Source: Hysterium pulicare CBS 123377
Lineage: Eukaryota; Ascomycota; Dothideomycetes; Hysteriales; Hysteriaceae
Direction: 5' to 3'
DNA: 64,000 bases
NCBI GenBank assembly: GCA_000467715.1
Contig: AJFK01000464.1
Span: 119,475-183,474, forward strand
Below are positions 1 through 64,000 of this stretch, one piece after another. A program made the position numbers and the translations under genes. The number at the start of each line of letters is the position of its first letter. Within the stretch, counting starts at the first letter, position 1. The notes beneath the pieces were generated by a model. It searched no databases and had not been told where the DNA came from. It saw only the letters and a program-made list of their open reading frames with translations.

Positions 1-739
1 AGTTCCGATGCGATACAGGGCCGTGTTGATTGCGTAATTGTTCCTCCTCGGCTTTTTCAGCCATCATGTCCTCAGCCTCTGCATCGAGCATAGCGTCCGC
101 CAGATTTGAAGAATTTCTTGGAGCTTGCGCCATATGTGAGAAAGGCGTGATCTTTCCGGTTCTGATCAAGAAATCTCGGCGACTCTCGTTCGGAAGAGGC
201 TTGTTGATACCTGCACCAGCTTCTTCATCTTCCCCATACTGGGCTTTGTGTCTTTCTTCGATGCGCTTCTGTATCTGATCCAGGTCTTCCTCCAAAGCAT
301 CAATCTTTGCCTCTGTGTCGGTGACCTCTTGACGAATTTTGTTCTTCACAGTCGAGACAGCGGGCATTGTTAGACGAATCTTCAGCCGGCTGAGTACTGT
401 CGTATATCTTTTGATGTCTATTTCAGTCTTTTCCATGCGCTTCTTGTCTCGTTCGTTCGCTTGCTCAGTCAAAAGCTGATCGGCCTGTCGACCAATATCT
501 CGTTCAAGGTCATCTTGGTCTCGGACAGCGGTGGCAAGAAAGCTGAGACGAGTCTGCTCGTCCGCATCTTCGTCATAATGATTCTCTTCCGCAGAAATTC
601 GTTGTTTTGCGACTGCAGCTTGTTCCTGGCCTTCATTTACGGTATCTTTGGGGTGATTTGCGCCCGCATCGAGTTCTGAGGTGATCGCATTTTCGCTCAT
701 AGTCGGAGAGTCTGAAGCTGTGTCGCCAGAGTCGAGCAT
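1..739 (-). CDS. RAD26: Rad26/CSB-type (ERCC6) DNA repair ATPase, N-terminal part
   Basis: The reading frame opens at 739 and stays open off the left edge, giving about 246 residues. It is acidic and charged (likely coiled coil around residues 60-150) and then carries LPNESRRDFLIRTGKITPF. That resembles the conserved block near the N-terminus of CSB/Rad26/Rhp26 (human CSB has LIRTGEMTPF), described there as an autoinhibitory latch ahead of the Swi2/Snf2 ATPase. In that family the protein is a DNA-dependent ATPase that works with stalled RNA polymerase II in transcription-coupled repair. The helicase domain itself would lie beyond the window, so the call rests on this block plus the acidic coiled-coil leader. 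A second in-frame ATG lies at 700. No intron is visible in this part. Confidence 0.72.
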   Translation of the reverse strand, partial: MLDSGDTASDSPTMSENAITSELDAGANHPKDTVNEGQEQAAVAKQRISAEENHYDEDADEQTRLSFLATAVRDQDDLERDIGRQADQLLTEQANERDKKRMEKTEIDIKRYTTVLSRLKIRLTMPAVSTVKNKIRQEVTDTEAKIDALEEDLDQIQKRIEERHKAQYGEDEEAGAGINKPLPNESRRDFLIRTGKITPFSHMAQAPRNSSNLADAMLDAEAEDMMAEKAEEEQLRNQHGPVSHRN

Positions 740-2400
740 GTTAAATTACGGTATCATACGAAGGGAAGGTAGAAGATAAGAGTAAGGTTTGTCTGATGGC
801 AGAAGCGCGACGTAGGACAGCGCTGCCTGCTAGTGGAATATACGCTATACAGTCAAGACCGCATTCAAGTGGTTGGGAAGTCAGAGCGGTCATGCATCGG
901 TGCGCATATTAGGGAAACGTTGCGTAGTGAAGAGACTGTTCGGTTGAAGAGGAGTGCGGTGGGAGAAGAAGTCACGGCGCGAGTGACTCGAAATTTATTT
1001 AGGCAGTGAAGTGAAGCCTTTCATTTTCAATGACGCTGGTCGGGGAATCTTCGGCTCCTCCCCGCCCTGAACGTAATCACGTGAGAGCGTTGGCGCGTCT
1101 GAGCTTCAGCCACAATAACAGCCTCTTCTCGTCTCTCCTTCTTGATCCCCAAGCTAAATCACAGCTATTCTATATTCTGCAGATATCCAAGGTGGAGACT
1201 CTCCCCAGATAAGCCCAGAGACCGAGGAGAGAGTGGGCGATGTGACCTGGGACAATTAGCCTTTTTGCATGCAGAACCAAGAGCAAACAAACAGGAAGCC
1301 GTCGCAGAGCTCAAATAGCTCAATATACAAAGACAGGCTTGGTATTGATAAGCACATATACTGTCCAGGGGCCATAACTGTAATTCACTCTGCGCAGAGG
1401 ATCTCTACTGATACCAGGAAGCTTCACACACCACCCGCGTCAACCCGACATTAGCCTCATGGTTTGTCCAGAAGCGAGCACTGCATGTAGTTGTATTCTG
1501 CGAGAGGCAATCAAATGGAGTCACAATTGCTGACGCAGATACCGTGGTCGAGTCAGACTTGGCCTCCTAAATCTAGTAATCCGGTGAGGTTTGAATCCTT
1601 GCCTGATTTTTCGGTAAAGTCTCAAACGTTTCTACCATCTTTGGTATTCTCTTTCGGTCGGCGCGTGAGTTTCATTATCCCAATGTCGTCGCAAAACAGT
1701 CTAAAATCTGTATCGGAGGATAAGCCGCTTTCATGAAGACCGGGCTGAATGTTTGCGCCGGTTCGGCCAGAGTTTGGATAGTGGTGTTTTGGGTTGTTAG
1801 AACGGACAAGTCGGGATATCACGATTATACCCGTTGGGTTTAGAGGATTTCCTCTACATCTACCGGGACATGAACAACACTGAGAAGATGCATGCAGTTG
1901 TCAGATTCTTCTGCATTTGTCTGTCAGCAAGTTCACCGCCATTTCTTTATTCCAATAAGAGAACATAGGGATTTATATCCATATCTGGGATGAAAGACAC
2001 ATATTCGTGTGGGCATTTGCTTGTTCGGGAAGGACCCAGGGCTCCATCAGTAGAATTGACTACCTCGACAGGGCGTGCAGGGGTAAAGTTGCATCAAGCA
2101 AAACTGCAATGCGATGCAATACCCCACTTCATACCGGCTACGTGGCTCCTGATTCAACAGATGGTTTTCTATTATACAGGGAGACTGCCGAAGCAATTTA
2201 TTCGATTCTAGGGATATGTCAGCCCTAAGTTAATTCATGGTACCATACCCTTGCAAAACCGAGCTTTGGGTAACGGAATCGGCAAAAGTATCTGAATGAG
2301 AAGGCCGGCAATGGTCAGACATGAATGGATAGGCAAGTATATCAGAGCAGAGAGTCGCCTCTCCTAAGCGCGATTCACACAGTTCAACCCAATTTACACC
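740..2400. other. Gene-free stretch upstream of two divergent genes
   Basis: About 1.66 kb between the divergently transcribed Rad26-like gene and the adenylating enzyme. It holds only short open frames with no recognisable composition or domain. It presumably contains both promoters. Apart from a TCACGTGA palindrome at 1077-1084 I see no repeat or RNA gene. Confidence 0.6.
1077..1084. promoter_or_regulatory. TCACGTGA palindrome (E-box/CBF1-like)
   Basis: A perfect 8-bp palindrome with a CACGTG core, 338 bp upstream of the Rad26-like start codon. CACGTG is the core of bHLH (Cbf1/Pho4-type) sites. A single 8-mer is weak evidence, so this is only a candidate site. Confidence 0.3.
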
Positions 2401-4239
2401 ATGGGATCGATTCCTTTGAGTCAAAACTACGGCGAAAGACTTTTGGTTAATGTTATCGATGAAAAAGCGGAATGGTTAGCTAACCATACATTTATGCGCT
2501 ACGCCGGATCAGATTGGGAAGAGAATGGATACCGCACTATCACTTGGAAGCAATTTGCCGACTCAATCAACAAGACCGCTTACTGGCTGGACCAAAAGCT
2601 GGGGAAGTCTAGTGACAATGACACTATCGCATATCTGGGACCAAACGACCCGAGATATGCTATGCTGATGCCGGCGGTGATCAAGACCAATAGGAAGGTG
2701 AACAACCCGAACCCCCAATGTTTTATCTGCTGAGAAATCGAATCTCGTTATTGGTATATATGAAAAGCTAACTACAGGATCACAGCTGTTAATTCCTGAT
2801 GGTCGTATTACAAAAGAGGGCTTTCAGAGCTTAATCGCCAATACCGGGTGCGTGGCGTGGCTGTATGCAGAGGGCGGGGAGGAACAATTGCACGGGCTCG
2901 GAATCAAGGAGACTGGAACTAGGTCACTCCAAGTTCCGCCCCTTGACTGGTTTCTCGAAGCTGAAAGAATGAAGCACTACCCCTATACAAAGACATACGA
3001 GGAGGCCAGATCCGATGTAGTAGTCATTATCCACACTTCTGGAACGACGGGTAAGCATTCATGTGGTCATAGCCCCAAATTATTCACTGATCGATGGACT
3101 TAGGTATACCAAAACCCATCCACCACGTTAATGCCTGGTACAATATAATTGACGCCTACAACGCCCTTTCGAGAAAACACTATCCGCGCAGCATTACGTT
3201 TGACACATGGAGAGGGAAGGTAGGATTTGTTCCATGCCCACCTCAATGGGTCGCCGGTATTATATTATTCATCATTGCTCCCGTCTTTCTTGATACAACA
3301 GCCGTTATACTGCCCTCAGATCTTCCTGCCGAACCCACAAATGCAGAGGTCGCCAAAATTCTCAAAGGAAACCGAGTAGACGGGATAATTAGCCCTCCAC
3401 ACTTGATCGCTCAGTTATACAACGACCCAGAAACCCAGCCCCTTTTGAAAGCTCTGGATCACGTAGTATATCTTGGCGCTCCTCTTGAAAAGGCAATCGG
3501 AGATGACCTCACCCAACACGTAAAGCTAACCTCAGTCATCGGCTCGACGGAAACAGGACTTCAAATCTCTTTTCTTCCGGCCGACCGTCAGAACTGGATG
3601 ACCCACGACTATTGCCCCGAGTTCGGTAGCCGCTTTGAACGGATCCCTGGATCTGGCACTGCACTCGACGGTTCCGATGACCTATACGAACTCATCCACG
3701 ACCGGCCTGCCGACGGAAAGCCGAATATCTTCCAGGCCGCTTGGTGGAACCCCAGCCACAAAGATCAAGACATGGTAGAGACTAAGGAGCTTTACACTCC
3801 AGTGAAGGATTCCGACGGTCGCACCAGATGGCAATTCGTAACTAGAAAGGATGATTTCACGAAGCTGAGTTGGCTAGCGAAGTTCCATGCTCAAGACATC
3901 GAGATTAAGATCAAACAGCACCCGGCTGTGCGTGCTGTTATGGTCGGTGGAGACGGCAGACCCGTACCGTTCGTCATCATTGACTGGAAAGAAGGGGTTA
4001 TGGAGGAGAAGAACCGTGATGAGTTATTGGATGAGATTTACAATTCAGTCATTGAAGAAGTGGATAAGCAGAATGTGGAGGAGCTTCGGATCCCAAGGGA
4101 GACCGTGATCCTGACTAAAAAGGAGAAGCCGTTTAAATTTAGTAATAAGATGTTGGTGGTTAGGAGGGAGGTGGAGAAGGATTACCATGGCGAGATCGAG
4201 GAAGCTTACGCGAAGTTCGAAGCTTTGAAGAAGGCTTGA
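2401..4239 (+). CDS. Stand-alone adenylate-forming enzyme (NRPS-like A domain, no carrier or reductase domain)
   Basis: Spliced model: 2401-2697, 2786-3050, 3104-4239, giving 565 residues. Splicing recreates the ATP-loop motif TSGTTGIPKP at residues 183-192, which supports the second intron. A SVIGSTETG block (about 331-339) matches motif A5, and RKDDFTKLSW (about 435) matches the motif A8 region. The family activates a carboxylic acid as its acyl-AMP. Fungal aminoadipate-reductase-like proteins normally continue into a phosphopantetheine carrier and a thioester reductase. Here the frame stops right after the small C-terminal subdomain, which has lysines near KKEKPFKFSNK that could be the A10 lysine. 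The substrate cannot be read from the sequence. The first intron acceptor was placed at the second CAG because the first leads to a stop. No tailoring genes lie beside it. Confidence 0.85.
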
Positions 4240-4750
4240 AACAGGAGCTGTTTACTATTGTTGCCGTATGATAAGATGAACCATCACTTATTCCATAACT
4301 TTTTCCAAGAGATTCTTTATCCAAAATACAAGTAAGCCCTTAACGTAGTCAAACAGCTAATGGAGGATCCCCACTCAGGCTGAGTGACTTCACTTAATTG
4401 CTAGCACACGTGCCTTAACGCTCATTGGCTCTCCATTAGGTCTGGCTAGCACCCAGCGTCTTTGCAAGAGGTCACTGGATTAGGCAGTTTGTTTGATAAA
4501 GGTGAGGCGGCGGTGACAATTGTTCAAAGCGGGTACGGTGTGCAAGGCACGTGGGACTACATCGGGGTGAGTGAAATGAATATCTCTCGCTAGAACATGA
4601 TTTAGACAACGTGAGGAAGGCACAAACCCGCTATATAGGCAACCGGTCGGCAACATCTCATCGGTGAACAAACAAAAATTACTGGCAGCTCCTTCCGCCG
4701 GCAACAAAAAGGATACTTGCAACAACAATTCCATGTCTCACCCGGACTAA
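4240..4750. other. Gene-free stretch
   Basis: About 0.5 kb between the adenylating enzyme and a small hypothetical gene. The overlapping open frames here look like chance. It probably contains the terminator of one gene and the promoter of the next. Confidence 0.5.
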
Positions 4751-5188
4751 ATGGACCCGCAACACAGTCAGCAAGAAACCTCCACAGATGCTCAATCAAT
4801 GGCGACTAACTTCTACACAACTCCATCCGAACTCAAACAGAACCTCAACCTCGTCTCTCAAAATCTCGAGCGCTATTCCCAGAGTCAAAATGCGTCTCAT
4901 CATTCTCTCGAAAGTTGTCCTCGGGAAGAAGAAAGCGATGTCAACGCCGCCCCTTCGCAGTTCCTTGTGAGGCACTACTCGGCTTCGAAGGATCCGCAGA
5001 GGGACTCTACGAGTTTGGATGGTGGTGTTGAGAAGCGGAAGGATGAAGATGATGAGGTGTTAAGTCGGTTTCAAGTGAAGGGTGAAGAGATGTTGGGGAG
5101 GGGAGGGATGGGGTTGAGGAGACCGAGTGAGATTCAGCTGGTGCAGATGACGAAGACGGTGGAGAGTAAGAAGCGATGGTCGAGATAA
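4751..5188 (+). CDS. Small hydrophilic hypothetical protein
   Basis: An uninterrupted 145-codon frame starting at an ATG. The product is polar and rich in Ser, Gln and Glu, with no signal peptide or membrane segment, and a charged stretch (GVEKRKDEDDEVLSRFQVKG) near residues 96-115. Codon use looks coding, with frequent wobble C/G. I do not recognise a family. It lies tail to tail with the DJ-1-like gene (about 210 bp between stop codons). A chance frame is possible, but length and composition favour a real gene. Confidence 0.55.
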   Translation: MDPQHSQQETSTDAQSMATNFYTTPSELKQNLNLVSQNLERYSQSQNASHHSLESCPREEESDVNAAPSQFLVRHYSASKDPQRDSTSLDGGVEKRKDEDDEVLSRFQVKGEEMLGRGGMGLRRPSEIQLVQMTKTVESKKRWSR

Positions 5189-5397
5189 CTGGGTTATGGC
5201 TCTGGTATTGGCTCTGGTAGATAATGGAGGATGCGAAAAATGGTATTTTTCAGAATGGAAAAGGAAGGGAGGGTATAAGGTACTAAACAACATGCGAGGA
5301 AGGCCATTACTTTTTGGTATTCTAATTACATAGAAAGTTGCTCAGAGTTACGGTTATGCCCTGAGGTCTTATGTACTAGCTCTTCACTTCTAAGCCT

Positions 5398-6168
5398 TTA
5401 GACAGAGGCGCTATGAAAGTCGGGCACCGGTCCGTCATAATACTGACCATGAGTATTCGAATCCAAATCTATAAGGCTCAATCCCATCAACTTGACGAGC
5501 GTCTCGTTGAAATTCTGGAGGCAGTAAGCTGCCATCATGTCGATACCTAAAGAAGAAGCGCAGTGTCAGCACTGTGCAACAACTGGCAAGAAATAAACTG
5601 GCAGATCGAGACAAGAGAACTCACCACAGCCCGCTCCACCCGCCGTCCAGATCTTCGCTCCCTCATGAACGCCCTCCTCAACAACCCATCTTTGGTCCTG
5701 CCATTCTACATTGGGAAACAAAGCCCTTGCCATACCCAAAAGAACTCTATTCGTAGTAGCCTTCTTCCCATCCAACACCCCACTACCAGCCAACCACATA
5801 GCCCCCGTACAAGTCGTCATAACCACCTTCGTCTGCTTAGTAGCCTCCTTCAAATACGCCAAGCTCGTTTCCGGGACTTTAGTAGGTGCTGGTCCACCAA
5901 GGACCAGCATGTCCAAATCACGAGGAGCATTCTCGTACGTATGCGTAGGTATAGCGTGCATTGAGGGCGTCATGAACGCCGGCTCGAGAGACGAGGATAT
6001 GTAGAGGAACTCCATTGGTGTAGCTACGGAGAGAAACTTGGCGAAGTCGGGTCTGGCTTCTGCGATTGTGGCGATGTATTCGGTGGAGAGGTTACCGAGG
6101 ATGTCGATGCAGGCTATGTCGGCCATTTGGATGCCTTCTAGCATTACGCCTATGCGGAGGGGTGTCAT
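5398..6168 (-). CDS. DJ-1/PfpI family protein
   Basis: Two exons, 6168-5625 and 5546-5398 (intron with GTGAGT donor and TTTAG acceptor), coding 230 residues. The N-terminus (LRIGVMLEGIQMADIACID) and the central VVMTTCTGAMWLAGSGVLDG give the class I glutamine-amidotransferase-like fold of the DJ-1/PfpI superfamily, with the nucleophile-elbow cysteine at about residue 120. Members include glyoxalase III-like, chaperone-like and isonitrile hydratase-like proteins; the exact activity cannot be assigned. ATG 6168 leads directly into the first beta strand. The second exon supplies the C-terminal helix ending HSASV. No signal peptide, so probably cytosolic. Confidence 0.85.
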
Positions 6169-7430
6169 TGTTGCTAGCGGGAATTGAGGAAGAATGAATT
6201 CAATATCAGATTAGCAGAATGAAAGAAAAGTGTAGGGTGTGATGTCGGATTTCATCTTGTTGGACCTAATTCTTTTATATAACTTGCTTGATGCCTCAAA
6301 ATCGCGGAACGGGTTCAAGACTCTCCCGTTTCCGTTCGCTACTCTCAATGGCGTTCCTAAGACAGGTAATACATCTTTCTCACTGATCCTTCTCTTCTCA
6401 GAAGAGATGTTAGTGTCTTAGATACGCGTAATGCCGGAGATGCCTCTTACAAAGAGCTCAACTATGCGCTGTTAAAGATACCTTGTCGACCAATCAGAGC
6501 ATTGGATATCTAGTTACCTGGATTGTCGGGTGCACGAGTCAACGCGGTCCAGCCGCAAACCCGAACAGTGGTCCGACAAGCTCTAAAGCCGTATAGCAAC
6601 TCCAAGTTGTCGTAGTCTTCGCGGTGTAGTCGAGTAGCCTGCCCAGCGGACGAGCTGATTTCTAGATACCGGTCGCTTACACACTCGGCATGGTGCCAGC
6701 AGGACGCTTGACTTGGACTCTGGAAACAATACACGGGATGCTTTGCCTAAGTTAATGGCCCTTGCAATTGTTCTTAGATCAAGATAGAAGGAAATAGAAT
6801 TCCGTGAAAGAACCCACGCAAGCGAACATGACTAGAAAAGCTTCGGACATAATCCTGGGAGCGCCGACCTGCCCGAAGGCAAATGAATGACCTTGAGACT
6901 AAATACGGAGGACTGTGATGAGCCTTGCTATCCGCGCACGTAGCAAAGCAAGTCGCAAGAAGCACATCCTTGAGACTTAAGCAAACTCAAGGTCGTAAGG
7001 CCAAGGAGGTTTGCTGAGATTCAGGATACAGATATATTGAGCTAGCCTGTTTTGGCCTGGTACTTCCTCTCATCCCGAAGTGGTCTCTCGACAACCTGGA
7101 AACGCTCATCAGAACAGGGACTCCATCATCGGAGTGGAGTTTGTACCTGTTCCATCAAGGTCCATTTTTCTCCCTGTCGATCAGCGTTCCCCGCAAACTT
7201 TCCCCACGATCTAAACCGGTGGAACCTCGGTTTCCTCGTCATCTCGGTGTCCTTCCTACCGAATAAAATAGAGTTTTGAGAACGGCAGTTAAGCATTGAG
7301 AACGGCAATTGAGCATGGCATATATGTTTCTTCGTCTCGTGGCTTTGCTAAAACTTCAGAAACTTGACATAACCATGAGCGGCAGCTATGAGGGTTCAGT
7401 CTCCGCAGCTCTTACTCACCTCCGACCATA
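6169..7430. other. Gene-free stretch upstream of two divergent loci
   Basis: About 1.26 kb between the DJ-1-like gene and the rhamnosidase pseudogene. Only short unconvincing frames on both strands. Two near copies of 'GAGAACGGCA(G/A)TT' lie close together at about 7278-7310. Nothing else stands out. Confidence 0.5.
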
Positions 7431-9666
7431 ATGCAGTTTTCTTTTCTCCTCTACGTCCTGGTCTTGTTCCCGTTTGCTTTAGGCATTCCATACGATCAAT
7501 ATATACTTGCACCAAGTTCCCGAACTATAAACCCAGTCTCAATACACGGTGACATATATGGAACCGTTAGCAATGCTGAAAGTCTCACCGATGCTCAATC
7601 CGGTAGCGCTGTTTTCCAGGACGTCTCTAGCGTGACTTATGACTACGGGAAGAACATCGCAGGCGTAGTGTCTTTGAAAATTGGATCCGTGTCAGACTCT
7701 ACTCAATATATCGGCGTCACGTTCTCGGAAAGCTCGCTCTGGGTCTCTAACAAGTCATGTGATGCGACCGCGGCCGCTGGCAAGGATGAAACACTGTGGT
7801 TTAAGGCCATTACGCCAGGAACCTACACAGCTCCTAGAGATAAGGAGAGAGGAGGATTTCGATATCTTACGGTTGTCCACAACACGACAGGAAGTGTGGA
7901 GGTTACGGGCGTGGAGACCTATTTCACAGCTATGCCTCATTATGCTGAGGATGCTCTGCAAAACTATACAGAATAGTTCCATTCGGATGGTAGGCGCTGA
8001 GTCAAAGATGTGAAAAATCCGCTAAAGTCTACTCAGACGAGTTGCTAAACCGTATTTGGTATGCTGGTGCATATACAAACCAGCTCTGTACTATTGATCC
8101 AAAGCACGGAAACGCCCAGATACATCTAGGACAAATCAACGCTTCAATCTCCGATGCTACTAATGTAACCTGGTATTATAGCTATACGATAACCAATGGC
8201 ACATCATGCCTAGTCGATGGTGCGAAAAGGGATCGATTAGTATGGGCGGGAGGTAGGGAGCTACTTTACTTTGCAATGTCATCTTACTAACCCCACGCAG
8301 ATATGTCGATTGCAATTCCAGGTATTGTGGTAACCACAAACGACATAATCAGTGTCCAGAATTCGATCAACTCCCTTTTCGCCATCCAAAATCTGACCAC
8401 TGGCCAACTGCCTTATGCCGGACGACCTTTCTTCTCTTTCTATTCTGCCACTTATCACCTGTATACCCTAATTGGCGTTGCTGATTATTATATGTATTCT
8501 GTACGTCATCGGTTCTTCGGTGAACTATAGTACGAGAACCTTACTGATGCCAGAATCAGGATGATATCGAGTACTTGAGCTCTCTATGGGATCAATACAA
8601 GCTTGCTCTCAACTTCTCGCTAGGGTTCATAGATGACAGCGGGATGATGAATGTGACATCATCTGCAGACTGGCTAAGGTTTGGGATGGGCGGTCATAAT
8701 ATTGAGGCATGTGACTTCTTTTATAACCCGTATTGGGATGGCTACTAACAAAGTTCTTCAGGCTAACTCCTTCTTCTACTACACGATCAACCAAGCCATA
8801 ATATTAGCCACAGCACTCAACGACACCAACGTCATCTCGTCCTGGCAAACCACCGCCGAAAGCATCAAAGCATCCGCGAACCGTCTGCTATGGAACAATA
8901 CAGCAGGCATGTACCACGACAACGAGACTACGACTCTCATGCCTCAAGACGGCAATAGCTGGGCCGTAGTCGCCAACATCACTCTCAATTCCTCCCAGAT
9001 CGACTCCATCAGCTCCAACCTCGCTAAGCGCTGGACACCCTACGGTGCCCCAGCACTCGAAGCCGACAACGCTATCTCCCATTTATATCTGGCTTTGAGC
9101 TCCAAGCGCACTTTTTGGCTTCGAATGCATCTGCGGCGCTGGACCTTATGAGGCTTGAGTTGGGCTTCATGCTTGATGACCCACGCATGACCAACTCGAC
9201 GTTCATTGAAGGGTACGATGCTTCTGGGGAACTTCATTATGCGCCATACTTAAACGATGCGAGTATTAGCTTTGCGCATGGCTGGGCCACGTGACCGACT
9301 TCCTCCTTAACTTTCTTCGTGGCGGGCATACACCTTCTCAGTGCGGGCGGTCGGACTTGGCAGATCGCTCCCGCACTGGGAGATCTGAAGTTCGTTGATG
9401 CTGGGTTCTGTATTAGCTCAGGGTTCTTCTCGGCGAAGACGCAGCTTGATGCGGACGGTGGCCTGCAGATGGATTTTGAGGCTCCCGAAGGAACGATGGG
9501 AGAGGTTAAGGTGCCTCCGCTAAGTTGCGAAGGAAAGCTCGTGCTTCATGAAGTCAATGGGGCTTGTGATGATGTTACGGTGGATGTTGCTGCTGAGAAT
9601 GTTGGGTCGATAAGCATTGCGGGTGTTCAGGGTGGGAGTTGGCAGCTTAGGTTTACTTGTGGATAG
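7431..9666 (+). pseudogene. Broken alpha-L-rhamnosidase-like gene (GH78, six-hairpin glycosidase)
   Basis: Five exons can be traced: 7431-7989, 8037-8252, 8301-8500, 8560-8706, 8762-9666, corresponding to an ancestral protein of about 675 residues with an N-terminal signal peptide (MQFSFLLYVLVLFPFALG). The core shows DGAKRDRLVWAGD, a hallmark of GH78-type (alpha/alpha)6 enzymes, and a C-terminal beta domain ending LRFTCG. The family releases terminal L-rhamnose from plant glycans and glycosides outside the cell. Three lesions break it: TAG at 7974-7976 where the frame otherwise continues cleanly across the next intron; loss of one base near 9078, after which the homologous frame continues in another register; and TGA at about 9292-9294. 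Intron 4 has a GC donor (GAG|GCATGT). Non-coding drift seems modest, so inactivation looks recent. Sequencing error cannot explain all three easily. Confidence 0.85.
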
Positions 9667-10636
9667 AGGTGTTTTCTCAATGGTAAATGATTAAGAACAA
9701 ATGAGGAATTGATCAAACAATTAAGCTAGAAAGCACCTTCCTTATTTCTAATGCTTTCATGATAGTGAATATGAAAATGCAACCCGAATAGTGACACGGT
9801 TCTTGGAATATGGGCTAGTACAGAACCGACTAGATCAGGAGAACCCGGTTTGGCTTCCTCAACGTTCCCCAGACCTGCTCTTCTTCAATTCCACCAATTC
9901 CTGCCAACGTAACACTGTCACATCTATCGAAGCTGGACGTTTTCGCGATGTTTGCTTCAGATGGTAGCACTGGGGACTATATTCTGGAGATAAGGAGTGT
10001 GGCGATCTCGGAACCGTCGTTCGGATCGCTGGATGGGATGCCCGCAAGGAAGAAGCTTAAACCGGATCTGAGAAATCGGTGGTATGGAGAGGAAGAGTGA
10101 GGATGATTACCATGCTTTGAGAAAGAAGTTCAAAACATGGTAGTGGACAAGGATCGGGAAAGCTCTGCTTTCACCACTGGTCTCTGTATTTGACTCAATA
10201 TATGTGAGAGCTGTAGGACACATGTAAAGCTGAAAGTTGTCCTTGCTGCTAACGGTTACTGTTATATCGGGAATTCTATCTCAATTGTCATTTCACTAGT
10301 CTTTTCTTGCCATTCACGGGGTCATTTTCCACCGCTTCTTTCGAGAGTTCAATTTTTGGAACTGGGCTTGATGAGCCATCTGCTGTTGCCTGATTTCTAG
10401 ATGGTACGATACTGGTTTGATCAATTAGCACCCGAGCGGTGAGCAAGAGTGGTAAGTTCATTGAGTTTTGGTTTCACTCACCTTCACTGCTATGTTTGTC
10501 TTGGCACGAAGCGGGCCGGCTATTTTACCTTCGTTCCGACTTGATCTTCCGTTCCTCTTACACCACACCTCTGAAACTCATTCTTCAGAGTTAAAGAGAA
10601 TCCGAGTGTGACTACCATCTTCTGCAACCTTAAAAG
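9667..10636. other. Gene-free stretch
   Basis: About 0.97 kb. A 49-codon frame beginning at ATG 9949 is rich in charged residues but isolated and unrecognised, so I do not call it. The rest presumably holds the promoter of the next gene. Confidence 0.45.
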
Positions 10637-11360
10637 ATGGATTATCCATTGGAAAGCCTTTGGGACGACATGGAGGGGATGTATGCTAAGACCGAACTCG
10701 TCTACAGCAATGAGTGCTCCGATCTCCCACCAAATGCACCACTCAATCACATGCATATCATTGATACCGAGAAGTTCAACGGGAACACCAGCACAAGACG
10801 CATGAATCTTGGCGACGCCATTGCTACGGCGCTCTTCAAGCACAGCCCAACAACTCTGAAAGCGTTCCTTAATCCGGACGTCAAATCAGTCAAGTTCATA
10901 CGTGCGTCGATAGGAATGATGTCTACTGTCATTTGGCGTAAAGAGAATGAAGTCTTGGTAAGTCAGAAGCCCGGACAGCTGAGTCGTAAAGGAACAGAGA
11001 ATGCTGAATCTACTATTCCAGGCTGGATTCTACAAAGAGGAGAGCAATAAGAATGGCGAGAGAGTGTATGATTGGGATTTCTTTGCCAAATCGACTATGA
11101 CTTTCGATGGAAAGTGGGAGGTTACATTCGGGGCTCGTTCTTGTATCAGCCGCAACCAACTGGACAATTCACTCTGGCATGAGACGGGAGTGTTTGAGCT
11201 GAACTACAACCTCAAACCTCTCCTAGGGCCTCTTATTGAACATCTCGATCCGAAGATGCCCAAAGAGATCCGGTATTGCGAGACTAGGTTGGCGCAGGCT
11301 CTGATGCTGAACGCAGTATGGATGGATTACGCCGGCCCGGTCACGGTCACATTAACTTGA
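10637..11360 (+). CDS. Unknown protein, paralog of the next gene (copy 1)
   Basis: Two exons, 10637-10957 and 11022-11360 (phase-0 intron, GTAAGT donor, CCAG acceptor), coding 219 residues. No signal peptide or membrane segment and no family I recognise. It aligns with the downstream gene: NECSDLPPNAPLNHMHII here against DECPLLPASAPLDHPHVI there, then a region with AFLNPDVKSVKFIR against DFMNPQIRLFKMIR. Both have a phase-0 intron exactly after the residues NEVL, followed by a '(T/V)FDGKWEVTFGA'-like strand (there VDFTGRWKVYWAA). The shared intron position indicates tandem duplication followed by strong divergence. A later Trp/Tyr-containing C-terminus (NAVWMDYAGPVTV) parallels FIGWAIWRDEFGGRATW in the other copy. 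Confidence 0.75.
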
Positions 11361-11790
11361 TGACTGAATGACTTCATGAGAATAGGAAAGGATGTAATCA
11401 TCACTTCATCCCTTCTTCATCTGCACAAATTCCCATTGCTTTCTTCCAGCGAGATTGATCACACGGCTGGTGGTTTCATAGGGTTTACTTTCATTTCACA
11501 TACTTCCTGAGAATGGGCTCAGAATACTGGCCAATGATTTGACTCCAGGACAAATTAAATCTTTCAAATTTCATCTACCTTTCTCCCTTCTTTCTTTGCC
11601 TAATAGCTACTTTTCTCAAGTGAAGCGCTCTTGGACATGTGACCGAGTAAAAGTGGGGTACCTACTTGAGCGCGTTTCTGCCTTCACTTCACGACGCGTC
11701 TAAGCTCAAGTGGCTTGACCCCTTCGAACTTCTTTAAACTTCTTTTCTTCCTCGCCTTCCTTTCCTTTGTACATCTCACTTTAGACAACC
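11361..11790. other. Spacer between tandem paralogs
   Basis: About 430 bp with pyrimidine-rich tracts (for example around 11580-11600 and 11740-11770) just before the next ATG, as is common for fungal core promoters. No coding signal. Confidence 0.5.
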
Positions 11791-12758
11791 ATGGATACTG
11801 GATCTGATCGAGCATCAACTGGGATGCAGCCTACAATAGAATCGGACTCTGAGTCCGACACGATGTACACCCCCGCACCTACCGTTGTGGAGCCAGACTA
11901 CGCTACTCCATTAGGTGCGTCGGACTCACAGTCAGAGGGTGCGGAGCCCACAGCTACTGTAGAGCCTGGTTTGGCTGGCCTGTCTCTGGATTCTGAGGAA
12001 TCTGAGGAGGATGTAAGTACCTATTCACTAGTTTCACGCTCCTCTGGAATGCTGTTTCTTCAGATTTCAGGCTCTGACTGTGCTCTGTAGAAAGTTGAGT
12101 ATAGCGACGAATGTCCTCTTCTTCCGGCAAGCGCTCCACTCGATCATCCCCACGTCATCATCAACTGCCACTGGAAGATGTATGATCCTCCCGAGAAGCT
12201 CCGTCTTTGCGATGGAGTTGCCACGGTGCTGTGGCGATCCGGACCAGGCGCATTGAGTGACTTCATGAACCCCCAAATTCGACTGTTCAAGATGATTCGA
12301 AAGTTGGATCATATTTCGTACCATGACATGAAGAAGCACCTCATGTCATTTGTGATCTGCCGTATGGGGAATGAGGTTCTGGTAAGTTAAACTGTGGCAT
12401 CGAGACCTAACAATGGGATCCGCTGACTCTGAATCTGCAGGCAGCGACTGTCGAGGGGGATGCTGAGCAGCCCGGTGCTATCCTCAAGGTCATGAAATAC
12501 GCCAAAGCGAGGGTTGACTTCACTGGCAGGTGGAAAGTGTACTGGGCAGCTCATGGTGGATTCCTCACTGTCAGTGGCAAGGGTTCGCTGTGGGGAAAAC
12601 TTCGGACGGTCGTCAATGATTACACTTCTCCCGCTCCCACGACTGAGTGTCCTCATGTGGATCGAAACATTGAGATCGCCATTGCCAGCGGATTCATCGG
12701 GTGGGCAATCTGGCGTGACGAATTTGGCGGACGAGCGACTTGGAGCACTGGTGTCTAA
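11791..12758 (+). CDS. Unknown protein, paralog of the previous gene (copy 2) with acidic N-terminal extension
   Basis: Three exons: 11791-12012, 12091-12381, 12441-12758, coding 276 residues. Exon 1 adds about 74 residues of Ser/Glu/Asp-rich, probably disordered sequence (ESDSESDTMYTPAPT and SLDSEESEED) that copy 1 lacks. From residue 75 the protein aligns with copy 1, including the intron after NEVL and the FTGRWKVYW segment. No enzyme motif is visible, and the acidic leader would fit a nuclear or scaffold protein, which is inference only. Copy 1 lies 430 bp upstream in the same orientation. Confidence 0.75.
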
Positions 12759-13128
12759 GATCAGCAGTCAGTGATAGGTCATGAACGGTGATTTCAGAAA
12801 AGCTCGTCGTATGGCCTCTCTTATACACATGCCATGTTTGGGAAGGAAGTGGAATACTTCATGTTGTGCTCCGCTGAGTTCACTCCATATGGAAAAATGA
12901 CCGCGGGTTTGATTCTCGAAGTCGAGGCATCCTTCTAAAATCAATTTAAAATCAAAGTCCACAACTATCTCAGAAACTTCAAAGGCTATCTTTGAATAAT
13001 GATCTTTCGCTTCTCCCTTCCAAACTCCCATGGCAAACTCCGCCGTCCCATTTCTGAAAACCCTGCGCTATTCACACCAAAAGGGTAATTTCTAGATCGC
13101 GAGAATCCGCCGTTGTAACGGGGGGAGC

Positions 13129-13178
13129 TATCTTTAGCTTTTATTGTGATTTGTAAGGAAGATAGAGGTCGGTGTTTG
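13129..13178 (+). repeat. Direct repeat, left copy (50 bp)
   Basis: Matches 13768-13817 at 40 of 50 positions without gaps, ending in the identical 13-mer GAGGTCGGTGTTTG-type block. Nine of the ten differences are transitions, which suggests RIP or deamination rather than random drift. Confidence 0.7.
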
Positions 13179-13767
13179 CATCCACAGGTGTCATAATTCG
13201 TCGTTTTCAGAGGATAGGCGTGCGTGTACCATCTTCCTTTCCACCAGCCTGTATAGCTGATTTGATAAGGCGTTTAAGTAAGTTGCTATCTCTCAGATTA
13301 TTTAAATGAAGCTTATGCAATAGGATCTACCAAGACTTAGGTGGATTTAGTAGCCCGCAGGACGACGAGTTTTGACACCCCCTGTGGAAGGTCTGCTGAT
13401 GTTTCGCCGTAGCAAGAGGAACGAATAGAAGAACTCGGGTCCGGATGACTACGTGTATTCACTGAAATAGGGGTTTGCCATTGGATGTTAGTACCTGAAG
13501 GGATTCTCAAGGTCTGCTTTCGGATTGTAAAAGTCGTGCAAAGGATATTATTTTAGATGCTAGGTTAAATATACACTCATTCTATAGTAGCTTTGTATGA
13601 TTTAGAGGCTTTAATAGACTAATAAGTATCTCCAACTTAATATTAGTATCTTCTTACTTATTATCCTCAAAAGGTTCCTCTTCAAGTTTTTATAAAGTTA
13701 AGGGTAGTAGAAAACAAGATTTCTTTTACTACAGTGCGGGATTTGGGCCAGATGCTGTATAATGAGT

Positions 13768-13817
13768 TGTCTTTGGCTGTCATTGTAATTTATGAGGAAA
13801 ACGGAGGTCGGTGTTTG
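13768..13817 (+). repeat. Direct repeat, right copy (50 bp)
   Basis: Partner of 13129-13178, 639 bp downstream in the same orientation. The two bracket an AT-rich core, which could be terminal repeats of a small decayed element or a local duplication. No transposase remnant is visible. Confidence 0.7.
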
Positions 13818-14048
13818 ATTGAGTGTTGATCTATGCCGCTACGGCAGTCTCGGTGAATGCTTGGACCCTGGATTTCTTGGCGCGGGGCACGTGCGGGGTA
13901 CCTGAAAATGAAATATTTTATCCCACGTCCACTGAAAAAATCAAAGTTCAACATAATAAGCAAAGACTTCTCATCCGAGACATATAAAATACCTCAGGAA
14001 GTCTAGCAATTCTCTTAGATCGTCGATTGAGCTTCAGAATCAACCACA

Positions 14049-15245
14049 ATGCCTCTGCCAAGACAAGTCTTCGTAGCAGTCATAGGTAATCATTCAGTCC
14101 ACTCATCAAGCTTTAATGATCAATTATCTGGACATATACTAATGCTTATACCAGGTGCCGGAGGCGTAGGTCGTCACTTTCTCACTCAACTCTCACACCT
14201 CGCCTCGAGTCTCTCCCAGAACCCTTCCGCCCCAACCTACCTCTCCCTGATCTACCTGTCTACATCCAAGAAAGCTCTCCACAGCGCCGACTACCATCCA
14301 TTACATCTCTCTTCATGGGAAAATGAACTCTCCAGCTCCACAACCGCACCGCTATCCCCTCAGGAACTAGCGGTGTATTTGGCGAAGGCTCCGAATAAGG
14401 TGGTCTTAGTGGACAACACTAGTAACCAAGCTATAGCCGACGCTTATCCTACCTTTTTGAAGAAGGGAATAAGCATTGTGACACCAAACAAGAAAGCCTT
14501 CTCGGGAAGCTACCAGCTATGGAAGGACATCTTCTCATCGGCTGCAAATGGGTCGGGACATCCATCTGATGGATGGGTATTCCATGAGTCGAGCGTCGGC
14601 GCTGGCCTCCCGGTTATCTCCACACTCAAAGAGCTGGTCGAGACGGGTGATGAGGTCTTAAAGATCGAGGGAGTGTTTTCCGGCACCATGTCCTTCCTAT
14701 TCAACTCATTTATGCCGGTAGGAGGTGGCGGAGGGAAATTCTCCGAGGAAGTCAAGTCGGCAAAAGAGGCAGGGTTCACAGAACCGGATCCAAGAGACGA
14801 CCTGAATGGTTTAGATGTCGCAAGAAAACTGACGATTCTCGCGAGGTTAGCTGGACTGCTGGTGGAGTCACCTACTTCCTTTCCTGTCCAGAGCTTAATC
14901 CCTAAGGAGCTGGAGTCTTGCAAGAGCGGCGATGAGTTTGTGTCCCGACTCTCCGAATTCGACTCGCAAATGGAGGAATTGAAGAAATCTGCAGCGGACG
15001 AGGGCAAGGTTGTGAGATTCGTTGGTAGTATGGATGTAGTAAAGAAAGATGTGAAGGTGGGCCTGGAGAAGTTCGACCAGAGTCACCCCATCGCAGCTTT
15101 GAAAGGCAGCGATAACATCATCAGTTTCTATACCAAGAGATATGGGAGCAACCCATTGATCATTCAGGGCGCAGGGGCCGGAGGCGAGGTCACAGCGATG
15201 GGAGTCACCGGAGACCTTATCAAAGTCCTGCGGCTATTGCAGTAA
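14049..15245 (+). CDS. HOM6: Homoserine dehydrogenase
   Basis: Two exons, 14049-14085 and 14155-15245, coding 375 residues, a normal length for the fungal enzyme. It reduces aspartate semialdehyde to homoserine with NAD(P)H, the branch point to threonine, methionine and isoleucine. Splicing joins VAVI to GAGGVGRHFL, restoring the Rossmann glycine motif (residues 13-18). Further family blocks are FHESSVGAGLPVISTLKEL, VFSGTMSFLFNSF, KEAGFTEPDPRDDLNGLDVA (catalytic Asp/Lys region) and IIQGAGAGGEVTAMGVTGDL at the C-terminus. The 69-nt intron is a multiple of three and has no stop, so the frame also reads through unspliced, with 23 extra residues inside the glycine loop; that form should not bind cofactor. 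Cytosolic, no targeting signal. Confidence 0.96.
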   Translation: MPLPRQVFVAVIGNHSVHSSSFNDQLSGHILMLIPGAGGVGRHFLTQLSHLASSLSQNPSAPTYLSLIYLSTSKKALHSADYHPLHLSSWENELSSSTTAPLSPQELAVYLAKAPNKVVLVDNTSNQAIADAYPTFLKKGISIVTPNKKAFSGSYQLWKDIFSSAANGSGHPSDGWVFHESSVGAGLPVISTLKELVETGDEVLKIEGVFSGTMSFLFNSFMPVGGGGGKFSEEVKSAKEAGFTEPDPRDDLNGLDVARKLTILARLAGLLVESPTSFPVQSLIPKELESCKSGDEFVSRLSEFDSQMEELKKSAADEGKVVRFVGSMDVVKKDVKVGLEKFDQSHPIAALKGSDNIISFYTKRYGSNPLIIQGAGAGGEVTAMGVTGDLIKVLRLLQ

Positions 15246-17281
15246 GGTAAGGGCGTCAAAAGTTTTTGAGCTTATAGGGTAGGCTAGGTTCCTCACAATG
15301 GACGTGTTAAGTCTATGCAAGAGTTCATGTTCTCCAACGTGAGACTGGCTGCTCAGTCGAAATTGAGTCATCTTCCTGACTGAACCCATAGGTAACGCAA
15401 ATCGCTTAAGTCGAGGCAGAGGTGGCTGGGTGCGACTAGGATAGGATGCGAGCGAACGCTGAGTTGGTCCTCAATTCCACCACCACCGAAGCCTCCTCAC
15501 GGAGATGACATTCGCGTTTAGATGTCAAGAACTTGTGCCAATTTCGGACAGAGTGATGGCCGCCATTGGCATACCCAGGCCCTGTGGACGTGTAACGGAA
15601 CATGATCTAGCGGTTGATACGTCAGAAACATTTCCATGGAAACGAGACAACCATAATGAACTCGATCTGGTGAGGTGAGAGCACGCATTGCAGTATGCAA
15701 GTTACTTCAACAGATGCATGTGGAGAAGCAGGCTCATAGCATGCCCTGGGATGTTACGTAGGATGTTTCACGCCCGCAGGATGGTTTACGCCCCGTTCCA
15801 GGCATCATCAGGCTTACATCCATTTCAACTACTGCACCCGCACCAGTCGCCAACTCACATCCACTCCAAAGACCACACTACACTACACACCAGACATTAA
15901 CTTGCATCCATCCAAGCAATCTTCATACAGACGCTGACTTGCAAATTGTGTCGACCGGGTGCTAGAATCTCATATATCACCAAAAAAGATTTGGCATTGG
16001 CCGATGAACCTGGCCCGCAGTAAGCTAATCTTCCATTTTTTCTCGACGTATATGAAGTCGTTCTCGAAATAACCTCAAGCTGTCTCGATCTCTCAAGCTC
16101 GGATGCGTGCCGGGAACCCGAAGCGCCTTCTCTTCATCGGCGAACCCCGTACCTTCCTGCCGTTGAAGCTAAGCAATCATGGCAGTGAGTTGCTCCACCT
16201 GTGAAGTAAGCCTGACAACAAATGATCTCATCTGAGCCTCCGACTCGTAAATTTTCGAAATACTGCGAGTCGAGGATGGGAATAATTGCGGCATGTCAGA
16301 GCGTGGGATCCTGAGAGCCAAACTGATAGGCAGGGTTCGCCTTCGAGGGACATGGAACGTTGGAACTTCTGTCAGCTGGTACCGGTGAAGGTAATGTCGC
16401 GTAGGAGCTGCATCATAGGGCCTATGGCCTGGGAAGGCCAGGATGCGTGAGGCGGGATCTCAGCTTGCGTTCCCTAGTCGACGAATCGAGGTATCTTTGA
16501 CGGGTGCCTCTCTATCCGCGGCTGGCTAATAGATTATCATGTCTACAGCCGCAGCCAGGGCAGCCTTCATGCACTCGGAACCAGAGGCGTGTGTTGGCCC
16601 AGTGCGGGTCAGAGTTTGGTGTGCTTCCGAACCTGAATGTTTCTTCCGTGAGTCTGTTTAGCTGAAGTCAAGCGTCATTGGCCAGCCGCCCGATTTGTTA
16701 TGCATCGTAACTCTTGGCAACCACGACGACTTCGACTGCCGGTAATCTTTCCCTTCGTTGTCGGTGGTGAATTAGCACAACACGCACAAGTTCTTGCCGT
16801 CACTGGGCGCTTATATGCACAACACCCGCCACCCAACTGACTCTTCCTCTAGGGCTCCGCTACCATACAAGTCCTCTAAGATATGCATACGTGATAATGT
16901 ACTAATCCGACGCGGGACTATCGAAGAATTTCCCCCAGCCATGCTCATACAGTGCGCACACCGCTGTAGCCAGCGAAACTGAAAGACCATGATTCGCCCT
17001 GCTTTGTCAAAAGTCACAGGAGCTTGGCCAGCCAGAGTGCAGAAGTAGAATAATAGGATGAGGGCGTTCTCAGCAGATGCAGGAGGGCTTTCGGGCCAAG
17101 GAAGTATAAAAGCCTCCGTCGTGGTGATCGATTCATTCTTTTGCTTGGTTCATCACTCTTCATCTGCCTACACGAAGTATCTCCGTGCTTTCGATTCATT
17201 CTACCTTCTATATCCCAGCCTCTAGCCGACCAGAATTACACAATCTCTCAGTCCGACTGATTACGTCTCTCGAGCCCCATC
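15246..17281. other. Long gene-free region upstream of the first PRDGG gene
   Basis: About 2 kb with GC-rich sequence but no credible exon chain. Its last ~200-370 bp resemble the DNA upstream of the second PRDGG gene (about 24775-25000). A CATAGGGCCTATG palindrome lies at about 16413. The region could be a long promoter, a non-coding transcript or decayed DNA; the sequence alone does not decide. Confidence 0.5.
17068..17112 (+). promoter_or_regulatory. Core promoter with TATA box, conserved with the 24.95 kb copy
   Basis: TCAGCAGATG followed by a GCTTTC block and GTATAAAAG (17104-17112), about 170 bp before the ATG of the small gene. The same order (TCAGCAGATG, ACTTTC, GTATAAG) occurs at 24945-24990 before its paralog, with nearly equal spacing. 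Conservation of spacing supports a promoter role. Confidence 0.6.
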
Positions 17282-17664
17282 ATGGCCTCTTTGATCAAGC
17301 TTGTCTTGCCGGAAGCCCAAAGATGCAATGGTATGTGATGGAGCTTGGTACCATCTTGCCTGACTTCCTCCTTTTATGCCTGTTATGCAAAGACGTAATT
17401 TGCTAACTTATCATAGTCCATCTAGGATCTATGCTTCCTGCCCTTCACGTTGATACATCACCACCTCTTAGGCCCCAGGGCATCGTCTCTTGCCCCGACA
17501 TCATTGACCCAAATTTGTATGACGGAATTGGACCCTTTTCGAGGAACAATGTTGCGCTTTCTTCCGTAGAGCTGTCGATGGCTCGAAGTGATGAGCCTCA
17601 GCCCAGAGACGGATGCGGTCAGCGTAAGCCAGGCATGACGAAGAGCACTATGGCATACGAATAA
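17282..17664 (+). CDS. Small PRDGG-family protein, copy A (98 aa)
   Basis: Two exons, 17282-17330 (49 nt) and 17417-17664, phase-1 intron with GTATGT donor, a TGCTAACT branch site and ATAG acceptor. The 98-residue product has no signal peptide or membrane segment and matches no family I know. Reality is supported by copy B at 25163: both have a 49-nt first exon, LPEAQ at residues 9-14, a NN-hydrophobic block (SRNNVALSS here), and the identical string RSDEPQPRDG followed by (C/G)GQR(K/R)P. Upstream DNA is also related. It lies tail to tail with the HeLo-like/ankyrin gene, 221 bp from its stop codon. The basic, glycine-containing C-terminal block could bind nucleic acid or phosphate groups, but that is speculation. 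Confidence 0.7.
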
Positions 17665-17885
17665 GGCAACAAATCGGCTCTGAACCAAGATGCCACTATG
17701 AAGGACGGTTGGGGTAGAGCAAAGTCGAGAGTTAGTTAGGGGTAAGAGGCACGCTGTAGTTGAGATAGCGGATTGTTGGCTCATCTCTTGTACTTGTAGC
17801 AACAGTATCAGAAGACCAAGTTCTATATCAGCGATGAAATTAATATATTTCAATATTTACCAAGGAAGGTTGATAGACCGATATC

Positions 17886-19895
17886 TTAATCCACCCACGA
17901 ACCGGGCATTGGCCATCGACTTTGACATAAATGCTTTTGCAACTTTCGGGTTTTGGCCTTCTGACGGCGGTTGGAACGCTGGTCTCGTAAGGTTTTTCTT
18001 TTCTGATTTGTCCTGTTGTTGGAGTCCCAGTACATATTTACGTCGACATCCGCGTACGAAAAGGGCCAGCAGACTTCTCCGTCGATTAAATTTTCGCGGT
18101 CCCATCCAATCCCCTTGAATACGCTAGCAATAAGATATCCAGGAAAGGTTGGATTAAGGACCCACTCCCATCCAAGACCCCAGCAACGATCGGTGCTGTA
18201 GCGTACCACGATCCTCTTTTGACGGGCAGGGTGAAAGTTACTGTATTTGACTAATAAGCCCCCTGGATGCGATTGCAACTCGTACTTTAGGTAGGAGTCA
18301 ATGTCAACGGCAGCCAAAGCAAGGGCAGTTAACCATTGCTGACCAATCAGCTCGCTGTCAGCTTCGTCCATGCACCAAAGGAATAGCTCGTCCACTAGAT
18401 CCAAAGATTTCTCTCTACGGAGGCAGGGAATCGCGGAGAGGAGCTTGACAATCAAAGGTATGTGCGACGGGTCTGGCTCTACACTAAATTTTCTCAGAGC
18501 AACCACGAGGAAAAATTCGTTGATTTTCTCGGTCTCGTCCGCACACACGCTTCGTTGCGCGTGACCATGGAGCCATTCTTGAGCGGGGATCGTTCCACGT
18601 AGCCAATTTATGCGGTGGTGTCGGAGTTCGCAAAAATCAAAATTACAGTGACCTCTGTCCAACAAAATACGCATAGTATCGATTTCTCTGCCCTTTGATC
18701 TCGATCCGAAGTAGCCCAGACCCATGTATTCAAGGGGATTACCATAAGTAGGATCATCTTCCGCTTGAACGCCGAGTTGGATAAGAAGTTCGCAAATTTC
18801 TGCTTGACAAAATGCTGCAGCAACCTAGTGCCTTGATTAGTAAAGCAGAGTGTTTCCCGATCTAATATGAGAACTTTACATGAAGTAGAGTCAGCCCGTA
18901 TTCTGTGCGTGTGAATGGATGTATTACACCTGAGTTCAAGCACTGTTGAACTTCAGATACAGTTCCGTGTTCGAAGAGTCCCAAAAGAGAAGAGTTTACA
19001 GATATGATGGGGTATGTTGTTAGCGAAGGCAATATGCTTCCATATGGCCTGCGTACAGCCAACCGTAATCCACGCTTGAATGTCGGTGAAGAGTACAACA
19101 AGATGAAGTCCTCGCAAACTCGTCTCTCGTCTTCACTTTTCAAATACTTGGCAGCTTGCTCACCGAGAGACATAGTTTGCACTATTCTAAAAGCACGTAT
19201 GCTTAACGCATTCAGAGCAGAAGCAACAGGTATTGATCGACGCCGAAATGATACCATCGAAGTTGGATGATATTCACACAAAGAGCTTTGCGTGGAAGTA
19301 CCTAAAACTTCGATCCTACCAATATCGTACCGGGAGTTATTTCCTGGCGGCCATTGCTCTATGTGGCCTGTAGCAAAAGTTGACGGTTTCATATGATGAA
19401 GTCTTGCCTCGCAGTTAGACCGTGATGCAAACTAAATGTTTTGACTTACTGGATTCTTGTGAAGTTCACCGCCAGAGCAGCACTTAATGTCGCGATAGCG
19501 TGCTGGATTCTAGTCTCACAGGCCATCACGTCCTTAGCTTTCAATCCCAGCCTCACAGAAGCCCAAGACTTGAATTTAGATGAGTTGAGAGAACCTTTGT
19601 GCTTGCTGACAAGCTTTTGCAAAGGCAGTAAATGATGCTCGCATTCTCTTAAACAGCCTAGGACCGTGGCAGACGCAGCAGGCACCCATTGAAATGACGC
19701 TTGGTGTGCGAAGAGCTGCCTTATATCGTCGAGAAGTGAACGTAGATTCCCAAGGATCCTAGTAAGTCTTTCAATCTCGGCAGGGGCTCCTTTGACGACT
19801 GTGATGAAATTTCGAACGGAGTCAACAGAGTCGATAAGTTGGATGGATAAGGATAGAACGGCGATGCCACTGGCAGCCGCACTGAAAACGTCCAT
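17886..19895 (-). CDS. HeLo-like N-terminal / ankyrin protein, copy 1
   Basis: Three exons: 19895-19450, 19402-18880, 18824-17886, coding 635 residues. Residues 1-150 (starting MDVFSAAASGIAVLSLSIQL, then VVKGAPAEIERL) resemble the helical N-terminal domain found on fungal STAND/NLR-like and heterokaryon-incompatibility proteins. An ankyrin-like segment follows around residues 290-350 (VIHPFTRTEYGLTLLH joined by splicing to VAAAFCQAEICELLIQLG). The last ~230 residues form a conserved block with KRIVVRYSTDRCWGLGWEW and the end PGSWVD. There is no NACHT or NB-ARC domain. The paralog at 36408 has the same three-exon structure with an identical 523-nt middle exon. Intron 1 uses an AAG acceptor in both. 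HeLo domains can be membrane-active in cell death, but this has not been shown for this architecture. Confidence 0.82.
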
Positions 19896-20360
19896 CTTTA
19901 GGGCTCGAGAATCCTACACCTGTTGGCTGAGTGTGTTCCTCTAGAAAAGAATCTCTTGTAAGATTAGAACAGTGACAGAAAGAATGGGAAACCAGATCTG
20001 CAACATTTTCAAAAGTCTTCCAGCTTCCGGACAAGGCTGAGGATGCCTGGAGAGAATAATGGAGGGGTTCCAGCCACAGAAATGGCGTTCAGCTCCTCTA
20101 CTCAGCCTTGCGCGCCCCCGACCGAAGTTAATACTTTGTCGATTCGGATATTATCCCAAGACGAACTCCTTCCACACATATCTGGATAGCTTTGAATTAT
20201 TGTCCGAATTGAGGGTCGAATTGAAAGGCGATCGTGATCCGAGACGATTTTGCTCCGGCGATCTGGGTGGAGGTCCGATACTAGTTGAGATAACCATCCG
20301 GGTACAAACTCAACTCATGCGCAAACTACATGTCGAGGCGCCTATATTTCGTATTCTAGT
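19896..20360. other. Gene-free stretch
   Basis: About 465 bp between the start of the HeLo-like gene and the 3' end of the ABC pseudogene. No credible coding sequence; it would hold the HeLo-like gene's promoter. Confidence 0.5.
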
Positions 20361-22486
20361 TTAAGTAATAACGGCCTCCCGCGTCACTCTCGACTTATGA
20401 TTATACAAGTCCCTAAACGCACTCGGCCTACTCAATAACGCCTCAGGCGCATCGAATTCCACCAACCTCCCATCCTTACAACGCAATCTTATCGAAATCC
20501 AAAACGGTGTTCAACCTGTGTGCCACCGAGATGATCGTTGCATCGGCAAATTCCTCACGAATGACCCACTGGACCAGCCCATCCGTTGTGACGTCAATGC
20601 TACTCGACACCTCATCTAGAACGACAACTTTGCTCCTGCGAAGAAGTGCCCGCGCCAAGCAAAAAAGCTGTCTTTGACCATGGGAGAAAAAGTCTGCATC
20701 TAAGTCCGCATCCAAACCGCCTTTAGATTCAACGATTGCCCAGAGCTGCACTTTGCGTAGTGCATCAGTGATTTCATCGTCAGTGCGGAGGTTGCTGGGA
20801 GAGGCGTTGAACCGAATGCTGCCTTTCATGAAGAAAGGATCCTGGGGAATGGCGTTGAATCGAGATCGGACTGTCTGTCGAGGAACTTTTGTGATATCGA
20901 CGCCGTCAACGATTATAGAACTACTTGGTGTAACTTCAAGAAGGCGGAAAAGCGTCATGGTTAGAGAGAGAATACACTCGCACAGAGTAAACGTCTAAAG
21001 AGTGTTGATAGTCGCAACTCTTGGACACGAAGCCCTTGCACTATTTCATTGAGTTTGGGGGCGAAACCGAGAACTTTTACAGCCTGATGCGCCACGTCAA
21101 CGCCAGACTAGAAATGTGATTGCGAATTAACTGACTTTCATAGGACCAAGCATTGATGCAGTGACATCGACTCGAGCCTGAATGCCTTCGTTCCATATCT
21201 TTTGGGACCTCTTAATATGATTGGAGATCAACATCACACACCCAGTTGATATTGCAGCTACGGCGGCGGGCGCCAGGGAAGATAACCCGATTTGCCTGTA
21301 CAGCAACCACATTGCTATTCCCAATTCCACCAGCACTCCGCAAAGTTCGTGCCAGTTTGTGAATCCGCCACAGATGGTTTCTACGTCAAGAAAGCTGATT
21401 AGCTCAAATTATCTTGCACGTAGGACATTGGATCGAAAAATGCACACCGGTTTCATTCGACATCAACGTTAAAGCTGCGGATTCGTTGAGAGAAGTGATG
21501 CTCAATTCAATCCTGTTCTGAATTGACAAATTCGACTGTCCGTGAGAGAAGGAAAGGTTGGGTGTATTTGAAAGCGATAAGGCAGAGGCGAGGAAAGATG
21601 CACAATGCCAATTGTCGACGGGTCGATTTCAAGGTGGACCAGAATAGCGCATGAGAACGAGATTTTCTTGCCTTGGACCATGTTCTTTGCGCCCGGCTTC
21701 TCAGTACCCGCGAACTCATGCTTTTTTCTATCGGGTACAAATCGTCCTTGCGAATGATTCGGCAGAAGCCAATAGTCAGCAGCGAGTTCAACCACCAAAA
21801 GAATGCACGAGAATATGGCCCACTGGTGGCCTCCGGACTCTCATCTCTATATCCAGTCAGGAGAATCATGCGCGTCTCTGTCGCCTCCAGAATAGTAGTT
21901 ATTAATTCTAGAGCAACCATGACGGTAAATACAGCAGCAATTGATCTAGGGGCTCCTTCGACCCAGAGTATTCTCACGTGAGCGATATCAAAAAGGAGGG
22001 TAATGAATAGATATACGTTAATCAAGGTCGAAGGTCGGATGGAGCGAACATGCTCTGCATGTGAGAGAAGGCGCAATGCAACTGCATCGGCGAGAATGAG
22101 CGCCGCAGCAGCCAACGAGGTGGCGTTCTGACAGTGGGATTTGTAGCATAGATACCAAGATAGCCGCCTGGAAAAGAGTGAAAAGAGCCAGAAAACCCAA
22201 TTTTTTGCCATGAAGCAGACTGCGATACTTTTTTCGAGCGTACAAGCAACGATCGTAAGCGGAAGGGGAGAAGTAGAAGTAAAACAGAAGATGGCACAAT
22301 GGAAAGAATGGTAAACTCGAATTGAGGGCTGAAGTCAAAATGGTCCGACAGCATCGGCCCAAAATGTATGAGGCCTTGCTCGAATGCTGTCAAATTTGAG
22401 TCCATCATTGTTGTTGACGGATGAAGCAAATGGCGACGTGAGATGAAAGTTACGTCCGCCTGAAAGACGCGAAGATCGGAGCTCAA
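20361..22486 (-). pseudogene. Collapsed ABC-C (MRP-type) transporter
   Basis: Reading from 22486 downward, pieces of one full-size ABC-C exporter appear in order but in different frames. These are the N-terminal membrane domain (FTILSIVPSSVLLLLLPFRL, then KLGFLALFTLFQAAILV in a second frame, then LADAVALRLLSHAEHVRS in a third), part of the first transmembrane domain (to about VKVLGFAPKLNEIVQGLRV), then directly the second nucleotide-binding domain from just after Walker A (SLTMTLFRLLEV). The latter includes the signature FSHGQRQLFCLARALL, Walker B VVVLDEVSSSID and the H-loop VAHRL. The tail LVEFDAPEALLSRPSAFRDL is again frame-shifted. By family comparison roughly 800 residues (rest of TMD1, NBD1, TMD2) are gone, with a junction near 20970. 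The locus cannot make a transporter. Confidence 0.88.
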
Positions 22487-25162
22487 AGCTCGTCATCCAC
22501 AGAGAGAATGACTCATATGAACGTCGACTTGGTATATGCATTCTTCACCTTTCACGTAGAAACCATTGCTACGGGGTTTATTCCTCAGAATATTCAATGT
22601 TACTCTAGAAAATCTGATGAACCTTGGAAGTGAGTAGTTGACTTTGAAGAAGAGAAGGATGTCGATTCAGGGGGACGTGAGGGGTACATACGAGGCTAGA
22701 ATAACCGAGGCACGCCAAGCTACTCCTAACAAATTCTATCATCACATCTCTTCAACATCACATGGCTTCGAAGTCTATATAACTCTCCTAAATCAAGCAT
22801 GTCTTTGAGTATTATTGAGTCAGCAGAATGCTCGTTGACCGGATAGGCACCCGCAAAGATGCTCCTACCAACCCTAAGCACCATCCCAGTGCGTCCTTTT
22901 CAAAAGTCTTCAACTTCACGATAATCAATCTTACTAAAAGCAGTAAACCAAACTTCGATATTGTTCTTACAAAGTCAATGAGAGCATAGGTTGAAGACAA
23001 CAACTAGCCTCATCTCTTAGTGGATTTGCTCTAATAAGCGACAGTCAACCTGAGCTTGGATAGGTCTCATATTTTTAGATTCGAGAAGACGAGGGTCATT
23101 CTTTTACGATGACGCGAAGAAGCACGAGCTACTGAGAGACCAGGAGCCGTATTGGTACTTGGTTGCAATTGGGTAAATTGCGGGCGGACGATGATTTGGT
23201 CGCTATTCTATCTTATCAAAGTCTCTCCACGGAAAAAAACATGACCCTACTAAAACCCTAAGTAAGGGTCACCTTCAAGCTGAACCGATTTCTTGATATT
23301 TCGTAAAGTACCTCAAATCATTCAATGTTTCTCAAGTTATCTCAATCTTACATACGGGTGGGACAGTCAAAATACCACAGAAGTCCGTAAGCACCTCAGG
23401 GGTGACATGTCTGCGTCAGATATGCAGATCTTGGCTGCGGCCATGGGAGCGCTTTCTTGGCATCCAAGATCCCGACCACGGACAGGACTAGAGAGTAGGC
23501 GGCGCGGGAGGAGCGTTTTGTAGATTGCTTCCACGAAGTTGCCTGTGGCGTCAGAGAGTTAAGCATCAGCAGCCATCACGAAAGGTTAGTGAAGCTGTGC
23601 AGGGGTTGCAAGTGACTCTCGTTGAGGTCGGCTAGTTGGTGTACGTACTTTACTGGTAGGGATTGCTTCGGATGCTGTACTCTAGACTGTTCTGCTGCAG
23701 CTCGCAAGAGGCCGCCGTGGACGATGCATGACAGACGTTCCTCCTCGTAGGGGGACGCTAAGGGGAGTTAGTGCCGAATCCATTGCTGGATACAGGCGTG
23801 TGCATAGGGCCTCTCAGCAACCGCGATACCGTCCACGAGCCTTCAACAACGCCCCGAGAATGCACGGAGTTTTGGCTCGGCCGTTAGAGGAGCTGTGGCG
23901 GGGTGTAGATTGCTGCCAATCTTGGATACATAGGGCGGAGCGGCCAACCGCCGAACCTTGACGAGTGATCGCATGCGTCACGCTGTGGGGAATTTGCAGT
24001 TAATCAGCCGGAGAATGTCGCTGGCAGCATAGGTATTGCATAGGGCGAAGATCGAGTGGGCGTGGACGCGTGGATGCAGGCCCATGATGAGCGCTGCACA
24101 GCGCCGCCATTTTGCTTCTTCAAAGAGGCCGTAAACTTGGCATCGCGCTAAATTACGGGATTACCGCCAAAACTCAGCAGGAGGATTGGGCTGGTGACTG
24201 GCCGGTACCTGAAGGAGTGAATCCGTGCTCCTAATATGCAGATGACGGCAACCTCACCCATGCCAGAGGATGGCTATTTCCACATCGAAAGTGCGGATGC
24301 AATAGCCGCTCACTAACATCAGGCAAGTTGTTGTTTTGGGTAGGTCTCCCGACTTTGAGTGAGTGAGGTTGCTGCCAAGCGTCGGCCATTGTGACCCGCC
24401 AGCCGTATGCACAGTACCACAAACCCCCCATCAGCATGTCGGTGAGCATGGCACCTCTTCGCAAGTCCGGCGTCGTTGCTGCGATAGTCTAGCGTGTCCC
24501 GAAGACTTGGGCGCATGTTCTTCTATTGGGCTTTAGCATCGCCACGCTGCGATCTGCTGCATACCACGGTCGGTTATGCAGCTTTAAGGTGGACCTTTTG
24601 CAGCATAGACGCGCAGTTCAGGTGCTTCCTCGCGTCTAACGGCGTCTAAACAGGTCAGTCATAGCGTGGGGCATATGCAGTCAGCTTCACCCGGCCCGAC
24701 GACGGGGGTAAACGGGTAAAAGATCATTGCATCCCAACCGGCTTGCCGCCAGCCAACTGCTGCCATAAACGCCTCCTAGCTCGTGGCGTTCCGCAGATAT
24801 CGAAACTATTCCCTGGTCATGTTGTTTTGGATCGCACACCGGTACAGCCAGGGGTGTTGAATGGATATGATTCGCTCTTCTATACGGTATGTCGTTGCCG
24901 TTGCCCAAATGTTCGGGGAAAAAAGAATATCAGGATCAAGGCATTTTCAGCAGATGAGGGATGACTTTCTAGCTCAAAAGAGGTATAAGTGGTTAGCCGT
25001 GGCAATAGACACACATTCTCTGATATCTTTCAACCCATCTTTTGCCGTCTCTCAAGAAGCATCCCATACTTCCAAGTCAACCTGTCGCAGTATCCTCACT
25101 CTGCAGCCAATCAGGTCTAAGCGATCTTCCCTTCCAACCAATCACGTATATTCACTACCAAA
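22487..25162. other. Long gene-free region upstream of the second PRDGG gene
   Basis: About 2.7 kb. The first part is AT-richer; about 23400-24950 is GC-richer, with several copies of CATAGGGC (about 23806, 23932, 24045). The final stretch from about 24775 aligns with DNA upstream of copy A. No exon chain or transposon domain is visible. It may be a long regulatory region, a non-coding transcript, or remnants. Confidence 0.5.
24945..24990 (+). promoter_or_regulatory. Core promoter with TATA-like box, conserved with the 17.07 kb copy
   Basis: TTTCAGCAGATG, then ATGACTTTCT, then AGGTATAAG, about 175 bp before ATG 25163. Motif order and spacing match the region before copy A. Confidence 0.6.
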
Positions 25163-25548
25163 ATGGTTCCTCACACCAGCTTTGCCTTGCCAGAGGCTCA
25201 AGAATACAAAAGTACGTAGTCCCGTCATAACTTTACGTCTTTAACGCGATACGTCCCCGGAAACAAGATAGTTGCTGACGAGTTTTATTGCCTCCAGAGC
25301 CCATCCTTCCCGTTGTCGACGCCGATGCATTACCCCCTATTCGAAATAGCTCATTCAGCTTCTATCCCAAGAGCTTGCATGATCCGTTAAACAATGTTCA
25401 AAATGTAATGCTAGGAAACAATGCGCTGCTTCTCCACCCGATGGTGAGGATGAACCGAAGTGATGAGCCACAACCCAGAGATGGAGGGGGTCAACGAAGG
25501 CCACAGAGGATAAACAACACTGCGGGATCAAAGTTCGGTGGGCAGTGA
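25163..25548 (+). CDS. Small PRDGG-family protein, copy B (99 aa)
   Basis: Exons 25163-25211 (49 nt) and 25298-25548 with a phase-1 intron, coding 99 residues. First-exon length, intron phase, LPEAQ and the RSDEPQPRDG block are shared with copy A. Here the block reads PRDGGGQRRPQR and is followed by a Gly/Asn-rich tail ending FGGQ. Residues 17-60 differ greatly from copy A, so the ends are conserved and the middle is free to vary. No signal peptide, membrane segment or known domain. A CAACCAATCAC element lies 18-28 bp before the ATG, and another such element precedes copy C at a similar distance. Confidence 0.7.
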
Positions 25549-26738
25549 TCTGTGAGGAATGCCATCATGGGATGTGGTGGACATAACCAAAGACAAGACC
25601 TTTCAATAAGTCTTTTCGGGTCGATCGAGCTAGCGAAAGCTGCTATGAAGACATGGAGATGGCGAAATCTTTGCACACATCAATACAAGATGATGCCTCA
25701 TGTTATATAGTATATACTTTTCACGCTGGATGGATTATGAGTGATCTTAATCATACTAGAATAAAAGTAAATTTAACCATCAAATCGACTCCTACGCCGA
25801 CTATGAATGTATGAATCACGATCTTGCTGAACTAAAGGATACCATCCTTACAAACAAGGCATCGCTTTATAAGTTTTTCACGTCATGCTTAATTTGCGCA
25901 GTCCAGAAAATTCGTTGGTGGGCACTGCACCCAACTTTCCAAGCTGAAACGGAGCAAGCGGCCTCCCAACTACAAACTAACAATTACCCCTTTCAACTCA
26001 CCGAAAGCACAGCCAAACAGCCTCTAAGCATGGCAGTGAAAAGATCATCTGCGACAAGCTTAACCAGAATCCTTCCAGTCCACCAGGCCACAAATTCAGC
26101 CTCAAGCACCTATATCCTCGGCCGATCTTCCGCGTACATAGTTACATCCCCGTCCCAGCTGAAGAACAAGTCACAGGCACCAATATGCCCTCTCCCCAAA
26201 GCCCCAAGCAGGCGATCGGATACAAGCGCACGTGCATCCAGTGAAAGGGTGCTTAAGCCGCTTCGACGTAAGAATAGGGCGCGAGCCTGCAAGGCATCCC
26301 CCCGGGCCAACCAATCACATCGACCCCTGACATCCGACGAGGCTGAAATGTAGTACCTAAGGCTGGCGAACATGGGTTTCTACAAAATTACAAAGGGTGC
26401 AATCGGGCAATAGTAGTTTTGCGAGTTTCGAGATCGGGCGAAATACTCTTCGTATCATGGTTCTCAAATGATCGGTTTCGTGGCAAGGGAGGGGGAGGAC
26501 AGGAGGCCGCTGGCGCGCGACCGCAGCAGTTGAGCAGGTTTGGGGGGAGGATAAATAGGTTTCTGTTTGCTCGTGGAGGACTTGGTTTTTCTTGTTATTC
26601 ATTCTTCTTTGCTTCTGTGAAGTTTGTAGAACGTCTGTTTACTTCGTGAACGGGTTCTGATCGGCCGATATTTCTAAGCATTTCAACCAATCACAGCATT
26701 GCACTTGTGTGCTCGCCAACCAATCACATTTCAGTACG
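25549..26738. other. Spacer between PRDGG copies B and C
   Basis: About 1.2 kb. It includes a 108-codon basic frame from ATG 26030 to 26353 that I do not recognise and do not call with confidence. An identical 15-mer (GCCAACCAATCACAT) occurs at 26306-26320 and again at 26715-26729, just before copy C. The 3' half is purine-rich around 26480-26520. Confidence 0.45.
26684..26729 (+). promoter_or_regulatory. Paired CAACCAATCAC (CCAAT) elements before copy C
   Basis: Two CAACCAATCAC copies, at about 26684 and 26717. The same 11-mer occurs at 26308 and, before copy B, at 25135. CCAAT is the core bound by the fungal HAP/CBC complex. Four copies of an extended 11-mer within 1.6 kb near two related genes suggest shared regulation. 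Confidence 0.5.
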
Positions 26739-27176
26739 ATGTTTTCCGACAATTTTGTTCGTGATAATATGGATGCGTATAAAGGTACTGTTTTCGACGT
26801 TTGTTTGAAGTGAATACAACATTAATAAACTACATCTCTAGCTCTTGCCTCGGTTGCAGTAAACAATTACGACCCAATCTTCCCTGCAACACCTCCGTTA
26901 GAGCCACAAGCTGGTAGATACGCCTCCCAATCACGAAACAACGTCGTAGTCTTTCGCCACAAGCGGAAGAGAACCGGTAATGAGGAGCATGACGACGAAG
27001 TCAGCTGTCCAAGAAATTGTGGGCGTAAGCAACGTATTACAGCTGGCAATAAGAACGATGATGGCGGGCACTGGGGACCAAGAGACGGTGGAAGAAGACC
27101 ACGTCATAAGCGGATGACTGGCGAGGAGGAAGATGACGATAAATCTGGAACTCCGAGAGATGGTGGACGACGTTAG
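26739..27176 (+). CDS. PRDGG-family protein, copy C, with repeated motif (126 aa)
   Basis: Exons 26739-26784 (46 nt) and 26842-27176 with a phase-1 intron, coding 126 residues. The exon junction (AYK|AL) lines up with EYK|KP of copy B, and SRNNVVVF (residues 46-53) with SRNNVALS of copy A. The C-terminal half has three imperfect units of about 24 residues. Each runs from basic (RHKR) through TGN/TGE and an acidic stretch to a P-R-(D/N)-(G/C)-G-R block, centred at residues 72, 95 and 120; the protein ends with the last PRDGGRR. No signal peptide, so the many dibasic sites are unlikely to be secretory-pathway cleavage sites. A low-complexity, charge-patterned protein; function unknown. It is convergent with the biotin ligase gene, 249 bp away. 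Confidence 0.65.
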
Positions 27177-27425
27177 AGAAGGGTAGTGCGTCTGGGTCAG
27201 TTGTTATATTATTGCAGAGGCGTTTGCTTGGGGAGGGGGAATTGGAGGACTAGTCATTCATTATTTAGGGGTGTTTTATAAGAGCGACGTTGCGTGGAGT
27301 TGTGGGAGTCTTGCCTTGTACTTTATATTAGATTAGATCCTTATCTCTTCATAACATCCAAACTCGAGCGGTTCCGTTTAACAATTGGTACACCTTCCAG
27401 ATTCCACCTTACCATAAGCAAACAT

Positions 27426-29713
27426 TTATACTTTCCGCCTAACCAACCCCTTGAAGAAATCAAAACTATTACTATCACTCTGCAGCTGCCAAACTTTCCC
27501 AGTCGGACGATTTTCCCAAGCCAACTCCTCGGCAAGGAGTAAGCCCCAATCTCTCGTAATACCTTTTATCCTTGCCCTACTCCCTTCATGCATCTCTAAC
27601 GTTACAATTTGATCCGTATGGAGCCAACAGTCGTAGTACTCACCCTCTAAATCTCTACTCCAACCATTCTTACGGAAGGAGCGGTAAAGAGACTCGAAGG
27701 AAGCAAGAATGGAAGCAAGAAGTCTTTCCATCTGAAATGGTTTCAGCCCTTCTCTTTTTGAAAGTGCATTGAGACTTGTCGTGGGCGCTGCATTGGCAAC
27801 ATTGATGCCTATGCCTGTGATGGCGGTGTAGCTCGAGCCCGAATAACTAGAGTTCACGAGAATCCCACCAATCTTCACGAAATCTTCTCTCTGCTTTCCG
27901 TTTCCACCGACGCTTGGGTTTAAAGCGTAGATATCATTCGGCCATTTTAGTCGAACGGGGAGTCTATCGTAGCCCGGCGCATAGGAATTAATACCTCGGA
28001 CAATGGCTAAGGCAGCGAGATATTGGATAAAAATTATGGGTGCTGATTGAGTGAGTTGGAATGGGTGATGTAAGACGGTGCTGAACATGAGTGCACCGGG
28101 AGGTGCAACCCAGACGTTGGAGCCGCGGCCTCGGCCTGCAACTTGTGTAGTTGCTGTCATGGTGAAGCCAGCGGGAAGGTGACGCATGAGGGTGGGATTT
28201 CTGTTTATATGGTGTTAGATGCCAATTATTGAAATAGAGTGCGATAGGAAGGACATTACTTTTCTAGCAGCGTATTGGTGCTGGTTACGACTTCGCCGTA
28301 GATGAGATATTTCCCGAACTCAGGATCTTCCGTGCCACATTTTGAATGGTAGTATTTGAGGTTTGCGTAGTAGGAGTCATGATGGAATGATGGGGTTTCG
28401 CGGGTCGATGGTAGCTCTTTCTCGTGTGCAACGATCTTCTTGATGACTCGGTCGTAATCCATTATTTTATCTCCCGTAGTACTCTCCTCATTTTCTGCTA
28501 TCTGATCCCTGATCTCTTTCACTTTCTTATCTTCCTCCTTTTCTGGCTCTTCCTTTCCAGTCACAACAGCAGGCAACATGGAGCCTACCGTCTCTACAGC
28601 CTTCTTTAAAGTCCCTACAGACCAAGTACCTCCAGCCTTCTCGAAACGAAACGTATCATTCTCGCCTTTGAGGTACTCTTCGCCATCAATCAAAGTGATG
28701 ACTTCGTGACACGCTGACATGAGCTCTGAGACATCTGATGCTTGATGAGCCGAGAGATGGAGGCGGGAGAGGGATGGTACCGCTTGTTCCTCTTCATTAA
28801 CTTTCAGCCCTAATTTCTGTAAGCAGAGCTTCAAAAACTGGACACGTGTGGCGTCTGTGGCTGTGATGGCATCAATGGCCGCAGCATAAGACTCCGGACC
28901 GTTGGCTCTGTTGAGATTGATAGGGGCAAATCTGGAGGCGGTAGTCAGCTATATTCCGGAAGAGGAACAATGTAAGGTTTTACTCTGGATGCGGCCCTGT
29001 AAGAATCACATTGCCCTCTCCAACTTTACGATAGATGACAGCTGCTGCTCCGTCTCCAGAATCAACGTTCAGATCCTCGGTAAAACTTGCCAGTGTCTGG
29101 ACGCCTCGACTCTCAAATTTCTTCGCATCTACGAAAACACCACCACCGTTATAGTACGATTTGAAAGTACCAGAAGAGATGGCTTGAGCATTCGGAAATG
29201 CTTCTTTGTTGATTTCCAAGTCAGCAGCACGAGCTCCAGCTTCGCTATGGTAAACGAATCCAGCAAAGGCCAATCCACGACAGATGCCAGGAAAGAAAGC
29301 AAGTTCTCGGTCACCCATGACCGCCATTTTCTTATCATTGACTTCGAACTCGCATCTTGAAGAGCCGTAATAGCCCCCTGCGCAAAACCCAAAATAAGAT
29401 CCGCCGCGGTTGACGTATTGAGTGATGCGGCGATTGCCTTCACCGTTGAGAGTTCGACAATAACCTAGGTCAGCACCTCCAGGAAATACTAGAAGTGCGC
29501 ATGTAGCAGACCAGGGTTCTTCGATAATGACATCCCCTGTGACTGGGATGACGGCGTAACTAGGCGAGAGAAGTCGACGGAGGGTGTAGAGGCAGTGTCG
29601 GACTGATTCGGTTGTGCTTCCGTTGCCTTGCGAACTTTATGAATATAGACCTAGAAATACTTTTCGAACATCTTACCGGAATATACCAGAACGTTCATGC
29701 GTTTACTCGCCAT
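27426..29713 (-). CDS. BPL1: Biotin-protein ligase (holocarboxylase synthetase)
   Basis: Four exons: 29713-29677, 29626-28984, 28931-28260, 28200-27426, coding 708 residues, as in fungal BPL1. The enzyme makes biotinyl-AMP and transfers biotin to acetyl-CoA carboxylase, pyruvate carboxylase and similar proteins. The N-terminal ~280 residues form a glutamine-amidotransferase-like domain (GGSYFGFCAGGYYGSSRCEF) typical of eukaryotic ligases. The catalytic domain follows with TSTNTLLEKNPTL, the biotin loop AGRGRGSNVW, RLPVRLKWPNDIYA and KIGGILVNSS, then ITGIGINVAN and a C-terminal cap domain. ATG 29713 starts a 37-nt exon leading into VLVYSGNGSTTESVRH, the usual N-terminus. A lysine-rich acidic linker lies before the catalytic domain. 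Confidence 0.95.
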
Positions 29714-30581
29714 GATTGTGATGATGTTGGAGTAAGCCGATTTTTCCCGAACTTCAGCCGAAGACTCAATCTCCACCTGAACTTCTTCGACGTGGTTTGA
29801 CTTGCAGCGGCGAAAAGACCTCGAAAGAAAGCTTGCTGAATATGTCGAATGATGAGAAGAAAGGAGCAGCGGTAGAGAAAGTTGATACAGACGATGAACC
29901 GGACGATTGGTAAGTGCAACTGCTGATGGCTCGGTTGTATCTGAGGAGAAACTGATGACGGTTTACATTAGGGATAAGAGAATCTTCAGCACAGGCTGCG
30001 CGGGTTCGTTCCAAGTGACTTCTGGATATGCAGGAGGTCTTCTGATATATAGACAGTCGAGAATGCAAAGATGACAGATTGTTACTACGACACGAAGGAC
30101 TGGAGAGCCTGTAAGAAGGAGGTGAGTCGGTTTAAAGTTCGGGAACCGAGGAGCAACCCAAAAGCTGCCGGCTATCGTCCAACGGTGATCATACAAAATA
30201 TTAAGATGACGAAGCTAATTAAATCGTACTATTCATAGATGGAGGACTTTCGTGAATGCTGGAAGAGGCAGGGCAATGATCAAAGAACGGATACGAAGAA
30301 TACATGATAATCTTTTAGTCATCGTCTGCACAACACTCAGATATTGTGTTGAATGGTAAGTACTCGATACATTGCTATCGAATTGTTCAGCCACTAAAGT
30401 GCGTTACAGAGCATGTACATTATGTATAAAAATGTATGACTATGGTATTCAATTTCCGGTACATGGTATACGTATATAGATTCATTAATTTGTCGTTGAG
30501 TAATAGCCTTATGATCAGGCTTTCAACCCCTAAGAAATGCCTGCCAATTCATCCTCACGCCGTAATTCAAATCATATGTCC
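29714..30581. other. Gene-free stretch
   Basis: About 0.87 kb between the biotin ligase start and the P450 3' end. The 30300-30530 part is AT-rich. No coding signal beyond chance frames. Confidence 0.5.
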
Positions 30582-32275
30582 CTAAACATTCCTGACCCGC
30601 GTCAATCTTACCATCAACGGGTGTTTCTCCCAAAGCGTGAACGAATCTTGCCGTGTCCAATTCTCACTTTCCGGGCACAGGGCCAGATCAAAATTCAACA
30701 ACACTTTGGCGATAATGATGCGCATCTCGTGATATGCCAAGCTATACATGATCGAGTCAGTATTTCATATCTATATTTGAACTAACTAGAACTTACTTCT
30801 TGCCCAAACAGTTACGCGGACCATACGAAAATGGCTGGAGCGCAGATAAGTTGTCCGAAGCGAAACGCTCGTCGCCGGTCCAGCGTTCTGGAATGAAGGA
30901 CTTCGGGTCTTTGAAATTCTTTGGGTCCAAGTACATGGCCAAGTTCTGAACGGTGATAGTAGTCTGTGGTTTACATGAGCGTGTCTTCACTCTGAGAGGG
31001 CATGAACAAAGACTTACTCCTCCCGGCACCCAGTTGCCACAGATGGGAGCACCTTCCTGTGGTACCATTCTTGGCATGCCAGCAGGGACAGGTGGATACA
31101 ATCGCAAAGCCTCCTCTAAACAGCCATGAAGGTACGGTAGTCGCTGGAGCCCTTCAATTGTAATATCATCATCGGTAGCAAAGGCTCCCCGGATTTCCTT
31201 AAGTAACTTCTTCATAGGTTCAGGATTCTTTAGAAGGTAGTAGGTAAGGCCGCTGAGCAAAGTTGCAGTGGTTTCGGTTCCGGCAATCATGAAAACGGAA
31301 GCGTTAGAATACATCTCTCCTCGAGTCATTCCCTTCCCTTCCTTCTGATTCAGCACTAGATTCCAGATATCCGGCTTGTCTGAACCACGCTCGAGTCGAC
31401 GATCTACGCGTTCCGAGGAGTATCCAAAATGTTCCATTCGTTTGTGTTGCATGGCATTGCCGAGGATCTTCTTTGCAACGGCATGCACTGCTGGCCAATG
31501 ACGAGTAATTCCAACTCTTGACATAGTTCGAATAGAAGCGAAGATTGTACTGACCCAAGGAACATATTCCGAGTTATTCAACATATACAGCGGCTCACCG
31601 AAGGTCAGGTCACCCATGATGTCAAACGTCGTGAAGTTGTACATTCTGACCATGTCAAAAGAACGATTCGGATCCTCCTCCAGGGTCTCATTCAATTTTT
31701 CCACAAGCAAACCGACGTATTTCTTGAACAATGGCTCTTGTTGTTTGAGAGCCTTGTCGGAAAAGGCATTCGAAAATATTCGGCGGACTCGAGCATGGCC
31801 AGCATCATCGGCATTGATGATAGAATCTACTCCATTTGCTGATTCGCCATAACGTACAGGGTGTTTGATTATATTCGGCTTCCCTCCTGCACGATGTCCA
31901 TGAACATCTTTCCATCCTTGTGGGTCGCTGACACTCAGTTCATCCGGCGCAGTACGTACGATGGAGCCATATTTTTCGTGCAATTCGCAATAGCGGTCAA
32001 CACCTTTCCCGCTGAATAGGGCTATGGCCTGAGGCCAGTTGGTTACTGCACGGAGCTTCGGTCCGGGATATTTGCTCAAGGGATGGAGGTAGAGTCTGTA
32101 AATGGCAGTCACGATGAAACGAACGGCGATCTAGACATACAAATCAGTGTCAATCTTATAGGAACAGACACGTTTTCTCACTAACCAATGCTGCGAAAGC
32201 AACGAACGCCCTGCCTACTGATATGTTTTGTAGGACATAGGAAGGTATGAGAAGCGGACTCGTGCTAGTAGACAT
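30582..32275 (-). CDS. Cytochrome P450 monooxygenase (CYP65-like)
   Basis: Four exons: 32275-32186, 32130-31018, 30963-30797, 30741-30582, coding 509 residues. The N-terminus supplies a membrane anchor (FVAFAALIAVRFIVTAIYRL, formed across intron 1) and YLHPLSKYPGP. The I-helix AGTETTATLLSGLTYYL, the K-helix EEALRLYPPVP and the heme loop FSYGPRNCLGKN (Cys at about 453) are all present, so the enzyme should be active. Similarity to trichothecene C-15 hydroxylase-type CYP65 sequences is by pattern only; the substrate is unknown. Intron 3 (54 nt) is a stop-free multiple of three, so the unspliced frame continues. The heme motif is split by the last intron. No biosynthetic core enzyme lies next to it. 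Confidence 0.93.
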
Positions 32276-33174
32276 TATAAGATTCTCTACACATAAATGG
32301 CAAATCTTCAAAGAATGGTTGTTGACTGATCAGTCCGAACTGCAGAGAACAGAAGGTTGCGTTTAAGTAGAGCGACGCCCCCTCCATGCGCTAAGCTGGT
32401 TCTCGTCCATGGTTAGTCCGGGCAGGGTAATCATTCTTTCGATCATTAGCCTGAAACATGTTGGCCATATGCGGCACAGGATGCGTGATTTCATAGTAGC
32501 GTCGACTCGGATGATGGATCTACTACGCTTCCGATGCAAACTTATAAAAATCGGGAGCCTGCAGAAGGCCCCCGAGAGCCGAGCGTAGATTCAAAGTGTG
32601 GTAGTATTGATCCATCGGTGGTTGAGGGGAACCTCGCCCAGTAGGGATATTTGGACAAATGAAATAGTGCGGCACAGGCATTCCCCTCCAACGTGGTCAA
32701 CGCTGGCATGTGAGGGATTCCACATTTGCATGCAAGGTTCCTTCGCATGTTCGGCCGAGGTCAGTTGGACCTTTTCGAGTCTTAGCCAAAGTTGGAGTGC
32801 AAGGGCTGTTGATAGTCGTCCTTGCAAGCAAACATATTGTGAGTACCATTGGGGGACCGTTTTTCGTCCGCTAGGAGAGTCGTGTGAGGATCGAATTCTT
32901 GCTGGATTGGGGCACAGTCGCAAGACTTTCACGGGACAAGATGAAAATCCCAAACGAATCCTTCTATACTTGGATTCAATGATATATCAATCGTGACGTC
33001 GAATTAGCCTTGGATGTGAGAAAGCAGTAAGCTCTCGTGTCAAAGAAATGAGCCAATCATCGAGCGCCAAGAAGACTGTGGCGTGCGCCACGGGATCTCG
33101 CGTACAAGTGCGTTTGATGCAGGAAACCTTCCAGATCCATCGCACCCATTTAACACGCACCACACCAACACGTC
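32276..33174. other. Divergent intergenic region (P450 / MGM101)
   Basis: About 0.9 kb holding both promoters. The open frames on either strand lack coding character. GC-rich middle, no repeat noticed. Confidence 0.5.
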
Positions 33175-34145
33175 ATGACGTCCATTCCGGCTCGACGAGG
33201 TTATGCACTCCTTCGCTCGGTTCGGTCTTCACGATCAGCTCCAGCAGCTTACCGGATATCGAGCCGTCCTTTTACCAGCAGTCCCTTCTCCGCGGCGTAC
33301 GTGAACAGCAACAACCGCTCCAACGCCTCAAAGCCTACGAGCAGCACTTCAACCAGTGACCCAAAACCTACGACGACCTCCTCAAGTACCGCCCAACGAA
33401 CAGTTCTCCCCTCAAATGTCCCCCAATCCGAACCACCACCACCCACCGCCCGCTCCGTAACCGTCAACCAGCAAAACTCCAACGCCCAAGCCTCACGCTC
33501 CTTGACCGATGGCCTTTCAGATATTCCCCCTAACGTCTCAGAAAGCAACCCCCACCACATCAACTGGACACAATCATACCATGGACTCGGTAGCCAGGCA
33601 TTCACCGACGACCAGGGCAAGATATTGACTGCACCAATTGAGCTAGACGATGTGGAAGTGAAGCCGGATGGGATAATATACTTACCAGAGATTAAATATA
33701 GAAGGATTTTGAATCGGGCGTTTGGGCCTGGAGGGTGGGGATTGGCGCCGAGAGGGGAGAGTATCGTGACGGGGAAGTTGGTTACGAGGGAGTATGGGCT
33801 TGTTGCTCAGGGGAGGTATGTGAAAAAGTATTTTACAAAAACGATACCAGCATGCTAATTCATGGTTTCATTAGACTCGTCTCTATAGCCCGCGGCGAGC
33901 AGCACTATTTCGACCCAGACGGGATCCCCACCGCTACCGAGGGCTGCAAATCGAACGCCTTGATGCGGTGTTGTAAAGATCTGGGGATTGGATCCGAGCT
34001 ATGGGATCCTAGATTCATAAGAAAGTTTAATTCAGAGTATACCAAGGAGATCTGGGTTGAACATGCCACGACGAAGAAGAAGAGGAAGATTGTGTTGAGG
34101 AAGGATGACGTTGTAAGATATCCGTTCAAGGAGACGAAGGTGTAA
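33175..34145 (+). CDS. MGM101: Mitochondrial genome maintenance protein Mgm101
   Basis: Exons 33175-33815 and 33875-34145 (phase-2 intron), coding 303 residues. Mgm101 is a Rad52-related single-strand annealing protein of mitochondrial nucleoids, needed to keep and repair mtDNA. The N-terminus ([20 protein letters not shown]) is an arginine-rich, acid-free presequence. A Ser/Thr/Pro-rich linker follows to about residue 110. The conserved core runs from [15 protein letters not shown] through [20 protein letters not shown] and, joined by splicing, [20 protein letters not shown], to [14 protein letters not shown] and the basic [13 protein letters not shown] end. Confidence 0.96.
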
Positions 34146-34445
34146 AGGTCGTTAAATGTTGTTGACATTGCATCCTCAAAAGATCGCTGTATTTCGGATA
34201 TATAACAGGATAGCTTGCGGAGTGGGAATTTTGAAAACTCCAAGGATACCTACTGTATAGATTGTATTATATTGTATTCATTTATCAAGATCGAGAAACT
34301 CTCGTGTAAAATATATTGTTCGTGAGAGTACCTCAATACTGTGCCGGCGAGGCGTCCATATCTAACTAATCGTCATAATGTATTCCCAGAATAATTCCCC
34401 ATAAAACTCCACAACCATAACAGATACAGATACGCCTTTGTTTCT

Positions 34446-35556
34446 TTAGCGATCTCCAAGATCAAACCCTGTGGTTCGCCCTTCATTGTGATCATGTCCA
34501 TAAGCCAAGGGATCCTCTGGCTTAGGTCTCGGGGCCCAATTCCAAGGCATCCAACCTCCCTGGCTCCCGGTTCTCTCGTTGGGTGGCCTTTCTCTATCCA
34601 ACTCGTCCCTCTCAATCCGATCGAACTCCAATTCGCTCCGACTCTTAGCCAGACCCCCATCACCACTTCCATACGCCCTCTCTCCATCCCTCTGGTCCAT
34701 AAGGTTAACCTGCTCGCGATCAAACGCCTGCAACAAGACCATCAACCGCTGTCTCTGCGTGGCCAGATAACTCAACCTCTCCTCGTTATCCTCGATATTA
34801 GGCGGAATCAACGTGCCACTCTGGCTCATCTCTTCAGCCTGCGCATCGCGGTTCCCACTGTATACGCCAGTAGCACCGCTCAAAGCCTGCGACATCAAAC
34901 CATAGAAATCTGTATCCCCACGCGCACTCGGCATATTGAATCTTGCCATAAGCGTCTGCGCATAGCTTGCGTTTCTACTTGGAGGCGGACTAGGCGCTCT
35001 AGGCGGAAATCCTAAGACATTCACTTTCGCCCATTCGATCGCCTGTTTCAGATATTGGAGTCCGGCGGACTTGGCCCGCTCATGTGCATCCGAGATGAAA
35101 TTATCGATTTCGCGCTCGTGCTGCGAGAGGAAGGGGCCGATGTGCTCGCGATAGATGAGCGTGGCACCTTGGGAGCCGGGCATGACGAGGTAGAGGTGGA
35201 GAAAGAGGCGGAACCAGGCGTAGAAGGGGATCCATGTCAGGATGAAGTCAAAGGTAGATTCAACGAGGTGAAGGAGGGAGAGTGTTACGAAGTACATGAG
35301 CCATGGCGAGAGGAGGGCGGGGTCGGAGGTGTGGAGGGCTTTGTAGGAGGCGAAGATGGGAAAGAGGATTGTGGCGACGATTCTAGAGATTTGTGAGTAC
35401 TGTTGTGTATTCTAGATAGCTCTTGAAAGGTAGAGACCAGCTATCGTAATACCCATGCGACACAGATCAAGCTCCGGAGCTCCAGAGCTCGGGGTTTGGC
35501 GGGGCTGCGGATAGTGGAGCTACTTACGTGAGAGCATCTGCTATGAAGCTGAACAT
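34446..35556 (-). CDS. REEP/Yop1 (TB2/DP1/HVA22) family ER membrane protein
   Basis: Exons 35556-35528 (29 nt) and 35382-34446 around a 145-nt intron, coding 321 residues. The N-terminal ~110 residues are the TB2/DP1/HVA22 domain with hydrophobic hairpins (ATILFPIFASYKAL, LMYFVTLSLLHLVESTFDFI, TWIPFYAWFRLFLHLYLVMP) and then GATLIYREHIGPFL. Family members wedge into the ER membrane and help shape tubules. The long C-terminal part (proline-rich near 140, then charged) is longer than in yeast Yop1 and fits the fungal REEP-like group with extended tails. Tail to tail with MGM101, stop codons 300 bp apart, with nothing visible between them. Confidence 0.9.
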
Positions 35557-36407
35557 TTTGTTTGAGGATATTTGTGGAAGTAGTCCGGACAAGAAGAGAG
35601 GGGAAGGCCTACTTATGAGGCCAGCAGCTCGTAAGCGTGACAGATGTGAAGCAGCGTAAGAGTGGTAAAGGTCACAAGGGTCATCTGGAGCTTAATCGAT
35701 AAGTACTTATCGGTCCTTTTGTTCCCCGCGATAGCCGGTGCTTTGTCCGAGCGTCAGGCTGCATCTGTAATGACGAGTCTGTCAAACCTGAGTTGAGAAC
35801 AAAGATGTGGATGACCTGCTCATTTGAGCATGGGATTGTCTTTGCGACACTCACTTTTGAGGGCATTGAGCAAACTGGCGGGGTCATTTGAGCCGGGATA
35901 GTGCACTTGAGCAATGTTGCCTCTTTTAGCATGGTCGGATCGAGCGTTAGTGAACAGCACTTCAGACCAGACCATCGCGACCAACTCAGGCGGACTATCA
36001 TCTGAAAGATATTATAACTTGCTAAAAGTATCCCTCTTCAATCTACTAAGCCCAATGATTGCTCAGATATCTTGGTTTAGTCACGATTCTCCGGTCTCTC
36101 TTTAGGGGAGCAGACGATTCCGATCAAATGCCCCAAAATGTACCCACCAGCATGATTACCAGAAAACAACCCTGTCAATGTATCTTCTTATATCTTCCAG
36201 TATCATTGGATATCGGATAAGGCTGAGGAGTGAGCTGGATTGCGTCGCCTGCAGCTGAACCCTCCAAGGCGTTCTCAGCCTTGCATCGAAAATTAGATAA
36301 CATCTCACGAGGATACGCATCCCATTTTCATCTCCTTTTCACTCCGTCGTTACTTTTCCTGAAACGTCTTCTGTTAAGAGAACCACTTCTCAACTAAGTT
36401 GGCCAAT
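35557..36407. other. Divergent intergenic region (REEP-like / HeLo-like copy 2)
   Basis: About 0.85 kb with both promoters. Several TTGAGC/TTTGAGC hexamers cluster at about 35822-35915, possibly chance. A 106-codon frame on the minus strand here has no support. Confidence 0.5.
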
Positions 36408-38414
36408 ATGGACGCCGCAGCGGGAGGATTCGCCGTTGTATCCTTGTCCATACAGCTTGTGCAGATTGTGGAATCAATTCGCACTTTTACTAAAGCCGTG
36501 AAAGGTGCTCCAGAAGAAATTCAAAGACTCCAAGAGACTCTTGAACAGCTACATGCTCTCCTAAACGGCACAAGGGATGTCTTTGAACAGCAAGCATCGC
36601 TTGAGGGTGCACCAGCACCATCTACGACCATACTCGACATTCTAAGTACATGCAAGCGCCATTTGCAACCTTTACAAGGTGTTGTAAAAATACATCAAAA
36701 CCCAAATGTCCATAATAAATCCAAAACAAGGACTTGGGCTTCGATGAAGCTAGCGTTCAAGACCAAGGATATCTTGAACTACGAAGATCATATTCAGAAA
36801 GCGATCACGAAGCTCAATACTGTGTTAACCCTAAACAACACATATCTACAGTAAGTTTCAAATGAATGGGCAAGACGCTAGCTAACAGATGCGAAGGTTG
36901 CACTGCATGAGATCAACTCGGGCGATAACTACATACTTCGATCCGGGACAACCAAGCGACACCGCCCAATGCATACGGAATATTCCTGAAGTCGAGACTG
37001 CTTTTGGATCGTACAATTTACAGTTGAATCTCAACCGAACAGCCTTAAGATTCAAGCGCAAGTCCGTTCAGATTCATCCTGCTTTGAGAATTCTTGGCAT
37101 ACATGCATATAAGGAAGTTTGGAGTGTTTGCAGGTGCCAAAACGTACCTGGACCTTGCAAAAAGGAGAAAAATACTCAACTCAGTGAAAACGTCATGCTG
37201 TGCTATACCTCACCGAATCTCAATCGTGGTGTGCAACTAAGTTATCGTAGTCCGTACGGTAGAATCCTCCCATCCCTGTCCACGTATCCAATTCTATCTT
37301 TTTGCTCTCCTGTTTTCAAAGTCTTTTGGGAAGGAAGCCTTTCGGAAGTACAGCAATGCTTGAGCTCAGGCGCAGTTCATCCTTTTACGCGGGACGAATA
37401 TGGCAAAACTTTACTACACGTATGAGCTTGAGGAATCATGAAAAAACTTCCTGCTATGATATGCTGACTAAATTTCAGATTGCTGCGCTTCACTGGCATG
37501 TCGAAGTATGCGAGCTCCTTATACACTTGGGTGTTAGAAGTGAAGATAGCCCCGATTTTGGTAACCCTCTTGAGTTTTCAGCGAGACGTGTATCATTGGA
37601 TTCTGACCCGCTTAGACGACAAGTGGATACCATGAGAGTTCTTCTAGAGAAGACTGATTGCAGTATTCAACATCATGCGTGCTCGCTAAATGCTATGATA
37701 TGGTCATATGCACCGGTTAGCACACAAGAATGGTTATACAAACAAGGAGAAGCAACTGAGTGTCAGCATGAGTTGGAAGAGTTCCAGGCGCATTGCCTTA
37801 CCGCATCGCTAAGAAGGTTATCCCGGTCAAATTCCCCGTCGCTTCCTCAATTCGTTGCTAAGTTGGCTTCTTCTGTCGTTGGAGTTGGGAAGCCACTCGA
37901 GCTACTGGACGAGTTATTTGCCTATGATGATGAACGCTCCAGCAAAACGATAGGTGATGTCTGGATGCAAGTACTGAATCTAGCAGGAATCAACATCGAG
38001 TCGTATCTCATGCACGAGCTGAGCTCGCACCAGAGCGGTTTCTTGACTAAGTACTCCGATTGCCATCCAGATCGTCGTAAAAGAATTATCATAAAACACA
38101 GCACCGAGTACAGCTGGACGTTACGATGGCAATGGGTGCTCAATCCTGACTTCCCTGGGTTCATTGTGGCGAATGAGTACCGAAATATGGGGCACCCTCA
38201 CCACAGCGGGGTCAGCTTTGGGGACTGGACATGGCCTTACGTTTATTCAGGGGTTGAGCATTACTTATTCTTTTATCCTAAAGACCAGAATTGGCAGAGA
38301 AGAAAGAATCTGAGAGAAGAACGCTTCAACCGGCGCATGGCAGCTAAGGCGCGAAAATTTGAGGACAAATCATTGCGAACACGATACCACGTTCCCGGAT
38401 CTTGGATGGACTAA
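36408..38414 (+). CDS. HeLo-like N-terminal / ankyrin protein, copy 2
   Basis: Exons 36408-36850, 36897-37419, 37479-38414, coding 633 residues. The first intron is 46 nt with an AAG acceptor, chosen because the earlier CAG gives a stop. Residues 1-148 (MDAAAGGFAVVSLSIQLVQI, TKAVKGAPEEIQRLQETLEQ) match the helical N-terminal domain of copy 1. An ankyrin-like unit (FTRDEYGKTLLH joined to IAALHWHVEVCELLIHLG) follows near 310-345. The C-terminal block has KRIIIKHSTEYSWTLRWQW, LNPDFPGFIVANEY and the end PGSWMD. Like copy 1 it lacks any nucleotide-binding domain. Start ATG 36408 aligns with the copy 1 start. The copies lie 18 kb apart in opposite orientations with identical exon phases, so they arose by duplication; protein divergence is considerable. 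Confidence 0.82.
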
Positions 38415-38978
38415 GATATCGATAATTCAAACATAGCCCAAGGCCGTGGATCTGATTATACAAGGATCATCATGGCCAAGAACACGGAGAAAGTGAATGG
38501 CCTAGGATATAATGGTGCAATACATCATGGCCTTACATCCTAAACCGTTTTCTACCCCTTCAAGACAAGATTTTCCGTCACACACAACTTTTTGGCTCAG
38601 TTTCAAGAGGGGAACTGGCTTGAAAGCCCCGGACGGAACTCGAGGTATCTATGCAGACTGGCTAGCAACGATTTTGATCGGCGTGGCAATACTTTCTAAG
38701 GGACCAGTATTTCTTTTACCCATGTTTGGAGTTTTCTTGGGATGAATGAAGTCACGAAGTCACGTTGGTTCAAATTTCGTTGATTATTTTGTAATTACTC
38801 CATTCCACGAAAACGACAAGGCCCTATCTAATTATTTACCCAATTACATTTCATATACAAACAAAACGCTCACCGCGACTTACTGCACCCTTCCTTCCAA
38901 CAAAATTATCCCGACTATACATCCTTCCATCATCGATAACTCTACTCCTTTCTGCTATCCAACCCAATTTATGACTCC
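38415..38978. other. Convergent intergenic region
   Basis: About 560 bp between two gene ends (HeLo-like copy 2 and the MFS carrier). AT-rich 3' flank, no coding signal. Confidence 0.5.
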
Positions 38979-40929
38979 TCACTCCCTCCTGATCTCCGGC
39001 GCCTCCCTAACCACCCCCTCCGCATCCGGCAAACTCTGCTCATTGCCCAACTTCGGATCTCTAATCACCAAACTAAACGCAATAAGCGGGACACAAAGGC
39101 AAATCCCCGTAACACAAAGCAGCCTCTGCGTATGCTTGTACGCCGCAACCATAGCCTGCCTCTCCGGCGTCGCCATCGTATAATTAATCGCGAAGGTGAA
39201 GGGATCACCATACGCAGAAGCCGCGAGTGTAGCATTTCCGAGTTGTTTGGCGAGTTCGGAGGGAAGGACTTGTGTCCAGATGGCACCGGATATGGTGTTG
39301 CCGAGAGCAGAACCGATGTTGTAGCAGGCGAGGTAGAGACCTGTTATCACGGCTACGTGCTCGTGTTTTGTGGCTGCTTGGATGGAAGCTTGAGCTGGGT
39401 AAGGGAAAAGCCCGCCTGCGATACCGAGGAGGACTTGAGCCCCTATGATGCCGGAGTGGGAGGAGCCTCCGCTGCCGCCGCGATAGTTTATTAGGAGGCC
39501 GAAAGCGACGAGGAAGAGCACTGTACCGAAGATAATGAAGGGTTTCAGGCGCCGGACTTTGTAGACCACGAGACCGAGGATCGGACCTGTTATTACGGAG
39601 GCGAAGCTGTAGAGGGAGGAGATTCGAGTGGCAGACTTCACGGACTCGTTGAAGGCGACTATGAGGACGGTGTAGAGGTAGTCACCTTGCATGTACCAGG
39701 AAGTATTAAGCATTATTGCGATACCGAGGGCGCCCCATACGGCGCGATCTTTCAGAAGATGGAACGGGACCATAGGGTGCGGGCACCATCGTTCCCAGAA
39801 AATAAAGCAGGGGATGCAGAGGATGCCGATAACGAGTGGTGCGATGACGCGAGCTGTGTGCCATTTCGTATGCGCGCCGCCGGCTATGGTGAGAGGGACG
39901 AGAATAAGAGCGAACACGGCGATTAAGAGGATGATTCCTACGACGTCGAGTTGCCAGAAGAGGGAGACGAGGAGACGCTTGAAGCCGAGCATTTGGTAAG
40001 GGGTCTTGTAGTTTGTGAGGCCGACTCTTTTCTTTGCTCGGCGGTGGGCAATGAAGAGAGCAGCAATTAAAGGAATTGCTGATACAGTGTAGATGATCGC
40101 CCACATACCGACGCCCCATCTCCAGCCTGCGTTTTTGAGGGTTGCGGAACTGATGTCTCCGCTTACCCAAGTGTTGATCTGATGGGATTAGTATTAAGTG
40201 TGAAGACTTGTTTCTTGTTTGAACGCTACTCACAATGAAAGGTAGCGCAGGGATGTACGAGAAGAAGAGACGTGCCCGGAGGGAGGTAACATCTGCGATG
40301 ATAACCTCTACCAGGAGGATGATACATGTGTATCCGATCTGGTAGAGTACGGCACCCGCACAGAAGGATTTGACGCCATTTGAAGTAGCTTCAACAATGG
40401 TTCCTTCGAGAATGTTAACTAGTATTAGATAAATCACTCCCTCATTGAGTACTACATACCGATTATATAGAATAACACCGAGATGAGAACCAATTCGACT
40501 CTTCCGAACACATCCGCAATCTTGGCTGCAGTAGGCTAAAATTTCTCAGCATTGGTTTTGCAGGGTATGAAATGTTTTTAATACCTGAGCTGCTGCAGCA
40601 ATCACACTTCGGAGAACAGTAATCGTAGCGAGCAAGGAATGTTGCGCAAAGCTTGCTGTTGCGTTCGGCTATTTGAAGATTAGTGAGTTGTACCGATCCG
40701 GATATTTTGACCACGAACGAACCTGATACGTATAGCGCAAAGTTCCATCAAGAGAGTAAGCATAAGCTACGATGAAAACACCAATGAACAGTAAAGTCCG
40801 GTCGAGTAAGGTGATCTGAGAAGATATAACCTCGATTCGCTTAACACCGGGACTGGTGTCTCCAGTGAGAAGGATCTCATCATCAGGGACATGAGCGACA
40901 CCGTTGTCTTGCAGTCTCTTCTCATCCAT
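38979..40929 (-). CDS. MFS siderophore-iron transporter (SIT/MirB type)
   Basis: Five exons: 40929-40723, 40668-40585, 40535-40460, 40403-40234, 40178-38979, coding 578 residues, as expected for the 14-helix SIT family. The N-terminal part reads [20 protein letters not shown], then [20 protein letters not shown] and [20 protein letters not shown], which are characteristic of MirB/Sit1/ARN carriers. These import ferric siderophores across the plasma membrane with protons. Later helices include FYIIGTIVEA and [20 protein letters not shown]. The frame upstream of ATG 40929 would need a TTG start, so ATG was chosen. All introns have GT-AG ends. No siderophore synthetase gene is nearby. Iron-dependent repression through a GATA factor would be usual; see the candidate site at 41653. 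Confidence 0.93.
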
Positions 40930-41903
40930 TTTGGCCGAACGCAAATTAAGAAGCAAGAATACACAGAGGGGGATTCCCGGGTTTATAAGATCGATTGATA
41001 AGATGACCTCAGTGCGCTTACTGCATATAGTTTAGTGCATATAACGAGCTCTGAGAATTTTCTAGTGGGGATCGTCGGGCGATAGTTACCGGTTACTCCC
41101 AATACATGCGGGCTTACGCATGCGGTAGGCGGACTTTGTACTCCACCAAGCATTAGAATCTGGGCAGGTAAATTGCGCAATGAGCGGTTGCGGTCACCGA
41201 CAGCTATCTTCTGGATAACTTCGTTCTCAATACTACTGGCCACTCTCCTCTCTGGTGGGAACTGGGACCAGGCTTTGCGCGGGTTTGTTGATCAGCATTA
41301 CTCAATAACGACGGGAAACGAAATGATTATCATATCTAATCTGATCCTACGGACTAGGATCTCATGCTCAACACTACTTGGCATCTGTCATGAATCCAGG
41401 TACGTGGATCATGGTGGTTCCCTAGGGAGCCTAGTACGGAGTGTCCGATACTCGGAGATGACGTCTCGACAAATTTGCGTTCTCAAGATCACATATGTAG
41501 TATGGACAGACGTCTGGGCGGATGTCCACTGAATCGTGCGTCCTCTTGGAGATGCTCGGCGGAGGAAGCGACCTGTAGATGTGACGTTGGAGAAAAGCAA
41601 AGAGGGCAATGCGTGACTATTCATCGCAATACGATAGCTTGAGGGCTTTCGACTATCTGATCGTGATAAGGATTCACGGACTGGGAGGAAGTTTCAGTAT
41701 CTTTAAAGGTAGAGTTGTGATATCCACGGGTGGCTGGGACAAGCAAATATGCACGTGATGCGCAAACAGCCGAGGCATTCCCGGCCTCCAACAATTCGGC
41801 ATCACCGCCGCGCTCTACGAAACGTAACCTCATCCTCCTGGTTTCCTAGACTGCTTGTTCTAACGCTATTCATGCACCTCATCTTGAGGCCTAGATAGCA
41901 ATA
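40930..41903. other. Divergent intergenic region (siderophore carrier / PEX14)
   Basis: About 1 kb holding both promoters. Several GATA cores occur, including TGATAAG at about 40993 and 41664. Open frames here have no coding support. Confidence 0.5.
41653..41661 (-). promoter_or_regulatory. Candidate GATA-factor site (ATCAGATAG)
   Basis: On the minus strand it reads ATCAGATAG, one base from ATCWGATAA, the site bound by SREA-type iron regulators. About 720 bp upstream of the siderophore carrier start, with another GATAAG a few bases away. Short and imperfect, so weak. Confidence 0.25.
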
Positions 41904-43161
41904 ATGGTCCGCGAGGACCTTATCACGTCGGCTGTAAGTTGTCTGTCTCACACCCATAGGTATCAATACTAATCGGATCTCAGGTTTCCTGTATGTTCAA
42001 GCTCATCCCAGCCTCGTCATCTGGTGGTGTCTGACAGTATTTCCAGTTCTTCAAGATCCTTCAGTCGCCAGCGCGCCTGTCGATAAGCGCATTGCCTTTC
42101 TCCAGTCCAAGAACCTCACACAGGAAGAGATAGACATATCTCTAGCGCGTGCCGCCGAAGATCCCACCGCCCCTTCTCCTTCTACAGCGCCGCCCTCTAC
42201 ACCATCAAACTATGGTTATAGGCAACCTCCGCCGCCGCCTGGGTACGGAGCTTATCCGCCGGGATACTGGCAACAGTCTCCTCCACCAGAGTGAGTTATC
42301 CTTGGGCAGATTCGCTAGCTTATGAAAGGCTAATATTCATGAAGGCCTCCCAAACGTGACTGGCGCGACTACTTTATCATGGCCACCGTTATGGGTGGCG
42401 TAGGCTACGGACTCTATTTTACCGCCAAACGTTACATCATCCCTCTAATTTCTCCACCTACTCCACCGCAGCTTCAACAAGACAAAGCTTCTATCGACGA
42501 ATCTTTCAACCGTGCTTTTGCGTTGCTGGACCAGCTCAATACTGATACGACCGCATTGAAGGCGTCGGAAGAGACAAGAACCAACAGACTAGATGCGGCG
42601 CTAGGCGAGATGGAGAGTGTTCTGGGAAGCTTAAAGGAGGCATCAAGGCGCCAAGGAGATGATAATAGAAGGATTGAGGATGATGTGAGAGGTCTAAGGG
42701 AATTGATTCCCAAGGCATTAGATGCACACCGTGAAACGACAGACGGGCGGTTGAAGGAGTTATCAACCGAGCTGAAGAGCTTGAAGACTTTAGTGGGGAA
42801 TAGGATGGGCTCTGGCGCTGCTAGACCCTCGAGTACCAGTGGTAACTTCTATGGAATGGGTCAAGCTTCAGCCTCAACTCCGAATGTCAACGGCACGCCC
42901 GGAACTTCCACACCTGCACCTGCCACTAGTGGACAGACGAATAGCACCAGTGGAGCGGCAGATGGACAAGGAGCAAGCAGTGCCACCTCAACTGCTACGC
43001 CAGCTCCGGAGAGATCGCAGACTTCTTCCCCATACGGGAGAATGGCGAATGGAAGAGCAGCCATCCCTGCATGGCAAATGGCAGCGGCGAAGAAGAACGA
43101 GGAGCAGAAGAAGGATACCAGCGAGAGTGGTACAGTTACTGAAGCTGGCCCCGGCTCATAA
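41904..43161 (+). CDS. PEX14: Peroxisomal membrane protein Pex14
   Basis: Four exons: 41904-41933, 41984-41990 (7 nt), 42047-42290, 42345-43161, coding 365 residues. Pex14 is the docking protein for the Pex5/Pex7 import receptors. Splicing through the 7-nt exon gives MVREDLITSAVSFLQDPSVA, the conserved N-terminal receptor-binding helix; skipping it breaks the frame. Then come RIAFLQSKNLTQEEID, a Pro-rich stretch (QPPPPPGYGAYPPGYW), a hydrophobic segment (DYFIMATVMGGVGYGLYFTA), a coiled coil around 145-230, and a Ser/Thr/Ala-rich disordered tail. The last intron uses an AAG acceptor, supported by the conserved PPKRDWRDYF that follows. Confidence 0.95.
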
Positions 43162-43493
43162 ATGTGAGGGATCTGAGAAGCTGTCTACACAAATCTGTTT
43201 ATAGGGAAAAGGTTAGGCATTTCTGGTCTGTATTATTCCTAGCCTTTTAATCTGAGGACCCAATGTACAAGGAGTAATGCTGCCAGAGCCAAATGACGTC
43301 TATGTGAGTGCTGAGTATGCAGTTCTCAGGTTGACGTATCTATCTCGTGATTCGCAACCGCGTTCCTTCCTAGTGCAGCTTCCAGCTCAACCTTGATTAC
43401 ACAACTCGTCTGGTTCCACGTTCTTAAGCTTCTACCCCAACACTCTCACTTCTGCTTCACTTTCGTTCTCCATCTCCCTTCGTCTCTTTGCAT
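43162..43493. other. Short spacer before the zinc-finger gene
   Basis: About 330 bp, ending in a pyrimidine-rich tract (CTTCTACCCC...CATCTCCCTTC) just before the ATG. Likely promoter and 5' UTR. Confidence 0.5.
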
Positions 43494-45281
43494 ATGCCAT
43501 ACTACGAATACCAATGCGAGACATGCGACCGATGGTTCGTCAGCTATCGCGCTGCGGAGCAGCACATGGATGCTGTTGGACATTGGCCAGAGTTCGAATG
43601 CGAAACATGTGACAGAACGTTTAGGACCGAAAAGGGTGCGGACCAGCACATGGATGCCCTGGGACATTGGGCTCCAGAATTTGACTGCGAGACCTGTGAC
43701 AGAACCTTCAGGACCGAAAAGGGTGCGGACCAGCACATGGATGCTCTCGGACACTGGGCTCCGGAATTCGACTGCGAGACGTGTGAGAGGACGTTTAGGA
43801 CCGAAAAGGGTGCGGAGCAGCACATGGATGCTCTCGGACATTGGGCTCCAGAGTTCGACTGCGAAACATGTGAGAGGACCTTTAAGACTGAGAAGGGTGC
43901 AGACCAGCACATGGATGCTCTCGGACACTGGGCTCCGGAGTTCGACTGTGAGCGGTGCGACAAAACCTTTAGGACACAAGATGCTGCTAATAAGCACATG
44001 GACGCCAAAAACCACTGGGCAATTGAGTGCAAGAGATGTGAAAGGACCTTCGAGACCCAGGATGCAGCCAATAAGCACATGGATACCATGAACCACTGGG
44101 CTTTCCAATGCGAGACTTGTATCATCACTTTCAGGACTCAAGGTGCTGTCAACAGGCACATGGATATCAGTAAACACTGGGCTTTTCAATGCGAGACTTG
44201 TAATCAGCACTTTCAGTCTCAAGGAGCCGCCAGCAAGCACATGGATACTTTGCGGCATTGGGCTCCTCGGTGGGATTGTGAAATCTGCTCCGATCGATTC
44301 TTGAGCGAAAAAGATGCCAAACGGCATATGAATGAGAACAGCCACTGGCTCAAGCGCTGGAATTGTGAAGTCTGCTCCGAGCAATTCTTGAGCGAGAAAG
44401 CCGCCAAAGGGCATATGAACGAGAAGAATCACTGGCTCAAGCGTTGGGGCTGTGAAACGTGCTCCAAGAAGTTCTTGAGCGAGAAGGATGCCAAAGGGCA
44501 TATGAATGAGAACAACCACTGGCTCAAGAGGTGGGATTGTGAAACCTGCTCCGGGAAATTCTTGAGTGAGGAAGACGCCAAAGGACATATGAATGAGAAC
44601 GGTCACTGGCTCAAGCGGTGCACCCAATGTGACGAAGGGTTTCGAAATGAGCAAGAACTCCACGTGGTACGTCACTGAGCATTACAACATCTCTTCCCCA
44701 GAAGCATTTAACAATTTCAATCTTTCGTAGCACTTCCCGTCTCGTTCTTCCCCATTTTCCCGGCGTAGTCAAATACCTTCTATTTTGGATTCAGCTGACC
44801 AATTTACTAGCACTCTCGCACCCATATCACAGCCGACCTCCACTGCCCATTCTGTAATGAGCTCCTCACCACCGCCAGCGGCATAGCCAACCACCTAGAG
44901 ACAAATTCCTGTCCCAAGGCTCGTTTCATCAACTCTGTGGCGATCTACAACGAACTCTTCACACTCGATGTTAGCGGACTTATCACGAACAATCGCCCTA
45001 TTGACAACGAAAAACTATGGAACGGAAGCTCCTACGAGTGCCAAACGTGTAAGACGCAGTTTTACAAATTGATTGACATGATCAAACATTTGGCATCCGG
45101 ATCGCATCAGGTCCAGAAGTATCATTGCCCCAACAAGGAATGTGGAACACGCTTTACGACGTTGACAGCGCTGTTCAAGCACCTAGAGGATGCTAAGTGT
45201 GGGGCCGTGACCCATGAACGGGTTCTGAAGCTTGTCGTGGCATTTCTGAGGGCGAGTCCGAAATTCGCAGCTTTTATGTAG
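43494..45281 (+). CDS. C2H2 zinc-finger array protein (about 17 fingers)
   Basis: Exons 43494-44666 and 44811-45281 (phase-0 intron), coding 547 residues. Exon 1 holds 14 fingers spaced about 29 residues apart, mostly C-X2-C-X12-H-X5-H with HW after the last His (CETCDRTFRTEKGADQHMDA unit, then a CEXCSXXFLSEKDAKXHMNE unit). The 14th finger is completed across the intron (HSRTH), which supports the splice sites. Exon 2 adds CPFC, CQTC and CPNKEC fingers. The X5 spacing and short linkers resemble 'matrin/JAZ-like' or RNA-binding U1-type fingers more than classical DNA-binding TGEKP arrays, so RNA or protein binding is possible; this is inference. ATG 43494 is the first in frame. The repeated DNA also creates a long mirror frame on the opposite strand, which is not a gene. 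Confidence 0.85.
43599..43946 (+). repeat. Four tandem 87-bp units encoding zinc fingers 2-5
   Basis: Units begin at 43599, 43686, 43773 and 43860, each 87 bp (29 codons) and nearly identical in DNA. Differences are mostly third-position changes, pointing to recent amplification or gene conversion. Confidence 0.9.
44277..44624 (+). repeat. Four tandem 87-bp units encoding zinc fingers 10-13
   Basis: A second array with the same 87-bp period (units near 44277, 44364, 44451, 44538) but a different finger type (SEKDAKGHMNEN). Two distinct expansions therefore occurred within one gene. Confidence 0.85.
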
Positions 45282-45881
45282 CAAGGGATGTGCGCAATGT
45301 GGAAGCATATGCGTTTAGCAGATGGAGATTGGCACGGGTTTCGGAATCGCATTGTGTGGATCCATGTATAGCAGATTGAGCCGGCAAATGTGTGGTTTTG
45401 GCAAGGGCGTTTTCCGACGGCCTCTACTTACGAATGTATGAGGGATTTTGACAATGCTTATGCACACTTGCAAAAGCAGTGAGCCCAGTTTCAATTTCTG
45501 TATCATAGCCAAATCCTGGTGGTCGAATCCAAAGCACTCTTGACCCTAATATAATGAATCATTGTCTATTAAACCTATGCAAAGGCAGTACTTTTGAGTT
45601 TTCGCTTCAGGGCATAGAAGCCACAAGTCTCTATGGACTTTAGAATCATCATCCCCTTTTCCTCTACCGAATAAAGTCCTGCATCATGATTACCGTCTTA
45701 CCCTTTTAATATATTCTAGCCTCTCACCCCGCCCAAAAAGCCCTTCTACCCGTCTACCCCCAACCAAATTCGCACTCAACGCCTTCCACCATGTCCGCCA
45801 TGGCCACCATGTCCGCCCCTTCGACTCATCCGACGTCCCCGCTGCTCCTCCTCAAGCAGCCTACCCCAATCTACCATCTCA
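45282..45881. other. Convergent intergenic region
   Basis: About 600 bp between two gene ends. Repeated 'CATGTCCGCC' near 45790-45820 suggests a small local duplication. No gene called. Confidence 0.45.
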
Positions 45882-46814
45882 TTAGCACCTCAACCCAAGA
45901 TCCACAAATGGCCCTAACATACCTATAACAAACCGTCCCCCACGACCCGGAACCGTCAAAGCAGGATACACACCCACCCACCCCATCTCCCCCCTCACAA
46001 TCTCAGTCAGATTCTGCGTTCCATGGCCCGGACACTCGGGTCCATGCACACAGACCGTGACGCCCGGTTCGCGGCCAGGAATCGAAGTATCGTTGGGATC
46101 CTCGTGAGCATTTCGGGCAGCATAGGGACTATGCTCACGGCGCTGATTTGCATTGCCGTTGACATGGTTTCCACGGCTCGAACTCGTAGTAGGTGGAGGA
46201 GGGTTCATGAAGTTGGAAGCTGGAGGCGCAGGCGTGCCGACCGTAGTTGGAGGAGCGGAGAAGGACATGCTGCGAGCGTTTAGATGCGGGGCGTGATAGG
46301 CGGGATTACTGCTCGAAGCTGGAGAGGGGAACGCTGCTGCTGCGCCGAAGCCCATGGTTGGTGTCTGGTAGCCGCTGCCGCTCGCAGGGTTCGAGGGCGT
46401 CTGAACGCGTCCCGTGATGCTGGTGTTGTCTTCGTCCAGGAGGTTAGATGGAAGGTAGGGGTAGGGGTTTGTGAGACGGTGAGCCTGTGGTGTGTGAGCG
46501 GTCATGGCTCGCTGCATGACGAGCTGGTCGGCGGCCCATGCGGCGCGGAGGTCGCGCGCTTCGATGAGTTCGGGGTTGTTTGGGTTGTAGCGTGGTGCTG
46601 CTTGCGTGGCTGGGCGAAGGTTGATGGAGGCTGTGTCGGAGAAGACGAGGGGCTCGACGGCTTGGCAATAGCGGTCGTAGAGATAGTGGCCACGGAAGAA
46701 GTAGGGGACGGCGACTTCGACAGGGTGGAGACCACGGATGCTGGAGATATAGAGCTCCATGATTGGAACACTGGCTTGGGTGGCCGGGTTGAGGAGCATG
46801 CTGTCTGGGAGCAT
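45882..46814 (-). CDS. Unknown fungal protein with disordered middle
   Basis: An open frame of 310 codons from ATG 46814. It begins MLLNPATQASVPIMELYISS and IRGLHPVEVAVPYFFRGHYL, a folded-looking first ~100 residues, then a Pro/Ser/Asn-rich middle (PPPPTTSSSRGNHVNGNANQ) and a compact end with VCVHGPECPGHGTQNLTEIV and GRGGRFVIGMLGPFVDLGLR. I do not recognise the family. The start is uncertain. An intron 46884-46805 would join an upstream open stretch (VELTSIHD) to SMLLNP, but no ATG was found in that upstream exon, so translation may begin at ATG 46799 or 46814. 5' UTR introns are likely. Confidence 0.72.
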   Translation of the reverse strand: MLPDSMLLNPATQASVPIMELYISSIRGLHPVEVAVPYFFRGHYLYDRYCQAVEPLVFSDTASINLRPATQAAPRYNPNNPELIEARDLRAAWAADQLVMQRAMTAHTPQAHRLTNPYPYLPSNLLDEDNTSITGRVQTPSNPASGSGYQTPTMGFGAAAAFPSPASSSNPAYHAPHLNARSMSFSAPPTTVGTPAPPASNFMNPPPPTTSSSRGNHVNGNANQRREHSPYAARNAHEDPNDTSIPGREPGVTVCVHGPECPGHGTQNLTEIVRGEMGWVGVYPALTVPGRGGRFVIGMLGPFVDLGLRC

Positions 46815-47497
46815 GAGAGATAGGGAAAAGAGATGGGAGCATGTGAAGGAGGGAAAACGTGATGGTTTGAAGTATGGGACATACCGTGGATGGAGGTGAG
46901 CTCCACGTGAGGATACAGTGCTAACGAGCTTTTCAGAATGACGGGTCAGCTATGGTGCGGAAAACCAAACCTTTTGTTATCAAGGTAAACAAGATGAAAT
47001 GATCGGGCAAGTGTAAAGTTTAGTAAAAACAGCGAGGAGGTAGGAAATCATGATCTTGAAAAAGATCTTGGAAAATGAACAGGTTCCTGGCACGTAGAGG
47101 GAACGGCATGTAACGCAAAACCCAAATTAGAAGAGATACACTTACCGAAAGGCTACGATGTTGTTTATGGATGGTGAGGGAAAGAAAAAGTTTTCAGACG
47201 AGAAGGAGGCTGGCAAATAAAGTTGTAGAGGTTGCTTGGGTGAAGTAGGGCTTTGCACGTGGTAGTGGAACCGAAAATGCTCAATCGCCATGCTCATAAC
47301 TTTCACTCTGCACAGTACCTAGATAAGCCTTAGGTATAATGAAAGTCATCCGGGACTACCGCGCTCTCGAAACCCACAAATAGCCTTCGCGAATTATGGT
47401 GGTCGGCCCGACTGAGTATTCACATTCCATAACAAAGGTCAGAACGAATCTGCGAAACGTTGTATGCGAATGCTAGTGCTATTACTGCAGTAGAAAT
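46815..47497. other. Upstream region of the unknown gene and 3' flank of the phosphatase
   Basis: About 680 bp. It contains possible 5' UTR splice signals for the unknown gene (GTAAGT donor near 47143, TTAG acceptor near 46921, both minus strand). Otherwise nothing visible. Confidence 0.45.
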
Positions 47498-49047
47498 CTA
47501 CGGCTTGACGGTCCACTCAAATGGTAGCCTAATGTCAGACAAGAAGGTTGTCTTCCCTGGACCAAAGGTATTGCCCGTAATGTTGCAATTCTTCTCGAAG
47601 TCTCCGGCTGCCTTTGATTTCTTCGCAATTAGATTTTGATATTCCGATAATGGGCATGATTGGCCAGGACCTTCCTTGCAGCTGGAGACAGGATACACAG
47701 CATCATTGAGCTTGATGCGCATATAAACCCCACTGCGGCAATTGAGCCGCTCAAACGCAATGGTCCCTCGCATACTGACGAAGTTGCTAGCCTTAAAGAC
47801 CCGATTCTCTGGAAGGTATATACCCGGAAGAGCATTCTGCAAATCAAACACGCCAATTGCCGCTGCAAGCTGACTGATCTGGCCATCATTGGTGAAAGCA
47901 GCAATAAGAGGGGGTGGAGCGAAGCTTGTTGCATCCGAATTCTTATATGTAGCCTTTGGTCCATCGGCAAAACGCTGCACTAGAGCAGTAAGGAAGGGAA
48001 GCATCATCTTTTGTTCCAACACTGTGCCAGGTCCAGTACCGTAGTAGTATCGGAGATCCTGAGAGTATTCGTACTGGAGGATCTCTTCATCCGTGAATAC
48101 AGCGCACCAAGGACTTCGCGATCCAGTGATTTGTGATTCAAAGCCGCAGATATATGGGAAGATGGAGACATCGGAGGTCGTAAAATTGAGACTTCCTTTT
48201 AGGAGGTCATTGATACGTGCAGTCGCACGGGGAAGCCAAATGTTGTCCCAAGTCGTCTTCACATCCCCTCCGCCATTGTCCTCATATAGTGGACAAAGAT
48301 CAGATGGAGCGAGCGAATTTGACACAGCCCGCGGATCAGTAGAGTTGACCACAAAGATATCAGCGAGAGAAGAGTTTGGCCCCAGATACCCCCTTGCAAA
48401 GAGTCTTGCTGAATCTACGACACGTGGAGCCGGAGTGTAATTGTTGGCCCACATGGTGTAATTGGAGTTATCCTTATAGAAGTCCGGATAGCGGAATCGG
48501 TAAGCTGCTCCCATATCGTAGAGTTCTCTGTACCCGGTGATCGATTCCTGTGATAATTGCTGGTCCGGATAACGCAAAACCGGTTCCCAGGATGATATAA
48601 AAGAGAGTTCTGCAGCGTAAGTCGTGAACTGTGCTGCATGAATCTATTGAACTAATTAACTCATTGTCCATTCCAGATACGTCAAACCAGCAATTGTCAT
48701 GAATGCTACATTCCTTGATCGTATACTGCACTAATGAATCGAATGCTTACCTTTGCTGATAGGTTCGTCCATTGATAATACGCATTTGGATCGGGATAGC
48801 GACTGCCATGTCGGGCAAGAAATGCTGCTTGATCTACAACACATCCGTTCGGCGCTTCGGCAGATATACCGAAAACATTTGGCCCTGCAAGATGCGATTA
48901 GGTCTCCGTCAGATTCCCCTCCTGGCGATGCGTACCTGGAAACCAAGGGCTGTTTCCTCCCAAATGCTGTAGTGGATCCAAGGGTTCAGCCTTCACGAAG
49001 GATAATGCCAGAGCGAGCAAAGCCCAGATCAATTGCTCACCCATCAT
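47498..49047 (-). CDS. Secreted histidine acid phosphatase
   Basis: Exons 49047-48936, 48884-48751, 48643-47498, coding 463 residues. A signal peptide (MMGEQLIWALLALALSFVKA) leads into the mature enzyme. The catalytic RHGSRYP motif at residues 62-68 lies in exon 2, and splicing restores GPNVFGISAEAPNG and AKIHAAQFTTYAAELSFISS around it. This is branch 2 of the histidine phosphatase superfamily (acid phosphatase/phytase type), releasing phosphate outside the cell. Several NxS/T sites suggest glycosylation. At the second catalytic position, where many relatives have His-Asp, the sequence reads AAFTNDGQISQLAAAIGVFD, with Asn before the Asp; a subgroup of fungal homologs appears to share this. 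Start: ATG at 49047 or 49044. Confidence 0.9.
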
Positions 49048-49925
49048 ACCGACGCGCAACTCACTTATAGGCTGAACGTTGCGGGAAAGCACGACATCCT
49101 CGAGCTGTACCGTCCTATTTTATAGAAGAAGCCAGACTTCGGAGATGGGTTCCATAAGAGTAATGGCATTCGGAGGCCATGTTCATGATCGCGTTGATGC
49201 CGGCGCGGCAAGAGATGGGTTCCTGGAAAGGAGGTACAGTTCGACAGGGGTTAGGGACCACGTTGTTCCAGGATTGGATAAAAGCATAAGGTTATTTCTG
49301 GGCTACCTCTTCCATCCATTCTTCTTCGGTCGGCCATAAGTTGGAACCTCTCAACATGAACAACAGTGGACGAGATCGCAACGAGAATGAGAAATTCGCC
49401 CGCAGGGAGGCAGACCTGCACCTGCAGAGAAGAATTACTCGTACTGCTAGAGGTGTCCTGGTGACATACGCATCAGTAGTGAGCTTGAACTTTGCTAACA
49501 TGACACTACGGATGTTCAATGTCCTGCGGCGGATGTTTTGCTGTCGATAAGTAGCGTGAACGGTGAAAGTGGGATCTTGAGGTGCGTAGCAGACGGCAAC
49601 GCCAGCCGAGGTCAGCAACTCACCACCAATCCTACGCTCTCGTCTCCAATATGTATAACCATGGTTCTCTGCAAATATATCTCCAATTGTACACTTGTTA
49701 TTTCATGTTCTCGACCATCCTAGTTTGAATCGCATTAACTACGGGTCTGCTGCCCCTAAACCCCACATGATAGTACGCCAAGAATCAACTCATGGAACGA
49801 AATCATGTCTTATTTTGCTAGGTTAAAGGTAATAACAATCTGTACATAACAGCAGAACGAGGATGTTACATGTTGAAGGAAGTAACGTCAATTACTAGAT
49901 TGCAGTATCAAACTATCAAATCGAT
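49048..49925. other. Gene-free stretch
   Basis: About 0.88 kb between the phosphatase start and the CHZ gene end. Short overlapping frames on both strands lack support. Confidence 0.5.
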
Positions 49926-50328
49926 TTACTTTCGAACAGCAGATGTTCCATCATCAGGGCCCGGAAGACCCTCCTCATCACCTGGCTCGGCATAAGTACC
50001 AGCCTGCTTCGTAGCCCCACGGGTACGGGAGCCGATAATGTTTGAACTATCTATGGCGTCCTTATCATCGCGCGCTAAGATACATTAATTAGCAGACAGT
50101 TGGAACAATGGAAGGAATAAGATTTCGGGGCGAGCACGTACCCAATTGTTCATCGGAGTCAGCAGTGCGAGGATCAATTGGATCGTTCACAGGGGCTTCG
50201 TCTTTCTGGACGGGAATCTGATATTGACCTGATCGGCTTGTGTACGCGTTGTCGCCGGCTTCACCAACAGGGGCGTCTCTGGCGTAGTCGTTCTGCTGCT
50301 CATACTGATCGTCGACTGAGGTGGACAT
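49926..50328 (-). CDS. CHZ1: CHZ-domain histone chaperone (Chz1-like)
   Basis: Exons 50328-50142 and 50074-49926 (phase-1 intron), coding 111 residues. The spliced middle reads EQLARDDKDAIDSSNIIGSR followed by TRG, matching the CHZ motif (IDxSNII...RTRG) of Chz1, a chaperone that carries H2A.Z-H2B dimers for SWR1. The protein is small, acidic and probably disordered, as usual for the family, with an acidic end (PGDEEGLPGPDDG). The motif only appears after splicing, which supports the intron. Confidence 0.8.
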
Positions 50329-51587
50329 TGTGAATAATTGAGTTAGAATTGCGGAGTGTGTTGTTTAAGAAGGATTGATGGCTGGCTAGCTGGAAGTATT
50401 GAGAAATGTGATGATGATGAATATGAACTGTAATGGTTGCCTTCCTGGCATTTATGTACCATGAGTCTTCATCCGCTATACGTCACTGTCGTCATTAGAT
50501 GCTCAAGCCTCTGACATCTGTAATACCAGACGTCCTAGATCCCGATAGTGGTAGGAACCATTCATCACAATGATGACGGCACAATCGAGAGGTTTACTGG
50601 AGCATTCCACGATCCATGAGCAGGAGGCGTCTGTGTTTCGAGAGCTTTAGGGGGTAGGCGGAGCAGTCAGCCAGGTACAGAAGCGATGGGCTATATTCAC
50701 TCAACTCTGAATGGTCATATCCATCAACCGGGGAAGCAAAGCGATCGTGCCGATGCATGATGCAGCTGGAAGCATGCTTAAGAGACTACGGTGAAAGATT
50801 TCTGGTTCAACGAATCGGATCAGTCAGTGTGGGACATGGCTTGTTCAAGATCCCAAATCGACAATGAATAAGCAAGAATTCGATCTCAGGAGTATGGAGA
50901 AGTCCGACAATACCATATTTTTTTCTAGAAGAGCTTCGTTGCCAAAGGCGTGCCAGACGTCAGTACTGTTACAGCTGGGCCTAGCGTCAGGTATAAAGCA
51001 TAGGTTGCACTTTAAGTTGATGTGATGAACTTCGCTAATCTGCTATAGTAAACGGGTGGATCGATACGATCTCTGATGCAAGTGCATCGGCGTTTGTTGG
51101 GGCTGACTCGAAGGAAGGCTGGGAAGCTTTGACGCGACAAGTCGTGACGTCGCGCAACTGTGTTCAGACCAGTTCCTTTTCCTAATACGGTAGAGATCAT
51201 GATTTCGGCGGTAGAAAGGTCAGCCGCAAGTCAACCAGTGGGGAAAGTCAACGTCTAGACCAATTTGTGCGTAATCTGACCAAGTCGTATGGTTGAGAAA
51301 CCGCCGTGTATCAACTAGCTTGCCTATTGTGCTACCCATATACTGTACCATACATAACGTTGCAATGTCAGCAATAGGTGTCTAGTGTACAAAAGAACAT
51401 GGAAACACCCGAATACTGTCAAATTGAAAAGAAAGGCTGTAGCCATACAACACAAATGGTTTTAGTCGCACTAAGACCGTCGCAGAACATGGTGAAAATC
51501 GCTGCGACGGAAGTACTACCAACTGAAATGCAGGTTTTCCTAAAGAAGCTGTATGCTTCTTTAAGAACCATAGTTGAGAGAAGGAAA
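50329..51587. other. Gene-free stretch
   Basis: About 1.26 kb between the CHZ gene start and the PARP-finger gene end. No convincing frame. A promoter for the CHZ gene is expected close to 50329. Confidence 0.5.
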
Positions 51588-52717
51588 TCAGTCCTCTTCT
51601 TCGTCTTCGACTGTCGCCTTCTTTGCGGGTTTTCTGCCCCTGCTGACCATTAGTATGGAAACGAAGATGAGTTAATCGACGAGTTATTCGAGCCGTAACT
51701 TACCTCTTCTGTGGGACTGGCTTTTCGGTATCAGCAGCAACCTTCTTCCTACCGCGCTTGACCTTTGCAGGAGCTTCAACTTCTTCCGCTGGAGACGCGA
51801 CCGCCTCACTAGAAGGTTCGGCGACCTCTTTAGCCTTTTTAGTTCTGCCTCTCTTGGGTTTGGCGGGCGCCTCCTCTGGCTCTTCATCTGCCTCAACTTC
51901 TTCCTTGAGGGCTTTCTTCGCCCTGCCCTTAGACTTTTTCGCAGGAGGAGCTGCCTCGTCAGCGTCATCAGCTTTGGCAGGTCGACCACGCTTCTTGGGG
52001 GCGGCTTTAGTGGGGCTCTCTGGCATACCCTCCTCATCCTAGAAGATGTTAGAGAGAGTCCGACTTCATTGAGGATAAGAGCGGTGGAAGGTCATAGGGT
52101 TCACGAAGTCCTGTGAGATCGAATCAGTCTTACCTCCTCATCATCTTTGCCTTTCTTCGCGGCCTTCTTCTTTGGCGTCTTCTTGCGCATACCCTTCTGT
52201 CCAGGGCGATTCATCTCGACATCCTAAAAGATCGGTTAGGGTGAGCCAGTGATGGTGAGTCGAATGCACTTACACCCTTCCAATCTTCATCATCAACATG
52301 ACCCTGCTCGAGAGCTCGACTAACTTTGCCCTGCATCTCCGCGGGAAGTTCATCGTAGCCATCTACCATGTCAAGATCACCCTCGGAAGTCTCTTTGAGA
52401 TTTTCGATCTGTGCAGGAGTTGTGCATCCCCTGTCATTTATTTAGAATTTGGCCATGACGTTGAAGGGAGAGAAGCAAGGTATTGAATTATCATACCAAT
52501 GTTTCCACATCCAACTAGAGTGCTCCTTGATAGTGACAAGGCTGCCGAAGCGCAATTCGCCTTTGTCGATCTTGACCCCATTCTTTTTGCAATCCGTTCC
52601 TCTGCATCCAGCGCGGCCCTGCTTGGCCATTTCTGCGAAAAGTCAGTAAAACGAGGGTGACGAATTCATGATCCCAAAAGCATAGGTATCTGACTAACCG
52701 ACACGGTATGCGGACAT
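51588..52717 (-). CDS. PARP-type zinc-finger nuclear protein with AT-hook-like tail
   Basis: Six exons: 52717-52699, 52632-52497, 52430-52274, 52223-52134, 52038-51704, 51639-51588, coding 262 residues. The N-terminus (MSAYRVEMAKQGRAGCRGTD) begins a PARP-type finger with ligands Cys16, Cys21, His51 and Cys54 (KHWGC), the last completed by splicing. In PARP1 and DNA ligase III this finger recognises DNA breaks; here it is not attached to a catalytic domain. The rest is highly charged: lysine-rich MRKKTPKKKAAKKGK, then alternating acidic stretches and AT-hook-like PKKRGRPAK, KPKRGRTKK and VKRGRKKV. A chromatin or break-binding protein of unknown role. Every exon boundary keeps frame. Confidence 0.88.
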
Positions 52718-53644
52718 GGTTACGTTGTGCCTTTAGAAGGTTGATGTATTAACCTCACGGCACGATGATGCAGCGCTGAGCTTTGGTGTATTCTAAGTCA
52801 AGCGCGCCTTTCACGAGAAGCAATGTCGGTTGCCAAACCTGATGGCAAGAGAGGCAGTCTCGCAAAATAAACGAAGTATCTGAGCTCAGAGTCAAACCAA
52901 GTTGTCGATGGTGAAAAGTGGTGAGGAGGTGATGAGGTTGGGAGTGATGTTGGGAGATGAAGTGGTTGGTCCGAGACAGTCTCGCGTCGCGTATGGAATT
53001 AAAATCAGCCGATCGTTGGCTACCTACTTTCCTCAACACGTCTTCCTTCTTCATAGGAAAAGCTTGTTTTGTTTTGATTCTATCGATAAGGCAGCGTGCA
53101 GTATCATACACGAGAGTCTGCGCGTGCAATCTTTCCTCGCAAAGACTTAATTGCGCACAAAGTGAAACAAGTCCACTCGTTCACCCAAAACCCAGCGACG
53201 AATCTCAATTCGGAAGCAAACGTCGCCACAAAATGTTGGGCTGATGGTTGAGTTTAGATTCCTCAATATATGCGTTTCTTAGTACATCCCGTCGTCCGTT
53301 GTACGATATTAAATTCCTTATGGAGGTTTGTTCTGTTCCTTGCTCTAGTTCGACATATTATTGTGGTCACATCGCCTTCTCCTTTCTGTCCTATGATCTC
53401 TTCTTGGCTAGAATTTTCTAAGAAAATATCTTTCAGAGACATAGGTGAGATGCAGCAAGAAAGATTGATGGCCGAATCGAACGTTAATATCTGGAATTTC
53501 TTCCTCGCGACCGAAACACGAACATGCGCTTCTTGGAATATCAAGGGAAGACACCTGAATATGCTTCTCTAGACCATGAGAGGCAACGGATGGTTCAAGT
53601 TTATGGAACGATACGCCACGACGTTAAGCGTCTCGTGCAGATAT
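52718..53644. other. Gene-free stretch
   Basis: About 0.93 kb. Overlapping frames on both strands around 52755-53572 look like chance. It contains the PARP-finger gene promoter. Confidence 0.5.
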
Positions 53645-54848
53645 TTACAACTTAACAGGGCGAGACGTTCGCTGTATTTCTTTGCTCGCCAGCTTAACCA
53701 CATGCTCGGCCATACCCCTATTATACCGTTAGCTTCAGCATCATCGAAAGCAGGGATAGTCATACCAAGATGCCTGATATCCAGCACCGCCTGCTCCATA
53801 GTTGTGGACTACTAAAAGTCCATTGTCACGACGTTCAGCTTCAAATCGAGGTCCTCCCATCCTTCCCGGTCTTAAGCCCACGCCATGACTGATCACTTTC
53901 AGATCCCTTGGGTCTCCTAGCTCGGGCGCCAGTTCGCAGCACCTCTTCTTGATGCCCTCCGCAAATTTCAAGTCCACTTCAGGATTCCAGTCACCATCTT
54001 GTCTACAACCTCCCAAGATGACACCTCCACCAAGCGGGCGTTGGAAGACATACGTGGTATTTTCGTCAACACGGCGCGGAGATCGAAAATACATCGTGCT
54101 CAGTGGATTCAATGGCTGCTGAACCAGTACTACTTGTCCTCGAGTAGGGTATAGTTTCTTGTCGCAGACACCACCGAGATAATATGATCCAAGGCCAGTG
54201 CAATTGAAGACGGCAGTCACGCCTTTGAACAGGTCCGACAATTCATCCACGTGTTTTATTTCCGCACGCAAGATCTTGATACCTTTGCGTCGGGCCTGGG
54301 CCAGCAACCTGGATCATGTACAATCAACAAATAAACTATAAGTATAGGGGTAATTGCCAATCATGTAGCATTATTACGACCTACCACTGAAGATAGATTT
54401 GTGTATTGATAACAAATGTTGATTTCATTTCCATGCCGAATTTTGCGCCTTCAGGCAACGTGTTCTCAGGAATAGGATCTACGCCTCCCACAAGTTCTTC
54501 GTACCAGATCTTCTGCGTCGCTTCACTCAAGACTCCAGCATGCTCCACTTCACTATCAAAGATCATGCGCAGCGGCGATCTTTGGATCCCAGCTTCCGGA
54601 TGCCTTTCTGCGATTTCAGAGAAGTGGTTAAAGGTGACACGATCGCATGATTCTAGAAGGCCATTATCGGTCGCGCTCGAACACCAGTTTGCGCCCGCCC
54701 AAGGAGAAGTATATTTGATGTCGTAGTCACCAGGAAAAAACTGAGCGACAATCGTAATAGAAGACTTAGGATAATGACTCACGAGACTGAGGGCGGTGGA
54801 CAAGCCTATCACTCCGCCTCCCAGAACGATGAAGAAATCATTGGGCAT
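53645..54848 (-). CDS. D-amino-acid oxidase (FAD)
   Basis: Exons 54848-54385, 54308-53766, 53717-53645, coding 359 residues, the normal length. The enzyme oxidises D-amino acids to keto acids, ammonia and H2O2. Visible signatures are the FAD-binding VLGGGVIGLSTAL at the N-terminus, SPWAGANWCS (residues 48-57), FNCTGLGSYYLGG, the VYPTRGQ-type KLYPTRGQVVLVQ, and VHNYGAGGAGYQASWGMAEH near the end, the last completed by splicing with a 73-nt final exon. The extreme C-terminus is PVKL. Many fungal homologs end in a peroxisomal SKL-type signal; VKL is not canonical, so peroxisomal import is uncertain. Confidence 0.94.
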
Positions 54849-55103
54849 ACTGAGAATGAGTCTTCAAGCAATATCTTCGGTTGGGATACTTTCAGATATG
54901 CACGGCGGAGCTTACGATAAGAACACTCTTCGAATGAGGCGTTCAACTTTGCCTTGCCTTATCTTTGCTGAAGAGCTTCGTAAAAGCAGGGCCTCAAGGG
55001 GATTCTGTTGATATACTAGTCGCCGTGCACAGAGCTTAAGGTTACCAAAATACCAACAACCGACAGTAGCAGAGACTTGACAGAGAATTGGGAGTTGTTC
55101 GAG
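54849..55103. promoter_or_regulatory. Short divergent promoter region
   Basis: Only 255 bp separates the start codons of D-amino-acid oxidase (minus) and the large probable mitochondrial protein (plus), so the two must share a compact bidirectional promoter if the plus-strand start is right. It would be about 440 bp if translation begins at the later Met near 55299. Confidence 0.5.
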
Positions 55104-58100
55104 ATGAATACCGCACCCCTGATTCTATGCTTGATGACTTACATAATCATGCATTTGCAAGCGACGCGCCCGGATTGGACGGCTGCGCGACCCCCAGTCA
55201 TACCGTCATGGATGGGTTGGAACGCCGTGTCACAAAAAAAGTTCAACGCGAAAGCTGATCACCAAAGCATCTCTCTATCAACGTTCAATGAACGCTCAAT
55301 GCGCCCTGCTCATGCATGTTTCCAAACCACCCTGAGACAAGCATTTCGCTCTCACTCTCAGAAAACCTCGAGTACATGGACTATTCCTGAGTTCCTAGCT
55401 CCAGCACTCCTGCGACCAGCAATAAAACGAACCTTCTCCTCTACAAGGCGAAAGCGTAAAGACCCTTTAGCAAAATCTTCCCTCTACCATCTTCTGGGGC
55501 AGGATTGGCAGACCGATACCCTCATACCGCCTCAAACCTTTCGAGCCGAGTTCACAATACCTCTCCCAAAAGAAGATGTACGAAACCAAATTCAAGCATG
55601 GCTTACGGTCATCGATCCTTTCCTTCCACGGGACTCGCGGCAAACCACCACATATAACGGCAGCTCTCCTCCGCTTCCGGCATCCGCTATAGACTTCTCA
55701 CGATTCCTTCTCGGCGCACAGCATGCGTCGCACGACATACTCAGTCATATTGGCTTGGTTCAGGGGAAGTGGGATACTGTAATCTGGCTTATAAAGAAGC
55801 TTCTTGAGGACGGTTCTTTGGTTTCAAGCATACTTCCCACTTTTGAACCATTCGTAAATTTGATCTGGCCGGAACCTTCATATTCTCTTGACCAAGTAAC
55901 AGACGCTGCGATTTTAGTTTACCGCGTCCTTCCATCCAGAAAGCTTGCACATAATCTCAACGAGCTCACTTCGGCTCCAGAATCCTTACAATATAAATGG
56001 AAACTGAAGAAGAAGGCTCTCGGACAAGTGTGGAGAAGTCTAGGCTACATGATTCTTGTGGCCGCCGAAGACGAGCAAGTTGGCAAGTCCCCCATCATGC
56101 CACACGTACTAGAAATCATCGCATATTTGCATCATGCAGAGATGATACCAGATGCCATATATCAATACAAGCCTCCTCAGGATGTCTCCACCCCCCATCA
56201 GCCCCCAACGTTACACCTATTTTCATCAAGGATCTTGAGCTCTCTTTCGGACGCATCTTGGAGAGCCCATGAATCATCCGTAAAATCTGAGCAAGAGAAG
56301 TCCAATTCCTCATATTTCCTAGGACTTGAGATTCCTGGCTCAAGGTACAAAGCGCCTGTCACCGAAATAAGCCCCGAGATATGGCTAGAACTGGTCCTTT
56401 GGTCTTGTTTGCATGGAGGCTGGATATTAGACGGAACGAACATCCTCGAGCGCTTGCATTCATATCATGGGAAGAACCGTTGGTCCTTAATTTGTTGGCG
56501 TGACATAATGGACAACCCGCACGACTCCGAATTAAGTAAGAATTCGACAGCATGGCATTCGCTTGTCAAAAGGTTCCAATATCCCAGCCGCACTGATAAA
56601 TTCAACGAGGGTGATCGGAATCTCGTCCAAAAAACCATTAGTAGTGAAGTTGTCGCGGCTTTCGTTGATGGGCTCACCAATGAAATGCGTTTAGGTGTCG
56701 GTTTCAGAGGAATTTTCCCAGAACACATCATTCACCACATAAAGATTCTCAAGGGATTACTAGATCGTGATAATCTCAGTCTGGGTTCGATCTCATGGGA
56801 CTCGGTTATTGTGCGACTTTTGGAATCTGGAGGAATTGTGCCCGAAAAGAGACCGGAGCTCATGTTGGAAGTGCTTGATCTAGCTTCGGGTTTTGGAACG
56901 GAAGCTGGGTCTCTTAACGTTCCACTTCAACAGCCCGATGACTACATGGATTCAAGCTATTCGTTCGATGCATCGGCAGCGGCTATCGGCTTACTCCATC
57001 GCACTATTCGAGCTTTCATTGACATCGGTCATCTTCCTGGAGCCATGAAAGCTGTCGAGAAACTACAACAATATACGGATATCAACAAGCAAAGATCACT
57101 AGCAGAGTTTTTTCATAGCTTAAAAGAAACGCCCACCAGCCCAAAATCACCGTTTACAAGTAATCTAGCGCCAATCGAATACCCTGGTTTTTTCCCTCAA
57201 ATACCTATGAGTCTCCTTACGAGTCTGTTAGATCTCTCTACAAGCTCGAGACTCTTCGACATTGGGAAATGGCTACTTTTCTTGGACGATCTGGAAGGAC
57301 CACTTATTACTCGCGATATGTGGACTAGCCGCGAAATGGCACCTGCAATGATTCGATTCGGCACAGCGTCGCGAAATAACGGCCTAGTTCTGAAGCTCGT
57401 CAAGAGATTGAGTGGCGCGGCGCCGCATCGACTTCCCTCAGAAGTGCTTACTGCTTTTCTTAACAGTCAGATTCAACATCGGCGTTGGGACTCAGTGAAA
57501 AGTATTCGAAAATATGTCAAAGACAATTCGAATTACCTGCTACAGCCCTCTACGTTCGCCTGTTTTGCGGCAGAAGTCGTTCGCTTCTCTAGTGAAGCTG
57601 ACGAGTTCCGCAAAACTCAGAAAGACAAAGTGCGATCTGAGTTCTTGGACCTTCTCAGCGAGTGGCAACATGTTATTTACAGAGACATGGATCTGATTTT
57701 GGCCATCAATAATATACTCGGCATCATGTCCACTATTCATGACGACTTGAAAGCCGTTTGTTCTCCGCTGTTCTCGAACACCCGTCGCCAACGCGTTTGC
57801 ATATCAACAGAAGATTTCAACACAATGTTGGATGGTATACTCGACGGATACGGTAGTCTCGAAGGCAGACGAATTGTCGACATGTGGTGCTACGTTCGTG
57901 GATCAAACTTCAGAGACTATCGTGCCCCTGGAGGGCTATCGAATTTACCAAGATATAGAATTGGCAAAGCCGAAGAGTACGAAAACAGTCCAGGTAAAAT
58001 CGAGCTGGAAACAGGTGCTGGCGTTACTTTGACCATGGGGGGTCGAATACAACCAAACATTCAGACTATACGGGCAGTTCTTCGCAAGGTAGCAACGGAA

Positions 58101-58310
58101 GAGGAGGAGAGACGTGGGAGGAACGAACAGTTGGCAGATGAAGAAAGAGTCAACTCATTAGAAGTCTTCAAATGGGCAGCAACTCTTTTTGGTAAGATGG
58201 GTTTGGACGAAGAAGATATCCATCGAAATCTTAAAGGTCTCACTGACACTGCGGAGCTCGATCTACCGCCTTCCCCTCACACCATCGGATTGGATGAAGA
58301 TAATGAATAG
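55104..58310 (+). CDS. Large unknown protein, probably mitochondrial
   Basis: A single uninterrupted frame of 1068 codons from ATG 55104, unusual here where most genes have introns. The product is mostly alpha-helical in character and low in complexity only at the ends. A later Met (near 55299) begins MRPAHACFQTTLRQAFRSHS, rich in Arg/Ser and nearly free of acids, and RPAIKRTFSSTRRKRKDP looks like a processing-site region, so import into mitochondria is likely and the true start may be there. No enzymatic motif is visible. The spacing of helical segments could suit a PPR-like or mitochondrial expression factor, but I could not identify repeats with confidence. The end is acidic (DLPPSPHTIGLDEDNE). 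Confidence 0.8.
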   Translation: MNTAPLILCLMTYIIMHLQATRPDWTAARPPVIPSWMGWNAVSQKKFNAKADHQSISLSTFNERSMRPAHACFQTTLRQAFRSHSQKTSSTWTIPEFLAPALLRPAIKRTFSSTRRKRKDPLAKSSLYHLLGQDWQTDTLIPPQTFRAEFTIPLPKEDVRNQIQAWLTVIDPFLPRDSRQTTTYNGSSPPLPASAIDFSRFLLGAQHASHDILSHIGLVQGKWDTVIWLIKKLLEDGSLVSSILPTFEPFVNLIWPEPSYSLDQVTDAAILVYRVLPSRKLAHNLNELTSAPESLQYKWKLKKKALGQVWRSLGYMILVAAEDEQVGKSPIMPHVLEIIAYLHHAEMIPDAIYQYKPPQDVSTPHQPPTLHLFSSRILSSLSDASWRAHESSVKSEQEKSNSSYFLGLEIPGSRYKAPVTEISPEIWLELVLWSCLHGGWILDGTNILERLHSYHGKNRWSLICWRDIMDNPHDSELSKNSTAWHSLVKRFQYPSRTDKFNEGDRNLVQKTISSEVVAAFVDGLTNEMRLGVGFRGIFPEHIIHHIKILKGLLDRDNLSLGSISWDSVIVRLLESGGIVPEKRPELMLEVLDLASGFGTEAGSLNVPLQQPDDYMDSSYSFDASAAAIGLLHRTIRAFIDIGHLPGAMKAVEKLQQYTDINKQRSLAEFFHSLKETPTSPKSPFTSNLAPIEYPGFFPQIPMSLLTSLLDLSTSSRLFDIGKWLLFLDDLEGPLITRDMWTSREMAPAMIRFGTASRNNGLVLKLVKRLSGAAPHRLPSEVLTAFLNSQIQHRRWDSVKSIRKYVKDNSNYLLQPSTFACFAAEVVRFSSEADEFRKTQKDKVRSEFLDLLSEWQHVIYRDMDLILAINNILGIMSTIHDDLKAVCSPLFSNTRRQRVCISTEDFNTMLDGILDGYGSLEGRRIVDMWCYVRGSNFRDYRAPGGLSNLPRYRIGKAEEYENSPGKIELETGAGVTLTMGGRIQPNIQTIRAVLRKVATEEEERRGRNEQLADEERVNSLEVFKWAATLFGKMGLDEEDIHRNLKGLTDTAELDLPPSPHTIGLDEDNE

Positions 58311-60242
58311 TATGGTGTGATAAATACCTCGCTGAATATGCATATGTATAATATTCAGAAACAATGAAGTCCCCTTTTGCCAGGGATTTAATCACGATTC
58401 CCCGGATATCTACACGTGACAATTGATTAAGTTTAACTTAACCGCCGCTCTTGATCAACAGTATGAGGTCACCGTAGGACAATTGATTGACTCGGCAAAT
58501 GTTAGGCGTTGAACACACAGAAACCGTCGCTCATCAAACACTGGCATCCGAACGTACTTTTTTGACAGTCTGACGAATAGGGTTCTGTGCCTGGTCTGAT
58601 GCGAAGCACTTATGGCTACCCAATAGAGCAGGCCTGAAGATGCCACGTCGAAGATCTCAAGGTTGGGTTGAGCGATGCTTGGCCCGCGATTTGCTTCTTG
58701 AAGCCCTGCATGCAGAGAACACTTGCCTTGTGAAACCAAACCATATACTTTCAAAATTATTTCTCATCTACGAACTCTGTAAACTCCAAATTGACCTCAT
58801 TCCGTTCTCAAACGTCCTTCAGCTTCAGGACAAGTTGACATTGTCTCGCGCCATGGTGCTCCAACACGGGAGCCCATCTGCGACGGCCCGTCGATGTTAG
58901 AAGTGGCTGCAGGACGCAAGCACACCGCCTTTTTTAGACACTGATTCTGGCGCCTGTCCAGGGCGATGGAGGGGCATTTCCTTGCGCTATCAGGGGCCGT
59001 TCGGGCAGATCCAACCTCAAGCCGCCTTCTAAAAAAGACAGGCTGGCAATTCGACGCCGTGAGCATGCATTGAGGACATGAAGGCGAGTGCCAAAGATGC
59101 CGGAGAAGGGAGGCGGGCTGACATCAACGGAACTCTGGCAATCTATCCAGGCTTGCATCATGGACGAGGAGTGGTCGGCTTAAAGCCGTGGATCAGGGAT
59201 TGGCAGTGAAGAGGATGTTTTACTTGGCGCCAATGACATTTTGCCGTTGCTCTTAGACCCTCTTTCTGCCCTTTTAGCCCGGTCGCCGCAACGCTGGAGG
59301 TCCGTGAGGAGTTTAGTTTGGTGATATTTTCCATCGGAAACGGTCGAGGGGCACGCGACGAGGAGAGGAAAACTCTGGTACTCAAGGCCTCATGGTAGAG
59401 AGTGTGACGCCTACATAGAGTTCCGAAGAGTCACTGCTGGTAGTAATGACTGAGAGCCTCCAGAGCACATTGAGTCAACGAGTCTGGGTTGTGGTGGGTT
59501 GGTTCGTATGACTCTGCTGCACCACTCCGGGGTTGCGTCAAAGCCCATCAGCGGTGAAGCTACGCTAGCCCGCATCTGGTCAAGCGCACATCAGATTTCC
59601 TCTCACAAAATATGTGCGCTGCTCGTCCCCCTCCCACTTTCTTCTCCTCAACCACCATACAGACAAAGAAGTCGCACTATACATCTTCAACAGAGCCTCC
59701 TATCAAGCATCCACTACCTTCCTTCGTCGAGCACAATGCCGCAGGCCATCGCTGAGCTGTAAATCCCCGCTGGAGGGTGCATTTTCTGTGTGCCCTCCAG
59801 TCCGGCCAGCCCACGGAGATACTCAACTACTCTACGACGATACAATCTTTTGATTGCGCATAGACCCTCTGCGTGCAATCAGTCCGGCCATTGAGACCAT
59901 AAATCGTCCGGCCTGTCCTGTCAAACACATCACATTGTGACAGTTCCACCCGCTCAACTCTACCGAATATCGACGAAACCCAACGACTCGAGAACATCTT
60001 TTGCAAGATTTCCGGGCCCTACGAAACATATTACAAGCTTAGAAGATCGACTGCAACCATTTTCCCTCCCCCCACCCGTACCTCCTCTTCGCCTCCGATC
60101 ACCACATGCTCAGAACCTACTCACCAATAATACCATCTCTACCGAAGAAATCTACCATATCTCTGCCTACAGCAGTAGGAGAATTTCAGACGAAACGTTA
60201 TTTACACGTAATACCATAATACCGAGAACAACCGCGACCGCA
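58311..60242. other. Long gene-free region and 5' flank of the next gene
   Basis: About 1.9 kb. The sequence is GC-rich at 58900-59400 and pyrimidine-rich at 60055-60095. A frame open upstream of 60243 has no ATG, which fits a long 5' UTR. No RNA gene recognised. Confidence 0.5.
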
Positions 60243-62637
60243 ATGGTGTATTCACCAAACCCACGATCGGCCGTTGCCGAATTTGGTGGGAAACACTTTC
60301 AAGAACACAAGCTAGTCTACGATCCACCAAACAACATTAGAAGCAATGACCGCAATAATCATTCGTCAGACGAAAGCCCACAGAAGAGTACAAATCATGA
60401 CGGAGGCCGTGGTAGTGGACAGTCTTCAACTGAAGAGCCGGCAAATGAAGATGATGACGAAGACAGTAGTGCCAAACAAGATGCCGATGAAGAGAATGAT
60501 GAAGATGATGACCCAGAGGTAGTTGCCCCGTCCGGCGGTCATGGTTTGGGCAAAGGGAGACGCCCGGCCATCCGCGTCGAACAATTCGGCGGACCTGAGC
60601 TTCAAGAGGATGATGATAAAGCCTCAGACCGTGGGACGGGGCCACTCGCTAGTAAGCATCCGGTGAACCAAGTACTCATGCGCAACAAGAAGCGTACCTT
60701 CAGCAACGTCAGCAATAGTTCGGTCTTGTTTGGAGAGAATGAAGGCCTTGGCGATGAACGAAGCGCCTTTCCTCGTAGGAAGTTGGCGCGAAAGCTAAGC
60801 AACAGCAGTAGCAGAGGATTACTGACCTACAAGAAAGATGGTGCTGGAGTATTCACTAACTCTGACACCCTATATGCTAATGACAATGCCATTGAGAGCT
60901 CTGACGATGAGAACAACGCGACGGAGAAACCTATCGATGTTGATGATGAAGACTATAGCGGAGTCAATTTGATCTCCGACGAATCAGATGTGGAACAGCA
61001 AGAGGAACAATTGATCATGAAAGAAGTGCGGCAGACGTCTGATGTCTTTCCTGACAGCCGGCGATTCAGCCTTGACAGCTCCGGCAGTGACAGTGCTGAC
61101 TTCGCCACCGCACTCCTGGGTGAAAATTTCTTCACAGAGCACGAACTCCCTGATGTGGGCTTTGGAGAATTCTTCGACCTCGATCCTCTACCTGCATCGC
61201 CAGAGCCCAGTAGAAAATACTCCGACAGTTCTGCTAAGCGCGTTCGTTTCAACGATGAAGTTCAAATGTCAGAGGATAGCTCTAGCTCTTCTGCTTCAGA
61301 ACTCGACAGCAGCATCTTTCCAGATCTGTTTATGGAACAAGACAAACTCCCTGCGGGCCTATATCAAATGATCGAAAACGATGATGCTGACAATGGAGTC
61401 CCTTCGTCAAGCGATGGCGAGCACTCCTACTGGGACTTCGGTCAGGAAGAGCACAACGCTCCGAACTGGGCTAAGAATTGTCTGTCTGACGACTTCGACG
61501 AGTCTTCTGATCCCGGCTCCAGTGGTTACGAGAGTATGCATTTACCTGGCTTTTCATCTTTTTGTTTGCTAACGCACTGAATCAGCCGATATGGGTGATA
61601 CTACTGATGAATATGATTCTGACTCCGAACCTCCCATTGAGACTCCTCGAAACAAGTCTGTTCTTCGTCGTCCTCAGTCTGCCGCGAGCGACAAGGCCAG
61701 TCCCAGGCCATATCAGAGGTCGACGAGGCAAAACGCGACCGGAAAATTCATTCCTCCCGTTTGCGGTATCTTCATTCACGGAGATATAAACAAAGCTATC
61801 GCGGTCACTAACAAGTCAACTCGTCTTGTCAGCTTCTATCGGCCGCGTATTTCCTTGCGACATCCAAACTATATACCAAGCAGCAGCACCAGCACTACGG
61901 CTAATAATAGTCCTCGCACCTCGATCCAGCAGCTACATGAAGACAGTGACTTCAGTGAAGTCTTCAGCACACCTTTCCCGAGCAATGCTGATATCATGTT
62001 GACGGGTGTTTTCGGTACAGCGCCCGTTAATAATTACCTCTTTGGTGGATCCAACTTTGGACCCCCAGAAGCGTTCTATCCGTTCGTGAGCGTTGGTCCA
62101 AATGGCACCGTTGTGAGCGATGAGGCAGAGTACGATGTGGATGATGACGATTTTGAGGATGACCTCAACATCACAGACTTCATGGATTTTGGAACGGAAG
62201 GAGATGAAACCGACGTGGAGCAGGATATCGGCGAAGACACTGACGTCCCCGCCACACCAACGCCCTCGGCGATCGCAATGAATGGCTCCGCACCTGCTTT
62301 GCCTCAAGAGACTCCTACGACTCGCAAGCGAACGGCATCGGATGCTATGCTTGAACATTTCGACCGAGGCGTTGTAACCGCTTTCCGCAACAACCAGAAT
62401 CGATATCGCGATATTGCTCGCCTACCTCATGACCCCGACCTTCGCGCGTCCGTATCTCGGCCTATTCGCTCTGGAAGGTCGGCTGAAACCCTCATGTCGC
62501 CGATTCGTAAGCGAAGCTCGATTCCGAAGAAAATGGGTGGCACTGCTGCATTCGCAGGTGTTACTAAAGCTACGAACAGACTCAATTCTGAATTGAACGG
62601 TCCCCGTCGCGGCCCACGCGCCGGAACCTTTTCTTGA
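60243..62637 (+). CDS. Large acidic serine-rich protein, probably nuclear
   Basis: Exons 60243-61533 and 61586-62637 (52-nt phase-1 intron), coding 780 residues. The only in-frame ATG upstream is 60243 (MVYSPNPRSAVAEFGGKHFQ). Long runs of Asp/Glu/Ser (EDDDEDSSAKQDADEENDED and others) alternate with short conserved-looking islands: GKGRRPAIRVEQFGGPEL, KRVRFNDEVQMSED, PVCGIFIHGDINKAIAVTNK with LVSFYRPRISL, and TASDAMLEHFDRGVVTAFRN. Basic patches near the C-terminus could be nuclear signals. I do not recognise a named family. The composition suggests a scaffold or regulator of transcription or stress, which is inference. Confidence 0.8.
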
Positions 62638-63604
62638 ATACAGATGGAATGCACATGAGATGCACTCACATTAATGGTGGATCATGGAACAAGTGGAGAA
62701 GATGAACAGGATGAGCTTTATGAAGACTCTCCAGGAAAAACTTCAAAACGACGTCACGATACCCACGGCCTTTTTTAGGACTTTCACGAGCGTGGCACCC
62801 TTGTTGTTAGTACATGGCTTGTTTATCTTAATTGATTGGCATGCTTCATCCAAAAGTTTCCTTAAAAGTTTTATTTTCCTTTCTTACTTTCCGATATCCT
62901 TCCTGTTGTCGGGCGCTACGGCGAGGCTGGGATCGGAAAGAACGGATGGTTGTTTTGGTTTTGTTATGAGTGTCTTCTTGGCTTTTATATTTGTTCGAGG
63001 CAGGCATTTGATCGTCACCTACTTACCTACCCTTAATCTCCTTATGTTTCCCATCTTCCGCCTCCCCCTTTTCTTTCGTCGTCCTTTCCCGTTTTTCGAC
63101 CCCCCTTTCGCGCGCTCTACTTCTACTTCTACTTCTACTTCTACTTCTACCCGTCACGCTTTCCCTCTTTTTGGGAATTAAGGATTAGTTTTCATACGCA
63201 ATGTGTGAACGCGTATGGATAGAAATGGCGAAATATGACCCCTCACGAGAGCTAGAGTTGTTCGTCGTTTGGGCGAACACAGATCAAGAAGCAATTCAAT
63301 TGTGCTTCTTGCTTTTCTTGTATCTAGGGCGCCATGCTAGATGGATGGATCGATGTCATGATGGCGGTTATGTAGGAGTAGTAGATGTGTAGCTAGTGCG
63401 AAATATGGAAAAAAAACAATTCAATGTTCATGGTTTGTTTCGCTATGCTGTGATTGCTTCATAGCTGAGTTCTTGTCAAGGGGAAATGCTGGACCAACAA
63501 TCTGAGACACCTTCAAAATATTCTGTCAGTAAAAAATGGCGTATATATGGTATCTTGAAGTCTTTATTATGAACAACCCCCCAAAACATCATCTTCAACC
63601 CCAA
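62638..63604. other. Convergent intergenic region
   Basis: About 0.97 kb between the ends of two genes. It contains a pyrimidine-rich segment around 63040-63150 with a hexanucleotide microsatellite. The frame running through it encodes Ser-Thr repeats from the microsatellite and is not called. Confidence 0.5.
63115..63150 (+). repeat. (TTCTAC)n microsatellite
   Basis: Five perfect TTCTAC units at 63121-63150, preceded by one imperfect unit (CTCTAC). Confidence 0.95.
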
Positions 63605-64000
63605 CTACTCTCTCCCCGGCCCACCTCCACTCCTCCTCCTAACCCCCCTCTTCTCCCTCTCAACACTACTCTCCATACTCGTCCCGAGCCCGGAATCAAT
63701 CCCCATATAACCCGACCCCGGCTCCTCAAGCACAAAATCCGCATCCTCATCCTCCTCATCATCAGCATCTCCCTCCGGCCTCCGTGGAATATCCTCCAAC
63801 CTCCTCCCATCATCCCTCCCCCCCTCCTCCTTCAACTCCTCCTTCAGCCTAGCAGAAGAAGAGGAGTAGTGGAGGGGGTGATGGCGACTCAGAGTAGGGA
63901 AAGTGCGAGAGGAGTCGGAGAGCGGGGTTGCGGGTTCTGATTCTGTTTTGAGCGGGGTGAGGGGCGGCTGGGCTTCGGATTCGGATTTTGCGGAGGGGGG
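63605..64000 (-). CDS. C-terminal end of an unknown charged protein
   Basis: On the minus strand the frame is open from the right edge to a TAG at 63605, giving 132 residues with no start in the window. It is disordered in character: Pro/Ser/Glu-rich (PPLTPLKTESEPATPLSDSS), then EELKEEGGRDDGRRLEDIPR, an acidic run and VLEEPGSGYMGIDSGLGTSM, ending in an arginine/glycine-rich tail. The strong wobble bias and the long open run near the edge support coding. Family not recognised. Confidence 0.6.
   Translation of the reverse strand, partial: PPSAKSESEAQPPLTPLKTESEPATPLSDSSRTFPTLSRHHPLHYSSSSARLKEELKEEGGRDDGRRLEDIPRRPEGDADDEEDEDADFVLEEPGSGYMGIDSGLGTSMESSVEREKRGVRRRSGGGPGRE

Follow-up and report, generated by a model that had tools for sequence, protein, structure and literature searches.

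Small genes of Hysterium pulicare with a common PRDGG block: a putative paralogous family

Gene models of A, B and C

Three small genes, here called A, B and C, lie on the forward strand of the window, by which we mean the whole stretch of 64,000 nucleotides of Hysterium pulicare CBS 123377 DNA that was analyzed. The features are as follows, with distances to the ATG in parentheses.

17071..17112, + strand: core promoter of A, CAGCAGATG at 17071 (-211) and TATAAAAG at 17105 (-177)
17282..17330, + strand: exon 1 of A, 49 nt, MASLIKLVLPEAQRCN plus 1 nt, with the LPEAQ common to A and B
17331..17425, + strand: intron of A, GT-AG, phase 1, preferred acceptor AG at 17424-17425
17426..17664, + strand: exon 2 of A, 239 nt (95 aa protein), with the RSDEPQPRDGCGQRKP block and the stop at 17662-17664
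24948..24991, + strand: core promoter of B, CAGCAGATG at 24948 (-215) and TATAAGTG at 24984 (-179)
25105..25144, + strand: leader tandem RRCCAATCA of B, CCAATCA at 25107 (-56) and 25138 (-25), 31 nt apart
25163..25211, + strand: exon 1 of B, 49 nt, MVPHTSFALPEAQEYK plus 1 nt
25212..25297, + strand: intron of B, 86 nt, phase 1
25298..25548, + strand: exon 2 of B, 251 nt, with the RSDEPQPRDGGGQRRP block and the stop
26524..26557, + strand: core promoter of C, CAGCAGTTG at 26524 (-215) and GATAAATA at 26550 (-189)
26685..26726, + strand: leader tandem RRCCAATCA of C, CCAATCA at 26687 (-52) and 26720 (-19), 33 nt apart
26739..26784, + strand: exon 1 of C, 46 nt, MFSDNFVRDNMDAYK plus 1 nt
26785..26841, + strand: intron of C, 57 nt, phase 1
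26842..27176, + strand: exon 2 of C, 335 nt, with PRNCGR, PRDGGR, PRDGGR and the stop

The original prediction had given the positions of the three genes, first exons of 49, 49 and 46 nt and phase-1 introns, all of which was borne out when the structure was read again. The LPEAQ that it had noted near the N-terminus of A and B is present in exon 1 of both, and the three P-R-(D/N)-(G/C)-G-R blocks that it had described in C were found as two PRDGGR and one PRNCGR. The two PRDGG units of C are spaced 25 codons apart. The predicted range of 248-335 nt for the second exons holds for B and C, and in A it depends on which of two in-frame acceptors is used. The first (AG 17415-17416) gives a 248-nt exon 2 from 17417, whereas the second gives the 239-nt exon from 17426. 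We prefer the second acceptor because it leaves the alignment of the A and B proteins gapless and because a branch-like CTAAC then lies 23 nt before the end of the intron, the same as in B. In B and C, stops are met if the intron is read through. The donor of the C intron, GTACTG, is a weaker fit to the usual consensus, GTANGT.

A fourth gene and the conserved block

A genome search with the B protein recovered a fourth gene, D, on a separate contig of the same genome (C353, around 196.6-197.4 kb; E 0.0013). It has a phase-1 intron as in A, B and C, plus GSDETQPRDGGGQ. The first exons of A, B, C and D measure 49, 49, 46 and 61 nt, and all four lengths are 1 mod 3 and followed by the phase-1 intron. 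As a query, D returned A (E 2.7e-4) and B (E 2.8e-4), along with weak matches at C4 (E 0.11) and C51 (E 1.97), neither of which has a listed PRDGG. The genome search with the C protein returned only C itself.

The gapless alignment of the A and B proteins scored 133, as compared to a shuffled mean of 26.9, and for each of the pairs A/B, A/D and B/D none of 2000 shuffles was as good, which rules out chance sharing of the motif among A, B and D. Judged from their sequences, A and B are clear paralogs. The C protein was not significantly similar to the other three when taken alone (335, 149 and 277 of 2000 shuffles reached the score), and we tie it to the putative family by promoter layout and leader pair, not by protein similarity alone. 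A PRDG[G/C] block occurs in the C-terminal half of all four proteins, twice in C and as a single unit in each of A, B and D. It reads S-D-E-P/T-Q-P-R-D-G-G/C-G-Q-x-K/R-P in the latter three and PRDGGRRP in C.

Coding evidence and divergence

Over the 95 codons of A and B, synonymous differences (pS 0.63) exceeded nonsynonymous ones (pN 0.42; p 0.002, here and below by one-sided Fisher test on rounded counts). The excess was clearest in the PRDGG block (13 codons, pS 0.63 versus pN 0.08, p 0.009), and was also seen outside an 18-codon block (pS 0.65 versus pN 0.48, p 0.017). The excess of changes at third codon positions was weak (p 0.06). Codon usage favored the predicted frame as the best of three in all four coding sequences, and the block motif is preserved through differing codons. 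No similarity was detected between A and B in the introns (score reached by 141 of 500 shuffles) or in the 3' flanks (by 304 of 500), so that the kept parts are the coding sequence and the promoter.

These results bear on the reading that the gene models are spurious, with chance open frames lying around a common non-coding element. The proteins are short, as that reading would have it, but it was rejected on codon usage and on pS exceeding pN. The different codons behind the motif, the phase-consistent introns, the location of D on another contig and the loss of similarity in the A and B introns and 3' flanks also argue against it, and we regard it as highly improbable.

Core promoters

The promoters of A and B aligned with a score of 46, which none of 200 dinucleotide shuffles matched, and on this evidence the two core promoters are homologous. 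The C promoter aligned weakly with that of A (10 of 200 shuffles as good). A CAGCAG and a TATA-type box at set distances were found at 3 of the 2416 ATGs in the window, exactly those of A, B and C, as compared to 0.28 expected, under criteria that were fixed after the three genes had been seen. The layout was not found upstream of D, and a DNA search of the genome with the B promoter returned only that promoter. When the 700-nt upstream regions were compared, the similarity of B to D (3 of 200 shuffles as good) and to C (5 of 200) came from the CCAATCA stretch in both cases, and the pairs A-D (160 of 200), C-D (23 of 200) and A-C (10 of 200) were at or near chance.

Tandem CCAAT boxes in the leaders

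The leaders of B, C and D carry pairs of CCAATCA boxes spaced 31, 33 and 32 nt apart, respectively, which end 12-18 nt before the ATG; no such pair was found in the leader of A. All six boxes are on the sense strand, and those of B and C sit downstream of the TATA-type box and ahead of the ATG. No upstream ATG was found within 150 nt in the leaders of A, B, C and D. Genome-wide (37.2 Mb), 15 CCAATCA pairs were counted versus 5 in the control, and three of the 15 are the leaders of B, C and D. The other pairs include C164:106929(-), C556:42383(+), C379:48736(-), C426:168307(-) and C572:51933(+). A spacing of 31-33 nt was observed for 8 of the 15 pairs (binomial p 0.011) and for 5 of the 12 outside the family (p 0.12).

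The NF-Y site is RRCCAATCA, which the boxes match. A tandem layout of CCAAT boxes with a spacing of 31 bp has been described for NF-Y promoters (PMC4982600). In their direct same-strand repeats spaced 31-33 nt apart, the leaders resemble the tandem CCAAT promoters of NF-Y/HAP type, for which the main peak in human is at 31 bp (PMC4982600; PMC9241503). They differ from these promoters in that the pair ends so close to the ATG and, in B and C, lies downstream of a TATA-type box. The position of the boxes, 19-56 nt before the ATG, is a doubtful one for control of the NF-Y/HAP type.

It is possible, although we consider it unlikely, that the family is real and that the leader pair acts as an RNA element of the 5' UTR, protein-bound or translational, and not as a DNA site of the CCAAT-binding complex. 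The uniform orientation of the boxes, their position in B and C and the lack of upstream ATGs, as expected of a scanned leader, are consistent with an RNA element. The match to the NF-Y site instead points to DNA, as does the spacing, which nearly equals the 31 bp described for NF-Y dimers (PMC4982600) and which, by recurring in 8 of the 15 pairs, gives a hint of a rule based on helical turns of DNA. Strict searches of the open-access literature for the box spacing and for CCAAT boxes in fungal leaders gave no match.

Protein properties and the favored reading

A Pfam profile search returned 0 families at E<=10 for all four proteins, AT-hook included, with the proviso that HMMER filters can lose weak short matches. 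A known domain was rejected on this basis, in agreement with the original prediction for A, B and C. The best E-value for a relative in the PDB was 0.11 with B alone and 1.9 with a profile, neither of which is credible, and none of the 60 prokaryotic and 262 viral pattern stretches examined was confirmed as a relative. Rfam gave 0 structured RNAs in the window at gathering scores. The strings QPRDGG, EPQPRDG, PRDGGGQ and PRDGGRR occurred in no paper of the open-access literature searched, PRDGG or QPRDG occurred only in 3 papers that are unrelated as judged by their titles, and a general search of the same kind for small disordered fungal protein families gave no match. The description of the family as unrecognized thus stands for Pfam, PDB sequences and the open-access papers searched, and is limited to those libraries.

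No strongly hydrophobic stretch was found in the four proteins (maximum 19-residue Kyte-Doolittle mean 0.32-0.61). Neither was a signal-peptide-like stretch, judged by hydropathy only (top 11-residue mean near the N-terminus 0.31-1.27), and the predicted absence of signal peptide and membrane helix is borne out to the extent that hydropathy can tell. By the charge-hydropathy index, C (-0.24) and D (-0.22) are clearly disordered, B (0.00) is borderline and A (0.13-0.15) is on the folded side.

The reading that we favor, with somewhat less than even confidence, is that A, B, C and D constitute a small paralogous family of at least four genes under CCAAT control. Their products would be small factors of the cytosol or nucleus, for the most part unstructured, in which the PRDGG block would be presented as a docking peptide to one common partner and the variable part would serve as the tether. 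Transcription of A, B and C would be driven by the TATA-type box about 180 nt upstream. The tandem boxes, about three helical turns apart, would serve as the site of a CCAAT-binding complex of the HAP/NF-Y type, through which B, C and D would answer to the same signal; A may have lost the pair or never had one. The four are probably old working genes, since they have kept a short motif, the phase of the intron and, in part, the same control signals while the rest drifted. The earlier proposal of a real, old and maintained family is likewise supported by D, by the partly common promoter and leader features, by pS exceeding pN and by the lost similarity of the A and B introns and 3' flanks.

In having several paralogs whose sequence drifts around a conserved short block, the family is reminiscent of small disordered proteins with a short linear motif; the difference is that the PRDGG block has no match in Pfam, no credible one in the PDB and none in the literature searched. 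If the favored reading is true, an undescribed small-protein family with a testable motif would be added to fungal biology, and a leader with paired CCAAT boxes immediately ahead of the ATG could be used to seek co-regulated genes. Gene annotation easily misses small single-motif proteins of this kind.

PRDGG elsewhere in the genome

Patterns for QPRDG and PRDGG, which also admitted Ser codons, gave 39 genome sites versus 22 in the control and 65 versus 52, respectively. The surrounding letters were read for 46 of the 65 PRDGG sites, and Ser instead of Arg is encoded in 4 of the other 19. The 27-base block with <=3 mismatches was found at 53 sites versus 29. Bare-motif counts are thus modestly higher than in the control and by themselves no proof of a larger family. 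PRDGG followed by TRR occurred at 6 sites versus 3 in the control; at C40 the TRR is TGG (W), which leaves five true C-termini (C14, C23, C42, C94 and C171). Those at C23 and C171 lie in frames as short as 28 and 16 codons and are probably due to chance, and C42 has a 503-codon frame from stop to stop that lacks codon-usage support.

The C14 protein (47 aa) contains two DPQPRDGG, with the PRDGG units exactly 25 codons apart as in gene C. It is tied by the motif to A, B and D (0, 0 and 2 of 2000 shuffles as good). It matched 0 Pfam families, and a genome search with it returned only C14 itself. The tie of the C94 protein (137 aa) to the family is PRDGG only. Both proteins stop at PRDGG with no residues beyond, and no CCAATCA pair was found in the leader of either.

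The common 25-codon spacing, together with dibasic sites around the units of C, would suit precursors of short peptides excised around repeated PRDGG units. We consider such a role of the four proteins very unlikely, as only a single unit is present in A, B and D and, with no signal-peptide-like stretch, the secretory proteases should not be met. It is also rather improbable that the four proteins bind nucleic acid, in AT-hook-like or RG-type fashion, instead of docking to a protein. Basic residues and proline do follow the block in all of them (GQRRPQR, GQNKPKRAK, GGRRPRHKR), D has a net charge of +15, and Arg-Pro in a basic stretch next to Gly is a likeness to AT-hook proteins. However, the AT-hook core is P-R-G-R-P, whereas the core here is P-R-D-G-G with an acidic residue, the Pfam search to E 10 found no such hook within the limits of its filters, and the C14 and C94 proteins end before any basic stretch.

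A broader extension of the docking reading is speculative, and we give it a low probability. PRDGG would then be an undescribed fungal docking motif across a set of proteins with one common partner, internal in A, B, C and D and C-terminal in C14, C94 and possibly C42. The genes B, C and D, and perhaps those at the CCAAT pairs on C164 and C556, would form a regulon, of which leader CCAAT pairs spaced by three helical turns would be the mark. The spacing is 33 for the pair on C164 and 31 for that on C556, and an ATG follows 17 and 11 nt after, respectively. The upstream regions of C14 and C94 aligned with each other such that 5 of 200 shuffles were as good.

Gene models and relatedness

The original prediction described three small genes in the window, and their gene models were confirmed at the coordinates proposed. 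In all three, a short first exon (49 nt in A and B, 46 nt in C) is followed by a phase-1 GT-AG intron, and exon 2 extends to the stop; read-through of the intron leads to stops in B and C. Gene A has two in-frame acceptors. The first site, chosen originally, adds three residues. We prefer the second, because A and B are then gapless over 95 codons and the branch-like CTAAC of A lies at -23 from the intron end, the same distance as in B. Searching the genome (37.2 Mb in 596 contigs; the window is C355:119475-183474) with B recovered a fourth gene, D, at E 0.0013.

Genes of the proposed PRDGG family
Gene A, window ATG at 17282, preferred acceptor 17425/17426
Gene B, window ATG at 25163
Gene C, window ATG at 26739
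Gene D, contig C353, ATG at 197128, minus strand; exon 1 of 61 nt, phase-1 intron of 68 nt, product of 128 aa with the conserved block GSDETQPRDGGGQNKPK

Of the three frames, the coding frame has the best codon usage in each of A-D, narrowly so in D. The A and B proteins align with a score of 133 (shuffled mean 26.9), which none of 2000 shuffles equalled; the A-D and B-D comparisons likewise gave 0 of 2000 each, and D as query returned A (2.7e-4) and B (2.8e-4). Comparisons of C with A, B and D were not significant, being equalled by 335, 149 and 277 of 2000 shuffles, respectively, and the only genome-wide match to C was C itself, which counts against its placement in the family on protein grounds alone. 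No Pfam domain was found in A-D, nor did any of the four proteins contain a strongly hydrophobic stretch.

Promoter and leader features

The promoters of A and B align across 65 nt as far as the TATA box, with a score of 46 that none of 200 shuffles reached. CAGCAG is found at -211 in A and at -215 in both B and C, followed by a TATA-type box, TATAAAAG at -177 in A, TATAAGTG at -179 in B and GATAAATA at -189 in C. We scanned the 2416 window ATGs, on both strands, that have enough upstream sequence. CAGCAG at -220 to -200 precedes 17 of them and a TATA-type box at -195 to -168 precedes 40; only A, B and C have both (0.28 expected), by criteria fixed after the genes had been seen. Gene D is without this layout.

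Just before the ATG, each of B, C and D has a pair of RRCCAATCA boxes on one strand (-56/-25, -52/-19 and -55/-23), spaced 31, 33 and 32 nt apart, respectively; the pair is absent from A. CCAATCA occurs 15 times on both strands of the window, and the B and C leaders are the only 100-nt stretches with two on the same strand. Genome-wide, CCAATCA-N19..31-CCAATCA was found 15 times, including B, C and D, versus five for the reversed control. An ATG 10-20 nt past the second box was seen in eight rows representing seven pairs (control 0).

Pairs with an ATG 10-20 nt past the second box
Genes B, C and D
Pairs on contigs C164, C446, C556 and C565

Chance alone, which we estimate at 11 positions in 64, would give such an ATG to about 2 of the 12 pairs outside the family, and the four observed are thus no strong excess. 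Five of the 12 also show the 31-33-nt spacing (C164, C379, C426, C556 and C572; binomial p 0.12), possibly reflecting a general CCAAT-dimer rule or more co-regulated genes. No other ATG lies within 150 nt ahead of the start in A-D. The promoter and leader features, being independent of the protein motif, provide the best argument that C belongs to the family.

In human promoters occupied by c-Fos and NF-Y, tandem CCAAT boxes show a main spacing peak of 31 bp (PMC4982600), compared with 31, 33 and 32 nt in B, C and D. The CCAAT-binding complex may act on the leader pairs and control transcription; the main rival reading is that the pair forms an RNA element in the leader.

Selection and possible function

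Over the 95 codons, A and B differ with a pS of 0.63 against a pN of 0.42; on rounded counts, a one-sided Fisher test gives p 0.002. The values are 0.63 and 0.08 (p 0.009) in a 13-codon block, and 0.65 and 0.48 (p 0.017) outside an 18-codon block; the whole-gene comparison is the fair test, since the block was chosen for its conservation. Differences by codon position (41, 41 and 51 of 95; third versus first two, p 0.06) are weaker than pS/pN. Between A and B, similarity of the introns and of the 3' flanks does not exceed that of shuffles, 141 and 304 of 500 of which, respectively, do as well; the duplication therefore looks old, with only the coding sequence and core promoter apparently retained.

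The proteins have no known domain and no strongly hydrophobic stretch, and one short conserved block stands in a drifting remainder. We infer that A-D may act in the cytosol or nucleus, with a tethered PRDGG serving as docking peptide. The charge-hydropathy index gives clear support for disorder in C and D only.

PRDGG elsewhere

QPRDGG, EPQPRDG, DPQPRDGG, PRDGGGQ and PRDGGRR were absent from the open-access literature searched; PRDGG and QPRDG occurred in 3 papers and DGGGQ in 6, all unrelated by title. Searches of viral and prokaryotic contigs yielded, as expected, no confirmed relative. Further frames in the genome carry the motif.

Further frames with PRDGG
C14:57508-57648, 47 aa, two DPQPRDGG, the second C-terminal
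L060:1105-1518 (contig C94), plus strand, 137 aa, C-terminal SPHPRDGG
L082:4349-5845 (contig C42), minus strand, 498 aa, C-terminal EADPQPRDGG

The C14 repeats lie 25 codons apart, as do the two PRDGG of C, and differ by five synonymous and no nonsynonymous changes (p 0.0001). The C94 frame has a TATATATT box at -170, and its best Pfam match, Myelin_MBP (E 0.029), is under its cut-off. The C42 frame contains Cys/His clusters and has no Pfam match at E<=0.1. Bare-motif counts are just modestly over control genome-wide; wider use of PRDGG is therefore a lead, not a result.

Genomic setting

The window contains spliced genes and Pfam matches to P450, Mgm101, biotin ligase, MFS and homoserine dehydrogenase, in keeping with a fungal origin.

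Other window features
20476-22486, minus strand, ABC transporter ATPase part (Pfam E 6e-11)
22900-24900, about 2 kb ahead of B, no frames of at least 150 aa
25811-26353, plus strand, 180-aa frame between B and C

Frames upstream of the transporter part match nothing, and the locus looks fragmentary, through introns or decay. The best match of the 180-aa frame, GOST_TM (E 0.051), is under the cut-off and probably due to chance. The frame-poor stretch gives B a long upstream region and is partly GC-rich, with a GC content of 0.51-0.54 over 23001-25000.
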